In this document: in pieces, positions 1 to 64,000 of the stretch
Layout: each line of letters starts with the position of its first letter
Position numbering within the stretch: position 1 is the stretch's first letter
Translations under genes and position numbers: made by a program
Source of the DNA: an uncultured Prevotella sp.
GTDB taxonomy: Bacteria; Bacteroidota; Bacteroidia; Bacteroidales; Bacteroidaceae
NCBI GenBank assembly: GCA_900315835.1
Contig: ONAR01000004.1
Span: forward strand, 18,434-82,433
DNA: 64,000 nt
Direction: 5' to 3'
The notes under the pieces: model-generated
The model's database searches: none
Told to the model about the DNA's origin: nothing
The model's input: only the letters and a program-made list of their open reading frames with translations

Positions 1-158
1 TGCATGAGCGTGTGCAGGGCCGCTTTCAGGCTGGCACCCTTGAGGCCTTTTAGCGATGAGGCGTAGTTGGCCAGCTGCTGGCGTGTGATGGCACTGGACT
101 GGCAGAGTGGCAGCAGAGTGACTGCGGCAACAAAGAACAAACGGTAAAGGAGTTTCAT
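1..158 (-). CDS. Secreted endonuclease I family protein (N-terminal part)
   Basis: Only the first ~52 codons are inside the window; the gene runs off the left edge. The start is the ATG at 158-156. The protein opens with Met-Lys, a hydrophobic stretch and a small-residue cleavage region, a classic Sec signal peptide. It is followed by a segment reading YASSLKGLKGASLKAALHTL. This matches my memory of the N-terminus of Bacteroidetes secreted endonuclease I proteins (pattern Y-x-S-x-x-G-x-x-G-x-x-L-K-x-A-L-H). Those enzymes are extracellular nonspecific nucleases. No catalytic residues are visible in the part present, so the family call rests on one short segment. The tyrS operon ends downstream on the same strand. 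Confidence 0.5.
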   Translation of the reverse strand, partial: MKLLYRLFFVAAVTLLPLCQSSAITRQQLANYASSLKGLKGASLKAALHTLM

Positions 159-218
159 AGTCTTGAAAAATAAATGGTGTGTGATTTAGTTAAACGGTGC
201 GGGGGGAGCAGAAGAAAA

Positions 219-300
219 GTACATAGATTCTATAGTCTCTATAGTCTCTATAGTTTCTATAGTCTCTATAGTCTCTATAGTTTCTATAGACTCTATGTAC
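219..300. repeat. 9-bp tandem array (CTATAGTCT) with inverted ends
   Basis: Seven head-to-tail copies of a 9-bp unit, CTATAGTCT or CTATAGTTT, lie between the tyrS stop and the endonuclease start. The outer edges are inverted repeats, GTACATAGA on the left and TCTATGTAC on the right, and the unit core CTATAG is itself palindromic. The transcribed array could fold into a long hairpin and may act as the tyrS 3' end. The right end joins TACTTCCGTACTA, a motif that recurs at other gene ends in the window. Confidence 0.85.
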
Positions 301-310
301 TTCCGTACTA

Positions 311-1612
311 TTATTTCACAGTGATGAGGTAATAGTTCTTCTTGCCTTTCTGCACGAGCAGGTACTTGCCGTCGATGAGGTCTTCGCTGGTGACAGGCTG
401 GTCGAAGGCGGTGAGCTTCTCCTTGTTGAGGCTGACGCCGTTGCCCTTGGCCATCTTGCGCATCTCACCCTTCGATGGGAAGATGTCGTAGCCCTCGCGG
501 CAGAAGATGTCGATGGCCTTGCCGCCGAGCTCCTCCTTCGGGAGGTCGTAGTGAGGCACATCCTTGAAGACGTCGTTGAGTGTGGCTTCGTCGAGCTGGG
601 CGAGCTGGTCCTTGGTGGCCTTGCCGAAGAGAATGTTGCTGGCGGCGATGGCCATGTCGAGGGCCTCCTTAGAGTGCACCATCGTGGTGACCTCGTCGGC
701 CAGACGGTGCTGCAGGATGCGTCGGCCCGGGTCCTGACGGTGCTCGTCGATGAGGGCGTCGATGGTCTCCTTGTCGAGGTCGGTGAAGATCTTGATGTAG
801 CGCTCGGCGTCGGTGTCGGTCACGTTGAGCCAGAACTGATAGAAGGCGTAAGGCGTGGTGCGGTTGGCGTCGAGCCATACGTTGCCACTCTCGGTCTTGC
901 CGAACTTCTTGCCGTCGGCCTTGGTGATGAGCGGGCAGGTGAGGCAGAAGGCCTCGGCGTCGTTGCCTAAGGTGCGGCGGATGAGCTCGGTGCCGGTGGT
1001 CATGTTGCCCCACTGGTCGTTGCCGCCGAGCTGCAGGCGCACGCCGTGGTGCTGGTAGAGGTAAAGAAAGTCGTAGCCCTGGAGCAGCTGGTAGGTGAAC
1101 TCGGTGAACGACAGGCCGTCGCGCGCCGTTCCGTTGAGGCGCTGCTGCACGCTCTCCTTAGCCATCATGTAGTTGACGGTGATGTGCTTGCCGACATCGC
1201 GTACGAAGTCGAGGAACTTATAGTCCTTCATCCAGTCGTAGTTGTTGACGAGCTCGGCCTTGTTGGGCTCATTGCCGTCGAAGTCGAGGAAGCGAGATAC
1301 CTGCTTCTTGATGGCTTCCTGGTTGTGGTAGAGGGTGTCGCTGTCGAGCAGGTTGCGCTCGAGGCTCTTGCCCGAGGGGTCGCCAATCATGCCCGTGGCG
1401 CCGCCGACGAGCAGGAAGGGCTTGTGGCCGCAGCGCTGCAGGTGACGCAGCATCATGATGCCGCAAAGGTGGCCGATATGGAGTGAATCGGCGGTGGGGT
1501 CGGTGCCGAGGTAGGCAGAGACGAGGTGCTGCTGCAAGTATTCCTCAGTACCTGGCATGATTTGGGCGAGCATGCCGCGCCATTTCAGTTCTTCAACAAA
1601 GTTTTTTGTCAT
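311..1612 (-). CDS. tyrS: Tyrosyl-tRNA synthetase
   Basis: Attaches tyrosine to tRNA-Tyr in the cytoplasm. The frame is open 77 codons further upstream, but that part is low-complexity and overlaps yidD. The start at 1612 (Met-Thr-Lys-Asn-Phe-Val-Glu-Glu-Leu) gives 433 residues, normal for a bacterial class I TyrRS. Visible motifs are the HIGH signature as [10 protein letters not shown] near residues 45-55, the tyrosine-binding region containing [10 protein letters not shown], and the KMSKS equivalent [10 protein letters not shown], followed by a C-terminal S4-like RNA-binding region. It is the last gene of a minus-strand series with metK, DUF4271, hemD, rnpA and yidD, separated from yidD by 89 bases, so it may also have its own promoter. 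Confidence 0.95.
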
Positions 1613-1701
1613 CGAATGATTAATGCTATTGGTATTGTTGTTAATCGAATGCTTAGAATAACCGGATGCTTGAGCGAGGGGGATGCTTAAGCGTAGAAGG
1701 C

Positions 1702-1947
1702 TCAGGGTACGGGGTCGTAGCCCGACCCGCCCCAGGGATTGCAGCGCAGGATGCGCCAGATGGCGAGGGCAAGGCCTTTGATGGGGCCGTGCTTGAGGAT
1801 GGCCTGCCGCGCATATTCCGAACACGTCGGGGTGAAGCGGCACGAGGGCGGCGTGTAGGGCGTAATGAACTTCTGATAAAACACGATAGGCAGCACCATC
1901 ACGCGGGCGATGGCGTGCGAGATGAGATGAAGCCAGTGTCTGATCAT
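1702..1947 (-). CDS. yidD: Membrane protein insertion efficiency factor YidD
   Basis: Small 81-residue protein that helps YidC/Sec-dependent membrane protein insertion. It shows the family hallmark [16 protein letters not shown] in the middle and ends with a [13 protein letters not shown] tail, both typical of YidD. An N-terminal amphipathic helix is expected to sit on the inner membrane. The start ATG overlaps the rnpA stop by four bases, so the two are translationally coupled. In most bacteria rnpA-yidD is part of the rpmH-rnpA-yidD-yidC cluster; here it sits behind hemD instead, an arrangement seen in Bacteroidetes. Confidence 0.95.
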
Positions 1948-2351
1948 AGTGTGCCTCCTTTGCTTATGCGTTCGCGCAGTCGGGTGAGCAGGGCGACGAC
2001 GGCGCGGCTGACGTCAGCACTGTCGTGCAGCTGGTTGTCGAGCCAGATGAAGGCCAGCACCATCGGTTGGAAGCCCTCGGGCAGCTTATTGCGCCGATAG
2101 GCCTCTCTCACCTGCCGCTTGACGCGGTTACGCTTGTTGGCCCTTCTGAAACAGCGCTTCGGTACGCTGATGAGCATCTGACTGACCGTGCCTTCCGGTG
2201 TAGGCATATAGATGAGGCGCAGGGGAAAGGCTGTCATCGACTTGCTGTGACCGCCGTTGAACAGGTCGTTGATGAGCTTCTTGCTGTGCAGCCGCTCGGC
2301 TTTCGGCAGTGTACAGCGTCGGCGTGCTATGGTAGCGCAGCCATCAGTCAT
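1944..2351 (-). CDS. rnpA: Ribonuclease P protein component
   Basis: Protein subunit of RNase P, which trims the 5' leaders of tRNA precursors together with the RnpB RNA. At 135 residues it is the normal size. The RNR signature is clear as [16 protein letters not shown] around residues 70-85, preceded by the substrate-binding strand region [10 protein letters not shown]. Its 5' end overlaps the hemD 3' end by eight bases and its 3' end overlaps yidD by four, so hemD, rnpA and yidD form a tightly coupled unit. The N-terminal residues before [11 protein letters not shown] could be shorter if a downstream start is used, but no better candidate is visible. Confidence 0.93.
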
Positions 2352-3108
2352 TGTCTTGCTTGCCGTTTTCCTTTTGCAGATAAGCCTTCAGTGCGCTTAT
2401 CATCGATGGATATTCCTTGGTGCCGGCCATGAGGTCAACACTGAGGTTGGCGTTCTCAATAGCCTTGGCCGTAGCAGGACCGAAGGCGCCAAGCTTCACC
2501 TGCCCCTTCTTCATGTCGGGGAAGGCCTGGGTGAGATATCTCACGCCGGTCGGGGTGGAGAAAATCAGCATATCGTAGTCGAAGTGCTGGATTTCTTCGT
2601 CGGTAAAGGGGTCGCTGAGGGTGCGGTACATCACGCACTCGGTGTGGTGCAGGCCTTTGGCGTCGAGCTGATGCTTGATATCGTCGTTGTGAACGCTGCT
2701 CATCGGCACGAGGTACTTCTCGGTCTTATGCTTCACCATCACGGGGATGAGGTCATCAATCTTGCCGGTCGTACCGAAGAAAACCTTGCGCTTGCGGTAC
2801 TGCACGTATTTTTGGATATAAAGCGAGATGGTCTCGGTAACGCAGAAATACTTCATATCCTCGGGGATGACGAGGCGGAGCTCCTTGGCCAGCTGGAAGA
2901 AGAAGTCGATGGCGTGGCGTGATGTGAATACGATGGCGGTATGAGAGAGGATGCTCACTTTCTCTGCACGGAATTCCTTGGCGGTGAGCCCTTCAACCTT
3001 GATGAACGGGCGGAATACAAGCTCCACCCCATACTCCTTGGCCAGTTCGTAATAAGGCGAATTGTCGTTGGAGGGTTTCGGCTGGGAAATCAGTATCTTC
3101 CTAATCAT
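2344..3108 (-). CDS. hemD: Uroporphyrinogen-III synthase
   Basis: Predicted to close the linear tetrapyrrole hydroxymethylbilane into uroporphyrinogen III, the branch point to haem, sirohaem and corrins. The 254-residue length and two-lobed pattern fit HemD. N-terminal ILISQPKPSNDNSPYYELAK resembles the 'KILITRP' opening of the family, and the mid-protein stretch IVFTSRHAIDFFF plus the C-terminal IFSTPTGVRYL and LGAFGPATAKAIE are the usual HemD anchor segments. The family is weakly conserved, so recognition rests on these plus context: in Bacteroidetes hemD commonly neighbours a DUF4271 gene and rnpA, exactly as here. The gap to DUF4271 is nine bases. Confidence 0.88.
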   Translation of the reverse strand: MIRKILISQPKPSNDNSPYYELAKEYGVELVFRPFIKVEGLTAKEFRAEKVSILSHTAIVFTSRHAIDFFFQLAKELRLVIPEDMKYFCVTETISLYIQKYVQYRKRKVFFGTTGKIDDLIPVMVKHKTEKYLVPMSSVHNDDIKHQLDAKGLHHTECVMYRTLSDPFTDEEIQHFDYDMLIFSTPTGVRYLTQAFPDMKKGQVKLGAFGPATAKAIENANLSVDLMAGTKEYPSMISALKAYLQKENGKQDND

Positions 3109-3117
3109 CTTTTTGTC

Positions 3118-4143
3118 CTAAAAAATTTGCTTAATATAGTTGTCCGTCATGGCCAGGACACCCATCAGGATACCTAACGGCATGATTTCGAGTGCACAAA
3201 AGTACAAAAAACTTTGCACAATGGAAACGGTTCGCTTAAAAAAGATGATGTAGGCCTTGTAAAAGGATAATAATTTGGCTAAAATGACAACTATAAAGGC
3301 GTAAATGGCTGTCTCTGTGATGGGCAGACCGAAATAGGAGAGCAGAAGTACGGCGGGGAAGAAGAGGATGCCTTCGGTGCAGATGAGGAAGAGGTAAGAC
3401 TTCATCCATTGTTCATTTTTTTTCTTATCAAAGAACACCCAGTTGACGACTTGATAGAGCAGGGCCTTGAGCAGGAGATAGGCCGCGATCTCACCCGTGA
3501 AGAGGCCGATGATCTGATAATGGGCAATGGCAAACGACTCGCCGCCGCGCGATTGCGAGAAGAAAAAGACGATGATGGCGGCCAAGAGGCAGGTCTGCGC
3601 CACGAGGAAGAACTGGAAGCGCATTTCGCCGCTGGTCTCGGTGATGACGGTGGTGCCTTCGCGCTGCACGCGGAAGAAGCTCTTGAGCTGGCGCTGAAGG
3701 AAGTTGCCCGAGGCCGAGATGGCGACGGCGGCGAAGATGAAGCAGGCCAGCAGAATTGACGTGATGAGGCTGTCGCCGGCAATGGTATAGGGTACGGGGT
3801 CGCCGGCCACGCCATGACGGTAGGAGACACGCTCGGGGCGGTAGATGGAGTCGGGCTGCACGAGCGAATGGCTATAGTACATGGGGTGGCTGACGAAGTC
3901 GCCGGCCTTCGGGTCGGCCTTCGTCGTCGGCGTGCGCAGCGGGTTGGGTCGCGCGGCCCAGTCGATGTCCTGGTACTTATAGTTGGCGCGCAGGGCCGAG
4001 TCCTGCTGCCAGGGTGTAGCCGTCGCGGGCAGCGTGCGAAGTATCTGCTCCGGCGTATGGAAAACGCCATGGCGGACGTGAGCCGCCGGGGTGGCGGTCA
4101 CGTCGGTCGTGGCATTGGTGAGTGTGTCTGCTTGTTGCATCAT
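3118..4143 (-). CDS. DUF4271 multi-pass membrane protein
   Basis: 341-residue protein with a long polar N-terminal region (about residues 1-120, proline/threonine rich) and then six or seven hydrophobic segments, including LITSILLACFIFAAVAI, LLAAIIVFFF, IAAYLLLKALLY and AIYAFIVVILAKLL. This is the organisation of the Bacteroidetes-specific DUF4271 family, of unknown function, which is found directly upstream of hemD in many genomes. Expected in the inner membrane. It lies 13 bases after metK and 9 bases before hemD, inside one transcription unit. No catalytic motif is visible. Confidence 0.85.
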   Translation of the reverse strand: MMQQADTLTNATTDVTATPAAHVRHGVFHTPEQILRTLPATATPWQQDSALRANYKYQDIDWAARPNPLRTPTTKADPKAGDFVSHPMYYSHSLVQPDSIYRPERVSYRHGVAGDPVPYTIAGDSLITSILLACFIFAAVAISASGNFLQRQLKSFFRVQREGTTVITETSGEMRFQFFLVAQTCLLAAIIVFFFSQSRGGESFAIAHYQIIGLFTGEIAAYLLLKALLYQVVNWVFFDKKKNEQWMKSYLFLICTEGILFFPAVLLLSYFGLPITETAIYAFIVVILAKLLSFYKAYIIFFKRTVSIVQSFLYFCALEIMPLGILMGVLAMTDNYIKQIF

Positions 4144-4156
4144 GTGCGTAATGAAA

Positions 4157-5446
<1,290 letters not shown>

Positions 5447-5510
5447 TGTTACTTTGTTTTTAAAGCGTGGAACAACGCAAGTAACCGTAAAATCTGAGGG
5501 GGAGGATTTT

Positions 5511-5562
5511 GCGATTTTAGCATTTTTTAATGTGGTTGCAAGCAGCCAAATTCTTCCACAAG
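5511..5562 (-). promoter_or_regulatory. Candidate SAM-II-type riboswitch in the metK leader
   Basis: Read on the minus strand, the leader shows a five-base stem (TGTGG at 5560-5556 with CCACA at 5535-5531) enclosing a 20-nt loop. The loop contains TTTGGC (5550-5545) and TTGCAA (5541-5536). An A-rich tail follows and ends in GCTAAAA (5521-5515). TTTGGC can pair with GCTAAA across the stem, forming an H-type pseudoknot. The known SAM-II aptamer has the same order: stem strand, a loop with GAUUU and UUGCAA, second stem strand, an A-rich stretch and GCUAAAA. The element starts about 20 nt after the predicted transcription start and lies in front of metK. Family assignment is by eye only. Confidence 0.6.
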
Positions 5563-5589
5563 TGAATAAATGTATTTAGAATGCGGGTG

Positions 5590-5597
5590 CAAAGTTA
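5590..5597 (-). promoter_or_regulatory. Promoter -7 element of the metK operon
   Basis: Minus-strand TAACTTTG (followed by C) fits the Bacteroidetes sigma-ABfr -7 consensus TAnnTTTG. Transcription would start near 5583, giving a ~137-nt leader before metK. Confidence 0.6.
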
Positions 5598-5707
5598 CGC
5601 CTTTTCTATGAAAGTACCAAGTAAAAGAAGGAAAATCGTTGTTTGGAGTAAAGGGTACGGTGAGCGGCAGCGACATAGCAACAGCGTACATTGCGCCGAC
5701 AGAGACA

Positions 5708-5746
5708 AAAGAAAGGGGGCCGGCGAACGACCGACCCCCTTCTTAA
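5708..5746 (-). terminator. Rho-independent terminator of the M16 peptidase gene
   Basis: Seventeen bases past the stop, the minus strand reads AAGAAGGGGGTCGGTC, a short loop, then GCCGGCCCCCTTTCTT. This is a GC-rich stem of about 15 pairs followed by a T-rich tail. Confidence 0.75.
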
Positions 5747-5763
5747 AGTGTTATCGTGAGCTG

Positions 5764-8586
5764 TTATTTATCTTGCGGCAGCATGACCACACTCACCTTG
5801 TTGGCCGATGCGAGGAACTCCTTGACAAAGGCGCTGATCTTCTCAGGTGTCTGACTCTTGACCAGCTGTAAGTATTGGCTATCGTCGTCTCTGCCAAAGA
5901 TATAGTTAGTCCAGACGATGTCCTGCCAGTAGCCGTTGGTCTTGACTGCGCTCTCATGGCTCTTGAGCATGGCTTTCTGCACCTTCTCAAGCATCTCCTT
6001 GTCGCAGGTGACGCCGAGCGAGTCCATCTGCTCGTTCATAATCTTGATGGCGATGTCCTTCTTCTCAGGCTTCATGGGGCAGTAGGCAATGAGCTGACCG
6101 ATGTGGTAACCGTCGTCGGCTGTCGAGAACCTGCCTTGTGCGCCGCAGGTGTAGGCAGCGCTGGCCTCCTCGCGGATCTTCTTCAAATAGATCATCGACA
6201 TAATCTGACCGGCGATGTTGGCTTGGAGGGCATGCTCCTGACTCCACGGCATCTTGGTGTTGAGCCAAATGACGTAAGAGTTGGCCTTCGGAGTTTCCAT
6301 CTTACGGGTGAACACCTTATCGACATTGTCACTGGTGGTGCGGGTTACGCGCTCAGAAGGAGTGTTCTTACCCTTTGAGGGCAGAGCGCCGAGATACTGG
6401 CAGATGAGCGGGCGGATGGTGGAATCGTTGTAGTTACCGATAATCTCAAACACCCAACCGTTGGCGTTTGCGGTGCGCTCCTTGGCCATCTGCAGGATGC
6501 GGTCGTAGCTGATTGACTTCAGGTCGTCCATCAGCAGCGGCTTTACACGCCACTGACCCGGATAGAGGGCATTGGTGAGCGTATCGCCCAGTGCGGTCTC
6601 AGGACTGAGGGCGCGGTTCTTGAGCGTCAGCTCATACTGCTGCATGAGGTTGTTGAACGCATCGTTATCCTTGCGGATATTCGTGAAATAGAGGTAGGTG
6701 AGCTGCAGCATCGTCTCCACATCCTTCGGCGTGGAGCTGCCGCCGATTGACATACGGCGCTCGTCCATGGTGAGTTTAGCGTTGGCAATCTTACCTGCGA
6801 GTGCCTTGCCGAGCTCAATCGATGAGAAGTCACCCAGACCGCTGTTGTCGATGACATCGTCGAAGACGTTGAGGTTAGCGGCGTCGCTCTGGCCATAAAC
6901 CGATGAGCCCTGACCGCCAGTGCCGCTCATCGACACCTGGTCTTTCTTGTAGTCGGTCTTCTTCAGCAGCACGGTGACACCGTTGGAAAGCTTCAGGATG
7001 TTGTAGCCGAACTGCTTGCTCTTCGTCTCTTTCTTAATCTTGCCGGCCTTGGGCAGCTGCTTGATGAGCGGCTCCTGCTTCACGTTGTCCACGTAGGGCT
7101 TCACCTCAGCGGTGCGTGCCTCATGCACGGCTTGCAGCAGCTGGTCCTCAGTGGGATACATGGCGCCGTCTTTCTCATTGTTGAAACTGATGATCACGAG
7201 GTTGGTGTCGCTCTTGGAAAGCAGCTCGGGCAGTACGCTGTTGACGGCCTCCAGCGGAATCATCGGAATCACCTGCTTCATCATCTGATAGGTGTTCTCC
7301 AGGCTGGGCATAGGCTCATTGCTGAGGAAGTAGTCGAGTGCCTGACCATAGAACTGGCTGTTGGGGCGCTTGTCGCGAGCCTCCCAGGCCTTGTCGAGGC
7401 CAGAGAGCTGGTTCTGCTTGAAGCGGTCGTATTCGGTTGCGGTGAAGCCGTATTGGGCAGCCTGCTTCACAACGAGGTAGGCGGCCTTGAGGGCATCGGC
7501 CGACAGCCCCATATTTTTCGGTAATACGCTGATGCCGAAGGCGTCCTTCGTCTTAGAGAGCAGGTAGTTGTCGTCAGAGGCATCGGCATTCACAAACGGG
7601 CAGTCGGCCTTCTGTGCAGCCTCGGCGAAGCGGGTGCCGAGCATCGAGATGGCGGCGTCCTTCACGTAGTTGGTCATCAAATAAGAGAAGCGCTGCTTCA
7701 GGCTGTCGGGATAGACGTCGTGCTTCATCATCAGCATCACGACCGACTGCTGGAACTCCTTATCCTTGTCGATGACGACGATGGGCTTGTCGTTGTCGGG
7801 TACGGGCTCATCCACGAGCGGGGCCTCATTGGCCGGGTTCTTGATGTCGCCGAAGAGGCGTTTGATCTCAGCTTCAGTCTTGTCCACGTCAACGTCGCCG
7901 ATGACGATGATGCCCTGGTGGCTGGGATGATACCATTTGTGGTAGTAATCGACGAGCTCCTTACGCTTGAAGTTGTCGACGACCGACATCAGACCAATAG
8001 GGTAGCGGCGGCCGTACTTCGAACCTGGATAAAGCTTCTCAAGGTTGCGCTCGAGCATACGGCTGTTGGGCGATGTGCGCAGACGCCACTCCTCGTGGAT
8101 GACGCCACGCTCCTTGTCGATCTCGTCCTGCTCCAGCGAGAGGCCGCACGACCAGTCGCGCAGGATGAGCAGACAGGAGTCGAGGGCCGACTGGCTCTGT
8201 GTGGGAACATTATCAATGTTGTACACCGTCTGGTCAATAGAGGTGTAAGCATTGAGGTCGGCACCGAACTGGATGCCATGAGCGCGGCACCATTCAATGA
8301 GGTCGTTGCCTTTGAAGTGCTCGCTGCCGTTGAAGGCCATGTGCTCAAGGAAGTGGGCCAGTCCGCGTTGGTCCTCATTCTCCTGAATGGAACCCACTTT
8401 CTGGGCAATGTAGAAGTTGGCACGGTGCTCGGGCCAGTTGTTGTGGCGGATGAAATAGGTGAGGCCGTTGGGCAGCTTACCTATTCTGAATGCGGTGTCC
8501 ACAGGAACCGGCGGGTCCATCTGGGCGAATACCGATGTAGCGCAAAGCAGCATCAGCAGGCTCAAGAATAAGTTTCTTACTTTCAT
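5764..8586 (-). CDS. Secreted M16 family zinc peptidase (insulinase-like)
   Basis: Full-length two-half M16 metallopeptidase of 940 residues with a Sec signal peptide (hydrophobic segment at residues 5-20, Ala-Gln cleavage region), so periplasmic or exported. The inverted zinc motif HxxEH is HFLEH at residues 78-82, with the third ligand expected in the EQDEIDKERGVIHEEW segment ~70 residues later. The second half repeats the fold without the motif, as in pitrilysin-like enzymes. It ends with a clear terminator and lies 97 bases downstream of the GT2 gene on the same strand. A truncated paralogue of its C-terminal part occurs at 31.4-32.2 kb. The substrate cannot be predicted from sequence. 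Confidence 0.93.
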   Translation of the reverse strand: MKVRNLFLSLLMLLCATSVFAQMDPPVPVDTAFRIGKLPNGLTYFIRHNNWPEHRANFYIAQKVGSIQENEDQRGLAHFLEHMAFNGSEHFKGNDLIEWCRAHGIQFGADLNAYTSIDQTVYNIDNVPTQSQSALDSCLLILRDWSCGLSLEQDEIDKERGVIHEEWRLRTSPNSRMLERNLEKLYPGSKYGRRYPIGLMSVVDNFKRKELVDYYHKWYHPSHQGIIVIGDVDVDKTEAEIKRLFGDIKNPANEAPLVDEPVPDNDKPIVVIDKDKEFQQSVVMLMMKHDVYPDSLKQRFSYLMTNYVKDAAISMLGTRFAEAAQKADCPFVNADASDDNYLLSKTKDAFGISVLPKNMGLSADALKAAYLVVKQAAQYGFTATEYDRFKQNQLSGLDKAWEARDKRPNSQFYGQALDYFLSNEPMPSLENTYQMMKQVIPMIPLEAVNSVLPELLSKSDTNLVIISFNNEKDGAMYPTEDQLLQAVHEARTAEVKPYVDNVKQEPLIKQLPKAGKIKKETKSKQFGYNILKLSNGVTVLLKKTDYKKDQVSMSGTGGQGSSVYGQSDAANLNVFDDVIDNSGLGDFSSIELGKALAGKIANAKLTMDERRMSIGGSSTPKDVETMLQLTYLYFTNIRKDNDAFNNLMQQYELTLKNRALSPETALGDTLTNALYPGQWRVKPLLMDDLKSISYDRILQMAKERTANANGWVFEIIGNYNDSTIRPLICQYLGALPSKGKNTPSERVTRTTSDNVDKVFTRKMETPKANSYVIWLNTKMPWSQEHALQANIAGQIMSMIYLKKIREEASAAYTCGAQGRFSTADDGYHIGQLIAYCPMKPEKKDIAIKIMNEQMDSLGVTCDKEMLEKVQKAMLKSHESAVKTNGYWQDIVWTNYIFGRDDDSQYLQLVKSQTPEKISAFVKEFLASANKVSVVMLPQDK

Positions 8587-8683
8587 AAGTTGTTTATTGA
8601 TTAGAATATATAGTTTTGTTGCTCAATTGATACACATCTGCAAATATCGGCATTTTTCTGCTAAACACCAAGCAGTTGGGCAA

Positions 8684-9709
8684 TTATCTTATGCAATTTG
8701 CATTATATGGCTCCTTTTTAAAGATATTGTAATAGAAACAGTCTCTCAAGATGAAATAGCCTTCTTCCTGCAATCGGAAGAGCAGCCAATGGCGATGGAG
8801 GGGCCTATAGCCGAACTTGCGCCTGAGATGGGGGCTTAATCGCTGTGGCTCAATGCGCTGCCAGCAGTCGCGGATGACGCCGAGCCCGTAGCGGTTGTCG
8901 GCTTTGCTGAGTTGGCGCCGGTGGAGAAAATAGAACTGATAGAGGCCAACGACGTTGAGCCACATCTCGTTTTCCCAGCGGTTGAGCACGTCGTCGCCCA
9001 CGTTGAGGGCGATGAGCTGCCGCTTCATGCTGCGGTTGGCCAAGAGCAGGTTATAGCGCGAGCGGTTGATGGCGGCCGAAGTGGAGCCGGGGTGCTGGTA
9101 ATAGAAATAGCGCCCCTCGCAGCATCTCACCTCGCGCGAGGCCAGATAGTGCAGTCGTGTGGTGTTGTCGTCGCTGAACGAGCGGCAACTTTCGTCGTAG
9201 GGATAACGCTTGTGGATGGCGGTGCGCACGGCGTAGACGCCGTGGATGGTCCAGTCGAGGCTGTCGATGAAGGCCTCCTTGCCGCACTTCACGGTGAAGG
9301 GCTTCATGGGATAGAAGTGGTCGCGCGAGGCGTCGGCATAGCGCAGGCGCACGGTGAACAGCACGCTGTCGGTCAGCGGATGGGCCTCAAACACCGCGGC
9401 CGCACTGCTGAGGGCATCGGGTGCAAAGGCGTCGTCGCTGTCGAGAAAGGTGGTGTATTGCCCCGTAGCCAGCGCGAGTCCGATGTTGCGGGCGTGGGCC
9501 TGACCGCGGTTCTCGTCGAGATGGCGGATGATGAAGCGCCGGTCGCGCTCGGCGTAGCGGCTGAGGATGGCCCAGGAACCGTCGGTTGAGGCGTCGTCGA
9601 TGCAGATGGCCTCGAAGTCGGTCAGCGTCTGGGCACGCAGCGAGTCGAGGCAGCGTGGCAGCGTGGCGGCAGCGTTGTAGACGGCGACCAGGACGCTGAA
9701 CTTAGCCAT
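8684..9709 (-). CDS. Family 2 glycosyltransferase
   Basis: 341-residue GT-A-fold glycosyltransferase. The N-terminus carries the GT2 pattern FSVLVAVYNAAATLPRCLDS, then ICIDDASTDGS (nucleotide-sugar Asp) and the metal-binding DxD as TTFLDSDDAF near residues 90-100. No membrane segment is evident, so it probably works at the inner face of the inner membrane on lipid-linked glycans. The start overlaps the 3' end of the flippase gene by eight bases. Pairing with a Wzx-like flippase suggests a role in surface polysaccharide or O-antigen assembly; donor and acceptor are unknown. Confidence 0.9.
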   Translation of the reverse strand: MAKFSVLVAVYNAAATLPRCLDSLRAQTLTDFEAICIDDASTDGSWAILSRYAERDRRFIIRHLDENRGQAHARNIGLALATGQYTTFLDSDDAFAPDALSSAAAVFEAHPLTDSVLFTVRLRYADASRDHFYPMKPFTVKCGKEAFIDSLDWTIHGVYAVRTAIHKRYPYDESCRSFSDDNTTRLHYLASREVRCCEGRYFYYQHPGSTSAAINRSRYNLLLANRSMKRQLIALNVGDDVLNRWENEMWLNVVGLYQFYFLHRRQLSKADNRYGLGVIRDCWQRIEPQRLSPHLRRKFGYRPLHRHWLLFRLQEEGYFILRDCFYYNIFKKEPYNANCIR

Positions 9710-11186
9710 TGCGCCTCCTTTGCAACAGTTGTTTGACCTTTTCTAAGATGTCGGTATTTCGGGAGAGAAACAGCAGCGACACGGTGGTGCTCAGCAGAAA
9801 GCATACGGCGCCGATGCCCCAATAAGCCACGCCGTTAGTCAACTTGACGATAGCGAAGGTGAGGCAGACGATGAGCAGGTGGATGAGGATGATAATCCAC
9901 GTGGTGCGGCTCATGCGGAAGTCGTATTTCACACCCATGTAGACGTTGAGCATGATGAAGTCGAACACAGCCGCGGCGAGCAGTCCCACGCCCGCGCCCA
10001 CCAGTCCGTAGGTGGCGTAGCACCAGATGGTGGCTCCGGCTGCGACGGCGTCATAGATCAGCTCCATGAGCAGATACGTCAGCGAATCGCCTTTGGCCAG
10101 TGGAATATAGGCCACGGGCAGTTTGGCGGCGCGCAGCGAGACGGCGAGGATGAGCAGTTGCGTCATGGGCAGCGCCGGCAGAAACGCGTGGCTGAGCAGT
10201 AGCGGCAGTACGATGGGCAGCGCCAGGAGCAGGGCCACAAGCATCGGCGCCACGAGAATCATCGAAATCTCGATCTGCCGGTCGACGACCATGGAGAGGG
10301 GTTTGCCATTGCCCTGCACCACTGAGAGGCGGGGGAAATAGTCGGTCTCCATGGCTGAGAACACCATGCCGGCGTAGACCATCGTAAGCATGTAACCGGC
10401 GTTGAACAGACCTAAGTCGCTCAGTGTGCTGCTGTGGCTGATGAACGAGCGGATGGCAAAGTCGGCGCAGCTTCCGAGAAACCCGGCGAGGGTGAAGGCG
10501 ATGCCGAGGCGTATCATGCTCACGCCGCGGCCGAAGAACTGCTTCTTCAAGAAGCTTTTGACGGGGTAGTGGCGCCACGAATAGCTGATGGTGACGATGC
10601 ATTGCGACAACGCCAGCAGGAAGAGCGAGGGCACGATGGCTTGCTCGCCCCAGATGTAATACAGCGGCACCGAGATGAAGAGGGCGCAGACGACATTGAT
10701 GACCGAAATGGTGGCCAACTGCCGCAGCATGCGGGTGCCCTTGAGCACCGCCAGCTCACCCCCCGTGATGGCCGTCAGGGCGACGACTGGCGACAAAAGA
10801 ATGAAATGCAGGGTGTGGTCGCCCCAACTGAACGTCCACTTGTTGAGTAGCGGACTGGCAGCCACGCAGACAAGCAGACCAAGCGCGGCCACGAGCATGC
10901 TCCAGTACCTCACGATGCCGATGCCCTCGTCGAGGCGCCGTTGGTCGCCGTCGTGGTAGGCCTCTGAGATGTCGCGCACGCCGCTCATCGAGATGCCGAG
11001 CGACGTGGTGTCCGACACCATCTTGATGGTGGAGTTGAACAGTGAGACGAGTCCGACGCCGTCGGGACCGAGCAGCAAGGCCACAAGTTTGCTGCGTACA
11101 AGGCTAATCAATATATTGATGCCCTGTACGCCGCCGAAGATACCTGTGTATTTTAAGATGTGGCTGTAGCTGTCGTCTTTGTCCAT
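9702..11186 (-). CDS. Wzx-like polysaccharide flippase (MOP superfamily)
   Basis: The start at 11186 (Met-Asp-Lys-Asp-Asp-Ser-Tyr) gives 494 residues. The frame is open upstream, but that stretch overlaps trpS and is compositionally unlike a protein. The chain is almost wholly hydrophobic with about 12-14 membrane segments. It starts with a HILKYTGIFGGVQGINILIS helix typical of O-antigen translocases that move undecaprenyl-linked oligosaccharides to the periplasmic face. It lies 20 bases after trpS and overlaps the GT2 gene, so it is probably co-transcribed with both. No polymerase (Wzy) gene is near, so its partners must be elsewhere. Confidence 0.88.
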   Translation of the reverse strand: MDKDDSYSHILKYTGIFGGVQGINILISLVRSKLVALLLGPDGVGLVSLFNSTIKMVSDTTSLGISMSGVRDISEAYHDGDQRRLDEGIGIVRYWSMLVAALGLLVCVAASPLLNKWTFSWGDHTLHFILLSPVVALTAITGGELAVLKGTRMLRQLATISVINVVCALFISVPLYYIWGEQAIVPSLFLLALSQCIVTISYSWRHYPVKSFLKKQFFGRGVSMIRLGIAFTLAGFLGSCADFAIRSFISHSSTLSDLGLFNAGYMLTMVYAGMVFSAMETDYFPRLSVVQGNGKPLSMVVDRQIEISMILVAPMLVALLLALPIVLPLLLSHAFLPALPMTQLLILAVSLRAAKLPVAYIPLAKGDSLTYLLMELIYDAVAAGATIWCYATYGLVGAGVGLLAAAVFDFIMLNVYMGVKYDFRMSRTTWIIILIHLLIVCLTFAIVKLTNGVAYWGIGAVCFLLSTTVSLLFLSRNTDILEKVKQLLQRRRNG

Positions 11187-11206
11187 TTTCAGAGGCTGTC
11201 CCGTCC

Positions 11207-12307
11207 TTACTTGGTCTGGTTGGCGCTGAACTTTGCCGTCTGCTCCTTGATGAGCTCCTCGTCCTCGAAATAGTTGATACGCATGGCTTTGCGCACCTCG
11301 TCCATGGTCTGTGCGGCCACTTCGCGGGCGCTCTCTGAGCCTTTCTTGAGGATGTTGAATACCTCGGGTATGTCCTTTTCGTATTCTCTGCGGCGCTCTC
11401 TGATGGGGTCGAGCATGCGGTTGATAATCTTGTTGAGCAGCTTCTTGCACTTCATGTCGCCGATGCCGCCGTGGGTGTAGGCCGCCTTCAGTTCGTCGAG
11501 GTTGTGGAACTCAGGCCAGAAGTCGGCGAAGTCCTGGTCGGTGGCGAAGGCGTCGAGATAGGTAAACACGGCGTTGCCCTCTACATGGCCGGGGTCGGAG
11601 ACGTTGAGATGGGTGGGGTCGGTATACATGCCCTTGACCTGCTTCCACACGGTGTCGGCGTCGTCGGAGAGGTAGATGCAGTTGCCGAGGCTCTTCGACA
11701 TCTTCTCCTTGCCGTCGGTGCCGGGCAGGCGCCGGGCGGTGGCGTTCTCGGGCAGCATAATCTGCGGCTCCACGAGTACGGGCGCATAAATCTGGTTGAA
11801 GCGGTTGACGAGCTCACGCGTCAGCTCCAGCATCGGCTCCTGATCCTCGCCGGCGGGCACCGTAGTGGCCTTGAAAGCGGCGATGTCGGCAGCCTGCGAC
11901 ACGGGGTAGCAGAAGAAGCCCAAGGGGATGGAGTTGTTCTCGAAGCCGCGCATCTTCACCTCCGTCTTCACGGTGGGGTTGCGCTGCACACGGCTCACGC
12001 TGACGATGTTCATCAGATACACCGTCAGTTCGGCCAGCTCAGGGATGCGGCTCTGTATATATAAGGTGCATTTGTTGGGGTCGAGACCTACCGAGAGGTA
12101 GTCGAGCGCCACGTTGACGATGTTCTCGCGTATCTTGTCGGGGTTGTCGGCATTATCGGTGAGTGCCTGCACATCGGCCATGAAGACGAACATGCGGTCG
12201 TAGTTGCCCTCGTTTTGCAGCTGCACGCGGCGGCGCAGGCTGCCCACATAGTGTCCCAAGTGGAGGCGGCCAGTTGGGCGGTCGCCTGTAAGAATGATTT
12301 TTCCCAT
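11207..12307 (-). CDS. trpS: Tryptophanyl-tRNA synthetase
   Basis: Class I synthetase that charges tRNA-Trp. The 366-residue length is slightly longer than the E. coli enzyme but normal for Bacteroidetes. The HIGH motif is present as GRLHLGHYVGSL (HLGH at residues 16-19) and the KMSKS loop is canonical as EKMSKSLGN (K202-S206). The C-terminus carries a charged helical tail ending in FEDEELIKEQTAKFSANQTK. It heads a small minus-strand group with the flippase and glycosyltransferase genes. The upstream intergenic DNA contains a dispersed repeat and no promoter element that I could identify. Confidence 0.96.
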   Translation of the reverse strand: MGKIILTGDRPTGRLHLGHYVGSLRRRVQLQNEGNYDRMFVFMADVQALTDNADNPDKIRENIVNVALDYLSVGLDPNKCTLYIQSRIPELAELTVYLMNIVSVSRVQRNPTVKTEVKMRGFENNSIPLGFFCYPVSQAADIAAFKATTVPAGEDQEPMLELTRELVNRFNQIYAPVLVEPQIMLPENATARRLPGTDGKEKMSKSLGNCIYLSDDADTVWKQVKGMYTDPTHLNVSDPGHVEGNAVFTYLDAFATDQDFADFWPEFHNLDELKAAYTHGGIGDMKCKKLLNKIINRMLDPIRERRREYEKDIPEVFNILKKGSESAREVAAQTMDEVRKAMRINYFEDEELIKEQTAKFSANQTK

Positions 12308-12329
12308 ATTGTTGTGTAATATTGTTTTA

Positions 12330-12465
12330 CAAGAAGTCCGGAAGTCCGGAAGTCCAGGAGTCCGGTCATATGCTTAAGCTCTGATAGTTGGGTGTCATTA
12401 TTGTAATGACTGGACTTCCGTACTTCAGGACTTCTGTACTTCAGGACTTCTGTACTTCCGTACTA
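12330..12465. repeat. AAGTCCGG / GTACTTC inverted repeat cluster
   Basis: Left part (12330-12366) carries AAGTCCGG three to four times on the plus strand. The right part (12410-12465) carries the complementary motif, including two 16-bp tandem units GTACTTCAGGACTTCT and a final TACTTCCGTACTA. The two halves are inverted relative to each other and could form a long imperfect hairpin between the DUF3108 stop and the trpS start. Related sequence occurs at 297-309, 21809-21835 and 53518-53577. Confidence 0.8.
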
Positions 12466-12466
12466 C

Positions 12467-13291
12467 TTATTTCACCAGTGCGTCAACGGGGTGACGCAGT
12501 CCGGTCATGCCAGTCAGATAAGCCTTGGCCGAGCCGAAGCGCAGGTGCATGTCGAGTCTCACGGGCACGTGGTTGTCGTCGTCGGTGACATAGAAGTCGA
12601 CGATTTTCTTGTAACCCTTGCCGTTCTCATTTTCCATGTAGGCGAGCTTCAGGCAGCGGTAGGTGTGCTTGTTGTCGGCCTTGACGTTGACCTTACCCTG
12701 GTATCTGAGCTGCGCGGGATAGCGCTTGACGCCGTCGACGATGGGGAAGCTGACGACGTAGCCCTTGGTCCACCCCGTGGGGTTGAACGAGCGGGCGCGC
12801 AGGAAGATGCTCATCATGTCGAACACGCAGTCGTTGTAGGTGTGCTGCTCATAAACGTTCTCGCCGGTGTGGCGCAGGCGGTGCTGCTTGACGTGGCATT
12901 TGCCTTCTGGATAGGAATAGTGCACCTCGTCGACGGTGTAGCGCTTGCCCTCGAGGGCGCCCTTACGGTAATAGAGCGGTGCGAGGTCGGTGGTGTTGTA
13001 GCAGAGCAGCGTATCGCGCAACACGAAGAAGCGGTCGGCGCGCTTGTTGCCGCGGGTGGTGAGGCTGCCGCGGTAGGCCTGATGTCCGCGGTAGGTGGTC
13101 TGGTCGGTGTCGAACGATGCCGTACCTACGGTGACCCAAACGAACTGCCAGTTGAAATATAGGTTGTAAGAGAGCCGTTCGCCCGACTTAAATGCCGTGT
13201 TGCGGAACGCGCACTGTGCCGATGCCGCTGTGGCCGTAAGGCAGAGCAGCAGCGTGGCGGCGAAGATTTTCAGTTGATGTAATATAAGCAT
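12467..13291 (-). CDS. DUF3108 family periplasmic protein
   Basis: 274-residue exported protein of unknown function. The start at 13291 is chosen because it gives a clean signal peptide (hydrophobic LKIFAATLLLCLTATAASA followed by Gln-Cys). The upstream open frame overlaps the preceding gene and is arginine/glutamine rich. The mature part matches the DUF3108 pattern: AFKSGERLSYNLYFNWQFVW at the start, a DTLLCYNTTDLAPLYYRK segment and a C-terminal half rich in beta strands with VKADNKHTYRCLKLAY. It is the last of three minus-strand genes with the Ig-like lipoprotein and GH3-like gene, 29 bases after the former. Confidence 0.82.
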   Translation of the reverse strand: MLILHQLKIFAATLLLCLTATAASAQCAFRNTAFKSGERLSYNLYFNWQFVWVTVGTASFDTDQTTYRGHQAYRGSLTTRGNKRADRFFVLRDTLLCYNTTDLAPLYYRKGALEGKRYTVDEVHYSYPEGKCHVKQHRLRHTGENVYEQHTYNDCVFDMMSIFLRARSFNPTGWTKGYVVSFPIVDGVKRYPAQLRYQGKVNVKADNKHTYRCLKLAYMENENGKGYKKIVDFYVTDDDNHVPVRLDMHLRFGSAKAYLTGMTGLRHPVDALVK

Positions 13292-13320
13292 GATAACTTC
13301 CTTAATAAGCAGTCGGCGGG

Positions 13321-15285
13321 CTATCTGACGCCCGTCTGATTGGCTATATATTCGATGCCGAGCTTTTTGGCGCGCTCGGCGTTGCGATGCTGGATTGATT
13401 TCTCCTTGTCGGCTTTCTGCTTGGTGATGGCGCTTGGCTTCTGTCGCCAGAGCTCGGTGGCCGTTGGGTTCCACGACAGCGTGAGGTCCCATTTCTCGCG
13501 GCATTCGATGACGTCAGGGTCGTAGTAGACGTCCTCGGGCTGCAGGTTCTTGTCGAAGTCGCCGGTATCCCAGCGGCCGTTGTTGTTGGCGTCGACGATG
13601 ATGCGCAGGTAGTATTTGCCACCTTTGAGATAGTAGAACTCGGCCTGCCCGTTGTCGGTCAGCGTCTCCTTGGCCACATTGCCCGAGTTGTCGAGCAGTT
13701 GGGCGATGACGTGTTTGCCGGCCATGCCGTTGAGCGTCATCAGCAGCGAGGCGTACGACGTGGCCGCAGGCACCTTCAGTCCCTGCTTTATCTTCTTGCT
13801 GACGTCGCCGTAGATGGAGGCGAAGGCGGTGCTGTCGGCCTCGAGGCTGTATTCGGTGTCGGGGCGCCATTCAGCGCGCAGGGTGTAGGTCTCGGCGTCG
13901 ACGGCCGTCAGTTCGTAAGGCTCTCGGTACCACAGCGAGTCGCCCGCGGGGTGGGAGTAGAGGTGGATGTGGGCCGTATCGACGGGCATCAGCGGCAGCT
14001 CGGCCTTGAAGGTGACGTTCTGGTCGGGGCTCATCTCACCCGACGGCTTGATGCTCAGCGCCAGCTCGGGCGGTGGCATGATGGAGTCGTAAGGCTCGCC
14101 GCGCTTCTTCAGCTTATCCTGCTTCTTCTGCCAGTCCTCGCGCTTCTTCTGCAGGTCCTTCATGCGCTTGGCGTAGCTCACCTTCGACAGCATCGTCAGC
14201 GTGTCGGTCTGCAGACGCAGCACGCCCGTGGTGTCGGTGATGTGGTGGGTGACGGCCATCGTCAGCGTGTCCTGGTTGACCAGCGCCGTGTCGCGCAGCC
14301 AATAGGTGATGGTGTCGCGCTTGAGCGACGACTGTATGAGGAAGGCGTTGTCGGCGTTGAAGTTGAGGCCGTGGATCTGCGGCAGGATGGAGTCGCCGTA
14401 GCTATAATATAAGGTGAAGTGGTTGGCGTCGGGCCGCTCGCTCTTGGTGAGATAGCGGTCGGTGACCACCTCATTGAAGGCCCTGAGACAGATGTTGTCG
14501 GGCAGGAAATGAGTGTAGCCCACGCGCGTGATGTCCTTGATGTGGAGCGAGTCCACCCATGTGGTATCCTGGCGGGTGTCGGGCTTCGACGTAGGGATGA
14601 CGATGTCGCGGTTGTAGGCGAGCATCTCGCTGCGCTGGTTGAACATGTAGTTGCCGTCGGCATCCTGCAGGGCGTAGATGCGGTAGTGGCCGGGCGCCAC
14701 GCCCTTGATGGTGAAGCGGCCGCGCGAGTCGGTGCGCGATACGCGCAGCATCGGCTTCTTGTGGAACGCCGAGTCGGCGAGGTCGTCGTAGAGTCCGACG
14801 AGGATGCCCTTCACCGGTTCGAGGTCCTGCGCCGATAAGACGTAGCCCGACACCTGCAGGGTGTCGATATGGTCGCCGGTGGAGAAGCTGTAGGTATAGT
14901 TGCCGAGGGGATTGCCCTCGTTGTTGTCGCTGATGGCGCTGGAGAAGTCGATGGTGTAGGTGGTGTTGGGCTTGAGCGAGTCGGCCAGCGAGACGACGAT
15001 GCGCTTGCCCTGCCCCTTGATCTCGGGAGCCTCAAGCTGTGGCGGCGACACGACGACGTTCTCTGTCGGGTTGTCTATCTTGATGAACTCGTCGAAGTTG
15101 ATGTAAATCTTTCGCTTGTTCACATTGGTGGCCTGGTCGGCGGGTTCGGCGCCGATGACGTGGGGCGGGGTCTCGTCGTACCATCCGCCGTCGGGTGAGC
15201 CCATCCTGGCGCAGGAGTACACCATGAGCAGCACCCCTGCGGCGAGGCAGCCTACCAATGCGTTAAGCAGTTGCCTTGACTTCAT
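13321..15285 (-). CDS. Ig-like domain lipoprotein (SbsA Ig-like)
   Basis: 654-residue predicted lipoprotein: N-terminal membrane segment followed by LLMVYSCARMG, with Cys as the likely lipidated residue. A first domain (about residues 35-145, PPHVIGAEPADQATNVNKRK and INFDEFIKI) is the bacterial Ig-like Big_5/SbsA type. The next ~70 residues (SGYVLSAQDLEPVKGILVGL, RGRFTIKGVAPGHYRIYAL) look like a carboxypeptidase-regulatory-like fold, followed by a long beta-rich region with one charged helical stretch (YAKRMKDLQKKREDWQKKQ). Probably located on the envelope. It starts four bases after the GH3-like gene and is surely co-transcribed with it. Function unknown. Confidence 0.83.
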   Translation of the reverse strand: MKSRQLLNALVGCLAAGVLLMVYSCARMGSPDGGWYDETPPHVIGAEPADQATNVNKRKIYINFDEFIKIDNPTENVVVSPPQLEAPEIKGQGKRIVVSLADSLKPNTTYTIDFSSAISDNNEGNPLGNYTYSFSTGDHIDTLQVSGYVLSAQDLEPVKGILVGLYDDLADSAFHKKPMLRVSRTDSRGRFTIKGVAPGHYRIYALQDADGNYMFNQRSEMLAYNRDIVIPTSKPDTRQDTTWVDSLHIKDITRVGYTHFLPDNICLRAFNEVVTDRYLTKSERPDANHFTLYYSYGDSILPQIHGLNFNADNAFLIQSSLKRDTITYWLRDTALVNQDTLTMAVTHHITDTTGVLRLQTDTLTMLSKVSYAKRMKDLQKKREDWQKKQDKLKKRGEPYDSIMPPPELALSIKPSGEMSPDQNVTFKAELPLMPVDTAHIHLYSHPAGDSLWYREPYELTAVDAETYTLRAEWRPDTEYSLEADSTAFASIYGDVSKKIKQGLKVPAATSYASLLMTLNGMAGKHVIAQLLDNSGNVAKETLTDNGQAEFYYLKGGKYYLRIIVDANNNGRWDTGDFDKNLQPEDVYYDPDVIECREKWDLTLSWNPTATELWRQKPSAITKQKADKEKSIQHRNAERAKKLGIEYIANQTGVR

Positions 15286-15289
15286 AGGC

Positions 15290-16804
15290 TTATTCGGTTT
15301 GGTTCATCTCAAGAAGCTCATCCATGTTCTTGCGCGAGTTGCTCAGGCGCGGCACCTTATGCTGTCCGCCGAGCTTGCCCTTGGCCTTCATCCAGTCGTT
15401 GAACAACCCCGGCCGGGCCTTTACCACCTCGAGGTGCTGCAGCGTCACATCGTGGAAGCGCTTGGCCTCGTAGTCGGAATTGATCTCCTGCAGCTTACGG
15501 TCGAGCAGGTCGCTGAACTGCTTCAGGTCGGCGGGTTCCTTGGCAAACTCAATGAGCCACTGGTGGCGGCACTTCGCGTTCTCGTCCATGTAGACGGGTG
15601 CGGCCGTGTATTCCGACACCTGCGCGCCGGTCTGCTCGCAGGCGTAGGCCAGTCCCTTCTCGGCGTTGTCCTGGATGAGTTCCTCGCCGAAGGCATTGAT
15701 AAACGACTTCGTGCGGCCGGTGATGACGAACTTATACGGTCGGACGGAGGTGAACATCACGGTGTCGCCAATCATGTAGCGCCACAGTCCGCACGAGGTG
15801 CTGATCATCATGGCGTAGTTCTTGTTGACCTCTACGCCCTCTAACGGCACCACGGTGGGGTTGGACTTGCCCACCTCCTCCAGTGGAATGAATTCATAGA
15901 AGACGCCGTAGTCGAGCATGAGGAGCATCGAGTGGTCCTTGGGATCGTCCTGAATGCCGAAGAAACCCTCCGAGGCGTTATAGGTCTCCATGTAGTGCAT
16001 CTTCGGCGAGGTGATAATTTCCTCGTATTGCTTGCGGTAGGGCGTGAAGGCGATGCCGCCGTGGAAGAACACCTCCAGGTTGGGCCACACGTCCTCGATG
16101 TGTTTCTTGCCCGATACCTCCAACACGCGCACGAGCACGCTGAGCATCCACGAGGGTACGCCCGAGATGTTGGTCACGTTGCTCTTCAGACATTCGTGGG
16201 CAATGCGGTCGCGCTTCAGCTCGAAGTCGCTGAGCAGGGCCGTATGTTTCTTGGGCACGCGGAAGAGGTTGGCAATGGGGTTGATGTTCTCAATGAGGAT
16301 GGCGCTGAGGTCGCCGACGAGCGATCCCTCGACGTTGTAGTTGGGCGAGTGGCTGCCGCCGAGGATGAGCGACTTTCCGTCGAACATCCGGCTGTCGGGG
16401 TTGTTGCGCAGGTAGTACACCACCACGTCGGTGCCGCCTTTATAATGGATGTTGCGCAGACCATCGTAGGAGACGGGTATGAACTTCGACTTGTCGTTGG
16501 TCGTTCCCGACGACTTGGCGTACCATTTCACCAGTCCCGGCCACAGCACGTTCTGCTCGCCGTGGCGCATGCGGTCGATGTCGCCTTTGAGTTCCTCGTA
16601 GGTGTTGACGGGAATGTTCTTGGCGAAATCGTCGTAGTTGTCGATGCTGTCGAACATGTGGTTGCGCCCGTATTCCGTTTCCCTTCCTTTCTGAACGAGG
16701 TATTTCAGCACCGAGTGCTGCAGTTCGTCGGGTGAGGTGTAATGCTTTATAAGTTCTTTCTGCCGGGGCAAAAACAACTTGCTTGCAATCTTGGTAAGAC
16801 TCAT
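15290..16804 (-). CDS. GH3-family adenylating enzyme (auxin-responsive-promoter-like)
   Basis: 504-residue protein of the GH3 family of adenylate-forming acyl-acid amido synthetases, named from plants but widespread in Bacteroidetes with unknown substrate. The ATP-binding P-loop-like motif is KSSGTTNDKSKFIPVS near residues 95-110. Other family blocks are LILGGSHSPNYN, METYNASEGFFGIQDD (second nucleotide motif) and YMIGDTVMFTS with a following TGRTKSFINAFGEEL. The start is supported by a TAnnTTTG promoter 29-36 bases upstream. It leads an operon with the Ig-like lipoprotein and DUF3108 gene, which suggests a shared envelope-related role, but nothing in the sequence names it. Confidence 0.9.
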   Translation of the reverse strand: MSLTKIASKLFLPRQKELIKHYTSPDELQHSVLKYLVQKGRETEYGRNHMFDSIDNYDDFAKNIPVNTYEELKGDIDRMRHGEQNVLWPGLVKWYAKSSGTTNDKSKFIPVSYDGLRNIHYKGGTDVVVYYLRNNPDSRMFDGKSLILGGSHSPNYNVEGSLVGDLSAILIENINPIANLFRVPKKHTALLSDFELKRDRIAHECLKSNVTNISGVPSWMLSVLVRVLEVSGKKHIEDVWPNLEVFFHGGIAFTPYRKQYEEIITSPKMHYMETYNASEGFFGIQDDPKDHSMLLMLDYGVFYEFIPLEEVGKSNPTVVPLEGVEVNKNYAMMISTSCGLWRYMIGDTVMFTSVRPYKFVITGRTKSFINAFGEELIQDNAEKGLAYACEQTGAQVSEYTAAPVYMDENAKCRHQWLIEFAKEPADLKQFSDLLDRKLQEINSDYEAKRFHDVTLQHLEVVKARPGLFNDWMKAKGKLGGQHKVPRLSNSRKNMDELLEMNQTE

Positions 16805-16832
16805 TTGTGCACAATAATCTTAATATAGGCTG

Positions 16833-16840
16833 CAAATTTA
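16833..16840 (-). promoter_or_regulatory. Promoter -7 element of the GH3-like operon
   Basis: Minus-strand TAAATTTG fits TAnnTTTG; predicted start near 16826, a ~20-nt leader. Confidence 0.55.
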
Positions 16841-16924
16841 ACTAAAACCTTTGAGACGGGGCAACAATTAAGTTATTTTTACATGCCGGGGCGGGTGCGG
16901 ACGTGGTGGGAGAGGGGTGTCGCC

Positions 16925-17302
16925 TTACTCATAGAGATGGAAGTAGCGCTCCATCATCTGCCATTTCTCGTTGCTCGTGGCGCCGGGTTTGCAGCCCTGG
17001 AGCTTGCCGACGGTGTCCTCCCATTCGGCCTGCCGGGGCAGGGTGGCGAGGCGTGCCATGGCCTTGTCCCAGTCGAAATCGGCGGGTGCCACGACGATCA
17101 TCACCAGGTGATTGCCGACGATATACAGGTCCATCTCGAGGATACCCACCTCGCGGATGCCTTTTACGATTTCGGGCCAGTGGCCCTCTTTGGAGTGCAG
17201 CCGCCGGTATTCGCGGATGGCGTCGGCGTCGTTGGGCAGCTCCAGATACTGAACATAGCGTTTGACCTCAAACGGGTACTGTGGTTGAATGATTCCTTCC
17301 AT
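16925..17302 (-). CDS. L-rhamnose mutarotase
   Basis: 125-residue member of the RhaM/DUF718 family, which interconverts the alpha and beta anomers of L-rhamnose (fucose-type mutarotases are related). Family marks are VKRYVQYLELPNDADAIREY at the N-terminus, the HSKEGHWPEIVKGIRE block with the catalytic His, MDLYIVGNHLVMIV, and the C-terminal EKWQMMERYFHL. No signal peptide, so cytoplasmic. It follows the GH20 gene by 23 bases on the same strand, so the two are likely co-transcribed, an unusual partner for a hexosaminidase. No rhamnose or fucose catabolic genes are adjacent. Confidence 0.88.
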   Translation of the reverse strand: MEGIIQPQYPFEVKRYVQYLELPNDADAIREYRRLHSKEGHWPEIVKGIREVGILEMDLYIVGNHLVMIVVAPADFDWDKAMARLATLPRQAEWEDTVGKLQGCKPGATSNEKWQMMERYFHLYE

Positions 17303-17325
17303 GTCTGCTTTCTATATGATGGTAG

Positions 17326-19356
17326 TTATTTTACGATAATCTCGTCGGTAAAGATCCATTCGCCGGGGTTGTCGCAGCCGGCCTCAATATGGATGTAGCG
17401 TCCGCGGTCCTTACCTTTCCACTGCCAGGGGCGTACCGACACTTTCTCAAGATGCTCGCGTGGCTGTTCTTTCCTGTAGACCTCACGCCAGGCAGCCCCG
17501 TCATCGGACAGGCTGATGCGGAACGTATTCGGGAAAAAGATCCACGGACTGTCAAACTGCATCATCTCCATCGTGATGCTGTGAAGACTGGTCACCTTTC
17601 CTAAATCGACCACGATGTCCAGCGGCTGTTTCTTCCGGTCGCTGCGCTGCATGAACCCTTGCCAGCGGCCGTCGTTGTTGGACCATCCTCCCAACATGCC
17701 GTCAACCAGAGAGCCGTCACCGCCGGCGGCGTATTTGTCGGCATAGCGGCTGTTGTAGGTCACCTTGGCCTGACGGGCGAGATGGGTGACGGGTCTCAGC
17801 GTCTCTTTCCTGTCGCCGCGGGCACTCTTCAGGTCGAAGGCGTTCACATGGTTTGCCTTCATCCATCCGGTCTGGGCGAGGATGGAGGCCTGGAGCTGCG
17901 GATAGGTGATCCGGTCGCCGCTCCACCCCCGCTCGGCGATGGCCAGCTCACGGGGATAGAGCATGTATTCGGCGTAGTCAGGGGTCGTGATCTGCTCCGT
18001 CCACAGGTTGCCCTGTACACCTAAGATGTGTCCGGTCTGCCCGTTCTGGAGCGAGTCAGAAAGTGCCATTATCTCGGGTGCGTATTTCCACAGGCCCTCT
18101 AAGGAGAGGTAGCCTCCGAAGGCCTTTGGCACAAAGCGGGGGTCATCCTGATAGCGGTCCAGATAGTATTCGCCCGGCGTGAGGATGACATTGTGCCCGC
18201 GCAGCATGGCCTCACGTGCGGCTTTGCCGTCTCTCCACACCATGACATTCATGTTCGTTCCCAAAGACGGCTCGCTCCTGACAAGCTTGTCGGTCAGCAC
18301 TTCGTCCCACCCTATGGCCTCTCTGCCAAAGAACTTGAGAAACGCGGCCATACGCTGGATGAGAAAGCCCTGAAGGTCATCGGTCGAGGCCAGGCGGAGC
18401 TGCCCGGCCAGGTGGATGCACCTCGGACATTTGCGCCAGGCCTCCTTACCGGCTTCGTCGCCCCCGATATGGATGTAGTGGGACGGGAAGATGTCCATGA
18501 CCTCGCGGAGGACGTCGCAATAGAACCGGTATGTCTCTTCGTTGGACGGGCACACATCGCCTTGCGCGCCCTGGTTTCCCTCACATTTCAGTCCGGGACA
18601 GGCTGCCGTCACCTCATTGCTGTGGCCCGGCATCTCAATCTCCGGGACGACGGTTATGCCCTTGCCGGCCGCATAGGCCACAAGCTCCCTGAGCTCGGCC
18701 TGCGTGTAATAGCCGCCGTAAGCCCCCGGAGCGCCTTCGCTCATGTACTGGCGGTCCTTGCCGCTGTCCCACCAGCGTCCCCAGTCGCTCTCCGTGCGCC
18801 AGGCTGCCTTCCGGGTGAGTTCGGGGTAACGCCTGATCTGAATGCGCCATCCGCCGGCGTCGGTGAGATGCAGCTGGAGAATGTTGATTTTGTAACGGGA
18901 GAGGATGTCAACCTGCTTCTTTAGGAAGCTTACCGGGAAGAAATGGCGCGAGACGTCTATCATGCAGCCGCGCCATGCATAGCGGGGCGCGTCTTCGATA
19001 TGGCAGAGCGGCAGGCGTCCGCCGGCGGCGAGCTGGCACAGGGTGGTGCGGGCATGGCGCAGGCCGGAATCGTCGTGGCTCCTGACGGATATGCCCCCGG
19101 CGGTAACGTCGATTACGTAGCCCTCCTGCGGAAGAGACGGGTCGAGGCTGCTGCGTACGTCCTTTGTCAGCGTGCTGTCCAACGGATGCCTGAGCCTCAG
19201 ATATTCTCCCTTCTTCATCTCAATCTTCACGGGCTGGGGCAGCAGCTGTGGGACAAACTGCTGCGCACAGGCGGGCAAGGCAAGGAGGAAGACGGAAATG
19301 CCCGTCACTGCCTTTCCGAGTCTGGGACGAATAAGTTTTGCGATACTTCTCTTCAT
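17326..19356 (-). CDS. GH20 beta-N-acetylhexosaminidase
   Basis: Exported enzyme that removes terminal beta-linked GlcNAc or GalNAc from glycans. The start at 19356 gives 676 residues with a signal peptide ending at Ala-Cys-Ala-Gln; a start at 19368 is also possible. Order of domains: GH20b-type N-terminal region (about 35-125), GH20 catalytic barrel (about 128-480) with the catalytic pair Asp300-Glu301 in HIGGDEAGKEAW, and a C-terminal discoidin/F5-8-like region (about 540-676, DIVVDLGKVTSLHSITMEMM). It is divergent from the GH92 gene with a promoter for each in the 154-base gap. Host N- or O-glycan breakdown is the likely role. Confidence 0.93.
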   Translation of the reverse strand: MKRSIAKLIRPRLGKAVTGISVFLLALPACAQQFVPQLLPQPVKIEMKKGEYLRLRHPLDSTLTKDVRSSLDPSLPQEGYVIDVTAGGISVRSHDDSGLRHARTTLCQLAAGGRLPLCHIEDAPRYAWRGCMIDVSRHFFPVSFLKKQVDILSRYKINILQLHLTDAGGWRIQIRRYPELTRKAAWRTESDWGRWWDSGKDRQYMSEGAPGAYGGYYTQAELRELVAYAAGKGITVVPEIEMPGHSNEVTAACPGLKCEGNQGAQGDVCPSNEETYRFYCDVLREVMDIFPSHYIHIGGDEAGKEAWRKCPRCIHLAGQLRLASTDDLQGFLIQRMAAFLKFFGREAIGWDEVLTDKLVRSEPSLGTNMNVMVWRDGKAAREAMLRGHNVILTPGEYYLDRYQDDPRFVPKAFGGYLSLEGLWKYAPEIMALSDSLQNGQTGHILGVQGNLWTEQITTPDYAEYMLYPRELAIAERGWSGDRITYPQLQASILAQTGWMKANHVNAFDLKSARGDRKETLRPVTHLARQAKVTYNSRYADKYAAGGDGSLVDGMLGGWSNNDGRWQGFMQRSDRKKQPLDIVVDLGKVTSLHSITMEMMQFDSPWIFFPNTFRISLSDDGAAWREVYRKEQPREHLEKVSVRPWQWKGKDRGRYIHIEAGCDNPGEWIFTDEIIVK

Positions 19357-19441
19357 ACAGGTAATCATGGCTGTCTCTGCTTGTCTTATTCAAACGGAGG
19401 CATTCAGTCTTTTATTATCGGCAGTATGGCCCTATGCGAGG

Positions 19442-19449
19442 CAAAAATA
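19442..19449 (-). promoter_or_regulatory. Promoter -7 element of the GH20 gene
   Basis: Minus-strand TATTTTTG followed by C fits TAnnTTTG. Predicted start near 19435, a leader of about 80 nt. Confidence 0.5.
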
Positions 19450-19482
19450 TGTTAAAGGCCGCATGAAGTCTTTTATTTTATG

Positions 19483-19490
19483 TAAGTTTG
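19483..19490 (+). promoter_or_regulatory. Promoter -7 element of the GH92 gene
   Basis: TAAGTTTGC; transcription would start near 19497, only ~14 nt before the ATG at 19511. This rules against the upstream in-frame starts. Confidence 0.55.
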
Positions 19491-19510
19491 CAGGAAACAT
19501 TAAACTTGAA

Positions 19511-21763
19511 ATGAAGAAAACTGTCACTCTCCTGTTCCTTGCCTTGCTGTGCCTGTCACCTGTCCGTGCCGGGAAGCTGACGCGTTATGTGGACCCGATG
19601 ATCGGAACGACCAATTTCTCCGTCTGCAACCCGGGTGCCGTGGTGCCCCATGGTCTGATGACGGTGACACCGTTCAATGTCATGGGCTCTGACCTTAATA
19701 AGTATGATAAGGACAAGCGCTGGTGGTCGGCCGTCTACGAGTACCATAACGTCTATATGGCCGGTTTTTCCCATGTTACGCTCAGTGGTGTGGGCTGTCC
19801 TGAGATGGGAACCCTCCTGACGATGCCGACAACGGGCAAGCTCGATGTCGACTACCATCATTACGGCTCGGCGTATGACCAGGAGACGGCCCGGCCCGGC
19901 TATTACGGAGTGAGGCTGAAGAAATATGGGGTGAAGTGCGAGATGACGTCTACGCTTCGCTCCTCGCGTGAGCGTTACACCTTTCCTAAGGGAGAGGGCC
20001 ATATCCTTGTCAATATTGGTGACGGACTGACGAATGAGGTCGGCGGCAGCGTGCGGCGTGTCAGCGACACGGAGATAGAGGGTTTCCGTCTCCTTGGCAC
20101 GTTCTGCTACAATCCGCAGGCGGTATTTCCGATGTATTTTGTCGTGCGTGTCAGCAAGAAGCCGTTGTCGTCCGGTTTCTGGAAACTGCAGCCCAAGACG
20201 GGCGGCGCGCAGCGCCAGTGGGACCCCGACTATGGCAAATACAAGCTTTATACCGACTACGGGCGCGATCTGGCGGGCGACCGCATCGGCTGTTTCTTCA
20301 ACTATGACTTCGCCGACAGCACGGCCGTTGAGGTGAGTGTCGGGGTGTCGTTTGTCTCTGTCGAGAACGCGCGTGAGAACCTCGACGCGGAGCAGCGCGG
20401 CAAGACCTTTGACGACATCGCGCGGCAGGCCGACAATGAGTGGGAGAAGACGCTCGGCGCCATCACGGTCGAGGGCGGCACGGAGGCACAGAAGCGCGTG
20501 TTCTACACGGCGCTCTACCATACCCAGCTCGAGCCTTGTGTCCTGCAGGATGTCAACGGACAATATCCGATGATGGAGAGTGACAGCATCGGGCATACCG
20601 ACGGCACGCGCTACACGGTGTTCTCCCTCTGGGACACGTACCGCAACCTCCACCAGCTTGAGACGCTGCTCTATCCCGACAGACAGGTGGAGATGGTGCG
20701 CTCGATGATTGACATGTACCGGGAGTGGGGCTGGATGCCCAAATGGGAGCTCTTCGGTCGTGAGACGTGGACCATGGAGGGCGACCCCGCCATTCCCGTC
20801 ATTGCCGACACCTGGCTGAAGGGCTTGCGCGACTTCGACATTCACACCGCTTATGAGGCGTTCCGCAAATCGGCCACTACACCTGGAAAAGACAACAGGA
20901 TGCGGCCGGACATCGACCCGTATGTCTCCCGGGGCTATATCCCCGTGGGATGGTTCGCGCAGGATATGTCGGGTGACAACTCGGTCTCCCATGCCCTGGA
21001 GTATTATGTCGCCGACGCGGCGCTGGCCCGGCTGGCGGCGCAGCTCGGCCACAGGCAGGATGCCAGGATGTTCCGGGAGCGCAGCCTCGCGTACAAGAAC
21101 TACTATGACCGGCAGAGTGGGGTGCTGCGCCCGCGGCTGAAGGACGGCTCCTGGATTACGCCGTTCAACCCGAAAGACGGTGCCAACTTCTCCAACACGC
21201 CCGGATTCCACGAGGGGTCGGCATGGAACTACACGTTCTATGTGCCACACGACATCACGGGTCTGGCGAAGCTTATGGGTGGCCCCAGGGCTTTTGTCAA
21301 CCGGCTGCAGATGGTCTTCGACAAGGGACTCTACGATCCGGCCAATGAGCCTGACATTGCCTACCCATACCTCTTCAGCCGTTTCAAGGGTGAGGAGTGG
21401 CGTACGCAGGAGGAGGTGCGTAAGCTCATCGACAAATATTATACCGACAAGCCTGACGGCATTCCGGGCAACGACGACACGGGTACGATGTCGGCATGGG
21501 TGGTGTTCTCGATGCTCGGCTTCTATCCTGACTGCCCGGGCGACCCGAGCTACACGCTTACCACGCCCGTCTTCGACCGTGCCGTGCTGCATCTCGACAA
21601 ACGCTATTATCCCTCGGGCGACCTGACGATTGTCGCCAATCGGCCGTCCCCGTCAGCACGTCTGATCAGCACAATGACGCTCGGCGACAAAAAGCTGACC
21701 TCATACCGCGTCTCTCACGACGAGCTGCTTAAAGGCGGAAAGCTGGTGTTCAGCCTGAAATGA
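19511..21763 (+). CDS. GH92 alpha-mannosidase
   Basis: Exported 750-residue glycoside hydrolase of family 92, calcium-dependent exo-alpha-mannosidases that trim high-mannose or other alpha-mannosyl glycans. The start at 19511 gives a signal peptide (Lys-Lys, then LLFLALLCLSPVRA), and the promoter leaves no room for upstream starts. Family blocks: YVDPMIGTTNFSVCNPGA at the mature N-terminus, AGFSHVTLSGVGCPEMG, the GH92 core SLWDTYRNLHQLETLLYP, and the ELFGRETWTMEGDPAIPV block near residue 415. The C-terminal half has GNDDTGTMSAWVVFSMLGFY, containing the conserved acidic pair. Divergent neighbour is GH20. Linkage specificity cannot be told from sequence. Confidence 0.94.
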   Translation: MKKTVTLLFLALLCLSPVRAGKLTRYVDPMIGTTNFSVCNPGAVVPHGLMTVTPFNVMGSDLNKYDKDKRWWSAVYEYHNVYMAGFSHVTLSGVGCPEMGTLLTMPTTGKLDVDYHHYGSAYDQETARPGYYGVRLKKYGVKCEMTSTLRSSRERYTFPKGEGHILVNIGDGLTNEVGGSVRRVSDTEIEGFRLLGTFCYNPQAVFPMYFVVRVSKKPLSSGFWKLQPKTGGAQRQWDPDYGKYKLYTDYGRDLAGDRIGCFFNYDFADSTAVEVSVGVSFVSVENARENLDAEQRGKTFDDIARQADNEWEKTLGAITVEGGTEAQKRVFYTALYHTQLEPCVLQDVNGQYPMMESDSIGHTDGTRYTVFSLWDTYRNLHQLETLLYPDRQVEMVRSMIDMYREWGWMPKWELFGRETWTMEGDPAIPVIADTWLKGLRDFDIHTAYEAFRKSATTPGKDNRMRPDIDPYVSRGYIPVGWFAQDMSGDNSVSHALEYYVADAALARLAAQLGHRQDARMFRERSLAYKNYYDRQSGVLRPRLKDGSWITPFNPKDGANFSNTPGFHEGSAWNYTFYVPHDITGLAKLMGGPRAFVNRLQMVFDKGLYDPANEPDIAYPYLFSRFKGEEWRTQEEVRKLIDKYYTDKPDGIPGNDDTGTMSAWVVFSMLGFYPDCPGDPSYTLTTPVFDRAVLHLDKRYYPSGDLTIVANRPSPSARLISTMTLGDKKLTSYRVSHDELLKGGKLVFSLK

Positions 21764-21936
21764 AGCTGTCCAAGAGAAAATGCAGAGAATACAATTCAAG
21801 TAAAGGTATTCAAGTTTCCGAACTTCTGAACTTCTTCCGTTTTGATACGCCCTCTAACCCTGCAGGCCGTGTTATATACCTATTAATATTCTCAATATTT
21901 TATTGGTTTCTCGTTTCTGCCCACCTTTTTTATTCT

Positions 21937-22032
21937 CCTACCCACTTCGTGGGATATTGAGAAAATCGAAGAATATAAACTATATTTTCTCGATATTCTC
22001 TAATATTCTATATATCCCACGAAATGGGTAGG
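21937..22032. repeat. Long inverted repeat / REP-like palindrome
   Basis: CCTACCCACTTCGTGGGATAT at the left and its near-perfect complement at the right (one mismatch, ATATCCCACGAAATGGGTAGG region ending at 22032) enclose an AT-rich centre that is itself partly self-complementary. Each arm also contains a small hairpin (CCCAC-TTC-GTGGG). The remaining bases from 21764 to 22090 hold no gene; a 66-codon frame at 21760-21960 has no protein-like features. A degenerate copy of the AAGTTTCCGAACTTC repeat family lies at 21809-21835. Confidence 0.8.
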
Positions 22033-22116
22033 AACAAGAACAAAAAATCAGGAATATAAATGGCTGATAGTTACAAAATAAACAGGCCTTTAGTTGCGTG
22101 ATAACAAATCTTTCCT

Positions 22117-22124
22117 TAAATTTG
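22117..22124 (+). promoter_or_regulatory. Promoter -7 element of the hepT-mntA pair
   Basis: TAAATTTGC with a TTG about 20 bases upstream (22094-22096), the expected spacing for a -33 element. Predicted start near 22131, so the ATG at 22133 would be leaderless and the ATG at 22157 is preferred. Confidence 0.6.
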
Positions 22125-22156
22125 CAAGATGAATGGAAAAAGGAAAGAAGACGTGT

Positions 22157-22588
22157 ATGGCAGACAATAACGATGTGCGCTGGCTACAGCGCTATGACAG
22201 CTTCAGGAAAGCATTGGACAGACTGGAGAGCGTGACCCTGTCTGGACGGCACCCGTCAGACTTGTCCGAGTTGGAGAAAAGCGGACTGGTGCAATGGTTT
22301 GAATTCACCTACGAGCTGGCTTGGAAAGTGATGCAAGACTTGTTGGAATTTAAGGGTTATGAGTTTATGCGTGGTCCAAACGGCACTCTGCATGAGGCTT
22401 TCGCGGATGGTCTGATAGACGACAATGACACTTGGAGGCGAATGGCCAAAGACCGCACGCTGATGTCACACACTTATGATGAGCAGGATGCGTTGCGTGT
22501 GGTGGAGCTTATCTTCAAGGACTACACGCCCGTCTTGCACAAGCTTAGCGAGACGCTGGCCTCGCAACGGCAATTGACAGGCGTGTAG
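22157..22588 (+). CDS. HepT-like toxin (HI0074 / nucleotidyltransferase substrate-binding family)
   Basis: 143-residue HEPN-type four-helix protein, the HI0074-family partner of a minimal nucleotidyltransferase. The HEPN signature R-x4-H-x-Y is present as Arg100, His105 and Tyr107 (RTLMSHTY), the motif associated with RNase activity in HepT toxins. Upstream helices include LVQWFEFTYELAWKVMQDLL, a family hallmark. In characterised pairs the MntA partner neutralises HepT by adding AMP to the tyrosine of this motif. Start 22157 is chosen because the predicted transcription start is near 22131. The mntA-like gene follows after 29 bases. Whether this pair is a working toxin-antitoxin system is inferred. 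Confidence 0.82.
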   Translation: MADNNDVRWLQRYDSFRKALDRLESVTLSGRHPSDLSELEKSGLVQWFEFTYELAWKVMQDLLEFKGYEFMRGPNGTLHEAFADGLIDDNDTWRRMAKDRTLMSHTYDEQDALRVVELIFKDYTPVLHKLSETLASQRQLTGV

Positions 22589-22617
22589 TCTGTTGTAACC
22601 TGATCAAATAAATCTCT

Positions 22618-22968
22618 ATGACCGCATTGAACGAATATGGACTGAGCGAATGGACGATGAGCGACCTGATGTCGGTGTTCCGCAGACATCCCAAAGTCAG
22701 TAAGGTGATCCTCTTCGGCTCTCGTGCGAAAGGCAACTACCGCACCGGCTCTGATATTGATCTAGCACTGGTGGGTGAGGACATCGACCACGAGGAGATG
22801 CTGCGTATCTATAACGACATCGATGACCTCGGATTGCTTTACAAGGTTGACTTGTTGCACTATGAGGAGAAGCGGGGCATGCCCATCGGTGACCATATCG
22901 ACCGTGTAGGCAAGGTTTTTTATAGTCGTCCTGCCATATACACCGACCGTCCCGTCGGCGGTGCATAG
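22618..22968 (+). CDS. MntA-like minimal nucleotidyltransferase (antitoxin)
   Basis: 116-residue protein with the polymerase-beta-like nucleotidyltransferase signature G-S-x10-D-x-D: Gly34-Ser35 and Asp46/Asp48 in LFGSRAKGNYRTGSDIDLAL. This is the MNT domain of MntA/HI0073 proteins, which transfer AMP groups to the HepT toxin. A third acidic residue is expected in the YKVDLLHYEE strand. It follows hepT on the same strand, as usual for the HI0074-HI0073 order. It ends 18 bases from the converging metalloprotease gene. Confidence 0.87.
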   Translation: MTALNEYGLSEWTMSDLMSVFRRHPKVSKVILFGSRAKGNYRTGSDIDLALVGEDIDHEEMLRIYNDIDDLGLLYKVDLLHYEEKRGMPIGDHIDRVGKVFYSRPAIYTDRPVGGA

Positions 22969-22986
22969 CGCTGTGCCTTATTCGTA

Positions 22987-25836
22987 TTACTTGATGACAA
23001 CCTTCTTCCCGTCGATGATGTAGAGGCCCTTTGGCAGGCTGCGGCCGTCGTCAATCTTGCGGCCGTCGATGGTGTAGATGCCTTTCAAGCGGTTGTTGGC
23101 GCCATCCATCGTGACTGACGAGATGCCGTTGGTCACATCGCTGACCGGCACGAACTGGAAGTCGGTGGAGACAATCATGCCGTCGTTGCAGTTGCACCGC
23201 TGGTCGGATGTCATGGGGCCGTTGCCTACGCCACGCACCACCGAGAAATAGCCGTTGAGGCCTACCATGGCGCCGAAGTGCTGGTTGTTGAGGATGGTGA
23301 GTGCGCCCCACGAATAGCCCCGCTCAAGCGTGTGGTCCGGTCCCGGGTTGGTGAAGTTGCGGAAGTCGCTGAGCGAGCTTTCGAGGCTCTCTCTGTCGGG
23401 AACATCTGGGCTGAAGAGCGCGTTGTTCCTGACACTGGTGAAGTAGAATTTGCCATTCTTGACCGTGCAGAGCCAAAGGGCCGACTGTTTCTGCTCCTCG
23501 GTGGTATAGTTGTGGAAGTCGGCTCCGCTGACCAGTTTCTCCCCTTCCCCGTCATCCACCATATAATAATAGGTGTCGCGGTTGTAGGGACTGAGGTAGG
23601 CGCGCACCTGATAGTACTTGCCATTCTCGGGCATGACCACCTTGTCGTCACTGATTTCAGTGAGCGCGGCCATGGCCTTCTGTAGATTGTCAACCTCGGT
23701 GGCGGTGGTGGTGCTGATGATGTCGCCGTCTTTGAACACTTTGCTGTAGGCGGTCTGGAAGGCTGCTGTCTCTGTCAGGCCGTCTTTGGGATAGCCGATG
23801 CTGCCGATGTTGTCGTAGAGCGCCTTGGCCATGGTGGCCAGCGGCTGTGTCTGATAGCGCACCAGCTCCTGTGCGGTCACCGTCTCGGGAAGCCTGATGA
23901 GCTGCGTGTAGGTATAGTCGATATTGTTCACGTTGCCGCTCCATGACCGGCGTATCAGACTGCCCTCCCTGGTCTCCTTGCCGGTGCACAGTGTGGCCGT
24001 GCTCGTGTTGGTTCTGAAATAAGCCGTGAGCTTTTCGGTCATTGGCGGAATGTCATCGGTACTCTTCACCTCGATATAAGGTTTGGGCAAATCCGTGCCG
24101 TCGGTGGTCTTGAACAATGCCCGCTGCCCGTTGGGGTCGAACTTCAGGCCGCTGCCGATGGCACTGCCTGTCTGTTGGACGGTGTAGTCGTACCGGGGGA
24201 AGATGCTGCAGGCTATCTCACCCTTGACCTCCAGCTTGAAGCGGCCGCCACCAGTAGTGAAACTGGGCCAGCCCTCATAGTTGACATCGTTTACGGTGAG
24301 GTAGGGCATCATCAGTTTGTAGGAGCCGTTGTTCGGCACGTCGTCGGCCAGCATGTACTTGAAGGTCTTGCCGTAGTCGTCGGAGAACAGGATGCGCACT
24401 TTGCTGTCCTTGCCGTAGATTTGGGTACAGGGCTTCCAGGTGAAGGTAATCTCCCGGCCGATATTGTAATTCGGCAAGTTGCGCATGTTGACGTTGGTAA
24501 TCTCGAACGGCTCGCCGTCCACCACGTTCACCTTGATGCGCATGGCATCGTACTGCGACTTGTCGTGTACGGCCGCCATGAAGGTGTAGGCGCCGACATT
24601 GGAATAGTCGGAATATTCCTCCAGGTAGTTGCTGCTGGTTGTCGTGACGGTGGGGGCGTTGCAGTGGGGCCTGAAAACGATGACGCTGTCCTTTGACTCC
24701 TTGTACGACGGGCGCAGGCAGTTGGAGTGGGCCATGTCGTGCTTGGAGATGTCGAATGAGTTCACATTATAATAATAGTCGCCGCCGTTTTTCGTGGTCG
24801 TCGGCAGAGAGAACTGGAAGTCGGAGCCTTTCGTGATGGTGTATTCCGTCTTGATGCGGCTGCGGTCGAGCTTTGGCGCCGTACTCGACTCTTCCTCGGC
24901 GTAAGGGGCTACCGTGACGTTGCCGGGAAAGACCGTGACCAGATGTGTGCGGGCCTCGTCGGTGTAATAGTTCATGTTGGCCAGCGTGCTGCGCATCTGG
25001 TAGATGCTCGGCAGTGAGAAGAAGTCGCGCGGCGCGCCGTAGTTCATGATGCTGCGTCCTGAGCCGGGTTCAGTGCAGATGGCGTCGTCCTTCTGGTGGG
25101 TATGCTCCGCGCCGAAGCTGTGGCCTATCTCGTGGGCGATGGTCGTGATGTTGCTGATGGCCCATGCACTGCCTTTCAGCGTGGCCGAGGCGGCGCTGCC
25201 AAGCTGTGCCACGCCGTTGCGGCTCTTGTTGGGCCGGCTGATCAGGATGCCGAGGTCGTAGGTGGTGGAGTCGTCGCCAAGTGCCTTGTCGATAATCTGC
25301 CTGCTCAGGTAGAGGCGGGTCTCGTCGGTGGCGTTCTGGCTGAGCTGCAGGCCGTTGACATCGTAGCTGAAGAGGATGAGCTTTGGGTTGCGCACCACCT
25401 CAAACTTGATGCCAACGTCGTTGGTATAAAACTCGTTGAGTCCCTTTTCGAGCTTGTCCCACCACGCTTGCACTTCCTTGATGATCTCCTCCCGGCTTTT
25501 AGGGCTGGAGTAGCTGCCGAAGCCCTCGTCGGAGTTGTTGACGAACTCAGGCAGAATGCAGGTGGCCAGCCGGAAAGTGTAGACCCTACCGGTGTTCTTG
25601 ATGACCGATGCCGTTGAGGTCGTGGGGAAATGTGAGGGCACGCGGCGCGCCTTGGCGCGCATTGCTTCGGAATATTCCTTGGGTATGATGACTTCGCAAC
25701 TGTCCTGAATGCTGATGCCGGACTGTGAGTTGCTCTGTTCGGTCTGTGCCTGTGCCGGTAAGAAAGAGGCAAGCGACAGCAAAAGCGTGGCGGGCTGAAG
25801 CAGTCTGCCAAGCAGGTGGGGGTGATGTCCTTTCAT
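22987..25836 (-). CDS. Large secreted metzincin zinc protease
   Basis: 949-residue exported protein. A signal peptide (PATLLLSLASFLPAQAQ) is followed by a propeptide-like region, and then a reprolysin/M12B-like catalytic domain with the extended zinc motif HEIGHSFGAEH at residues 235-245, and a downstream Met-turn candidate RSIMNYGAPRD. The remaining ~650 residues are beta-rich modules of unknown role. The C-terminus (GIYTIDGRKI ... KGLYIIDGKKVVIK) resembles the C-terminal sorting-type tails common on exported Prevotella proteins and probably directs type IX-like secretion. The protease probably acts on host or dietary protein. A promoter lies ~45 bases upstream. Confidence 0.88.
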   Translation of the reverse strand: MKGHHPHLLGRLLQPATLLLSLASFLPAQAQTEQSNSQSGISIQDSCEVIIPKEYSEAMRAKARRVPSHFPTTSTASVIKNTGRVYTFRLATCILPEFVNNSDEGFGSYSSPKSREEIIKEVQAWWDKLEKGLNEFYTNDVGIKFEVVRNPKLILFSYDVNGLQLSQNATDETRLYLSRQIIDKALGDDSTTYDLGILISRPNKSRNGVAQLGSAASATLKGSAWAISNITTIAHEIGHSFGAEHTHQKDDAICTEPGSGRSIMNYGAPRDFFSLPSIYQMRSTLANMNYYTDEARTHLVTVFPGNVTVAPYAEEESSTAPKLDRSRIKTEYTITKGSDFQFSLPTTTKNGGDYYYNVNSFDISKHDMAHSNCLRPSYKESKDSVIVFRPHCNAPTVTTTSSNYLEEYSDYSNVGAYTFMAAVHDKSQYDAMRIKVNVVDGEPFEITNVNMRNLPNYNIGREITFTWKPCTQIYGKDSKVRILFSDDYGKTFKYMLADDVPNNGSYKLMMPYLTVNDVNYEGWPSFTTGGGRFKLEVKGEIACSIFPRYDYTVQQTGSAIGSGLKFDPNGQRALFKTTDGTDLPKPYIEVKSTDDIPPMTEKLTAYFRTNTSTATLCTGKETREGSLIRRSWSGNVNNIDYTYTQLIRLPETVTAQELVRYQTQPLATMAKALYDNIGSIGYPKDGLTETAAFQTAYSKVFKDGDIISTTTATEVDNLQKAMAALTEISDDKVVMPENGKYYQVRAYLSPYNRDTYYYMVDDGEGEKLVSGADFHNYTTEEQKQSALWLCTVKNGKFYFTSVRNNALFSPDVPDRESLESSLSDFRNFTNPGPDHTLERGYSWGALTILNNQHFGAMVGLNGYFSVVRGVGNGPMTSDQRCNCNDGMIVSTDFQFVPVSDVTNGISSVTMDGANNRLKGIYTIDGRKIDDGRSLPKGLYIIDGKKVVIK

Positions 25837-25877
25837 GTGACGTGTTTGTTGAATGTTTCGGTAATCTGTATTTTTTG

Positions 25878-25885
25878 CAAAAGTA
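25878..25885 (-). promoter_or_regulatory. Promoter -7 element of the metzincin gene
   Basis: Minus-strand TACTTTTGC fits TAnnTTTG; predicted start near 25871, leader ~35 nt. Confidence 0.5.
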
Positions 25886-25933
25886 TAAAAAAGGTTGCGA
25901 TTTAACCGATATTACCCAACAGATTAATGTTAA

Positions 25934-27091
25934 TTAACAACCGGCGTGGTCACTGAGCAACTGCCATTCCATTTCCGGAGTCCAAAGGTCTGTGCTGATG
26001 GAGGTTGCCATCTCGTTAAGCATCATGCATTGTTGGCGGGTTATCGTGTGGTGTTCCGTATGGTAAGGCCATGGGGCGAGCATGAGCAGGGAACCGTTGG
26101 CGCAGGCTTCGAAATAGCGTCCGGGCGGTTTGTAAAGTGGCGGGAAGCCATTCTCCAAGACGACGATTAGAGGCAGGCTGGCATCGAGGCAGGCGCGGGC
26201 TATCTCCTTCTCACCCGGCGATATGCAGGGACTCACCACCACCGCGCCCATCCTCCCCCGTTTGATGAAGTAGGCCTTTTGGAGGGCGATGAGCTTCAGG
26301 TTGCTCTCTGTAGTGTTGTTATGGCATCTCACCTGCATCCGCATGGGCTTGTCGAGGAGCCATCGGTTGCCGATGGCGGCGAAGGTGCGGCCGCCGATGC
26401 TCAGGTTGTTGACGACACGGAAAAGGTCGGGATGCTCTCGTTTTATCAAGGCTCGCCGTGGGTTGTCGAGTACATAGTTGATCATGTTCTTCAGCTGTCC
26501 CTTGCCGATGAGCACCGAGTCTTGATAGCCCGGGGAAAAGAGCGATGGCCCCGAAGCCCCCTTGCTGCGAGGCAGAGGCGCCGCCCCGTGCGCTGTCTTG
26601 TGCGCCGAATTATAATTCGGCGAACCCAACGGCGAACCCAACGGCGAACCCAACGGCGAACCCGCCGGCGCCCTCTCCTCCCTGCATACCTCCGGCACGA
26701 GCTCCCACCAGGCGTGTGAGCAGCCTGTCTTGAAGCCTGCGATGATCTTTCCTAAATGCAGCTTCTGTTCATGCGTGACGAAGAGCACACCGTGGAGATG
26801 GTCCGGCATGATCTGTAGCACGATGGAACTCACGCCCGGATGGCGCTCCGAGATCTCCTGCCAGCAGCTTTTCACGCGCTCTCCAAGTGGCGTGAGATCT
26901 ACGACAGCCTCCCCTTTTTCCGTCCATTTCAGGCCGCCCAGCCGCAGCTTGCCGCGATCGGCAAGGCTGATGGTAATCTGGTAGATGCTGCGTCCTTTAT
27001 AGTCGTGACCGTCGAGACGTTGTAGCATGGAGTGCTCGGTGTCGTAGCGCCAACCCTTGCCAGCGATGAAGTGTGGTTTCTTGTCGGTCAT
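25934..27091 (-). CDS. RAYT-type HUH transposase with DprA-like C-terminal domain
   Basis: Predicted 385 residues from the ATG at 27091. The first ~225 residues are a REP-associated tyrosine transposase (Y1_Tnp) domain. The HUH motif is His98-Leu-His100 in MPDHLHGVLFV and the likely catalytic tyrosine is Tyr206 in NYVLDNPRRAL. Such proteins act on short palindromic REP elements and are usually single-copy. After it comes a Rossmann-like region (about 265-385) with GAVVVSPCISPGEKEIA, PLIVVLENGFPPLYKPPGRY and LMLAPWPYHTE. This resembles the C-terminal part of DprA/Smf-type nucleotide-binding proteins. A 12-bp repeat in the linker encodes four Gly-Ser-Pro-Leu-like units. The upstream frame (10 codons) precedes the promoter-proximal start and is excluded. 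Confidence 0.8.
   Translation of the reverse strand: MTDKKPHFIAGKGWRYDTEHSMLQRLDGHDYKGRSIYQITISLADRGKLRLGGLKWTEKGEAVVDLTPLGERVKSCWQEISERHPGVSSIVLQIMPDHLHGVLFVTHEQKLHLGKIIAGFKTGCSHAWWELVPEVCREERAPAGSPLGSPLGSPLGSPNYNSAHKTAHGAAPLPRSKGASGPSLFSPGYQDSVLIGKGQLKNMINYVLDNPRRALIKREHPDLFRVVNNLSIGGRTFAAIGNRWLLDKPMRMQVRCHNNTTESNLKLIALQKAYFIKRGRMGAVVVSPCISPGEKEIARACLDASLPLIVVLENGFPPLYKPPGRYFEACANGSLLMLAPWPYHTEHHTITRQQCMMLNEMATSISTDLWTPEMEWQLLSDHAGC
26619..26666. repeat. In-frame 12-bp tandem repeat inside the RAYT gene
   Basis: Four units of GGCGAACCCAAC (the last reads GGCGAACCCGCC), beside the 14-bp palindrome CGAATTATAATTCG at 26606-26619. On the coding strand this gives (Gly-Ser-Pro-Leu)n. The 12-bp period preserves the frame, so copy number can vary without breaking the protein. 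Confidence 0.9.
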
Positions 27092-27118
27092 AGATTGTAG
27101 TTTTGGGGGTTTGCCGTA

Positions 27119-27126
27119 CAAAGGTA
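27119..27126 (-). promoter_or_regulatory. Promoter -7 element of the RAYT gene
   Basis: Minus-strand TACCTTTG, inside the palindrome GTACAAAGGTAC; predicted start near 27112, leader ~20 nt. Divergent from the restriction-modification promoter. Confidence 0.5.
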
Positions 27127-27341
27127 CATATATTTTCTATTAGCGCGCCAATGTATCCGCAAAAACTCTTCCGATGATGGCATCGTGACATGGCTGACAG
27201 TGTCCTCCAATATCCAGCTCAAAGACGGAATATTACTCCATTCTTTTGAAATAAACCAGGTAAATATGAAAATAAGCATATTGTTTGGCAAATACTCAAA
27301 TTTTTGATGATAGGATTTGTCCTTTTTGCTGAATTCTTTCG

Positions 27342-27349
27342 TACCTTTG
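27342..27349 (+). promoter_or_regulatory. Promoter -7 element of the restriction-modification operon
   Basis: TACCTTTG; predicted start near 27356, ten bases before the controller ATG. A 9-bp inverted repeat, TGTTTGGCA at 27282-27290 and TGCCAAACA at 27350-27358, flanks it and could be an operator. Confidence 0.5.
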
Positions 27350-27365
27350 TGCCAAACATTGAGTT

Positions 27366-27590
27366 ATGAGCGACGAAAGAAAAGATTTAAACCGCATAAA
27401 GAGCGTATTGGTGGAGAATCACCGCACGTGTAAGTGGTTGGCCGAACAGTTGGGGAAAGACCCGACAACCGTTTCGAAATGGTGCACGAACGCATCACAG
27501 CCCACACTTGACATCCTACTCAAGATAGCCGAGTTGGTGGGTGTCAATTACACAGAACTTGTTTGTCACGAATTTCAAAAGAAAGGCTGA
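27366..27590 (+). CDS. XRE-family controller protein of the restriction-modification operon
   Basis: 74-residue Cro/CI-type helix-turn-helix protein. The HTH is TCKWLAEQLGKDPTTVSKWC, followed by the usual helix containing QPTLDILLKIAELVGV. In size and position, five bases before a methyltransferase gene, it matches the controller (C) proteins that time restriction after methylation. It could bind the 9-bp inverted repeat around its own promoter. The promoter leaves only ~10 nt of leader. Alternatively it could be a generic XRE regulator carried with the island. Confidence 0.85.
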   Translation: MSDERKDLNRIKSVLVENHRTCKWLAEQLGKDPTTVSKWCTNASQPTLDILLKIAELVGVNYTELVCHEFQKKG

Positions 27591-27595
27591 AAACC

Positions 27596-29470
27596 ATGTC
27601 TGAAAAGAAATCATTCATCTCAACCCGGAAGGGTGTCACATATCTTGACCTGTTTGCTGGCGCCGGTGGCTTCAGCGAGGGCTTTTTGCAAGCATACACA
27701 GATGACAAGTATTATGATTTTAGGCTTGCAAGCGACATTAACGAGAACTGCGAACTTACTCATCACGTCCGTTACAACAAGATGCTGGGCCTCGATACAA
27801 AGTTTATCCGTCAGGACATCATGGACGATAGTTTCCTGTCGAACCTGAAGAGAGAAATCGGAGGACAGGAGATAGACGTTATCACGGGTGGCCCAAGTTG
27901 TCAGTCGTTCAGCTTGGCCGGACGAAGAAAGAAACTGGACAAGCGCGATGACCTTTTCTATCATTATCTCAAGGTTATCAAGGCGTTGCGTCCCAAATAC
28001 TTTGTCATGGAAAATGTCAAGGGCATCCTCACTAAGGATGGAGGTAAGATCAAGGAGCGGATACTGCGTGAGATTCGTTCCATCGTTGACGACATGAAGA
28101 TGGGCCAATTGTACGATTTTCTTGATGCCAACCTGAAGAAAGATTTAAACCCTTCTTTGTATTCTTGCCTTATCCTGCGGCTGAAGATGGAAAGCTCAGA
28201 CGGAGACTGGGAGAAGATGAGCGATATGTTCTTCGAGAATCTGGACGCTCAGTTCAGAAGTCTGACCCGTCTTCTTGACTATAGTGTGAGCAAGAGCGAC
28301 ACGCAGGTGAATACCGTTCGTCATGGACTCTTGTTGCTACACATGAAGAAGCAAAGGGAGGAAATCCGAAAGCAGGTTATTCAGTTGAAGACATCAGCCC
28401 ACATCGACAACGACACGTTTATGGATAGCTATAACGAAATAGTTGAGACCATTTCCGACGACCAAATACTCGACAAGATGCTGGAAGCCATCGATCAGGT
28501 GTCAAAGATGGGCAACTGCGAGGAGGAAGCCAAGGCTCTCAAAAGTTCCTTGGAAATACTTACGTCCACCTTCGACGAGTGCATCGACTATATTCGGGAA
28601 AAGCTCAAGGGAAATGATAAGGTTCTTGAAAAGTTCGAGGCTTTGATGAAGACCGTCCGCCTGTATAACATCAATGAGCCAATGATACTCCTGTCTTCCA
28701 ATTATGGAGTACCTCAGAACCGTGAGCGCGTCGTTTTTATAGGATGCAGAAACGATCAGGAACTCATTAGCGAGATTCCGGCCACCGTGACCGACGACCA
28801 GAAAGTGACGGTCTATGAGGCCTTGTGGGACCTTGACATGGTGGGCAATGGCGACACGGCCAAAGATTATCGTGAGCCGAAAATCATTCCCGAATACGAG
28901 GATGAGAAGAAACATCGCACCATACAAGGTGTGCCCGATGCCCATGGGCATCTCTATTCAGAGTGGTCACGTATGGGCAGGCTGGGACATCGTTTCACAT
29001 TCGACATGCCGCCTTTCCATGTGATGAATATGGAAGAGCTGGAGCAGCCACGCAAGTATGAGCACATGGAATTGTTCAATCACCAGACAAGCCTGCAAAA
29101 TGAAAAGGTGCGCGAAAGGCTGAGGATCATAGCCAAGCACGGAGACTACGATGAGTCAAAAAAGGAACTGAAGGAAAAACGACTTGACTCACAAAAACGC
29201 AATTATGTCGTTCTGAATCCAAAAGGACAAAGCCCGACCGTCTGCACCATGCCAGATGATTTCATACATTATGCGGCCTACCGTCCATTGACCGTGCGGG
29301 AAATGGCACGTCTGCAGAGTTTCGATGATTCCTTTGTCTTCCAAGGCAAGCGACAGACCGGTGGTAACAACCGTCAAAAGGAAATTCCACAATATACGCT
29401 TGTCGGCAACGCAGTTCCCCCGTTGATGGCCAGGGCAATAGCCAATGAGATTCTCAAACATCTTGGTTAA
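27596..29470 (+). CDS. DNA (cytosine-5) methyltransferase of the R-M island
   Basis: 624-residue C5-cytosine methyltransferase that would protect the host site. Motif I is DLFAGAGGFSEGF (residues 18-30, AdoMet binding), motif IV is GGPSCQSFS with catalytic Cys102 (Ser replaces the usual second Pro), motif VI is Glu139-Asn-Val, motif VIII is PQNRERVVFIG (373-383), and the C-terminal LTVREMARLQSF and LVGNAVPPLMARAIA are motifs IX/X. Motifs VI and VIII are ~230 residues apart, versus ~40 in compact enzymes, because of a helical, charged insertion. Start 27596 is preferred to 27563, which overlaps the controller gene. Low GC compared with the flanks suggests transfer. Confidence 0.92.
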   Translation: MSEKKSFISTRKGVTYLDLFAGAGGFSEGFLQAYTDDKYYDFRLASDINENCELTHHVRYNKMLGLDTKFIRQDIMDDSFLSNLKREIGGQEIDVITGGPSCQSFSLAGRRKKLDKRDDLFYHYLKVIKALRPKYFVMENVKGILTKDGGKIKERILREIRSIVDDMKMGQLYDFLDANLKKDLNPSLYSCLILRLKMESSDGDWEKMSDMFFENLDAQFRSLTRLLDYSVSKSDTQVNTVRHGLLLLHMKKQREEIRKQVIQLKTSAHIDNDTFMDSYNEIVETISDDQILDKMLEAIDQVSKMGNCEEEAKALKSSLEILTSTFDECIDYIREKLKGNDKVLEKFEALMKTVRLYNINEPMILLSSNYGVPQNRERVVFIGCRNDQELISEIPATVTDDQKVTVYEALWDLDMVGNGDTAKDYREPKIIPEYEDEKKHRTIQGVPDAHGHLYSEWSRMGRLGHRFTFDMPPFHVMNMEELEQPRKYEHMELFNHQTSLQNEKVRERLRIIAKHGDYDESKKELKEKRLDSQKRNYVVLNPKGQSPTVCTMPDDFIHYAAYRPLTVREMARLQSFDDSFVFQGKRQTGGNNRQKEIPQYTLVGNAVPPLMARAIANEILKHLG

Positions 29471-29490
29471 CTACAATATATCCGTCAGAT

Positions 29491-30741
29491 ATGATTCATA
29501 TGCGGCCTTTCACTCAGTTCGAGATTGACAATTTTAAGTTCATCTCAAACTTGGGCATAAGATATACTACGTTCCAAACTTACTGGACTTCGCTTGACAA
29601 GGGCTATTTCGATGCGATAGCCCCCATGCGGACTTATTTCCTTGAAGAGGGCATTCACGACTATGCGAGTCAAGGGCAAGGACAAATCAACAAGGAATAT
29701 CGGGAGGCTTATTTGTTGACTGATTGTCTGATGATTCCTGCACAAGCATCACTCTATCGTCCTTGCACGAAGAAAGGAGATCCGAGAATATGGTTTTCCA
29801 AGTTAAAACGATATACTAATCCTGATGATATTTTTGCGCTATTCCATAAAGAGCAAACGCTTTATATCATCAACGTAACTCAGACAAATGTAAAGACATC
29901 ATACGAGAGTTCATCCGAGAATCCCATCAAGGATATTCTTTCCGTTCTTCAGCTCAAAAGTATGGAAATCGCGACAGAATTGCTTGGAAAGTTCAGGAAG
30001 CTTTATGACAATGGCCATTGGTATGAAGCGGAAGTTCAAGACGACACCGGCATTGGAAGGGCTGTAGAAACTCTTCTTGGCATTCCTATGAATAGCGATC
30101 CCAATCCCGATTATAAAGGCATTGAGTTAAAGAGCAAGAGATTACAGCGGTCTGGTGCAAAGAATGGACTGTTCTCGCAAATACCGGATTGGGAAGCCAG
30201 CAAATATAAAAATGGGAATCAGATTGTTCAGAAATACGGCTACGTCAGAAATGGCAACAAAACCCTTCAAGTAACCGTACAGGCAAACAGGCCAAACGCA
30301 CAGTCTCTTGTGTTGGATATCACCCAAAATGATGAAGTGTTGGAAATGCTTGGGAAAAAAGAAGTATCAGCAATTGACCATATCGTGGAATGGCAGCTTA
30401 TGACACTTCATAATAGGTTGAAAACCAAACATAAGGAAACATTCTGGATTTCCGTTGACAATAAGATGTTTGATGGAAAAGAATTCTTCAAGTATTCATA
30501 CATCGAGCATACTCGAAATCCGAATATTGCGGAATTTGACAATCTGATCATGCAACAGCTAATCTCTTTGGAATTGCTCCTTAACAGACCAAGCGGTAGA
30601 GGAGACACTTGGAACTTCAAGATAAAGGACAAAGCAATGCCCTTATTGTTCCCCGAGTCGTTCCTCTATAAGTTAGATCCTAATTCAGAACCCCACCGAG
30701 GACCAATCCGAAAACGGTCAATGGCCAGTCAAAGAAAGTAA
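29491..30741 (+). CDS. MvaI/BcnI-type restriction endonuclease
   Basis: 416-residue restriction enzyme. Around residues 190-230 it has the MvaI/BcnI family block: GIGRAVETLLGIPMNSD, then a PD-(D/E)XK core with Asp207 and Glu212-Leu-Lys214 in PDYKGIELKSKR, then LFSQIPDWEASKY. Characterised members cut CCWGG (MvaI) or CCSGG (BcnI) as monomers that nick each strand in turn. The target here is inferred to be of that type, which also fits a C5-cytosine methyltransferase and Vsr partner. The N-terminal ~150 residues are family-unspecific. The gene follows the methyltransferase by 20 bases and is AT-rich. A start at 29500 (second Met) is equally possible. Confidence 0.82.
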   Translation: MIHMRPFTQFEIDNFKFISNLGIRYTTFQTYWTSLDKGYFDAIAPMRTYFLEEGIHDYASQGQGQINKEYREAYLLTDCLMIPAQASLYRPCTKKGDPRIWFSKLKRYTNPDDIFALFHKEQTLYIINVTQTNVKTSYESSSENPIKDILSVLQLKSMEIATELLGKFRKLYDNGHWYEAEVQDDTGIGRAVETLLGIPMNSDPNPDYKGIELKSKRLQRSGAKNGLFSQIPDWEASKYKNGNQIVQKYGYVRNGNKTLQVTVQANRPNAQSLVLDITQNDEVLEMLGKKEVSAIDHIVEWQLMTLHNRLKTKHKETFWISVDNKMFDGKEFFKYSYIEHTRNPNIAEFDNLIMQQLISLELLLNRPSGRGDTWNFKIKDKAMPLLFPESFLYKLDPNSEPHRGPIRKRSMASQRK

Positions 30742-30746
30742 TATCC

Positions 30747-31247
30747 ATGTCGTTTACAAGAACTCCACAAGACAGGCATAACATCATGGCCTCTATCCGC
30801 TCCAAGGACACGAAGCCTGAGTTGCTTGTGCGCAAATACTTGTGAAGGAGGGGATTTCGCTACCGGCTCAACAATCCGCGGCTGCCCGGGCATCCCGACA
30901 TTGTACTTCGCAAGTACCGCACGTGTGTCTTCGTCAACGGTTGCTTCTGGCATGGGCATGAGGGATGCAAGTACTTTAAGATGCCGAGGACCAACGTGGA
31001 GTTTTGGACAAGGAAAATCAACAGGAACCGGGAACGTGACATACGGGAGCAACGGCAGTTGGCAAAGATGGGCTGGCATTGCATCACCATTTGGGAGTGT
31101 GAACTGAAAGCCAATCAACGGGACAAGACCTTGGAGGCGCTGGCCTTCACCCTCAACCGCATCTATCTCCAGGACCATTCCATCCATTACGCCGATAGAG
31201 AAGAGGAGGTGGAACTCGAAACCGCTGCTGAACCGACCAGTACGTAG
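30747..31247 (+). pseudogene. vsr: Vsr-type very-short-patch repair endonuclease, interrupted by TGA
   Basis: Vsr nicks next to T:G mismatches that arise when 5-methylcytosine deaminates, at the sites of cytosine-methylating R-M systems. From the ATG at 30747 the frame reads RTPQDRHNIMASIRSKDTKP (family N-terminus) to residue 32, then a TGA at 30843-30845, then continues without another stop to 31247 as RRGFRYRLNNPRLPGHPDIVL (Asp of the active site), VFVNGCFWHGHEGCKY (zinc and catalytic His block), FWTRKINRNRERD and WHCITIWECEL. The stop falls where relatives usually have a Trp or another large residue, so one TGG-to-TGA change is enough. Without it the product would be 166 residues, a normal Vsr. 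Confidence 0.88.
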
Positions 31248-31389
31248 CGTAGGCATCCCCGTCTGTGAACCAAGCGCAAATCCCGATATGGCTCAAATGG
31301 TATCGCAATATGGCCGAGATTGAGTTTCAGAATGAATGCAATGTGGTTACTACTCTATCGTAGTTTCATTTTTGTACAAAATCATAATT

Positions 31390-32243
31390 CAATAATACAA
31401 TTTCAAAAGGATATCCAGACGCAGTGGCATGACAGCGTGGCAAAGGTGCTGTATAATAATAATGTGCGCTTCCGACAGTTCAAGACCAGCATGCTCGACC
31501 GGGTCAACTATCGCCGGGTCTTGCAGATGTTCAATGAGCGTTACTCCAATGCCTCTGACTTCACGTTCGTCTTTGTGGGTAATATCGACATGGAGCGCGA
31601 TGTGCCTCAGCTGGTGCGCTATATCGGCGGCCTGCCCTCGACGGGCAAAAAGGAGAAGTACCGCAATGTGATACCTTATCTGCATAAGGGCAACTACGTC
31701 TGCCACTTCACGCGGAAGATGGAGAACCCCAAGACCAACATCATGCTGACGTGGGTGGGTAAGATGAAGTACAACATGCACAACCGCATGCTGCTCAACA
31801 TCCTGCATCAGGCCTTGGAGATGATCTACACCAATACGCTTCGCGGCGAGGAGGGCGGCACCTATGGCGCGCTCACCGACTACGATCTCTCGACGCATCC
31901 GAAGGGTCAGTTCACCATCCGTGTGGAGTTTGAGACCAACAACCAGCAGGCCGACATCATGCTCGAGAAGGCCAAGCAAGGGCTCCGCGATGTGGCTGAT
32001 CACGGCATCTCGCAGGAGATGTTCGACAAAATCGTGACTTATATGACGAAGCGCCACAACGATCTGACCAAGGAGAACGCTTATTGGCTCGAGATTATCC
32101 AGAACAAGATAGAGAATGGCGACGACGATTACAGCCACTACTTCGATGACCTCAACGCCATCACGCCTGCCGACATCCAGCAGTGCGCCAAGCTCGTTGT
32201 CAATGCCCCGACAAAGATAGAGCTTATGATGAAAGGCCAGTAG
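31390..32243 (+). pseudogene. C-terminal fragment of an M16 peptidase
   Basis: About 285 codons matching the last third of M16 peptidases, including FKTSMLDRVNYRRVLQMFNE, FTFVFVGNIDME, GGLPSTGKKEKYR and RGEEGGTYGALTDYD. The same blocks are present, in diverged form, in the full-length M16 gene at 5.8-8.6 kb. The N-terminal two thirds, including the HxxEH zinc site, are missing. The frame is open back to 31320, but the part before ~31390 has no M16 similarity and is taken as unrelated DNA at the island junction. Not expected to be active. The R-M island lies directly upstream, so its arrival may have removed the rest. Confidence 0.8.
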
Positions 32244-32255
32244 GCAATCTTTTGA

Positions 32256-33115
32256 CTATACGCTTTCCACCTCCCATTCGTCCACGGTGTGTTTGTCGGC
32301 ATCGAAGCGTATGCCGACTTTCACCACCCGTCGGCCGTCGGTGAGGTAGGGCGTGGCGTAGCCGCGGGCATTGATCTGGTCGAGGGCATGGCGGGCCGTG
32401 TCGCCCACCTTCAGTTCCATCACGTAGATGGCATCGGGCATGAGGATGACCATGTCGACGCGGCCGCCCGCCACCTTCACCTGCGTGCGGGCATAGACGT
32501 TGAGCATGGAGAAGATGAGATAGAACGTGTATTCGTAGAATCCCTCCTTAGTCTTTGCCTCGGCGAGTTTCTGCTTGAAGCCCTCCACGTAGGGGATGCC
32601 GGCAAGATACGACTGCATGTGCCGCATGGCCAGGTCGATGTCGCCTGTCTTGAGGGCTTTCCAGAACTTCGCGGCAAAGCCTATCTGCACATCTGCATTG
32701 TTCAGGCCGGTGTAGGTGGGCAGCAGTCCGTTGACATAGCCCACGCGCACCTCCTGGTTGGGGATGGACAGCTCATAGGCCTCTGTGTCTGGGTCGTAGT
32801 CCTTGATGGTGAGGTAGCCGCTCTGGTAGAGCAGGGGCAGCGCGTCCTTCATGTTCTCCGTGGGCTGGTCGAAGGCCGACTCCGGCACGTCGAGCGAGTC
32901 GAGCGAGGTGATGTCGGTGTGGAAATGCTGCATCTGCTTGATGAGGAAGGTGGGCGTGCCGGAAGCAAACCAGTAGTTTCTCAGCAGCCGGTCGCCGAGG
33001 GCGTTGAGCAGACTGAAAGGATTGAAGACGGCCTCAGCCCCGCCGGCAAAATGATAGCCGTCGTATTTGAACTTGATTTTTGCATACATCGCCTCCGGCG
33101 CCAGCTTGAAGTAAA
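32256..33115 (-). pseudogene. C-terminal fragment of a DUF1703-type ATPase/PD-(D/E)XK gene
   Basis: Near-identical (roughly nine bases in ten by eye) to the 3' half of the full-length gene at 41.8-43.4 kb. It keeps the middle and nuclease part: KYDGYHF, NYWFASGTPTFLIKQMQHFH, GFYEYTFYLIFSMLNVYA and the PD-(D/E)XK block GGRVDMVILMPDAIYVMELK. The N-terminal ATPase half is absent. Similarity starts around 33110, just 40 bases beyond the stop of the TonB receptor; a longer open frame to 33311 only reads the receptor gene backwards. A Met at 33085 could start a ~276-residue product, but truncation makes function unlikely. Confidence 0.82.
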
Positions 33116-33151
33116 ACAGTCTGCCGCGGTGATCCCTCTCCCCTCCGTCAA

Positions 33152-35359
33152 TCAGAAACTGTAGTTTACTGCGCAGATGAAATTGCGGCCAGGTGCGGAG
33201 ATTCCCGAACTGTAAGTGCGATAACGCCTGTCCGTGATATTCTCCAATCCACAAGTCAGGCTTGTCCTTTTTCCGATGCGGTAGAGCACCTTGAGGTTGA
33301 TGGTGTACCATCCCGTGCTATAGACGCTGCCGTCGGCATTGACAGGATAGATCTCGGTCTTGTCGCGTTCCTCCTCGGGCATGTCTTCGGCCTTGCGTCC
33401 GGCCTGCCACACCGTATAGGCCTGAAGCTGGAGCAGAGGCCATTGGAATGTCAGTGAGGCTCGTCCGAAGAAGGGCACGGTATGGCGCAGCGTGGAATGA
33501 CTTCCGTCGTCGAGCTCCTCGCGCCCGTGCTGCCAGTTGAGGTGTGTGTCGAGCACGACGAAGCGGCATGGCTGAATGCGCACGTAAGCCTGCGCGCCGT
33601 AGACCCGGGCCGCGGCCGCGTTCTGGATAGCAAGCACCCGCAGCTTCTCTCCGCCAAAGACGATGCTGTCCTGCCCGTTCCATCTGAAGCCGCGCCTGAC
33701 GAGCGCCTGGTCCAGATCGGTGTAGTAGGCCGACACGTCAACGGACAGCCAGCGGGCCGCCTGCCCGGAGACACCCAGCTCGTAGTTGGTGGCATACTCC
33801 GGCCTCAGACCCGTGTTGGGCACGACCACGGCCCCTGCCACCGACTCGTAGAGCTTCCCCATGTCATCCACATTGGGGCAGCGGAAGCCGCGCGACACGC
33901 TGCCCCGCAGCACCCACGAGCCGCCGGGCCGCCAGTTGACGCCCACGCTGCCGGTGAGATTGCTCCGCCGGATAGTCTGACGAGGAGCAAAAGGAAGTTC
34001 CATGCCCGCCTGACTGAAGTCGGCTCTCAGCCGGTAGCCGGTGTATCTAACACCAGCTTCCAGGTTGAGAGCGGGCAAGAGCCTGCAGGAAGCCTGCGCA
34101 TAGCCGGCAGCCGTCTCCCACCTCGACTGCGGGTAGCGTGCGGGTGCGACGGATGTTTTCCGGTCGGTGATGTCCAGGGTCACGCCTTCCGACCTCACGC
34201 GGTCATTGACATACTCCAGGCCGTAATAGAGCGAGACCGCGGGCAGGAGGTTCTTCGCAAAGTCGGCATTGACGGAACAGGCGTCCACGGTCTCCGTATT
34301 GGTCGTCCGTTCGGTCTTGTTCCATTTCCTGCTTATCCGGCTTTCCTCAAAGCGCTGTATGCCCAGCCTGACGGTCATCTCGTCGTAAAGGATACCGGCT
34401 TGCCTGTGGGTCAGGGTCAGCTGGTTGAGCATCCATTTCTGCGGGCCGTAGTTCCATTCGGCAAACTGTGGGTTATCTTTCTTCATGCGTGTGAGGCGGT
34501 CATAGCGCGCGTAGTCAGAGGTCTCCGAATAGTGGAAAGCATAGGTCAGGTCCCAACGGACCGCCGGGCTGAACCTGAGTTTCTGCATGATGTTGGTCTG
34601 CGTATATCCCGAGGGTGTCTGGCTGAGTGGCTTAGGATTGTCAATCTTGATGTCTTTCCCGTCCTGCCGTTGCACGTAGAAGGTTCTCAGATAGCTGTCG
34701 GGGCCGTGAGTGCCCTGTCTGAGGTCGTCGAAGCGGAAATGGCTCACAGAGGTGAGTGCGGCCCAGTTGCGCCCCCCGACATTGACATCAAAGTGCCCGG
34801 TGCGCTCGTTGTTGGCCGAGGAGCAGCGCAAGCTGGCGTTGCCCGACACACTCAAAGGCTTCCGACCGGAGAACAGCGGGGACTTCGTGTAGAGCCCTAT
34901 CACGCCCCCGATGGCATCGCTGCCATAGATGACCGATCCGGGACCCATCATCACCTCGGTACGCTGTAGGGCGAAGGGGTCTATGGATATGACATTCTGC
35001 AGGTTGCCGGCCCTGAAGATAGCCGTGTTCATCCGTATGCCGTCGACAGTATAGAGCAGCCTGTTGGTGGCAAAGCCGCGGATCATCGGACTTCCCCCAC
35101 CCAACTGGCTCTTCTGGATAAAGACCTCTCCCGTGGCGCCGAGCAGGTCGGCCGTGGTCTGCGGATTTTCCAGCAAGACCTGCCGCGGGTCGAGCGTCAG
35201 CACGCGCCTGGTCAGCGTATACTTGGGCTGCCGCCATTTATTGGCCGTGACGACTACCCCATCGAACTGATAGGCCAGCGTGTCGGCCCGTCCGTCCGGT
35301 CCGGCGGCGGCTGCCATGGGGCAGGCCCAGAGCAACAATAGAAAGTATGTTTTTCTCAT
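33152..35359 (-). CDS. TonB-dependent receptor, haem/haemoglobin type
   Basis: 735-residue outer-membrane receptor with signal peptide. The plug domain (about residues 35-170) contains LTRRVLTLDPRQVLLENPQT and the block GGSPMIRGFATNRLLYTVDG IRMN, which is characteristic of the HmuR-like haem/haemoglobin receptors of Porphyromonas and Prevotella; the barrel follows and the protein ends in a terminal aromatic-rich strand (FICAVNYSF). No STN domain and no CarboxypepD-type extension, so it is not a SusC. Last gene of a three-gene minus-strand operon behind two large secreted propeller proteins, 20 bases after the second. No hmuY-like gene was found next to it. Ligand is inferred. Confidence 0.83.
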   Translation of the reverse strand: MRKTYFLLLLWACPMAAAAGPDGRADTLAYQFDGVVVTANKWRQPKYTLTRRVLTLDPRQVLLENPQTTADLLGATGEVFIQKSQLGGGSPMIRGFATNRLLYTVDGIRMNTAIFRAGNLQNVISIDPFALQRTEVMMGPGSVIYGSDAIGGVIGLYTKSPLFSGRKPLSVSGNASLRCSSANNERTGHFDVNVGGRNWAALTSVSHFRFDDLRQGTHGPDSYLRTFYVQRQDGKDIKIDNPKPLSQTPSGYTQTNIMQKLRFSPAVRWDLTYAFHYSETSDYARYDRLTRMKKDNPQFAEWNYGPQKWMLNQLTLTHRQAGILYDEMTVRLGIQRFEESRISRKWNKTERTTNTETVDACSVNADFAKNLLPAVSLYYGLEYVNDRVRSEGVTLDITDRKTSVAPARYPQSRWETAAGYAQASCRLLPALNLEAGVRYTGYRLRADFSQAGMELPFAPRQTIRRSNLTGSVGVNWRPGGSWVLRGSVSRGFRCPNVDDMGKLYESVAGAVVVPNTGLRPEYATNYELGVSGQAARWLSVDVSAYYTDLDQALVRRGFRWNGQDSIVFGGEKLRVLAIQNAAAARVYGAQAYVRIQPCRFVVLDTHLNWQHGREELDDGSHSTLRHTVPFFGRASLTFQWPLLQLQAYTVWQAGRKAEDMPEEERDKTEIYPVNADGSVYSTGWYTINLKVLYRIGKRTSLTCGLENITDRRYRTYSSGISAPGRNFICAVNYSF

Positions 35360-35379
35360 TTTTGTTCTTAAAGCATTTG

Positions 35380-38300
35380 TCAGTTACTCACCGTCATTTT
35401 CCCGGCCTTTTTGAATCCGTTGCCGGTCAGGAGATAATAGTGCACTCCCGTCGCAAGCCCGTCGGTGGCGATCGTCGTCTGCCCCTGAGCCTCTACGGTG
35501 AGCGTCTGTACGATACGTCCGGATGTGTCGAAGAGCTTCCATTGGCAAGGAGCGTGGATGTTCCTTGGTGTCAAGGTGAGCGTCTGTCCTTTCGAGATGT
35601 GGCTTGAGGACAGCAGGATGTCGCTTGGCAACAGCTCCTCGCCCGTGATGCCGTTCGGCACATCCTTGTCGCCGGCTATCATTCTCCTGACGGTCTTGGT
35701 GTCCGTTCCGGCGGGAGTGGCCACAGTGAGCGTGACGTCGTAGCTCTGTCCGTCGGCCACGGTGACCACCGGGTTGCGAACCTCGGGATTGGAGACGAAG
35801 AGCGGCTGTGGGTCAAAGGCCCATTTCCATGAAGCCTTCTGCTGATTGACAATGGAATAGCTGTCAAACTCGATATTCGTCCTGCCAGGCTCCTCCGCCT
35901 GTCCCCGGTTGAGGATGAGCGGCTGCGCGATGGGGCGGAATTCGCGGTCGTTGAGGTCGCGCTGCCAGATGCCGTTGTTGGTGGCTATGCGGATCTTCCC
36001 CTCCTTGTAGAAAGGAAGCATCCTGTTGATGGTGATGACGGGAGGCAGGCCTTCGGAGAAATCTGTCCATTGCTTTTGGCTCTCGTCCCAATAGAGCACA
36101 CGGCTCCGCAGGGCCATATAGCCATTGTTGAGCGACCGGTACACACTGCCCGCGGCATAGGCCGCATCCTTGTCGTTGCCAGTGAGGAAAAAGCGGTTGA
36201 CAAGATATTGCTCACCCGTGGCGGGCACGGACAGGCCGCGGTCCAGGTGCTCCCATGACAGTCCGTTGTCCGTGGTGCGGTACATTCCGCCGGGCGTGCC
36301 GGTGGTGATCCATATCTCATTCTCATTGCGCGGATGTATAGCTGCCTTAGGCTTGAGCGCATTGACGATCTCTGCCGGGAGGTTGGGCATGGCCTCAAAG
36401 GTCTGTCCACCATCCATCGAGCAGTAGACATTCGAGCGGGTGGTCACCACGATCTTGTCGGGGTTGGACCTTGAGATGACGTGCGAGGTGATGGGTTGCG
36501 GGAACTGGTGGAGCTGCACAAAGCTTTCGCCGTCGTCCACCGTCTTCCACAGCGTGCGGAAGTCGTCGTCCCACTCTCCCTTGATGATGAGGAAGCTTTT
36601 GGCATAGCGTGGGTCGAACTCAAAGCCGAGTCCGAACTGCGTAGACTCGGCCGGATAGTTCCAGAAACCATAGAAAGGCACGAACTCGTCGTGCCAGTCA
36701 TCGGGCATGATGACATTCTCGGAGTCCTGGTAGGCTATCTTTCTCGGATTGCTGAGAAAGACGTATCCCGTGGAGCGCTCGCTTCCCTTCATGCTGATGG
36801 TGGCTCCGTTGTAGCGGTCCATCTGCGACATGTTGCCGTTGTGGTTTCTTCCCCCCACCATCACGTCCTCGTTCCATCCCTGGTCAAAGCCCCAGAACTC
36901 GGAGGCGTATATGCCGTTGATGCGTGCCTCGGCCCGGCTTCCGAAGAAGTCGGGCGAATAGATGACACCTCCGTCGGTCGAGAGCCAGGTGTCGCCCCCC
37001 GAAGTGTAGATGTCCTGCATGTCGCAGTGAAGGTCGAACTTGCCATAGTAACCGCCCACGTTGCTGAGCGTGGCACCGCCATCATCGGAGCGATAGAGCT
37101 GCAAGAGGCCGAAGAGCACGTGCTCGGGGTCGGTGTCGGAGGCGGTCACCACCATGTCGTAGTAGCCTTGTCCGCCCGCGCGGTCGTGCGACTCCATCTG
37201 TTCCGCTATCTTGTCATAGACCGTCCATGTGGCTCCGCCGTCTTTGCTCTTCATCAGCACGGGAGCCCCGGCATAGAACGGAGGATTGACGGAACCGATA
37301 CCGTCGTTGCGGCAGGCCCACACATATATATAGTCTCTGCCCGAGGGTGCCGCCGACAGGCCTATGCGCCCGCATGCCAGGCTGAAAGCCAACTGCGGCA
37401 TGCGCTGGCTGAAGGACTTTCCCCCGTTGGTGCTGACACAGAAGTTGACCTTGCTGCCCTGCCTGAGCATGGCATAGACGGTCTGCGTGTCTCCATGCTT
37501 GTATTTAAGGTCGAAGCATTGTCCTGAGGCCACGGAGGTCCAGGTGACTCCGCCATCTTCCGAGACATAGATGCCCGCGTCGGTGCCCACCATGATGCGG
37601 TTGTCGTGGGTGGGGGCAAACAGTGCGTCGCGTGTCCTGGCACTGCTGCTGCCAAGCTGTCCCGGCGTGATGTCGGTCCAGGAACGGCCCCCGTCGGTGG
37701 TGAGCCAAAGGAACGGCCCGGCTCCTACGACCACCTTCTCAGCATCTGTGGGCGAGACGTCGATGGTCGTAATCTCTCCACCTAAGTAGTAGCTGCCGGT
37801 GGTGGGTGTCCAGTGCTGCCCCTTGTCCACCGACTTGAACACCATGCCGGTTTCCGTGCCGCAATAGAGCGTGTTGGGATCCGATTTCGAGATACCTAAG
37901 CGCTGGACATTGGCCTGGGCCGGCGACAGCTGCTTGGTCTTGTAGTCGTAGGTCACTATGGGTGAGAGCAGCTGCCAGCCGGCTGTGGCGTCCTGAGCCA
38001 TAGCCTTGGCCGGCAAAGGATGTGCAGTGCGTTGATTAGCCTGGCGCACATAATCCCTGACCGCTGCCATGTCGGGCATGCGGATACTTCCGTCGGCCCG
38101 GACGTAAGGCTCATAGGCCTTCTGCCACCGCCGGAAGTAGTTGACCGTGGCTTTCATGAGCGGTGTCTTGCGCCGTGCGTCAGGATGACGGAGGAGAAAA
38201 TGTGTGAACGAGTCCGTCACGGCATGGTAGTTGACACGTTCGGGGCAGGCAAGCTCTGCCATCCATGCCGGAGCGCCGGCGGGCAGGGAGGCCGGCGCAT

Positions 38301-38397
38301 AAGGGCGGTAAGAGTTGGACAGGGAATCTGTCTGCGCCATTGCTCCCGTGGAGAGACAGAGGGCGCATGCCATCAATAAAGTTTTTCTGTTGTGCAC
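35380..38397 (-). CDS. Secreted BNR-propeller protein with T9SS-type C-terminus (copy 2)
   Basis: 1005-residue exported protein (signal peptide MACALCLSTGAMA). Residues ~150-830 hold many Asp-box/BNR units such as SVDKGQHWTP, TTDGGRSWTD, SEDGGVTWTS, SKDGGATWTV, SMDGGQTFE and TTDNGLSWEH, typical of sortilin/VPS10- or sialidase-like beta-propellers. A PKD-like domain follows (VTVADGQSYDVTLTVATPAGT), and the last ~80 residues (LFDTSGRIVQTL ... GVHYYLLTGNGFKKAGKMTV) look like a type A sorting domain for type IX secretion. It is paralogous to the preceding gene along its whole length and lies 20 bases upstream of the TonB receptor gene. No catalytic residues were identified. Confidence 0.85.
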   Translation of the reverse strand: MHNRKTLLMACALCLSTGAMAQTDSLSNSYRPYAPASLPAGAPAWMAELACPERVNYHAVTDSFTHFLLRHPDARRKTPLMKATVNYFRRWQKAYEPYVRADGSIRMPDMAAVRDYVRQANQRTAHPLPAKAMAQDATAGWQLLSPIVTYDYKTKQLSPAQANVQRLGISKSDPNTLYCGTETGMVFKSVDKGQHWTPTTGSYYLGGEITTIDVSPTDAEKVVVGAGPFLWLTTDGGRSWTDITPGQLGSSSARTRDALFAPTHDNRIMVGTDAGIYVSEDGGVTWTSVASGQCFDLKYKHGDTQTVYAMLRQGSKVNFCVSTNGGKSFSQRMPQLAFSLACGRIGLSAAPSGRDYIYVWACRNDGIGSVNPPFYAGAPVLMKSKDGGATWTVYDKIAEQMESHDRAGGQGYYDMVVTASDTDPEHVLFGLLQLYRSDDGGATLSNVGGYYGKFDLHCDMQDIYTSGGDTWLSTDGGVIYSPDFFGSRAEARINGIYASEFWGFDQGWNEDVMVGGRNHNGNMSQMDRYNGATISMKGSERSTGYVFLSNPRKIAYQDSENVIMPDDWHDEFVPFYGFWNYPAESTQFGLGFEFDPRYAKSFLIIKGEWDDDFRTLWKTVDDGESFVQLHQFPQPITSHVISRSNPDKIVVTTRSNVYCSMDGGQTFEAMPNLPAEIVNALKPKAAIHPRNENEIWITTGTPGGMYRTTDNGLSWEHLDRGLSVPATGEQYLVNRFFLTGNDKDAAYAAGSVYRSLNNGYMALRSRVLYWDESQKQWTDFSEGLPPVITINRMLPFYKEGKIRIATNNGIWQRDLNDREFRPIAQPLILNRGQAEEPGRTNIEFDSYSIVNQQKASWKWAFDPQPLFVSNPEVRNPVVTVADGQSYDVTLTVATPAGTDTKTVRRMIAGDKDVPNGITGEELLPSDILLSSSHISKGQTLTLTPRNIHAPCQWKLFDTSGRIVQTLTVEAQGQTTIATDGLATGVHYYLLTGNGFKKAGKMTVSN

Positions 38398-38420
38398 GAT
38401 TGGAGAATTTTGAAAATTAG

Positions 38421-41400
38421 TTATTCTATCGCGAACTTCCCGAAATATTTGCGGTTCGGTGTGCGCAGCTCGTAAATGTATATGCCTTTGGCGTAGTTTG
38501 GAAGACTGAGTGTCTTCTTTTGAATACCTCTCCCGATGACTTCCTTGTGGAGCAACATTCCTTTTGCGTTGTGAAGGGTCAGCGTCTTGGTCTCGTCCAG
38601 GCCTTTGGCATCAACGGTCAGCACCAGTCTGCCCGCCGCAGCCTCTGCCTCCACGCTTACGTCCGGCATCGCCACGGGTTCGGGCAGGCCCGTCTCGCCA
38701 TCTATGCGGATCATGCCGCGGATGGTCCGGCTGTCCGTTCCCTGGGGTGTGGTGACGGTCAGGGTAACGTCGTAGCTGCCTTTGTTGCCAAAGACAACCC
38801 TTGGCGACCGTGTGTCAGCCCCCGTGACCCGCTGGGGCTGAGGGCTGAAGGACCATTGCCATTTCGCGCCGTTTTGATTGACGATGGAATAGCTGTCGAA
38901 CACGACCTCCATCCCGGGCGTGGCGGAGATGTCCCCGTTTCCGATATTGAGAGCCATGGGTTGCGCCACAGGCCTGAACAGCCTGTCGCGGAGCGGTGCC
39001 TCCCATATTCCCTGGCTGGTGGCGACCCGCAGCAGTCCCTCCTTATAGAAAGGCTTGAGCCGTGCCATGCGCGCCCCGGAGGGAAGCCCGTCGGAATATT
39101 CGATCCAGTCGGCCATCGTGTCGTCCTTATAGAACACCCTGGCCTGCTCCTGCGTGCCCAGATAAACGCCGTTCTTCTCGTTGCCCGTAAGGATAATCCA
39201 ATTGAAGCGCAGGCTCTTCAGACGATCTGTGAGCGGATAGTGCCAGGTCTCACCCTTGTCCATGGTGTAAGCCACACGGCCGGGAAGCGTGCCGTTGGTG
39301 TACCATATCTTGTGTTCGTCGCGCGGATCGACGGCAATGTCTATTCCCACGCTGCCGTTCGACTCGTCGTCGAAGGGCCGGTTCTCAAACCAGTCCCAGC
39401 TGGCGCCATTGTCATAAGAGTAGTAGATGTTGTACTTTCCTGCTACATAGACGTAGTCGGGATTTGATCTGGCAAACTCGTAGTCGGCCACATCCTCTCC
39501 CTCGAGATCACAGAACAGCCGGAAGGAGCGGCCCTCGTCCTCGGAGACATAAACCTTGTCGCGGTCGTCCTGCTCGTTGGAGCTCATCATCAGGCGCAGG
39601 GCGTAGCGCGGATCAAAGCTCAGCTCATTGCTTGTCATGAGCGTCTCGTGCGGTTTCTTTCCGGCAAACTGTTCACCGTAGGTTGTCGTCACCTTTCCGT
39701 CCAGCCGGTCTGGGACGACACTGGTTCCCGCGTCAGAGAAGTACACCTTCCTGGGATTGCTGAGCAGCACATGGCCGGTGGCATACTCCACACCGCCAAC
39801 GTGCAGCGTGTTGCCCTCGCTGTAGGCGGCAGCGGCCACAATGTCGCCGTTGTGCCAGCGCCCGCCGGCCATGATGTCCTCGTTCCATCCTTGTCCGAAG
39901 CCGTGGAAGTCGCTGGCATAGATGCCGGTATTGCAATCGGTGCCTGGCGTGGCAAAGAAGTCGGGTGAGTATTTTACGCCTCCGTCGGTGCAGATCCATG
40001 TATCGCTGCCGCAGACATCAATGTCCTGCATATCGGGATGCATGCCGTCAAGGTTCTGATACCCCCCTATTGCGGTGCTGCGCATTTCGCCCTTTCCGCC
40101 CTCTGTCGACCGGTAAGCGGAGCAGAGACCGAAGATGACATGGTCAGGGTTGGACGACGACGCTCCGACCATCATGTCGAAATAGCCTTGCCCGCCCTTG
40201 TCGTTGTCGATATAGTCGGAGAAGGTCTGCCCGCGTCCGCGGCGCGTGGTATTGTCAGCCCAGCTGCGTCCGCCGTCCTTGCTCTGCAGGATATAGGGCA
40301 GGCCCAGTCCGCCGTAAGGACCCTCATCGTAGGTGCCGTCTTTCGCGTTGACAAGGGCATAGACATAGTCGCCGCCTGCCGGCGCGTCGGAGACACAGAT
40401 GCGTCCGGCGGTGATATTGGCTACGGGCAGCGCGGAGGGCTGGAAATGCTCTCCGCCATCCTCTGAGATGTAAAATCCGAACTTATCCTGCCCGTCAGCC
40501 TTTGCCAGCAGATAAACACGCCCGCTGTTGCCGGGCTGCAGTTCGTGGTCGTGACAAATGCCTGCAAATGTCTTGCGGAAGGAGGAGCCTCCGTCGGTGG
40601 AGACGAAGAACCCGCCGCCCTGTCCGTCATTGATACCCGCCGCCACGGAAATGCGGGATGGCTGTCCGGGGGTGCAACGAATGCTGTTGACACGGTGTTC
40701 CACGCCCGGCAGCATCTGCCAGGTCTGTCCTCCGTCGGCACTGCGCCACAGCCGTTGTCCCCCACCCGCGAAGACAAGGTCGGGATTGTCCGGCGACACC
40801 TGCAAGGCATAGATGGGGCCGCCGAAGTTGTGAAGGGCATTGCAAGGCTTCCAACTCTTGCCTTTATCGGCAGTCTTGAATATTACGCCGGTCTCGGTAC
40901 CACAATATACGATAGAGGGATTGCTTCGCGCCACGCTTATGCGATAGACGCACACTTGTGAGTCTTTCAGCCGGAAGCCGCCGGCGTCATTGACATAAGT
41001 GGCGTTGGGTCCTATGTTCCGCCATTTCCCGCCCGTTGAAGCCTCGTCGCGTGCCACGGCCCTTCGCCTGTTGAGCAACGCGAGGCTGTCGGAAAAATGT
41101 TGTTGTGAGGGCAAATGTATCATTCCGTCGGCGCCGACAAACGGGCGGTAGGCCTTCATCCACCGGCGGTAGAAGTTCACGGCCGGTTTCCGGTCCACCG
41201 TCTTTACCCGGGCATCCACATCCTCGGCCAGCCAGCCGCGGTAGAGGCTGTCCATCAGAGCATAGCTCACGCCCGACGGGTCGTCGCGGATGGCGGCCAT
41301 CCAGACCGGCGCCCCCTCTGGAAGCGGTTCACGGCTGTATGGGTCGTAAACACTTTCACTGTCTTCATAGCCATAGACACTGCCCGCAAGTGCCAGACCT

Positions 41401-41435
41401 AACAGGGATAATGGTATCCATGGTCTTCTTTTCAT
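38421..41435 (-). CDS. Secreted BNR-propeller protein with T9SS-type C-terminus (copy 1)
   Basis: First gene of the three-gene operon. The start at 41435 (Met-Lys-Arg-Arg-Pro-Trp) follows a predicted transcription start near 41462 and gives 1004 residues with a clear signal peptide. Same plan as the next gene: N-terminal helical region, a long run of Asp boxes (TADKGKSWKP, SADGGQTWQM, STDGGSSFRK, SEDGGEHFQ, SKDGGRSWAD, SEDEGRSFR, SYDNGASWDW, TMDKGETWHY), a PKD-like domain and a C-terminal sorting region ending in KGIYIYELRTPNRKYFGKFA. The two copies share gene-wide blocks, for example SKSDPNTLYCGTETG versus ARSNPSIVYCGTETG, so they arose by tandem duplication. Role unknown. Confidence 0.85.
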   Translation of the reverse strand: MKRRPWIPLSLLGLALAGSVYGYEDSESVYDPYSREPLPEGAPVWMAAIRDDPSGVSYALMDSLYRGWLAEDVDARVKTVDRKPAVNFYRRWMKAYRPFVGADGMIHLPSQQHFSDSLALLNRRRAVARDEASTGGKWRNIGPNATYVNDAGGFRLKDSQVCVYRISVARSNPSIVYCGTETGVIFKTADKGKSWKPCNALHNFGGPIYALQVSPDNPDLVFAGGGQRLWRSADGGQTWQMLPGVEHRVNSIRCTPGQPSRISVAAGINDGQGGGFFVSTDGGSSFRKTFAGICHDHELQPGNSGRVYLLAKADGQDKFGFYISEDGGEHFQPSALPVANITAGRICVSDAPAGGDYVYALVNAKDGTYDEGPYGGLGLPYILQSKDGGRSWADNTTRRGRGQTFSDYIDNDKGGQGYFDMMVGASSSNPDHVIFGLCSAYRSTEGGKGEMRSTAIGGYQNLDGMHPDMQDIDVCGSDTWICTDGGVKYSPDFFATPGTDCNTGIYASDFHGFGQGWNEDIMAGGRWHNGDIVAAAAYSEGNTLHVGGVEYATGHVLLSNPRKVYFSDAGTSVVPDRLDGKVTTTYGEQFAGKKPHETLMTSNELSFDPRYALRLMMSSNEQDDRDKVYVSEDEGRSFRLFCDLEGEDVADYEFARSNPDYVYVAGKYNIYYSYDNGASWDWFENRPFDDESNGSVGIDIAVDPRDEHKIWYTNGTLPGRVAYTMDKGETWHYPLTDRLKSLRFNWIILTGNEKNGVYLGTQEQARVFYKDDTMADWIEYSDGLPSGARMARLKPFYKEGLLRVATSQGIWEAPLRDRLFRPVAQPMALNIGNGDISATPGMEVVFDSYSIVNQNGAKWQWSFSPQPQRVTGADTRSPRVVFGNKGSYDVTLTVTTPQGTDSRTIRGMIRIDGETGLPEPVAMPDVSVEAEAAAGRLVLTVDAKGLDETKTLTLHNAKGMLLHKEVIGRGIQKKTLSLPNYAKGIYIYELRTPNRKYFGKFAIE

Positions 41436-41468
41436 TGTCAGATGAGTTATGTCGGTTTTAGAATGGCA

Positions 41469-41476
41469 CAAAGTTA
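41469..41476 (-). promoter_or_regulatory. Promoter -7 element of the BNR-BNR-receptor operon
   Basis: Minus-strand TAACTTTG; predicted start near 41462, leader ~27 nt before the ATG at 41435. An open frame to 41471 is therefore not the start. Confidence 0.55.
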
Positions 41477-41593
41477 ATTAATAATCTTTTCAATACCAAA
41501 TAAAATACATGAATATTCAGTGATAACAACAATGCGAAACAAAACGGTATCGCGGGACAAGCGCAACAACAAAAACTCGGGGCATGATACGGA

Positions 41594-41647
41594 ATCGTGA
41601 CACAACTGAGGCAGGATCGTGACACAACTGAGGCAGGATCCTGCCAC
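41594..41647. repeat. 22-bp direct repeat
   Basis: ATCGTGACACAACTGAGGCAGG occurs twice in tandem (41594-41615 and 41616-41637), followed by a partial inverted piece (ATCCTGCC) that makes the palindrome GGCAGGATCCTGCC. It lies in the 408-base gene-free stretch 41436-41843, which otherwise contains a promoter, a hairpin and heptad repeats. Confidence 0.85.
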
Positions 41648-41721
41648 GGGCGAAGGCGATGGCAGAACTGAGAAATAACGTTTCTATATAACAAAATAGT
41701 TCGGCCTGTACGGTAATGTTT

Positions 41722-41755
41722 TGCAGTGGCCGCCATTGGAGGCGGCCACTGCAAT
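41722..41755. terminator. Perfect 14-bp hairpin
   Basis: TTGCAGTGGCCGCC, a 6-base loop, then the exact complement. It is about 90 bases beyond the stop of the minus-strand ATPase gene and could be its terminator, but there is no T-run; a REP-type palindrome is an alternative. Confidence 0.5.
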
Positions 41756-41786
41756 CAATACCTCCCTGTTCATTCCTCACTTTTCA

Positions 41787-41856
41787 TTCAACATTCAACA
41801 TTCAACATTCAACATTTAACAGTCAACAGTCAACATTCAACATTCAACATTTAACA
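41787..41856. repeat. TTCAACA heptad array
   Basis: Ten consecutive 7-bp units (TTCAACA, with TTTAACA and GTCAACA variants). The array overlaps the last five codons and stop of the ATPase gene, and the stop codon lies inside a repeat unit. Confidence 0.9.
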
Positions 41857-43442
41857 TTCTCTTCCGCTTCCCACTCGTCCACGGTGTGCTTGTCTGCATC
41901 GAAACGTATGCCGACTTTCACCACCCGTCGGCCGTCGGTGAGGTAGGGCGTGGCATAGCCGCGGGCGTTGATTTGGTCGAGGGCATGGCGGGCCGTGTCG
42001 CCCACCTTCAGCTCCATCACGTAGATGGCGTCGGGCATGAGGATGACAATGTCCACGCGTCCGCCCGCCACCTTCACCTGCGTACGGGCATAGACGTTGA
42101 GCATGGAGAAGATGAGGTAAAACGTGTATTCGTAGAAGCCCTCCCTGGTGCTGGCCTCGGCGAGCTTCTTCCTGAAGCCCTCCACATAGGGTATGCCGGC
42201 AAGATACGACTGCATGTGCCGCATGGCAAGGTCGATGTCGCCCTGCCTGAGTGCTTTCCAGAACCTCGCGGCAAAGCCTATCTGCACGTCGCCGCTGTTC
42301 AGCCCCGTGTAGGTGGGCAGCAGGCCATAGATATATCCCACTCGCACCTCCTGGTTGGGGATGGCAAGGCGGTAGGCTTCCGTTTCGGGGTCGTAGTCCT
42401 TGATGGTGAGGTAGCCGCTCTGATAGAGCAGCGGCAGGGCATCTTTCATGTTCTCCGTAGGCTGGTCGAAGGCCGACTCCGGTACGTCGAGCGAGTCGAG
42501 CGAGGTGATGTCGGTGTGGAAATGCTGCATCTGCTTGATGAGGAAGGTGGGCGTGCCGGAGGCAAACCAGTAGTTGTTCAGCCTGCGGTGCAGGAAGCAG
42601 TTCAGCAGACTGAACGGGTTATAGACTTCAGGGGCTTCAGCGGCGAAATGGTAACCGTCGTAGCGCTGCTTGAGTTTATCGTGCATCTGCTCGGGCGTAA
42701 TCTTCAGGACGGCGGACATACGCTCCACATCGGGCCAAAGGGTGGTGCACAGCTCCTCCTCGGTAAAGCCGCAGATGGTAGAGAACTCCTTCTCCAAAGA
42801 GACATTCGCCAGGTTGTTGATGGTGGAGAAGATGCTCAGCTGCGAGAACTTTGTAATGCCGGTGATGAAGCAGAACTTGATATACTGTTCATTAGCTTTG
42901 AGCGGTACATAGAACTCCTGCATGACCTTGCGCATGGCATCGAGTGTCTCCTGGTTGTGAAGCACGTCGAGCAGGGGCGCGTCGTACTCGTCGATAATGA
43001 CCGCCACCTGCCGCCCCGTCTTCTCATAAAGCCTCCTGATTAGCGCGTCGAGTTTCTCTCCCGGTGTCACTTCTTCAGCATGGTCCTCATAAACGTCCAA
43101 CCGTCTCAACAGGAAAATCAGCGCCCGCTGGAGTTCCTGGGCTGAGGACTTCCCCTTGCAGATGCTCAGGTCGAGATGAATGACAGGATAGGGAGTCCAT
43201 TCCTTTTCAAGCGCCATGATTTTCAGTCCCTCAAACAACTCACGGTCGCCTTTGAAATACGATTCCAATGTCGACGTGAGCAGCGACTTGCCGAAGCGGC
43301 GCGGACGGCTCATGAAAACAAATGTGGCATAGTGTGCCAATTGCCATACAAGGTCGGTCTTATCGACATAGATAAAGCCTTCTTTGATAACCCTTTCAAA
43401 GGTCTGTATGCCTACCGGGTATTTTCTCATCGTCTGCTCCAT
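41844..43442 (-). CDS. AAA ATPase with C-terminal PD-(D/E)XK nuclease-like domain (DUF1703 type)
   Basis: 532 residues from the ATG at 43442; the next Met at 43430 (Met-Arg-Lys-Tyr-Pro-Val-Gly) is the more usual family start. N-terminal half is the AAA-ATPase-like domain: KYPVGIQTFERVIKEGFIYV, the family block SRPRRFGKSLLTS (phosphate loop) and IIDEYDAPLLD (Walker B-like). The C-terminal half has the nuclease-like core GGRVDIVILMPDAIYVMELK. These genes are highly amplified in gut Bacteroidales with unknown function. A nearly identical 3' half is present at 32.3-33.1 kb. The last codons (Glu-Asn-Val-Lys-Cys) are encoded by the TTCAACA heptad array. Confidence 0.87.
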   Translation of the reverse strand: MEQTMRKYPVGIQTFERVIKEGFIYVDKTDLVWQLAHYATFVFMSRPRRFGKSLLTSTLESYFKGDRELFEGLKIMALEKEWTPYPVIHLDLSICKGKSSAQELQRALIFLLRRLDVYEDHAEEVTPGEKLDALIRRLYEKTGRQVAVIIDEYDAPLLDVLHNQETLDAMRKVMQEFYVPLKANEQYIKFCFITGITKFSQLSIFSTINNLANVSLEKEFSTICGFTEEELCTTLWPDVERMSAVLKITPEQMHDKLKQRYDGYHFAAEAPEVYNPFSLLNCFLHRRLNNYWFASGTPTFLIKQMQHFHTDITSLDSLDVPESAFDQPTENMKDALPLLYQSGYLTIKDYDPETEAYRLAIPNQEVRVGYIYGLLPTYTGLNSGDVQIGFAARFWKALRQGDIDLAMRHMQSYLAGIPYVEGFRKKLAEASTREGFYEYTFYLIFSMLNVYARTQVKVAGGRVDIVILMPDAIYVMELKVGDTARHALDQINARGYATPYLTDGRRVVKVGIRFDADKHTVDEWEAEENVKC

Positions 43443-43466
43443 AATGCGTTCATCTGGTTTCTCTTG

Positions 43467-43474
43467 CAAAAATA
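43467..43474 (-). promoter_or_regulatory. Promoter -7 element of the ATPase gene
   Basis: Minus-strand TATTTTTGC fits TAnnTTTG; predicted start near 43459, which excludes the open frame's first Met at 43469. Confidence 0.5.
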
Positions 43475-43680
43475 GGCAAACTTTTCCGTATTGGCAAATC
43501 AGTGTGAGAAAAAAGTTACTGCCGGCAACGTCGAAGGTGGCAGTATTTCACGTGAAGTACTCGTGCGGGATGGCTGAGGCCCCCTGCCCATCGCGCATAT
43601 TTCACACTTTTTAACTACGTGTGTCGTCCATTTCATCCGTCAGCATGGTGAACAAACCCTGAAAAGGGGACTAAGACGTA

Positions 43681-44688
43681 ATGGAAAGAACCAGCATACA
43701 GAAAATCATCCGCCTGTGGTTAGGCCGTCAGACGCGCCAGCGCGACGAGCAAGCCTTGAAGACGTGGCTTGTCAGCAGCAAAGATGCTGACGAGAAGCGC
43801 GAGGCATGCTTCGGCGAATGGCAGCAGATGAATGTTGCCGGCGACCCGAAGGCTACCCGTGAGGCGCTCAGTCGCTTCCAGGAGCGGCGCGATGCGTATG
43901 AGGACCGGCTGCAACGGCGCCGTCGGCTCATGCGCGTGTTGCGCGTGGCGGCTTCAGTGGCCCTGCTCGTCGTATGCGGCACCGCCATCTGGTTCGGTTC
44001 CTTACATTATTATCATTCCGGCGACACCAAGCTTGCCGAGCTGATCGTGCCTGAGGACGGCCTCGACAGCGTCACACTCTCCGACGGCACCAGGGTCTAT
44101 GTCAACGGCGGCACCGCGCTCTACTACCCCAAGTCGTTCAACAAGCGGCTCGGCACGCGTGACGTCTACCTCTTGGGCGAGGCCAACTTCACCGTGGCCA
44201 AGGACAGGCGGCACCCGTTCATCGTGCATGCCGGCCGGCTGAACGTGCAGGCCGTCGGCACGAAGTTCAACGTCAGGGCCTATCCCGGCAGCGACAGCAT
44301 CGTCACCACCATGGAGGAGGGACTCATCAAGGTGTACGACGGCAAGATGACCGCCCTGATGCGGCCCAGCGACCAGATGGTCTATCGGCGCGGCCTGCGC
44401 AAGGTGAGCATGGGCCGCGTGACCAACATCGCCCAGGTGACCAGCTGGACGCAGGGCGACCTCGATTTCAACAACTCGTCGCTGACCGACATTGTCAATG
44501 CCATCAGCCGACACTATAATGTCGACATCGCGTTCGACTATGCCGTTGACCCCAATAAGCGCTTCACGATGTCATTCCGGCACAACGAGCCGCTGAGAAG
44601 CGTCCTCGACGTGATTGTGCTTATGGGCAACGACCTGCATTACACCGTCAGCGGCCGCCTGGTAACGTTCTACCACGGCTCACGCTGA
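43681..44688 (+). CDS. FecR family anti-sigma factor
   Basis: 335-residue inner-membrane regulator that normally relays an outer-membrane TonB receptor signal to an ECF sigma factor. N-terminal cytoplasmic part (1-78) is the sigma-binding domain with RLWLGRQTRQRDEQALKTWL; a single membrane span follows at about 82-103; the periplasmic FecR domain (about 115-215) has VYVNGGTALYYPKSF, LLGEANFTVAKD and FIVHAGRLNVQAVGTKFNVR; the C-terminal DUF4974 domain (SLTDIVNAISRHYNVDIAF) resembles an STN fold. Usually the sigma gene lies directly upstream, but here there is none. The STN-bearing SusC gene follows 154 bases downstream. Confidence 0.93.
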   Translation: MERTSIQKIIRLWLGRQTRQRDEQALKTWLVSSKDADEKREACFGEWQQMNVAGDPKATREALSRFQERRDAYEDRLQRRRRLMRVLRVAASVALLVVCGTAIWFGSLHYYHSGDTKLAELIVPEDGLDSVTLSDGTRVYVNGGTALYYPKSFNKRLGTRDVYLLGEANFTVAKDRRHPFIVHAGRLNVQAVGTKFNVRAYPGSDSIVTTMEEGLIKVYDGKMTALMRPSDQMVYRRGLRKVSMGRVTNIAQVTSWTQGDLDFNNSSLTDIVNAISRHYNVDIAFDYAVDPNKRFTMSFRHNEPLRSVLDVIVLMGNDLHYTVSGRLVTFYHGSR

Positions 44689-44842
44689 CAATCGCTTCAA
44701 ATCTTCAATATGCCGCTACGGCACACCCCTCTGACCTGCACCCCAATCTTGCTAACGCCCCGCCCACTGACACCCCTCAGTGAGGTCTTATATCAGAATA
44801 GAGTTTAAATTATATACATTAATTGTCCTAAAAACTATCAAG

Positions 44843-47800
44843 ATGAAGAAAAGCAAATTGCCTTTGGGCAAAAGAAGCTTGACTACTGCTTTCGCCTTGA
44901 TGTTGACGCTTTCGGTAACCTACGGACAGAAGCAGGTCATCCAGCTTCCGGCCCGTCAGGTCACTGTGCAGCAGACCATTAAGGCCATCGAGCAGCAGAC
45001 CAAGATGTCGGTTGACTACGAACAGGGTAAGATCAACCTGCAGAAGAAAGTCACCTTCTCCAATCAGAAGCAAAGTCTGGCCAACGTCCTCAACCGGATG
45101 TTGGAAGGCACGGGCATGGCGTATGACATCAACCAGCGCCACATCGTGCTGCGCCAGTCGGAGGGCCGCCGCACTACTTCCCCCGTTTCACATCAGGGCC
45201 GCAAGGGTAAGGCCATCAAGGTCACCGGCCACGTGGTCGATGCCTCTGGCGAGCCTCTGGTTGGCGTGAGCGTGAAGGGCCAGAACAGCGGCAATATCGG
45301 CGTGACCGATGTTGACGGCAATTTCCGTATGGATGCCCAGGAGGGCGAGCCGCTGCTGCTTTCGTATGTCGGATTTGCCGACAAGAGCGTGAAGGCCAAC
45401 GGCTCTGAGCTCAACGTCACCATGGAGGAAGACAACAAGGTGCTCAACGAAGTGGTGGTGACCGCCCTCGGTATCAAGAAGGAAGCCAAGTCACTGTCAT
45501 ACAACGTGCAGCAGCTCAACTCCGACGCCGTGACCACCGTGAAGGACGCCAACTTCGTCAACTCCCTCAGCGGTAAGGTCGCCGGTGTGCAGATCAACGC
45601 CAGCTCGTCGGGTATCGGCGGTGCCTCGCGTGTGGTGATGCGTGGTGTGAAGTCAATCAACGGCAACAACAACGTGCTCTATGTGATTGACGGTATCCCC
45701 ATGACCGACGTGCAGGGCGACCAGCCCTCAACGATGTACGACGGCTCCGGTTCCACCGGTGATGCCATCTCCAACATCAACCCCGACGATATCGAGTCCA
45801 TCTCAGTGCTCTCCGGTCCTTCGGCTGCAGCCCTCTATGGTAGTGAGGCCAGCAACGGTGTCATCCTCGTCACCACGAAGAAGGGTAGAGAGGGCCGCCT
45901 CGACGTCACCTATACCGGCAGCTTCCAGTTCTCGCATCCCCTCGTGATGCCTAAGTTCCAGAACACTTACGGTCAGACCTCGACCGGCAGCTTCGACAGC
46001 TGGGGCAGCAAGCTCGCTGAGCCTTCCGACTACGATCCCGCCGACTTCTTCCAGACCTCGACCAACTTCTCCAACTCCGTGGCCCTCTCTACCGGCACGA
46101 AGAACAATCAGACTTATTTCTCGTTGGGCTCCAACAATGCGCAGGGACTCATCCACAACAACGACTACGACCGCTACAACCTGAGCGTGCGCAACACCAG
46201 CAAGTTCCTCAACGACAAGCTCACCCTTGACCTCAGCTATATGCTCTCCACGGTCAAGGAGCAGAACATGATATCGCAGGGCCAGTACTTCAACCCGCTC
46301 TACGCCCTCTATCTCTTCCCTCCAGGGTCCGACTTCAATGCCGTGAAATACTTTGAGCGCTACGATGCCGACCGCAACTTCCCCGTGCAGTACTGGCCGT
46401 GGGGCGACATGAGCATGAGCATGCAGAACCCCTACTGGACAACCGAGCGCGACAAGTTTGTAAACCACAAGGAGCGCCATATCTTCACCGCCTCGCTGAA
46501 GTATGACATCGCACCCTGGATAAGCCTCACCGGCCGTGTGAAGTACGACCGCAACGACGACCGCTATGAGAAGAAATATGCCGCCAGCACCATCAACCAG
46601 TTTGCCCACAGCGACACCGGCTTCTATGGTCTGACCCATCAGAACACCCGTCAGTACTATGCTGAGGCCTTCGCCAACATCAACAAGTACTTCGACCAGG
46701 AGCGCTGGAACATCACGGCTACCATAGGTACGAGCTACGACCAGCGCAACCTTGACAGGGACGGCTGGGAAGGCCCGCTGGCAAAGGTGCCAAACCTCTT
46801 CACCGTGAGCAACGTGCTGACCACCGACCCCAATACCAAGCACAACCAGAGCGGCTATGAGACGCGCAAGATGGGCCTCTATGGCAGCGCGCAGCTCGGC
46901 TACCGCTCTATGGCTTACCTCGACGTCACCGCGCGCAACGACTGGTCGTCGAAGCTCGCCGGCGCACAGAAGAGCTTCTTCTATTGGAGCGCCGGTATCT
47001 CCGGCATCTGGACCGAGATCTTCCCGCAGATCAAGAGCGACAACTACCTCAACTACTTCAAGACCCGCATCAGCTACTCTGAGGTGGGTAACGACCCGAC
47101 CGACCCCTTCCTGACGATGACCACCTATCCCGTGACCAACGCAGGTCCCTCGACGTCGACCTTCAAGAAGAACTCCGACCTCACCGCTGAGCGCACCAAG
47201 TCGTGGGAGGCTGGTATCGACCTCGTGCTCTTCCGCAACAAGCTGCGCATCAACGCCACGCTTTATCACTCACGCACCTACAACCAGTTCTTCAACATCA
47301 AGTTGCCCGAGACCTCCGGTTACACCAACATGTGGGTCAACGGCGGACGTGTTGACAACAAGGGTGTTGAGTTGACCGCACGCTTCAACCAGCCCCTCGG
47401 CCCCGTCGACTGGGAGACCTACATGACGTGGACCCTCAACCGCAACAAGGTGAAGAAGCTCATCACCAACTATGTTGACCCTGAGAGCGGCGAGACCTAC
47501 AGCCTTGGCCAGATGGACCTCGGCGGCTTCAACGGCGTTCGCCAGACCATCACCGAAGGCGGAACGCTCGGCGACTTCTATGTGCGCACGCTGAAGACCG
47601 ATGAGCGCGGCGGCTACTACATCGACACGCAGAACTACAACGTCGTGCCCACGGCCAACGAATATAAATATGCCGGCACCACGCTGCCCAACTACAACCT
47701 CTCTTGGGGTAACACGTTCGGCTGGAAGGGCTTCCACCTCGGCTTCCTGTTCACCTACCGCAACGGCGGCCGCGTGGTATCGCTCACCCAGAGCCTCATG

Positions 47801-48184
47801 GATGCCTACGGCACCTCACAGGCCTCGGCCGACGCCCGCGACAATGGCGGTGTCGATCTGCAGGGCTTCAAGATTGACGCCCACAACTACTACACCACCG
47901 TGGCAAGCTCCACCTCGACCATTGCCTCGCAGTATGTGTACAGCGCCACCAACCTGCGCCTGCAGGAACTGAGCTTCGGCTACGACGTGCCCGTCAACAA
48001 GTGGGTATCGTGGATCCACGGCTTCAACGTGAGCTTCGTGGCCCACAACCTCTGGATGATCTACAACAAGGCACCGTTCGATCCTGAAATGACCGCCAGC
48101 ACCGGCACCTACAACCAGGGCATCGACTACTTCATGCAGCCGAGCCTGCGCACCATGGGCTTCTCGGTTAAAGTTAAGTTCTAA
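44843..48184 (+). CDS. SusC/RagA family TonB-dependent transporter with STN domain
   Basis: 1113-residue outer-membrane glycan importer. The start at 44843 gives a signal peptide (TTAFALMLTLSVTYGQ). Domains: STN signalling domain (about 30-105, QTIKAIEQQTKMSVDYEQGK), CarboxypepD-reg-like domain (about 130-210, GHVVDASGEPLVGVSVKGQN), plug with SGKVAGVQINASSSGIGGAS and IDGIPMTDV, and a long barrel ending in GFSVKVKF. The STN domain means the transporter signals to a FecR/ECF-sigma pair; FecR is directly upstream. SusD-like lipoprotein gene follows after 17 bases. Antisense frames inside are artefacts of high GC. Confidence 0.96.
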   Translation: MKKSKLPLGKRSLTTAFALMLTLSVTYGQKQVIQLPARQVTVQQTIKAIEQQTKMSVDYEQGKINLQKKVTFSNQKQSLANVLNRMLEGTGMAYDINQRHIVLRQSEGRRTTSPVSHQGRKGKAIKVTGHVVDASGEPLVGVSVKGQNSGNIGVTDVDGNFRMDAQEGEPLLLSYVGFADKSVKANGSELNVTMEEDNKVLNEVVVTALGIKKEAKSLSYNVQQLNSDAVTTVKDANFVNSLSGKVAGVQINASSSGIGGASRVVMRGVKSINGNNNVLYVIDGIPMTDVQGDQPSTMYDGSGSTGDAISNINPDDIESISVLSGPSAAALYGSEASNGVILVTTKKGREGRLDVTYTGSFQFSHPLVMPKFQNTYGQTSTGSFDSWGSKLAEPSDYDPADFFQTSTNFSNSVALSTGTKNNQTYFSLGSNNAQGLIHNNDYDRYNLSVRNTSKFLNDKLTLDLSYMLSTVKEQNMISQGQYFNPLYALYLFPPGSDFNAVKYFERYDADRNFPVQYWPWGDMSMSMQNPYWTTERDKFVNHKERHIFTASLKYDIAPWISLTGRVKYDRNDDRYEKKYAASTINQFAHSDTGFYGLTHQNTRQYYAEAFANINKYFDQERWNITATIGTSYDQRNLDRDGWEGPLAKVPNLFTVSNVLTTDPNTKHNQSGYETRKMGLYGSAQLGYRSMAYLDVTARNDWSSKLAGAQKSFFYWSAGISGIWTEIFPQIKSDNYLNYFKTRISYSEVGNDPTDPFLTMTTYPVTNAGPSTSTFKKNSDLTAERTKSWEAGIDLVLFRNKLRINATLYHSRTYNQFFNIKLPETSGYTNMWVNGGRVDNKGVELTARFNQPLGPVDWETYMTWTLNRNKVKKLITNYVDPESGETYSLGQMDLGGFNGVRQTITEGGTLGDFYVRTLKTDERGGYYIDTQNYNVVPTANEYKYAGTTLPNYNLSWGNTFGWKGFHLGFLFTYRNGGRVVSLTQSLMDAYGTSQASADARDNGGVDLQGFKIDAHNYYTTVASSTSTIASQYVYSATNLRLQELSFGYDVPVNKWVSWIHGFNVSFVAHNLWMIYNKAPFDPEMTASTGTYNQGIDYFMQPSLRTMGFSVKVKF

Positions 48185-48201
48185 ATAAGCAACACCATAT
48201 T

Positions 48202-49812
48202 ATGAAATCAATCATCAAATATACGTTCCTCGGTGCGCTCACGCTGATGGCTGCCACAGCCTGCACGGATAACTTCGAGGACATCAACACCAATCCTCAC
48301 GAGGCTACTGAGGACATGTTAGAGAAGGACGGTCTGAAGACCGGCTCGTTCTTCTCGCAAATGGTTGTACGCATGATTCCCTTCACGGCGGGCGGCGTAC
48401 AGGACGACAGCTACGGTTCGACGGGTTCCTACCAGCACTTCCAGGGTTTGAATGCCGACTGGTATTCAGGCTACATCGGCGCTACTGGCACTTGGAAGAG
48501 CAGTGTGCACAACGGCTGCTACTCCTTCTCGCAGGAGTGGGGCAACTCTATGTATAAGCAGTGCTTCACCCAGATTATGCCGGCTTGGCAGAACCTGGCC
48601 AAGAACGCCATTGAGATGAACCAGCCGCAGGTGAAGGCCTTAGGCGACGTGGTCAAGGTGCTTGCCATGCACCGCGTGACCGACTACTACGGCCCCATTC
48701 CCTACACCTCATTTAAACAAGGTAATGTCAACGCCAAGTTCGACTCGCAGGAGACCATCTACAAGCGCTTCTTCGAGGAGCTCGACAGCGCCATCGATGT
48801 GCTTACGCCGTATGCACAGTCGGGTGCGAAGATTATGTCGAAGTACGACTACGTCTATGAGGGCGATGCCCTGAAATGGACCAAGCTCGCCAACACGCTG
48901 CGCCTGCGTCTGGCCCTGCGCGTGGTCTATGTTGACCCCACGCTGGCTAAGACCGAGGGCGAGAAGTCGGCTGCCTCACCCGTTGGCTTCCTCGAGGCTG
49001 CCAGCGACGACGCCGAGATTGTCAGCACTGCCATCTCACTGATGAACCCGCTCTATGAGCAGGCTTACTCCTGGGGTGAGGAGCGCATGAGCGCTACGAT
49101 GGACTCCTATCTGAACGGTTTGAAGGATCCCCGTCTGAGCAAATACTTCAAGGAGGCTGCCGACGGCGGCTACCATGGTGTGCGTCAGGGCGCCGATGTC
49201 AATGCCGACAAGGACAGCTACCGCGGTTCGAAGATTTCCAATCTCAACCTCACCGCCATCTCGCCCATCTATCTGATGAAGGCTTCCGAGAGCTACTTCC
49301 TCCGCGCTGAGGCTGCGCTCCGCGGCTGGAGCATGGGCGGTACGGCCAAGGACTTCTATGAGAACGGTGTGAAGGTCGCCTTCACCGAGAGCGGCGCCGA
49401 CGGCGCTGAGTCGTATCTGAGCAACAGCACCGACCAGCCTGCCGCCTACACCGACAATACCGGCCACGGCAACGACTACCAGCAGCCCAGCACCATCACG
49501 GTGAAGTGGGACGACAATGCCGACTTCGAGACCAACCTCGAGCGCATCATCACGCAGAAGTGGATTGCCAACTGGCCCATCAGCCCCGAGGCTTGGGCTG
49601 AGTATCGCCGTACCGGTTATCCGAAGGTGATGCCCGTGGTGCGCAACATGAGCGGCGGCACCATCGACAGCAATCTCGGTATCCGTCGTATGCCTTATCC
49701 CTCTACGCTCTATGAGACCAATGCCGAGGCCGTACAGGGTGGCGTCAAGCTGCTTGGCGGTGCCGACAACGGTGGCACTAAACTCTGGTGGGACAAGAAT
49801 CCTAATCATTAA
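48202..49812 (+). CDS. SusD/RagB-like glycan-binding lipoprotein
   Basis: 536-residue surface lipoprotein; the lipobox is in LGALTLMAATACTDNF with lipidated Cys near residue 21. It starts with the SusD-like_2 pattern DNFEDINTNPHEATEDML and has the tetratricopeptide-type helical blocks YDYVYEGDALKWTKLANTLR and ESYFLRAEAALRGW, then the C-terminal IITQKWIANWPISPEAWAEY segment, all typical of the RagB/SusD_2 family. It caps the SusC barrel and captures glycan. Downstream of SusC by 17 bases and upstream of the GH18-like gene by 30 bases. Confidence 0.93.
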   Translation: MKSIIKYTFLGALTLMAATACTDNFEDINTNPHEATEDMLEKDGLKTGSFFSQMVVRMIPFTAGGVQDDSYGSTGSYQHFQGLNADWYSGYIGATGTWKSSVHNGCYSFSQEWGNSMYKQCFTQIMPAWQNLAKNAIEMNQPQVKALGDVVKVLAMHRVTDYYGPIPYTSFKQGNVNAKFDSQETIYKRFFEELDSAIDVLTPYAQSGAKIMSKYDYVYEGDALKWTKLANTLRLRLALRVVYVDPTLAKTEGEKSAASPVGFLEAASDDAEIVSTAISLMNPLYEQAYSWGEERMSATMDSYLNGLKDPRLSKYFKEAADGGYHGVRQGADVNADKDSYRGSKISNLNLTAISPIYLMKASESYFLRAEAALRGWSMGGTAKDFYENGVKVAFTESGADGAESYLSNSTDQPAAYTDNTGHGNDYQQPSTITVKWDDNADFETNLERIITQKWIANWPISPEAWAEYRRTGYPKVMPVVRNMSGGTIDSNLGIRRMPYPSTLYETNAEAVQGGVKLLGGADNGGTKLWWDKNPNH

Positions 49813-49842
49813 TCATTATCCAAACAAAACGAAGTAATCATT

Positions 49843-50853
49843 ATGAAACTATCATATTTCATTGGTTTGGCTGCCCTTACGACACTCGCCGTATCGTCGC
49901 TCACCAGCTGCGATACCGACGCCGAGGCCGTTGACGTGCAGACGTTGACCACATACGATGCCCAATATTACGCCAACCTGAGGGCCTTCAAGCAGAGCCC
50001 TCACGAGATAAGCTACTGCTACTACGCCGCTTGGGCTCCACCAGAGGGCTCCACCGGCGCCAAGGATACGAAGTCGTGGGGTGAGAAGTTCATGGGCCTG
50101 CCCGACTCGCTCGACATCGTCAACCTCTGGATGGGTCTGCCCGATCAGGCTACCCAGCCCGTTGCCTACGCCGACATGGTGGAGACCCGTGAGAAGAAGG
50201 GCACACGCTTCGTCTTCCACGCCGATGCCTCCAACTACAACCACGCTTTCTGGTATCGCGACTCTGCGCTCAACGTGCGTCAGGATAGCGTCATCAACCT
50301 GCGTCAGAATGCCTCTGAGGAAGCCATCCGCGCCTACGCCCGTTGGGTTGTCGATACGGTGGTCAACAACAACCTCGACGGTGTCGACTTCGACTGCGAG
50401 GGCTGGAGCGGCAGCAATGTGCGCATCGCTGTCGACGAGTGCAACAAGTACTTCGGCCCCGAGGGCAAGTGGCCCGAGAAGCTCATCATCATCGACTACT
50501 TCGGCGGCTATCCCGGCGGTGTCAATGAGGACCAGCTCGACTGGATTATCAAGCAGGCTTACAGTGGGCAGGGCGCCGGTGTGGGTGCCAGCGGCCCCGA
50601 CGAGAAGACCGTCTATTGCGAGTCGTTCGGTCAGAACCACGACGGCGGTCAGATTGAGTACTATGCCCTGTGGGAGCCCGGAAACGGCAAGCATAAGGGT
50701 GGCTGCGGCGCGTTCTACATCGACCACAACTATTCCAACACCACCCAGCACAAGTATTATCCCGACGGGACACCGGACAACTCAAGGGACGACCAGCCCT
50801 ACAGTGCCTTCCGCCGCGCCATTCAGATTATGAACCCGGCAATGCATAAATAA
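49843..50853 (+). CDS. GH18-like lipoprotein hydrolase (endo-beta-N-acetylglucosaminidase type)
   Basis: 336-residue lipoprotein (LAVSSLTSCDTD, Cys near residue 23). The GH18 catalytic signature DxxDxDxE is intact as D179-G-V-D182-F-D184-C-E186, with Glu186 as the acid. Preceding strands are CYYAAWAPPEG and DIVNLWMG, and FVFHADASNY. Many SusC/D-linked GH18-like proteins lose the acid and become binders, but this one keeps it, so cleavage of the chitobiose core of N-glycans is likely. Flanked by SusD-like and DUF1735 genes, an order known from the N-glycan loci of Bacteroides. Confidence 0.85.
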   Translation: MKLSYFIGLAALTTLAVSSLTSCDTDAEAVDVQTLTTYDAQYYANLRAFKQSPHEISYCYYAAWAPPEGSTGAKDTKSWGEKFMGLPDSLDIVNLWMGLPDQATQPVAYADMVETREKKGTRFVFHADASNYNHAFWYRDSALNVRQDSVINLRQNASEEAIRAYARWVVDTVVNNNLDGVDFDCEGWSGSNVRIAVDECNKYFGPEGKWPEKLIIIDYFGGYPGGVNEDQLDWIIKQAYSGQGAGVGASGPDEKTVYCESFGQNHDGGQIEYYALWEPGNGKHKGGCGAFYIDHNYSNTTQHKYYPDGTPDNSRDDQPYSAFRRAIQIMNPAMHK

Positions 50854-50874
50854 ACCATTATCGAACAATAGATT

Positions 50875-52110
50875 ATGAAAAAGATATTTCAATTGCTTAG
50901 CGTGGCCGCAGTTGCCGTGAGCTCGCTTGCCCTGACCGGTTGCGCCGAGGGCGACGACTTCAACTACGACCGCAATGGACTTCTCATCACGGGCACCGAG
51001 AGCACGCCCCTGCAGAAGTTCGTCGTTGAGGACACGCCTGCCAGTTACCCCATCACCGTGTCGTCAACCAAGAAGGTGGACAGTGATGTCAACCTGACCG
51101 TCGCCATCGACACCTCGCTCGTGGCCGAATACAATGCCAAGAACGGTACCAACTTCTACGCCATTCCCGCTGGAGCCGCCAAGCTCGACAACACGTCGCT
51201 GACCATCAAGGCCGGTACGGCCATCTCGACGGCAGCCAATGTGGAGATGACGAGCACCGATGCCTTCCAGGAGGGCCGCACCTATATGATTCCGGTGACC
51301 ATCACCAATGCCAAGGGTGGCTCTGAGGATGTGATTGAGGCTTCGCGCACCATCTATCTCCGCATCAGCCGCATCATCAACTTCTATTCGCTCGAGAACA
51401 ACTATCAGGCATCGAGCAACTTCGTCTTCGACGACAGCAAGGCCGTTGACCTGCCCAAGTACACCATCGAGTTCAAGATTTATCCTTACAGCCTCGGTAC
51501 GGGTACAGCCTCGGACAACCAGATTCAGCGTGTGCTGTCGGTTGAGGGCAAGAATGAGGAAAACGCCAACATGTTCCGCTTCGGTGAGTCGGGTACGGCT
51601 AAGAACTGCCTGCAGTGGATTCTCCCCGGCGGCAAGGCCTTCTCGTCAACGCTGTTCGCCAACAACCGCTGGTATCTCGTCAGCTGCACCTACGACGGCA
51701 ACGACTACGTGATGTACGTCGATGGCGTGCAAGATGCAAAGACCTCGAGCCCCGGTAAGGTGATGCGCTTCCAGCGCTTCGAGCTCGGCATGTCGTGGGG
51801 TGGCTACAACAGTGGTCAGTTCTTCCACGGCCGTATCTGCGAGGTGCGCGTGTGGAACCGTGTGCTACAGTCCAGTGAGATTCAGGGTGGCATCGCCGGT
51901 GTTGACCCGAAGTCGAACGGACTCGTGGCCTACTGGAAGATGAATCAGGCCAGTGGCACCACCATCCTCGACGTTACCGGCAACGGCTACGACATGGATT
52001 GGACGAAGTCGCAGCGCGACATCAACGAGAGCGGCAAGCTCACCGCTACGCCCGATGCTGCCAACTACATCAAGTTCGTCAAGGATGAAAAGAACAAAGT
52101 ATCACAGTAA
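50875..52110 (+). CDS. DUF1735 + LamG surface lipoprotein
   Basis: 411-residue lipoprotein (signal AVAVSSLALTGCAEGDDF). A DUF1735-type domain (about 35-150, YPITVSSTKKVDSDVNLTVA and VAEYNAKNGTNFYAIPA) is followed by a LamG/concanavalin-like domain (about 180-350, EFKIYPYSLG, WYLVSCTYDGNDYVMYVDGV, RICEVRVWNRVLQSSEI). Likely a cell-surface glycan-binding accessory of the locus. The start is 21 bases after the GH18-like gene, and the next gene follows after 12 bases. Confidence 0.88.
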   Translation: MKKIFQLLSVAAVAVSSLALTGCAEGDDFNYDRNGLLITGTESTPLQKFVVEDTPASYPITVSSTKKVDSDVNLTVAIDTSLVAEYNAKNGTNFYAIPAGAAKLDNTSLTIKAGTAISTAANVEMTSTDAFQEGRTYMIPVTITNAKGGSEDVIEASRTIYLRISRIINFYSLENNYQASSNFVFDDSKAVDLPKYTIEFKIYPYSLGTGTASDNQIQRVLSVEGKNEENANMFRFGESGTAKNCLQWILPGGKAFSSTLFANNRWYLVSCTYDGNDYVMYVDGVQDAKTSSPGKVMRFQRFELGMSWGGYNSGQFFHGRICEVRVWNRVLQSSEIQGGIAGVDPKSNGLVAYWKMNQASGTTILDVTGNGYDMDWTKSQRDINESGKLTATPDAANYIKFVKDEKNKVSQ

Positions 52111-52122
52111 AGACGAAACGCT

Positions 52123-53511
52123 ATGAAAATAAAGAATCTATATATGGTCGCTGGTCTGGCCCTCGTTGCAGGGCTGGGCTTCACCGCCTGCTCCGACGAC
52201 GAATACGACGTTAAGGGCAACCCCAACGACCTTGTGTTCCTCAACAAGGCAACAAAGAAGAACTTTGAGGGCATGATCTATCACACGCCGGTGGGTGATA
52301 TCGGCTCGGCCACGGCCTCTTTCCCAGCACAGATCCAGCGGCCGGTTGACGGCACGGTTACTGTCGGTGCCGAGCCCGACACCAGCTACATCAGCAAGTA
52401 CAACGAGGCCCATGGCACCAGCTACATCGCTGCTCCCCAAGAGGTACTCAACAACCTCGAGGTGAAGACGGCTACCATCAAGGCCGGTGAGTACACCACC
52501 ACCGACTCTGTGGAGGTGTCGGTCAGGCAGAGCGACTTCGCCAAGCTCACCGAGCCCGCCTATCTCATTCCGCTTCGCGTCAGTGCCAAGGGCGCTGTGG
52601 GCAGTGAGGATCAGGGCGTGGCCTACCTCGTGGTGAAGACGGGCAACGACTTCCTGGGCTTCGACAATACCACTGCCACGACGGGCGTTGTCAATACGCC
52701 GGTAGGCGTGTTCGGCGGCATCAGTGCCGAGTTCCTGCCCAAGGCCGTTGTCTCTTTGGGCGTTGACATGAGCGTCACACTGAAAGCCGATATGTCGTTA
52801 GTCGACGCTTACAACACTGAGCATAACACAACGTACAAGGCTCTGCCCAACGACGTGGTGAGCGCGCTCACCGTGGAGGGCACCACCATCGCCAGCACCG
52901 CCGACGCCGCCACTACGCCCATCAAGGTGTCGGCACCTGACGACAAGGCCCAGTCGCTGGCTCTCGGCACCTATCTGCTGCCCATGAAGCCCGTGGTGAA
53001 GGCCAACGGCAAGGAGGCTGAGCTTGACAAGCCCGTCTATGTGGTGGTCAACGTCACGCAGAGCCTGATCAACGACGATGCCAAGGAGATTGTGGGCAGC
53101 GAGATTCCGGCTGACGCCTTCACCTGCACCGCTGCCGACGGCCTCGATGTCAATGCCTTCTCGACCGACGGCTGGAGCTTCACAGAGAAGAAGGAGACGG
53201 CAGGCTTCACCCTCGACCTCGGCGCTGAGCACAATCTTACCGGCTTCCTCATTTCCGGCGATGCCATCAAGGACTACACCGTTGAGGTCAGCACCGATGG
53301 CAATACCTGGACGTCGCTCGGCAACACAGCCGGCCACAGTGGTCCTTCAGTAAGTGCTGGCTGGTATAGCTACACGGCTTACATGCTCTATGGTGCCATG
53401 AAGGCCCGCTACGTCAAGGTGTCGATTACGCCGAACCTCGACTACTGGGGTTGGCAGTATATCCAGTGGGGCTACTGCTCAATCGACAAGATTGCGTTCT
53501 ATGAGAAGTAA
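52123..53511 (+). CDS. DUF1735 surface lipoprotein with discoidin-like domain
   Basis: 462-residue lipoprotein (LALVAGLGFTACSDDEYD). Two DUF1735-like repeats, one ~residues 40-160 and one ~180-315 (ISKYNEAHGTSYIAAPQEVL and VDAYNTEHNTTYKALPNDVV are the matching blocks), then a C-terminal F5/8 type C domain (about 340-462, GFTLDLGAEHNLTGFLISG, DYTVEVSTDGNTWTSLGN, YVKVSITPNLDYWGWQYIQ). Probably a surface glycan binder. Last of the tightly spaced surface-lipoprotein genes; a dispersed repeat follows the stop. Confidence 0.88.
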   Translation: MKIKNLYMVAGLALVAGLGFTACSDDEYDVKGNPNDLVFLNKATKKNFEGMIYHTPVGDIGSATASFPAQIQRPVDGTVTVGAEPDTSYISKYNEAHGTSYIAAPQEVLNNLEVKTATIKAGEYTTTDSVEVSVRQSDFAKLTEPAYLIPLRVSAKGAVGSEDQGVAYLVVKTGNDFLGFDNTTATTGVVNTPVGVFGGISAEFLPKAVVSLGVDMSVTLKADMSLVDAYNTEHNTTYKALPNDVVSALTVEGTTIASTADAATTPIKVSAPDDKAQSLALGTYLLPMKPVVKANGKEAELDKPVYVVVNVTQSLINDDAKEIVGSEIPADAFTCTAADGLDVNAFSTDGWSFTEKKETAGFTLDLGAEHNLTGFLISGDAIKDYTVEVSTDGNTWTSLGNTAGHSGPSVSAGWYSYTAYMLYGAMKARYVKVSITPNLDYWGWQYIQWGYCSIDKIAFYEK

Positions 53512-53517
53512 TTTTTA

Positions 53518-53577
53518 GAAGTCCGGACTTCCGGACTTCTGGACTTCTAAATACTTCCGTACTTCTGAACTTCTATA
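53518..53577. repeat. AAGTCCGG / GTACTTC repeat at a gene 3' end
   Basis: Immediately after the DUF1735 stop: AGAAGTCCGGACTTCCGGAC, followed by ACTTCTGGACTTCT and TACTTCCGTACTTCTGAACTTC. Self-complementary (TCCGGA core) and able to form a hairpin; same family as at 12330-12465 and 297-309. Confidence 0.8.
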
Positions 53578-53590
53578 TTTAGATTTTCCT

Positions 53591-55060
53591 ATGAAGACCA
53601 TTTACGCTTTATGCGCCATGCTCATGCTGCCCGCCGCCATGCCGGCGCAGTCAGAGGCTCCGGCCGCTATCCAGCCCGTCCCCACCAAGTATCAGGTGGA
53701 ACTGATGCAGATGGGCACCTATGCCTTCATCCATTTCGGTCCCAACACGTTCCAGAACAAGGAATGGGGCTATGGTGATGCCGACCCGAGCGTGTTCAAT
53801 CCCGATACCCTCGACTGCGACCAATGGGTGCGCACGCTGCAGGGCGGTGGCATGGGCGGCGTCATCTTCACCGCCAAGCACCACGATGGCTTCTGTCTGT
53901 GGCCGTCTTATTTCACCGACTACACCATCCGCAAGTCGCCCTATCGTCATGGCTACGGCAATGCGGTAGGTGAACTGGCCGCGGCGTGCAAGCGGTTGAA
54001 CATGCGCCTCGGGCTCTATCTATCGCCGTGGGACCGCCATCAGGCCAACTACGGTCAGCCCGCTTACGTTGAATATTATCGCAACCAGCTCAATGAGCTG
54101 TTGCTCAATTATAAGAACCTCTTCGAGATATGGTTTGACGGCGCCAACGGCGGCGACGGCTACTATGGCGGAGCCCGCGAGAAGCGCATCATCGACCGCC
54201 AGCATTACTATCAGTTCGACCGCTTGTTTGCCCTCGTCAACAAGCTGCAGCCGCAGGCCATCATCCACACCGACGGCGGTCCCGGCAGCCGCTGGGTGGG
54301 CAACGAGGACGGTGTGGCCGGAGAGACCAACTGGGCTTTCCTCACCGATGCCCATGCTGTGGCGGCCGGCGTGGAGAACTACGAGACGGTGCTCTCACAG
54401 GGCGATGCCGACGGCACACATTTCGTACCTGCCGAGGTCGACGTTAGCATCCGACGCCCCGACTGGTTCTGGAGCACCACCAACGAAAGTAAGGTGCTGA
54501 CATCGAAGCAACTCGTCGACCTTTATTATAAGAGCGTCGGCCGCAACTCCACCTTCCTGCTCAACGTGCCCGTCAACATCCACGGTAAGATTTCGGCTGC
54601 CGACTCGACGAGTCTGGCCGGATACTACCGCATCCTTCAGTCAACCTTCCGCACCAATCTGCTCAATGGCGCCAAGGTGACGGCAAGCAATGAGCGCGGT
54701 ACCAGCTTCGCGGCGGCCAATGTCATTGCCGACGATTACGACAGCTATTGGGCCACCGCCGACGGCACCTCCACCGGTACGCTCACCTTCACCCTGCCCA
54801 AGGCCACGACGCTCAACCGTGTATTGCTGCAGGAATACATTCCCCTCGGTCAGCGCGTCAAAAGCTTTACGGTGGAATACCTGAACAACGGCCAGTGGAC
54901 TGCCATTCCCTGCACCGACGCCATGACCACCATTGGCTTCAAGCGTCTGCTGCGCCTCTCCTCCGACATCACCACCACCGGTCTCCGCATCCGCTTCACC
55001 GATGCGCGCGGTCCCTTGTGCATCAGTGCCGTCGGCGCTTACGAGGCTACGGAGGAATAA
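53591..55060 (+). CDS. GH29 alpha-L-fucosidase with C-terminal discoidin domain
   Basis: 489-residue exported fucosidase. The signal peptide is short (ALCAMLMLPAAMPAQ). The GH29 barrel starts at about 25 (YQVELMQMGTYAFIHFGPNT) and shows FTAKHHDGFCLWPSYFTDYT, the substrate-binding His-His block, and the nucleophile Asp183 in EIWFDGANGG; RPDWFWSTTNES follows. Residues ~355-489 form an F5/8 type C carbohydrate-binding domain. GH29 enzymes remove fucose from N-glycans, mucin and Lewis-type structures. It follows the surface-lipoprotein genes and precedes the nested repeat at 55.1-55.3 kb. Confidence 0.93.
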   Translation: MKTIYALCAMLMLPAAMPAQSEAPAAIQPVPTKYQVELMQMGTYAFIHFGPNTFQNKEWGYGDADPSVFNPDTLDCDQWVRTLQGGGMGGVIFTAKHHDGFCLWPSYFTDYTIRKSPYRHGYGNAVGELAAACKRLNMRLGLYLSPWDRHQANYGQPAYVEYYRNQLNELLLNYKNLFEIWFDGANGGDGYYGGAREKRIIDRQHYYQFDRLFALVNKLQPQAIIHTDGGPGSRWVGNEDGVAGETNWAFLTDAHAVAAGVENYETVLSQGDADGTHFVPAEVDVSIRRPDWFWSTTNESKVLTSKQLVDLYYKSVGRNSTFLLNVPVNIHGKISAADSTSLAGYYRILQSTFRTNLLNGAKVTASNERGTSFAAANVIADDYDSYWATADGTSTGTLTFTLPKATTLNRVLLQEYIPLGQRVKSFTVEYLNNGQWTAIPCTDAMTTIGFKRLLRLSSDITTTGLRIRFTDARGPLCISAVGAYEATEE

Positions 55061-55111
55061 AGACCTGAAGCCAAGACCAGCCCCACCCCCAGGCTCGCAC
55101 GCGAGCCAGGG

Positions 55112-55323
55112 CCCTCCCCCAAATGGGGAGGGTGAGGTTACAATAAGCTCGGTTACACTGCAGGGGCCGGTCTTGTGCTGGCCCTCAAAAAATGTCCCAA
55201 CCGATAAAAAAATGCCACCCGATGTTTAAGATGTCGAACATTATTTGAGGGCCGGCACAAGACCGGCCCCTGCAGAGTAAAAAGGACCATCCCCCAATTG
55301 GGGAGGGTGAGGTTACAATAAGC
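55112..55323. repeat. Nested repeat: long palindrome between two hairpin-containing direct repeats
   Basis: Outer units at 55112-55148 and 55287-55323 each read hairpin CCCTCCCC/GGGGAGGG, then TGAGGTTACAATAAGC. Between them, a 32-base inverted repeat pairs 55158-55189 with 55244-55275 (one mismatch), arms beginning CTGCAGGGGCCGGTCTTGTG. Just before the first unit is another hairpin, GCTCGCACGCGAGC. The region 55061-55372 holds no gene. Confidence 0.85.
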
Positions 55324-55372
55324 CTGCCTTTACTTTATCAACATATCAGTTTAACTCAAAAAACTAAGCATT

Positions 55373-56236
55373 ATGAAAAAATTGTTTACTTCAATGATGT
55401 TGCTTTGCGCCCTCGGCGCAAGTGCCGACAATGGCACGCCCATTACGGTTGCCAGTGGCTTCAATGCCGATGTTATCATGATGACTGACGCTGACGCGCC
55501 GAAAAGCCAGGGCGCGCTCGACGGCCACGGAAGTGCGCTCGTCAGCTATGGAGTGACAGGCATCAACCAAAGCGATAAAGTCATGCCGATTGACGGCAAG
55601 CTCACCGTGAGCAACGGCCACGTCTATCAGCTGGCCAAATACACGGGCAACAACGCGCTCTACATCGGCATCAGCAAGGCCAACAGCAACGAGCTCGGCA
55701 CGCCCGAGAGCGGCACGCTGACCTTCTCCAATGCCACGGCCTGCGACACGCTCGGCATGCTCATTGTGGGTGCCAATCGTGAAAATCTCGACCTGAAGTT
55801 CAAGCTGGTGGTAAACTATAGCGACGGCACCACGGCAGACCTCGGCTCTTTCAAGGTGAGCGACTGGGGGCAGGACAACGAGCACGACGCTGTCTATACC
55901 TGCAACAAGCGTTATCGCTTTGATGCCGGCAGCAATCCTGAGAGCGGTACTTTCCGTCTGTCGGAGGTGAGGGCCGCCGTTGACGCTGCCAAGACCATCA
56001 GCTCGGTCACCATCACCACCGAGTGCCAGAAGGACGCATGGGGCTATGGCTGCCTCACGTTCCTCGGCTTCACGGCCATCAAGGCTGAGAAGACGGGCAT
56101 AAGCAGCCTTTCGACGGCTGCCAAGGGCGAGGCTACGGCCTATACCATCGGCGGCGTGCGCCTGGGCAAGGTGCAGAAAGGCCTCAATATCGTGAGAGAG
56201 GCCAACGGCAAGGTGCGCAAGGTAATCGTCAGGTAA
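55373..56236 (+). CDS. Exported protein with unrecognised beta-rich module and sorting-type tail
   Basis: 287 residues, signal peptide (LFTSMMLLCALGASA). The mature part is one module: VASGFNADVIMMTDADAP, ALDGHGSALVSYGV, ESGTLTFSNATACDTLGMLI, NYSDGTTADLGSFKVSDWGQ and KDAWGYGCLTFLGFTAI. These blocks recur in order in the next gene. The strand-rich sequence suggests a jelly-roll or Ig-like fold, possibly carbohydrate binding, but I do not recognise a named family. The last ~30 residues (AYTIGGVRLGKVQKGLNIVR ... GKVRKVIV) are a C-terminal signal of the type also seen on the metzincin protease. It ends exactly where the next gene starts. Confidence 0.75.
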   Translation: MKKLFTSMMLLCALGASADNGTPITVASGFNADVIMMTDADAPKSQGALDGHGSALVSYGVTGINQSDKVMPIDGKLTVSNGHVYQLAKYTGNNALYIGISKANSNELGTPESGTLTFSNATACDTLGMLIVGANRENLDLKFKLVVNYSDGTTADLGSFKVSDWGQDNEHDAVYTCNKRYRFDAGSNPESGTFRLSEVRAAVDAAKTISSVTITTECQKDAWGYGCLTFLGFTAIKAEKTGISSLSTAAKGEATAYTIGGVRLGKVQKGLNIVREANGKVRKVIVR

Positions 56237-58015
56237 ATGAGGACTGCCATTCTTCTCATCGGCCTGCTGTCTCTGCCGTTTACGGCATGGGGGCAGCAGG
56301 CTGACAACTTTCCGCCCGACGTGACTACGGTAGGGCAGACGGCTCTTGCCACCTCGGCCCTGCCCGTAGTGCGCATCAGCACCGGCGGACAGCAGATAGC
56401 GCGCCGCACCGACATCCAGGCCGACATTGCCATCGACGGCAAGACCCTGATAGCCAGTACCGAGGAACGGGGCGGCCTGCGCTACTACGGCTGGACGGCT
56501 TTCACCAACAGCGACAAGAAAGCCTACCGCATCTCGCTGCCCAAGGCGGGCGACTTCATCCTGCAGGCCCCATTCTCCGACCGCAGTCTGGTGCGCACCT
56601 CGCTGCTCGGCGTCGTCGCAGGGGCAGCGGGCATGCCGGTGAGGCAGCCGCAGCCCTGCGAGCTGGTGGTGGACAATATATATTATGGTGTCTATCTGCT
56701 GCTCCCGGCCTCGGCCGCCCTCCATTCCGCCGGACATGAAGCCGGGTTCTTCCTGACTGCGGAGCTGGCCCATTTCATCGACGGCTACCGTTTCGACGAC
56801 CTGACCGACGGCAGTCTTGCCTTTGGCAACTGCGACGCCTACGACGCCTATCGCACCGACACCTGGGCCTGGGCCTCCAACAGCCTGCTGCAGGCGCAGG
56901 TAGCCCCGGTGCTTGTTCCCGCCAAATGGGACAGTTTGATGAATGACGCCCAATTTCGCCAGTCGGTGAAAGCCAAGTGGCTGGCACTTAGGGCCGGCGC
57001 GTTGGCCGACCGTGCGCTGTCCGACAGTCTGGACACCCTTGTCGGCAGGCTGACCGCCTCAGGAGCCGCCGCGCGCAACCATGAGGCCTGGCCAAGATGG
57101 GGACAGACCCTGTGGCCGAACTACAGCGTGCCGACATCCTACGACGACGAGGTGGATACCCTGAGAGCCAGGCTGTCGAGACGCCTTGAGTGGATGGACG
57201 AGAACATCGGCAAGTTGGGCGAGAAGCCCGAGACGCTCGTCAGGCAATGCACGCCGCTCACCGTCGTCTCGGGTTTCAATACCGACTGCATAGCAGAGTC
57301 CGACGCCGCGGCTCCCCGTGACAAGGGCAGCCATCCCGCCCTCGACGGCCACGGCAGCGTGTTCACCACAGCCGGTGTAGCGGACAATGCGCGCGCCATA
57401 CCCGACGACGGACTGTTGACGGGCAACGGCCTGAAGTTCCAGTTGGGCGACTTCGCGGCCGACAACTGTCTCTATCTCGCCAAGGGCGGTGAGAGCGGGA
57501 CACTGGCTTTCAGCACCGCGTGCAGGGCCGACTCCATTGCCCTGCTGACGGTCGGAACCAACCGCGGCTACAACTATGACCTGAGCTACAGCGTAGCGCT
57601 GCATTATGCCGACGGCACGACGGCCAATGCCGGCAGTTTTACCGTCGGCGACTGGGCGTTCGGAGGCGACTTCAGCTTCTACCGCTGGCGTGCCGACAAT
57701 GGCGGCGGCAGCCTTGAGACCAACCAGGCCTACGCCATGAGCGTGCAGCTCTTGCCCTGCGACAACAGCCGCGCACTGTCATCGGTGACGGTCAGCTCCA
57801 ACTGCCGAAACGACACGTGGGGCTACGGCATGGTGAGCGTCTTTGCCGTGACGGCCATCAACGAGGTGAGCTCCGGCGTCGATGCCGTCAGCATTGCCGG
57901 CCGGTCGCGGCCGACAGCCATCTACGATGCGGCTGGCATCAGACGCAATGGCATGGGCAAGGGACTGAACATCGTGAGATATGGCGACGGCCGTGTCGTC
58001 AAAGTGATGAAATAA
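56237..58015 (+). CDS. CotH-like domain fused to the same beta-rich module
   Basis: 592-residue exported protein beginning directly after the previous stop codon. Signal peptide AILLIGLLSLPFTAWGQ. Residues ~25-320 resemble a CotH-type kinase-like domain: FSDRSLVRTSLLGVVAGAAG, CELVVDNIYYGVYLLLPAS and FHIDGYRFDD-like strands match the 'DxSLLRNxLAY' and 'NGEYxGVYLL' landmarks, but several usual residues are not apparent, so activity is uncertain. Residues ~335-560 repeat the module of the preceding protein (VVSGFNTDCIAESDAAAP, ALDGHGSVFTTAGV, ESGTLAFSTACRADSIALL, NDTWGYGMVSVFAVTAI). Ends with GMGKGLNIVRYGDGRVVKVM. Confidence 0.7.
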   Translation: MRTAILLIGLLSLPFTAWGQQADNFPPDVTTVGQTALATSALPVVRISTGGQQIARRTDIQADIAIDGKTLIASTEERGGLRYYGWTAFTNSDKKAYRISLPKAGDFILQAPFSDRSLVRTSLLGVVAGAAGMPVRQPQPCELVVDNIYYGVYLLLPASAALHSAGHEAGFFLTAELAHFIDGYRFDDLTDGSLAFGNCDAYDAYRTDTWAWASNSLLQAQVAPVLVPAKWDSLMNDAQFRQSVKAKWLALRAGALADRALSDSLDTLVGRLTASGAAARNHEAWPRWGQTLWPNYSVPTSYDDEVDTLRARLSRRLEWMDENIGKLGEKPETLVRQCTPLTVVSGFNTDCIAESDAAAPRDKGSHPALDGHGSVFTTAGVADNARAIPDDGLLTGNGLKFQLGDFAADNCLYLAKGGESGTLAFSTACRADSIALLTVGTNRGYNYDLSYSVALHYADGTTANAGSFTVGDWAFGGDFSFYRWRADNGGGSLETNQAYAMSVQLLPCDNSRALSSVTVSSNCRNDTWGYGMVSVFAVTAINEVSSGVDAVSIAGRSRPTAIYDAAGIRRNGMGKGLNIVRYGDGRVVKVMK

Positions 58016-58111
58016 GGTCAAATGGGAAGGGAGAGAAATGCACTCTGATACCCCCGCCCTACATAATAATCATCAATCGCAAGACGTTTTTTCATAAAGA
58101 TTCATTATCCA

Positions 58112-59947
58112 ATGACAGCAGTCCGACTTTTTCCATTCGCGGCCGCGCTTTGCCTGTGCGGCATTCGGCCTGCGTGCGCGCAGACCGGCACGGCCGCGGA
58201 GCCGGTGGCCTACGTGGGTGGCGAGATATGCAACCCGCGGCTGCACGACGGCGGCTTCCGCTATGCCATCGGCACGGAGAACATCCAGGTGATGCGCGCC
58301 AACAGGCAGCACGGGGCCATTGCTGACCCGAACATCGCGGCAAATGACAGCAACAGCACTGTAGGCTGGACCTACAACCATGCGCCGAATATGACCTACT
58401 GGAACGGCCGGTTCTATCTGGAATACCTCTCCAACCCAAAGGACGAGCAGCAGCCGCCCGGCCACACCCTGCTTGTGACCTCGGCCGACGGCCGACACTG
58501 GGGTAAGCCCGAAGTGGTGTTCCCCGTGTATAAGGCACCGAAGGGCGTCACCATTCCCAAGCCTTACTACGGTTACATCATGCACCAGCGCATGGGCTTT
58601 TACACCGCACCCAACGGGCGGCTGCTCATCGTGGGCTTCTACGGCCACAGCTACAGTCCTTTCAAAGAGGGCGGCATCGGCCGTGTGGTGCGCGAGATGA
58701 GGCGCGACGGAAAGATGGGTCCCATCTATTTTATCCGCTATTCGTCGCATGCCCATTGGAATGAAAGCAACACTGCCTACCCGTTTTATCTGCGCTCGAA
58801 AGATAAGGGCTTCAAGGAGGCCTGCCGTGCGCTGTTGGCCGACAAGCTCAAGACGCTGCAATGGATTGACGAGGACCGCGGCCTCGACGGATTCTATACT
58901 TTAAAGGATTCCATCAACCGCGTGCAGGCCACAAACTACTACCACCGCCGCGACGGCAAGGTGGTGGCGCTGTGGAAATGGTCTTACGCCGCCCTGTCAC
59001 CTGACGAGGGACTGAGTTGGTCGACGCCCGTGCGCTGTCCTTCGCTCATCATGGCCGGCGGCAAACAGTGGGGGCAGCGCACCAAGGACGGTCGCTATGC
59101 TTTGGCCTTCAATCCGATAGAGACGCAGCCCTACCGTTATCCGCTCACCGTGATGACGAGCAGCGACGGCATCGTGTTCGACTCCATCTGCGTAGTCCAC
59201 GGTGAGGTGCCGCCCCGCCGCTTCATGGGTGAGAACAAGGACTTCGGTCCCTGCTATGTGCGTGGCATCACGGAGGGCGAACAGACGCCGCCCGACAGCG
59301 ACCTTTGGTTGACCTACAGCGTCAACAAGGAAGATATTTGGGTGAGCCGTACGCCGTTGCCTGTACGCACGGTTTGGGAAGGGCCCGTCAATGATGATTT
59401 CAACGACATCGCACCCGGCGCGCCCATCGCCAACTGGAATATCTACCGGCCGCAGTGGTGCGAGGTGGCGGTAGACAGTGCAGCCCATCTCTCGCTCACC
59501 GATGCCGACCCCTACGACTATGCGCGCGCCATACGCGTGTTTCAGCCCTCAACATCGGCGACAATCCGTTTCCGTCTCAATGTGGTGGCTGAGGCCGGTG
59601 AGCCGTTTGAGGTGGATGTCACCGACCGCCACGGTGCGCGTGCGCTGTCGCTGGCCTTCATCGATGGACAGATGATGGTGGGCAATCAGTTCTGTGGAAG
59701 TTATCGAAAGGGTGAATGGCAGACGGTGACGATAACGCTTGACCGCGGGCGCATCACGGTCAACGGTCTGGCCGTAGCGTCTCTCCATGCCGTGAAGGAG
59801 GTGGAGCGACTGAGCTTCCGCACCGGAGCCTACCGCGACCTGCCCAACCGCAATACGCCCAACCAGAAGCCGGCGCCGCCATTGCCGCACTGCGACGAGC
59901 CGGCAACGCCCTCACATTATCTCATTGACAATGTGAGCATAGAATAG
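58112..59947 (+). CDS. Exo-sialidase-like beta-propeller protein
   Basis: 611-residue exported protein (signal FPFAAALCLCGIRPACAQ). Residues ~25-430 look like a six-bladed propeller with sialidase-type features: MTYWNGRFYLEYLSNPKDEQ, LLVTSADGRHWGKPEVVFPV and SPDEGLSWSTPVRCP (Asp-box-like). The last ~180 residues (DDFNDIAPGAPIANWNIYRP, TATIRFRLNVVAEAGEPFEV) form a concanavalin-like module. I cannot assign a CAZy family and see no certain sialidase arginine triad, so a different uronic-acid or rhamnosyl activity is possible. It is followed, 18 bases after its stop, by the converging sigma-factor gene. Confidence 0.7.
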   Translation: MTAVRLFPFAAALCLCGIRPACAQTGTAAEPVAYVGGEICNPRLHDGGFRYAIGTENIQVMRANRQHGAIADPNIAANDSNSTVGWTYNHAPNMTYWNGRFYLEYLSNPKDEQQPPGHTLLVTSADGRHWGKPEVVFPVYKAPKGVTIPKPYYGYIMHQRMGFYTAPNGRLLIVGFYGHSYSPFKEGGIGRVVREMRRDGKMGPIYFIRYSSHAHWNESNTAYPFYLRSKDKGFKEACRALLADKLKTLQWIDEDRGLDGFYTLKDSINRVQATNYYHRRDGKVVALWKWSYAALSPDEGLSWSTPVRCPSLIMAGGKQWGQRTKDGRYALAFNPIETQPYRYPLTVMTSSDGIVFDSICVVHGEVPPRRFMGENKDFGPCYVRGITEGEQTPPDSDLWLTYSVNKEDIWVSRTPLPVRTVWEGPVNDDFNDIAPGAPIANWNIYRPQWCEVAVDSAAHLSLTDADPYDYARAIRVFQPSTSATIRFRLNVVAEAGEPFEVDVTDRHGARALSLAFIDGQMMVGNQFCGSYRKGEWQTVTITLDRGRITVNGLAVASLHAVKEVERLSFRTGAYRDLPNRNTPNQKPAPPLPHCDEPATPSHYLIDNVSIE

Positions 59948-59965
59948 AATAAGTGTCGATTGGAG

Positions 59966-60529
59966 TCAGTTATTCCACAAAGACAAAAGGAATAAGACGT
60001 AGGACACCCGGCGCAAGTCGCGCAGGGCGGCGGAGATATGGGCTTCGACAGTGCGCCGGCTGATGCCCAACCGGTCGGCAATCTCCTGGTTGGAGAGGCC
60101 TTCCTCACGGCTCATGAGAAATATCTTGCGACGCTTCTCGGGCATGTGCGAAATCTCGGCATACACCATGTTGAGCAGCTCCTGGTATTCCAGGTCGCGC
60201 TCCGTGTCGTCACCGCTGTCACGGCTGACGGCTGCGTTGCCGATGGGCGTCATCGTAAGAGTCAGGGAGTGGCGGATGAAGTTGAGCGTCTCGTGGTGGG
60301 CAACGGTGAAGATGTAGGCATCGAGGTCGTCAATGCCGCGCAGCCGCTCGCGCTTGGTCCATAGCTTCAGGAAAATGTCCTGCGTCAGATTTTCCGCCTC
60401 GTCCTCGTCATGGCACATGCCCAAGACAAAATACTTCACCTTAGGATACAGCATCTCGAACAGACGGTCGAACACCGCCCTGTCGTCGTGAGCTAAGGCT
60501 GAGGAAATAAGATTGTCTTGCTTGCCCAT
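59966..60529 (-). CDS. ECF RNA polymerase sigma-70 factor
   Basis: 187-residue FecI-like sigma factor. Region 2 is present (LFEMLYPKVKYFVLGMCHDE, AENLTQDIFLKLWTKRE) and region 4 shows SREEGLSNQEIADRLGISRR with the HTH. It converges on the polysaccharide-utilisation locus with 18 bases between stops, and has its own TAnnTTTG promoter. Members of this group in Bacteroidetes normally sit directly upstream of fecR-susC; here the only fecR in the window is ~15 kb away at the other end of the locus. Confidence 0.92.
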   Translation of the reverse strand: MGKQDNLISSALAHDDRAVFDRLFEMLYPKVKYFVLGMCHDEDEAENLTQDIFLKLWTKRERLRGIDDLDAYIFTVAHHETLNFIRHSLTLTMTPIGNAAVSRDSGDDTERDLEYQELLNMVYAEISHMPEKRRKIFLMSREEGLSNQEIADRLGISRRTVEAHISAALRDLRRVSYVLFLLSLWNN

Positions 60530-60553
60530 GTATTAAGTTTCCTTTTATGCCGT

Positions 60554-60561
60554 CAAAGTTA
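60554..60561 (-). promoter_or_regulatory. Promoter -7 element of the ECF sigma gene
   Basis: Minus-strand TAACTTTG; predicted start near 60547, leader ~18 nt. Confidence 0.55.
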
Positions 60562-60637
60562 GGCAAAAAAGTGGAGGTTGCCAAGTTTTTTAGTAGAAAT
60601 ATTGGATACCTCTCCGTATCGTTCAAATAAAAATATG

Positions 60638-60645
60638 TAACTTTG
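60638..60645 (+). promoter_or_regulatory. Promoter -7 element of cysS
   Basis: TAACTTTGC; predicted start near 60652, ~46 nt before the ATG at 60698. Confidence 0.55.
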
Positions 60646-60697
60646 CATCAGCAGCCCGGACCGGGCGATGAACGTTTATCCTCACATTGTTTTGACT

Positions 60698-62188
60698 ATG
60701 GAGCAGAATTTTTTGATTTACAATACGCTTTCGCGCAAGAAGGAACTATTCAAGCCGCTTCACGCGCCCCATGTGGGCATGTATGTCTGCGGCCCTACCG
60801 TCTACGGCGACCCGCATCTGGGCCATGCCCGGCCGGCCATCACGTTCGACGTGCTTTTCCGATATTTGAAACATTTAGGCTACAAGGTGCGCTATGTGCG
60901 CAACATCACCGACGTGGGCCATCTGGAGCATGACGCTGATGAGGGCGACGACAAAATAGAGAAAAAGGCGCGCCTCGAACAGCTTGAGCCGATGGAGATA
61001 GCGCAATACTACACCAACCGCTACCACAAGGCCATGGAGCTGCTCAACGTGCTGCCGCCATCGATTGAGCCGCATGCCACGGGCCACATCATCGAGCAGG
61101 AGCAGCTGGTGAAGCAGATTCTCGACAACGGCTACGCCTACGTGAGCAACGGGTCGGTGTATTTCGACATTCAGAAATACAACAAAGACCATAAATACGG
61201 CATTCTGTCGGGCCGCAACCTCACCGACATCATCAACAACTCGCGCGAGCTGGCCGGGGTGGGCGAGAAGCACTGCCAGGCCGACTTCGCGTTGTGGAAG
61301 AAAGCCTCGCCCGAGCACATCATGCGCTGGCCGAGTCCGTGGAGCGACGGCTTCCCCGGCTGGCACTGCGAGTGCACCGCCATGGGCCGCAAATATCTCG
61401 GCAACCACTTCGACATCCACGGTGGCGGCATGGACCTCATCTTCCCGCACCACGAGTGTGAGATTGCGCAGGCGGTGGCCTCGCAGGGCGACCAGATGGT
61501 GCACTACTGGATGCACAACAACATGATTACCATCAACGGCCAGAAGATGGGTAAGTCGCTCGGCAACTTCATCACCCTGGAGCAGTTCTTCACGGGCAAC
61601 CATCCTTCGCTCGACCAGGCTTACTCGCCGATGACCATCCGCTTCTTTATTCTCTCGGCCCACTACCGCGGCACCGTCGACTTCTCTAACGATGCCCTGA
61701 AGGCCGCACAGAAAGGCTATGAGCGCTTGATGGACGGCATTGCCAGCCTCGACCGTGTGCAGCCTTCGAAAGGCTCGCAGCCCGATACGGCGAAGTTCGT
61801 CAAGGAACTGCGTCAGCGCTGCTACGACGCCATGAACGACGACCTGCAGACGCCGCTCGTCATCAGCGCCCTGTTTGAGGCTTGCCATCTCGTCAACATG
61901 CTCGTCGACCATAAGACGAAAATTTCAGCCGACGACCTGAAGGAGTTGGGCGACACCATGCGCCTGTTCACCTTCGACCTGCTCGGCCTCGAGAGCAACC
62001 GCGGCGCCGGATCGCCTGAGCGCGAGAAAGCCTACGGCAAGATTGTCGACATGGTGCTCGCCATGCGGCAGCGCGCCAAGGAGGCTAAGGACTGGGCCAC
62101 CAGCGACGAGATACGCAATACGCTGGAGCAGGCCGGCTTCATCGTGCAGGACACGAAGGACGGCGTGACTTGGAAACTCAATAAGTAA
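60698..62188 (+). CDS. cysS: Cysteinyl-tRNA synthetase
   Basis: Charges tRNA-Cys. From the ATG at 60698 the protein has 496 residues, the normal size; an in-frame Met at 60668 gives 10 extra residues. The HIGH-type motif is [14 protein letters not shown] with the zinc ligand Cys31 directly before it, the other zinc ligands are in GWHCECTAM and [10 protein letters not shown], and the KMSKS-type motif is KMGKSLGNF (Lys283-Ser287, a Gly substitution in second-residue position is common in CysRS). C-terminal DALR-like helical domain and a wedge ending in [13 protein letters not shown]. It shares a promoter-free 4-base junction with the hydrolase gene downstream. Confidence 0.96.
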
Positions 62189-62192
62189 GGCC

Positions 62193-63158
62193 ATGAACAA
62201 GACGCGCAACACATTGGGTTGCCTTGGCGTGATCATTGGCTTCGTGCTGGTGCTGGTTCTCGGCGCCAGCGTCTACCTGCTCAGCTACGCCCTCCGGCCT
62301 GAGGTGAACAAGGGCCGCGACTACGCCGGACAGCTGAAGGCCATGAAGACCGGCTACCCGTGGATTGCATCGTGGGTGGACTCGGTGACGCAGACGAAGG
62401 GCGTCATGCGCGACACCACCGTCACGTCGCCTGACGGCGACCGTCATCACGGCGTAGTGATTGCCGCACCCGTGAAGACCGCGCGCACGGCAGTGCTGGT
62501 GCATGGCTACACCGACTGCGCAATGAGCATGCTCCACATCGGTTATATCTACAACAAGGTGTTGGGCATGAACCTCGTCATCCCCGACCTGCACGCCAGT
62601 GGCAAGAGCGAAGGCAAGGCCATCCAGATGGGGTGGCCCGACCGCCTCGATGTGTTGCAGTGGATTGGTATCGCCGACTCGCTGTTTGCCGACTCCACCG
62701 GTCATGCGCGCATCGTGGTGCATGGCATCTCAATGGGTGCCGCCACGACGATGGATGTGTCGGGTGAGCAGACGCCGGCTTCGGTGAAATGCTTTGTCGA
62801 GGACTGCGGCTATACGTCGGTGTGGGATGAGTTCAACTATGAGATTGGTGAGCAGTTCGGCTTGCCCGCTTTCCCTCTGCTTTATACGGCTTCGGGTGTG
62901 TGCAAACTGAAGTATGGCTGGTCGTTTGGCGAGTCGTCACCGCTCAAGCAGGTGGCCAAATGCCATAAGCCCATGCTCTTTATCCACGGCGGCAACGACG
63001 ACTATGTGCCGACGCGCATGGTCTTCCCACTCTACGCCGCCAAACCCGCGCCCAAGCAGCTTGTCGTCTTCCGTCATTCGGCTCACGCCCGCAGCTACCG
63101 CGACCACCACGACGACTACACCCGCGTGGTGAGAAAGTTTGTAGAGCGCTACCTGTAG
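62193..63158 (+). CDS. Exported or membrane-anchored alpha/beta hydrolase
   Basis: 321-residue hydrolase of the alpha/beta fold. One N-terminal hydrophobic helix (CLGVIIGFVLVLVLGASVYLL) anchors or exports it. The catalytic triad can be placed: nucleophile Ser180 in VVHGISMGAAT, Asp269 or Asp270 in IHGGNDDYVP and His295 or His298 in FRHSAHARSY. It matches the 'lysophospholipase-like' or uncharacterised hydrolase group common in Bacteroidetes; substrate unknown. Starts four bases after cysS and may be co-transcribed. Confidence 0.88.
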   Translation: MNKTRNTLGCLGVIIGFVLVLVLGASVYLLSYALRPEVNKGRDYAGQLKAMKTGYPWIASWVDSVTQTKGVMRDTTVTSPDGDRHHGVVIAAPVKTARTAVLVHGYTDCAMSMLHIGYIYNKVLGMNLVIPDLHASGKSEGKAIQMGWPDRLDVLQWIGIADSLFADSTGHARIVVHGISMGAATTMDVSGEQTPASVKCFVEDCGYTSVWDEFNYEIGEQFGLPAFPLLYTASGVCKLKYGWSFGESSPLKQVAKCHKPMLFIHGGNDDYVPTRMVFPLYAAKPAPKQLVVFRHSAHARSYRDHHDDYTRVVRKFVERYL

Positions 63159-63205
63159 GCCTCATTCTCCCCTGCGCAAAAGATAGCTTGTGCAACACTT
63201 TGCGT

Positions 63206-63253
63206 AAACGCCTCGACTTTTGCATAATGGTTTCTGCAATGGCCGAGGCGTTT
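63206..63253. terminator. Hairpin downstream of the hydrolase
   Basis: AAACGCCTCG pairs exactly with CGAGGCGTTT across a 28-base loop that carries its own TTGCA/TGCAA stem. It starts 48 bases past the hydrolase stop. The T-run after it is only TTT, so a REP-like palindrome cannot be excluded. Confidence 0.5.
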
Positions 63254-63436
63254 GTCGATGGTGGTAACAGCATCTATCCTTTGTAACTTGTTGACATTCA
63301 TTACCCAGCATTATATATCGTTCAGCCGGTTTCTGCCGTGCTGAGGCTGCTCTATAGTGATGGTAGCGTGTAATCGATTGCGCGCTAATATGATACAGAA
63401 ATCGATAAAAAGTGAATAACGTGTGGGGGAAATGCC

Positions 63437-63444
63437 TAACTTTG
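63437..63444 (+). promoter_or_regulatory. Promoter -7 element of the structured RNA or leader
   Basis: TAACTTTGC, identical to the cysS and metK promoters; predicted start near 63451. Confidence 0.55.
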
Positions 63445-63450
63445 CATCGT

Positions 63451-63680
63451 GATAATACAAAAGCAGCTGACGGCTGCCTGAAAAGCTTGGAATACATGTG
63501 AATGTATCGCTAAGAAAGTATTAGAGGATTTAAGTAGTAAATTATTCATATAGGTTTTTAGTTTTAGGTTTAAGATTTGTTTTTTAAGGACTGATAGGTA
63601 GTAGTTCTAAGGTTACTAAAAGAATGTTTCAGGTAACGTCAACCCCCAATTCTCGTGAGAGACTTGGGGGTTGCGCGTTG
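63451..63680 (+). ncRNA. Candidate structured RNA or mRNA leader
   Basis: No open frame starts after the promoter at 63437. The transcript would contain a GCAGC-TGACG-GCTGC hairpin, then ATACAT-GTGA-ATGTAT, an AT-rich stretch of phased TTTAG/TTTAAG motifs, then GTTAC/GTAAC around a 16-base loop, and last CAACCCCCAA paired with TTGGGGGTTG (63641-63674). The arrangement suggests a free RNA ended by the last hairpin, or a leader whose gene was cut off by the IS66 element inserted ~30 bases later. I do not recognise an Rfam family with certainty. From 63159 to this point the 619-base gap holds only the hydrolase hairpin. Confidence 0.4.
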
Positions 63681-63742
63681 CGACCAAACTTCAAGATTCT
63701 TCTTGCAGCGTAAGCGCATCGGCATTCACGTATTGCCACAAA

Positions 63743-63776
63743 AAAACTGAGCAAGAGAGGAGGCTTGCTCAGTTTT
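63743..63776. terminator. Terminator of the IS66 transposase
   Basis: Perfect 13-bp stem (AAAACTGAGCAAG / CTTGCTCAGTTTT) with an 8-base loop, A-run on one side and T-run on the other, so it can end transcription in both directions. It lies two bases from the transposase stop. Confidence 0.8.
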
Positions 63777-63777
63777 G

Positions 63778-64000
63778 TTAGTCTTTTGTGGATGGTTGCC
63801 AACGGTCAGGTAATAGATTCCTGTAATTCTCCAGTGGTACGTTGGGTTGCCATTGGGCAGTCCTGTCAAGGATGTCAGTGAGGTAGTCGAAGAAGTTGAG
63901 GTGGTTCATCTTGGCAGACAATGCGAGCGTATAGAGCACAGCTGCCCTTTCGGCTCCCTTATGAGAACCGAAGAAGAGTGAGCTCCTTCTGGACATGGAG
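63778..64000 (-). CDS. IS66-family transposase (C-terminal part)
   Basis: At least 72 residues; the gene continues past the right edge. SLFFGSHKGAERAAVLYTLA, NFFDYLTDILDRTAQWQPN and YRNLLPDRWQP match the C-terminus of IS66-type transposases (TnpC), including the final LPDRW block. Transcription runs leftwards to the terminator at 63743-63776. The N-terminal and catalytic DDE regions are outside the window. Confidence 0.85.
   Translation of the reverse strand, partial: SMSRRSSLFFGSHKGAERAAVLYTLALSAKMNHLNFFDYLTDILDRTAQWQPNVPLENYRNLLPDRWQPSTKD

Follow-up and report, generated by a model that had tools for sequence, protein, structure and literature searches.

A SAM-II-type metK leader in an uncultured Prevotella, and co-evolved complementarity between aptamer and downstream leader across Bacteroidota

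SAM-II riboswitches of Bacteroidota are already published (2005, 2010), and the 'long loop' form, Rfam family RF01726, is listed for Bacteroidetes and marine samples by Weinberg et al. 2010 (PMC2864571). A 2024 review (PMC10907184) states direct occlusion for SAM-II and SAM-V, the ribosome site lying within the pseudoknot and being hidden by SAM. Another paper (PMC6847099) describes Bacteroidota mRNAs as being without Shine-Dalgarno sites and, in Flavobacterium johnsoniae, initiation as responding to mRNA structure around the start. How translational riboswitches act in a phylum without Shine-Dalgarno sites is a question to which the literature search gave no answer, and the locus described here provides a clear case for it.

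The DNA analysed is a stretch of 64,000 nucleotides from an uncultured Prevotella sp. (hereafter, the window). RF01726 was matched on its minus strand (cmscan, Infernal; E-value of 3.8e-9) over the entire model. This is the sole Rfam match at gathering threshold in the whole 64 kb, and the single match to the family in the 2.96 Mb draft genome. The loop of the P1 hairpin (TGTGG/CCACA) contains TTTGGC and TTGCAA, and the hairpin is followed by an A-rich stretch and then by GCTAAA; in the window, all six pairs of the pseudoknot helix P2b are formed, with G-U counted. Each of the 48 loci found with RF01726 over the cut-off (L001-L031 and L112-L128, L001 being the window again) has the element ahead of a metK start; 46 of these were placed by a regular expression, and the two that it missed (L002 and L027) were read directly. 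For the other 53 leaders located by regular expression, the window apart, the loci were fetched by metK, and the metK position is by construction. A chance match is ruled out by the E-value and the recurrence before metK. Judged by its sequence, the element is almost certainly a SAM-II riboswitch; it is an added member of a type known in the phylum, not a new class. The preliminary description of a SAM-II-like metK leader is thereby borne out in score, element order and metK context. Of the Rfam models that it had named, neither fits: RF00521 (SAM_alpha) was rejected at 20.4 bits, below its gathering threshold of 36, and RF01826 (SAM-V) at zero matches up to an E-value of 5 in 5380-5660. The covariance match that does exist has RF01726 as its best model. 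The promoter box proposed there is present, with a gap of 29 nt, not about 20 nt, to the stem.

Table 1 Features of the metK leader and neighbouring genes in the window.
Feature	Position	Strand	Basis
Terminator-like hairpin 3' of upstream M16 peptidase gene	5712..5742	-	13 pairs, 8 G-C, T-rich tail
Promoter -7 box TAACTTTG (TAnnTTTG type)	5590..5597	-	sequence reading
SAM-II (RF01726) aptamer	5507..5565	-	cmscan 60.5 bits against gathering 44, model 1-60
P1 5' strand TGTGG, also proposed anti-aptamer target	5556..5560	-	sequence reading; 3 of 5 P1 pairs with two-sided changes
Pseudoknot P2b 5' strand TTTGGC	5545..5550	-	four of six P2b pairs invariant (32 sequences)
TTGCAACC	5541-5534	-	sequence reading
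P1 3' strand CCACA	5531..5535	-	sequence reading and alignment
Pseudoknot P2b 3' strand GCTAAA	5516..5521	-	sequence reading and alignment
Genus-specific hairpin P3 (AATCGCAAAATC / GATTTTACGGTT)	5483..5516	-	folds at -5.2 kcal/mol
Proposed anti-aptamer strand CGGTTACTTGCGTTGTTCCAC	5467..5487	-	complementarity to aptamer, swap tests
Proposed OFF hairpin GTTACTT / AAGTAAC, ends one base before ATG	5448..5485	-	-8.3 kcal/mol
metK ATG	5446-5444	-	sequence reading
metK, S-adenosylmethionine synthetase	4157..5446	-	PF00438, PF02772, PF02773
DUF4271 protein	3118..4143	-	PF14093
hemD	2344..3108	-	PF02602
rnpA	1944..2351	-	PF00825
yidD	1702..1947	-	PF01809

The element has a Bacteroidota promoter box on its upstream side and metK on its downstream side. 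PMC9723704 reports TAnnTTTG as the -7 consensus in one flavobacterium, and the box was seen by eye in all 23 rows of the genus alignment. It is also kept in 22 of 27 non-carrier leaders of the genus, within 150 nt before metK and at a distance of roughly 20-100 nt from its start; in some other non-carriers, we infer, metK is apparently transcribed from the peptidase gene. Downstream, the Pfam assignments give the order metK-DUF4271-hemD-rnpA-yidD-tyrS on one strand, with metK first and a tyrS-type synthetase last. The coordinates of hemD and rnpA overlap, as do those of rnpA and yidD, and 13 bases separate metK from the DUF4271 gene. The order from metK to tyrS recurs in every one of the 14 named loci of Prevotella type (L032-L044 and L065) that are long enough to show it, which, in gene order, bears out the earlier description of metK, hemD, rnpA and yidD as one operon; one of them (L039) has about 2 kb between metK and the DUF4271 gene and otherwise the order of the window. 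Each of the 14 has the DUF4271 gene placed between metK and hemD. SAM-II precedes metK in one of these loci and is absent from 12 (from L033-L043 by motif and Rfam, from L065 by motif alone), and L044 begins at metK. At the 11 loci L033-L043, tRNAs are the only other Rfam elements at gathering threshold. Because the order persists in 12 loci without the riboswitch, SAM control of hemD, rnpA and yidD is not a conserved need; that SAM may tune tetrapyrrole and tRNA-maturation genes, as had been proposed, we infer only from gene order.

Within the aptamer, the two helices differ in the kind of conservation that they show. In a 32-sequence alignment, the covariation score of P1 was reached by none of 500 shuffles; 93.7% of P1 cells are paired, the outermost pair being broken in 10 of 31 sequences, and further pair types are no more numerous than in shuffles (337/500). 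P2b (UUUGRC/GCUAAA) has no covariation among the 32 sequences, 18 of which are unpaired or non-standard at column pair 20-48. The preliminary description had looked to the stem and pseudoknot pairs in relatives, together with a covariance-model match, for confirmation: the match was found, P1 is conserved with covariation, and P2b is conserved without it.

Beyond the aptamer, carriers in the genus mostly keep the hairpin P3, the outermost base of which is common to P2b. In the genus alignment, the 23 rows of which include near-copies, one P3 pair, read by eye, appears as A-U in 12, as G-C in 5 and as G-U in 3, while another 3 cannot be aligned there; UCCAC, complementary to the P1 5' strand, is kept in 22. 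In the window leader, GTTGTTCCAC and GTGGAAGAAT form a duplex of -11.5 kcal/mol with one mismatch. The minimum-energy fold of the leader has GUGGAA paired with UUCCAC; this fold accounts for 0.3% of the ensemble, whose centroid has no anti-aptamer helix. The stability of the whole window leader shows no excess over shuffles (z of 0.01) and is uninformative as evidence, and the window's own pairing between aptamer and downstream part is not better than in shuffles (p of 0.24).

The complementarity was evaluated across the phylum with 96 leaders, which remained of the 100 located by regular expression once duplicates and L001, which repeats the window, had been taken out. Compared with dinucleotide-shuffled downstream parts, native pairing with the aptamer reaches p ≤ 0.05 in 38 of the 96 (mean z of -1.58), and native partners pair more strongly than swapped ones by 2.56 kcal/mol. 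With the 79 leaders below 80% identity, the excess is 2.91 kcal/mol (z of -10.0), compared with 0.38 (z of -1.5) for reversed downstream controls, and at an identity limit of 62% it persists in 75 leaders (z of -9.1). The excess survives when the 12 nt that directly follow GCTAAA are removed (z of -9.3), and when the start region (z of -9.7) or the P1 3' strand (z of -9.6) is removed in addition. The pairing extends over half or more of the P1 5' strand in 77 of 79 leaders, and over the same share of the variable loop in 68 and of TTTG and TTGCAA in 65 each. A later search of the phylum gave 29 new loci, 27 of them found by the regular expression, and 21 leaders were kept whose downstream parts are less than 80% identical to one another and to the first set. 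These repeat the result (excess of 1.57, z of -3.7, p of 0.00025; reversed control z of 0.0), with 20 truly independent, as L177 and L179 show one pairing stretch. In the genus alone, the swap test with 20 leaders is not significant (p of 0.35), because the genus aptamers are nearly invariant. Computation thus shows co-evolved complementarity, across the phylum, between the 5' half of the aptamer and the downstream leader. From these sequence comparisons, we consider it quite probable that the complementary segment serves as an anti-aptamer switching helix.

The distance from GCTAAA to the metK ATG is 69 nt in the window and 50-292 nt (median 78) in 123 leaders, the 96 and the 27 of the later search. 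In this spacer, a SAM-bound leader could halt transcription, either through an intrinsic terminator or, after a translation block, through Rho; terminator-like sites between aptamer and ATG occur in 6 of the 123 leaders against 1.7 expected, but the remaining 117 are without one and a terminator scan of 5515-5446 (-) was negative, and we regard attenuation as unlikely. Textbook direct occlusion, as stated in the review cited above, does not fit because the aptamer ends 50-292 nt before the AUG: there is no ribosome site in or near the pseudoknot, mRNAs of the phylum are described as having no Shine-Dalgarno sites, and the co-evolved complementarity of the spacer would be left unexplained. We give this reading very little weight.

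Pairing of the spacer with the start region exceeds that of swapped partners by 1.43 kcal/mol in 73 leaders (z of -5.9), of which reversed controls retain 0.5-0.6 (z of -2.5 and -2.1); in the later set, the z is -2.0 and that of the control 0.2. When the aptamer is held folded in the calculation, openness of the start region is predicted to fall in 60 of 90 leaders and in 18 of 20 from the genus. The drop in openness averages 0.061, compared with 0.024 with shuffled spacers, and exceeds the shuffled value in 67 of 108 leaders (p of 0.0045) and in 15 of 19 from the genus (p of 0.026); for the window, it is 0.093 natively and 0.016 ± 0.024 with shuffled spacers. The strand complementary to the aptamer and the strand that pairs with the start overlap no more than by chance (28 of 73 over expectation, p of 0.16), and one strand common to both helices throughout the phylum is not supported. 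These predicted effects are small and support start-region occlusion as the output weakly; we put it forward tentatively, at slightly less than an even chance.

The arrangement preferred here is an exchange of strands between aptamer and downstream leader. Without SAM, the downstream strand would invade the aptamer (in the window, UUCCAC on GUGGAA), and this anti-aptamer state would leave the metK start region relatively open. With SAM, P1 and P2b would be locked and P3 would form, and the released leader would help to cover the start region (in the window, GUUACUU on AAGUAAC, one base ahead of the AUG). Covering the start region would reduce initiation with no need for a Shine-Dalgarno site. 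When SAM is plentiful, the riboswitch would accordingly be expected to lower expression of metK and probably also of the genes behind it. This SAM-OFF direction is very likely; the combination of SAM-II identity, OFF direction and anti-aptamer switching is probable. That SAM-II works by strand exchange throughout Bacteroidota, with anti-aptamer invasion at low SAM and a SAM-driven release that closes the start region, would be a broader claim, which we consider possible, at somewhat less than an even chance. If true, strand exchange would constitute a translational riboswitch platform independent of Shine-Dalgarno sites, unlike the direct occlusion described for SAM-II.

The riboswitch is distributed patchily. 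RF01726 was found in 41 of 149 relatives, comprising 5 of the 90 in the genus of the window (G000-G089) and 36 of the 59 outside it. It lies over the cut-off in 22 of 398 genus genomes, that of the window included, and in 41 of 296 genomes of the phylum; many of the genomes searched are incomplete drafts, and some absences may be gaps. Among genus genomes at least 90% complete, 17 of 175 match at E ≤ 0.001, and MetK itself was detected in 94 of 100 genus genomes. The closest named metK, from Prevotella sp. BIN10 5086, is 81% identical and has a leader with SAM-II. On a metK tree built from 72 rows, of which 21 are carriers and 40 non-carriers from the genus and 11 come from outside it (L115, with its start not found, and L127, identical to L032 and perhaps the same genome, were left out), the carrier label needs 6 changes and carriers fall in two regions; the outside rows were chosen among carriers, and the tree alone does not show ancestry. 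Since 36 of the 59 families outside the genus carry SAM-II, ancestral presence with several losses is the simplest reading, and SAM-II was probably ancestral and often lost in the genus. That the window copy is itself a decaying relic that no longer regulates, in line with its rarity in the genus and with the two base differences and 3-base insertion that set it apart from other carriers just past GCTAAA, is the least likely of the alternatives and highly improbable, as the aptamer matches the whole RF01726 model, carriers from both tree regions conserve the promoter, the aptamer and the greater part of the downstream strand, and one P3 pair varies as A-U, G-U and G-C.

Several matches and metK genes depart from the common form. 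In genus g66 and some neighbours, many RF01726 matches (L182-L190) span about 100-110 rather than about 60 bases, with an insert between the P1 3' strand and GCTAAA. The metK leader L132 (G115) has an intact P1 hairpin, an unusual stretch at the usual start of the A-rich linker and an 88-base Rfam match barely above threshold (44.6 bits). Two matches were rejected: one below threshold in G154 (L129; 32.8 bits), where the next frame is not metK and metK lies on another contig, and a second match in G091 (L130; 32.7 bits), which resembles an ordinary strong hairpin and is not followed by metK. Four genus genomes (G009:C17, G059:C7, G070:C11 and G036:C169) have an additional, distant metK-like match with 42-45% identity to the window MetK, and G026 (G026:C2) has two close ones (81% and 78%). 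In L023 and L024 (G077 and G038), the MetK match is split into residues 1-244 and 229/231-429 within one 477-residue open frame, which suggests that the middle part of the enzyme contains an in-frame insertion.

The co-evolved anti-aptamer strand with an output free of Shine-Dalgarno sites may be new: the literature search, which covered PMC2864571 apart from its Additional File 1 (SAM-II details), found no earlier account of either, and nowhere found SAM-II, riboswitch and anti-aptamer treated jointly. The strand offers a specific, testable platform, and the patchy occurrence of SAM-II within a genus that keeps the metK gene order supplies natural comparisons with and without the riboswitch. 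Alpha-proteobacterial SAM-II (RF00521), as presented in PMC1273637, has in common with the window a two-part fold of P1 hairpin and P2 pseudoknot; its model aligns across the window element, yet with a score well under the threshold. Many of those elements are accompanied by putative terminators, according to the same source, whereas the window scan found none. With RF01726, the window shares the whole aptamer model, the order of elements and the metK context of the relatives found; no difference was found in the aptamer, and P3 and the anti-aptamer strand come after the part that the Rfam model describes. The alternative-helix (sequester and anti-sequester) platforms that PMC10907184 depicts for translational control use mutually exclusive aptamer and platform helices, an arrangement that is only proposed for the window. 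Those platforms, as described there, target a ribosome-binding site with the AUG, whereas the target in the window would be a start region without a Shine-Dalgarno site.
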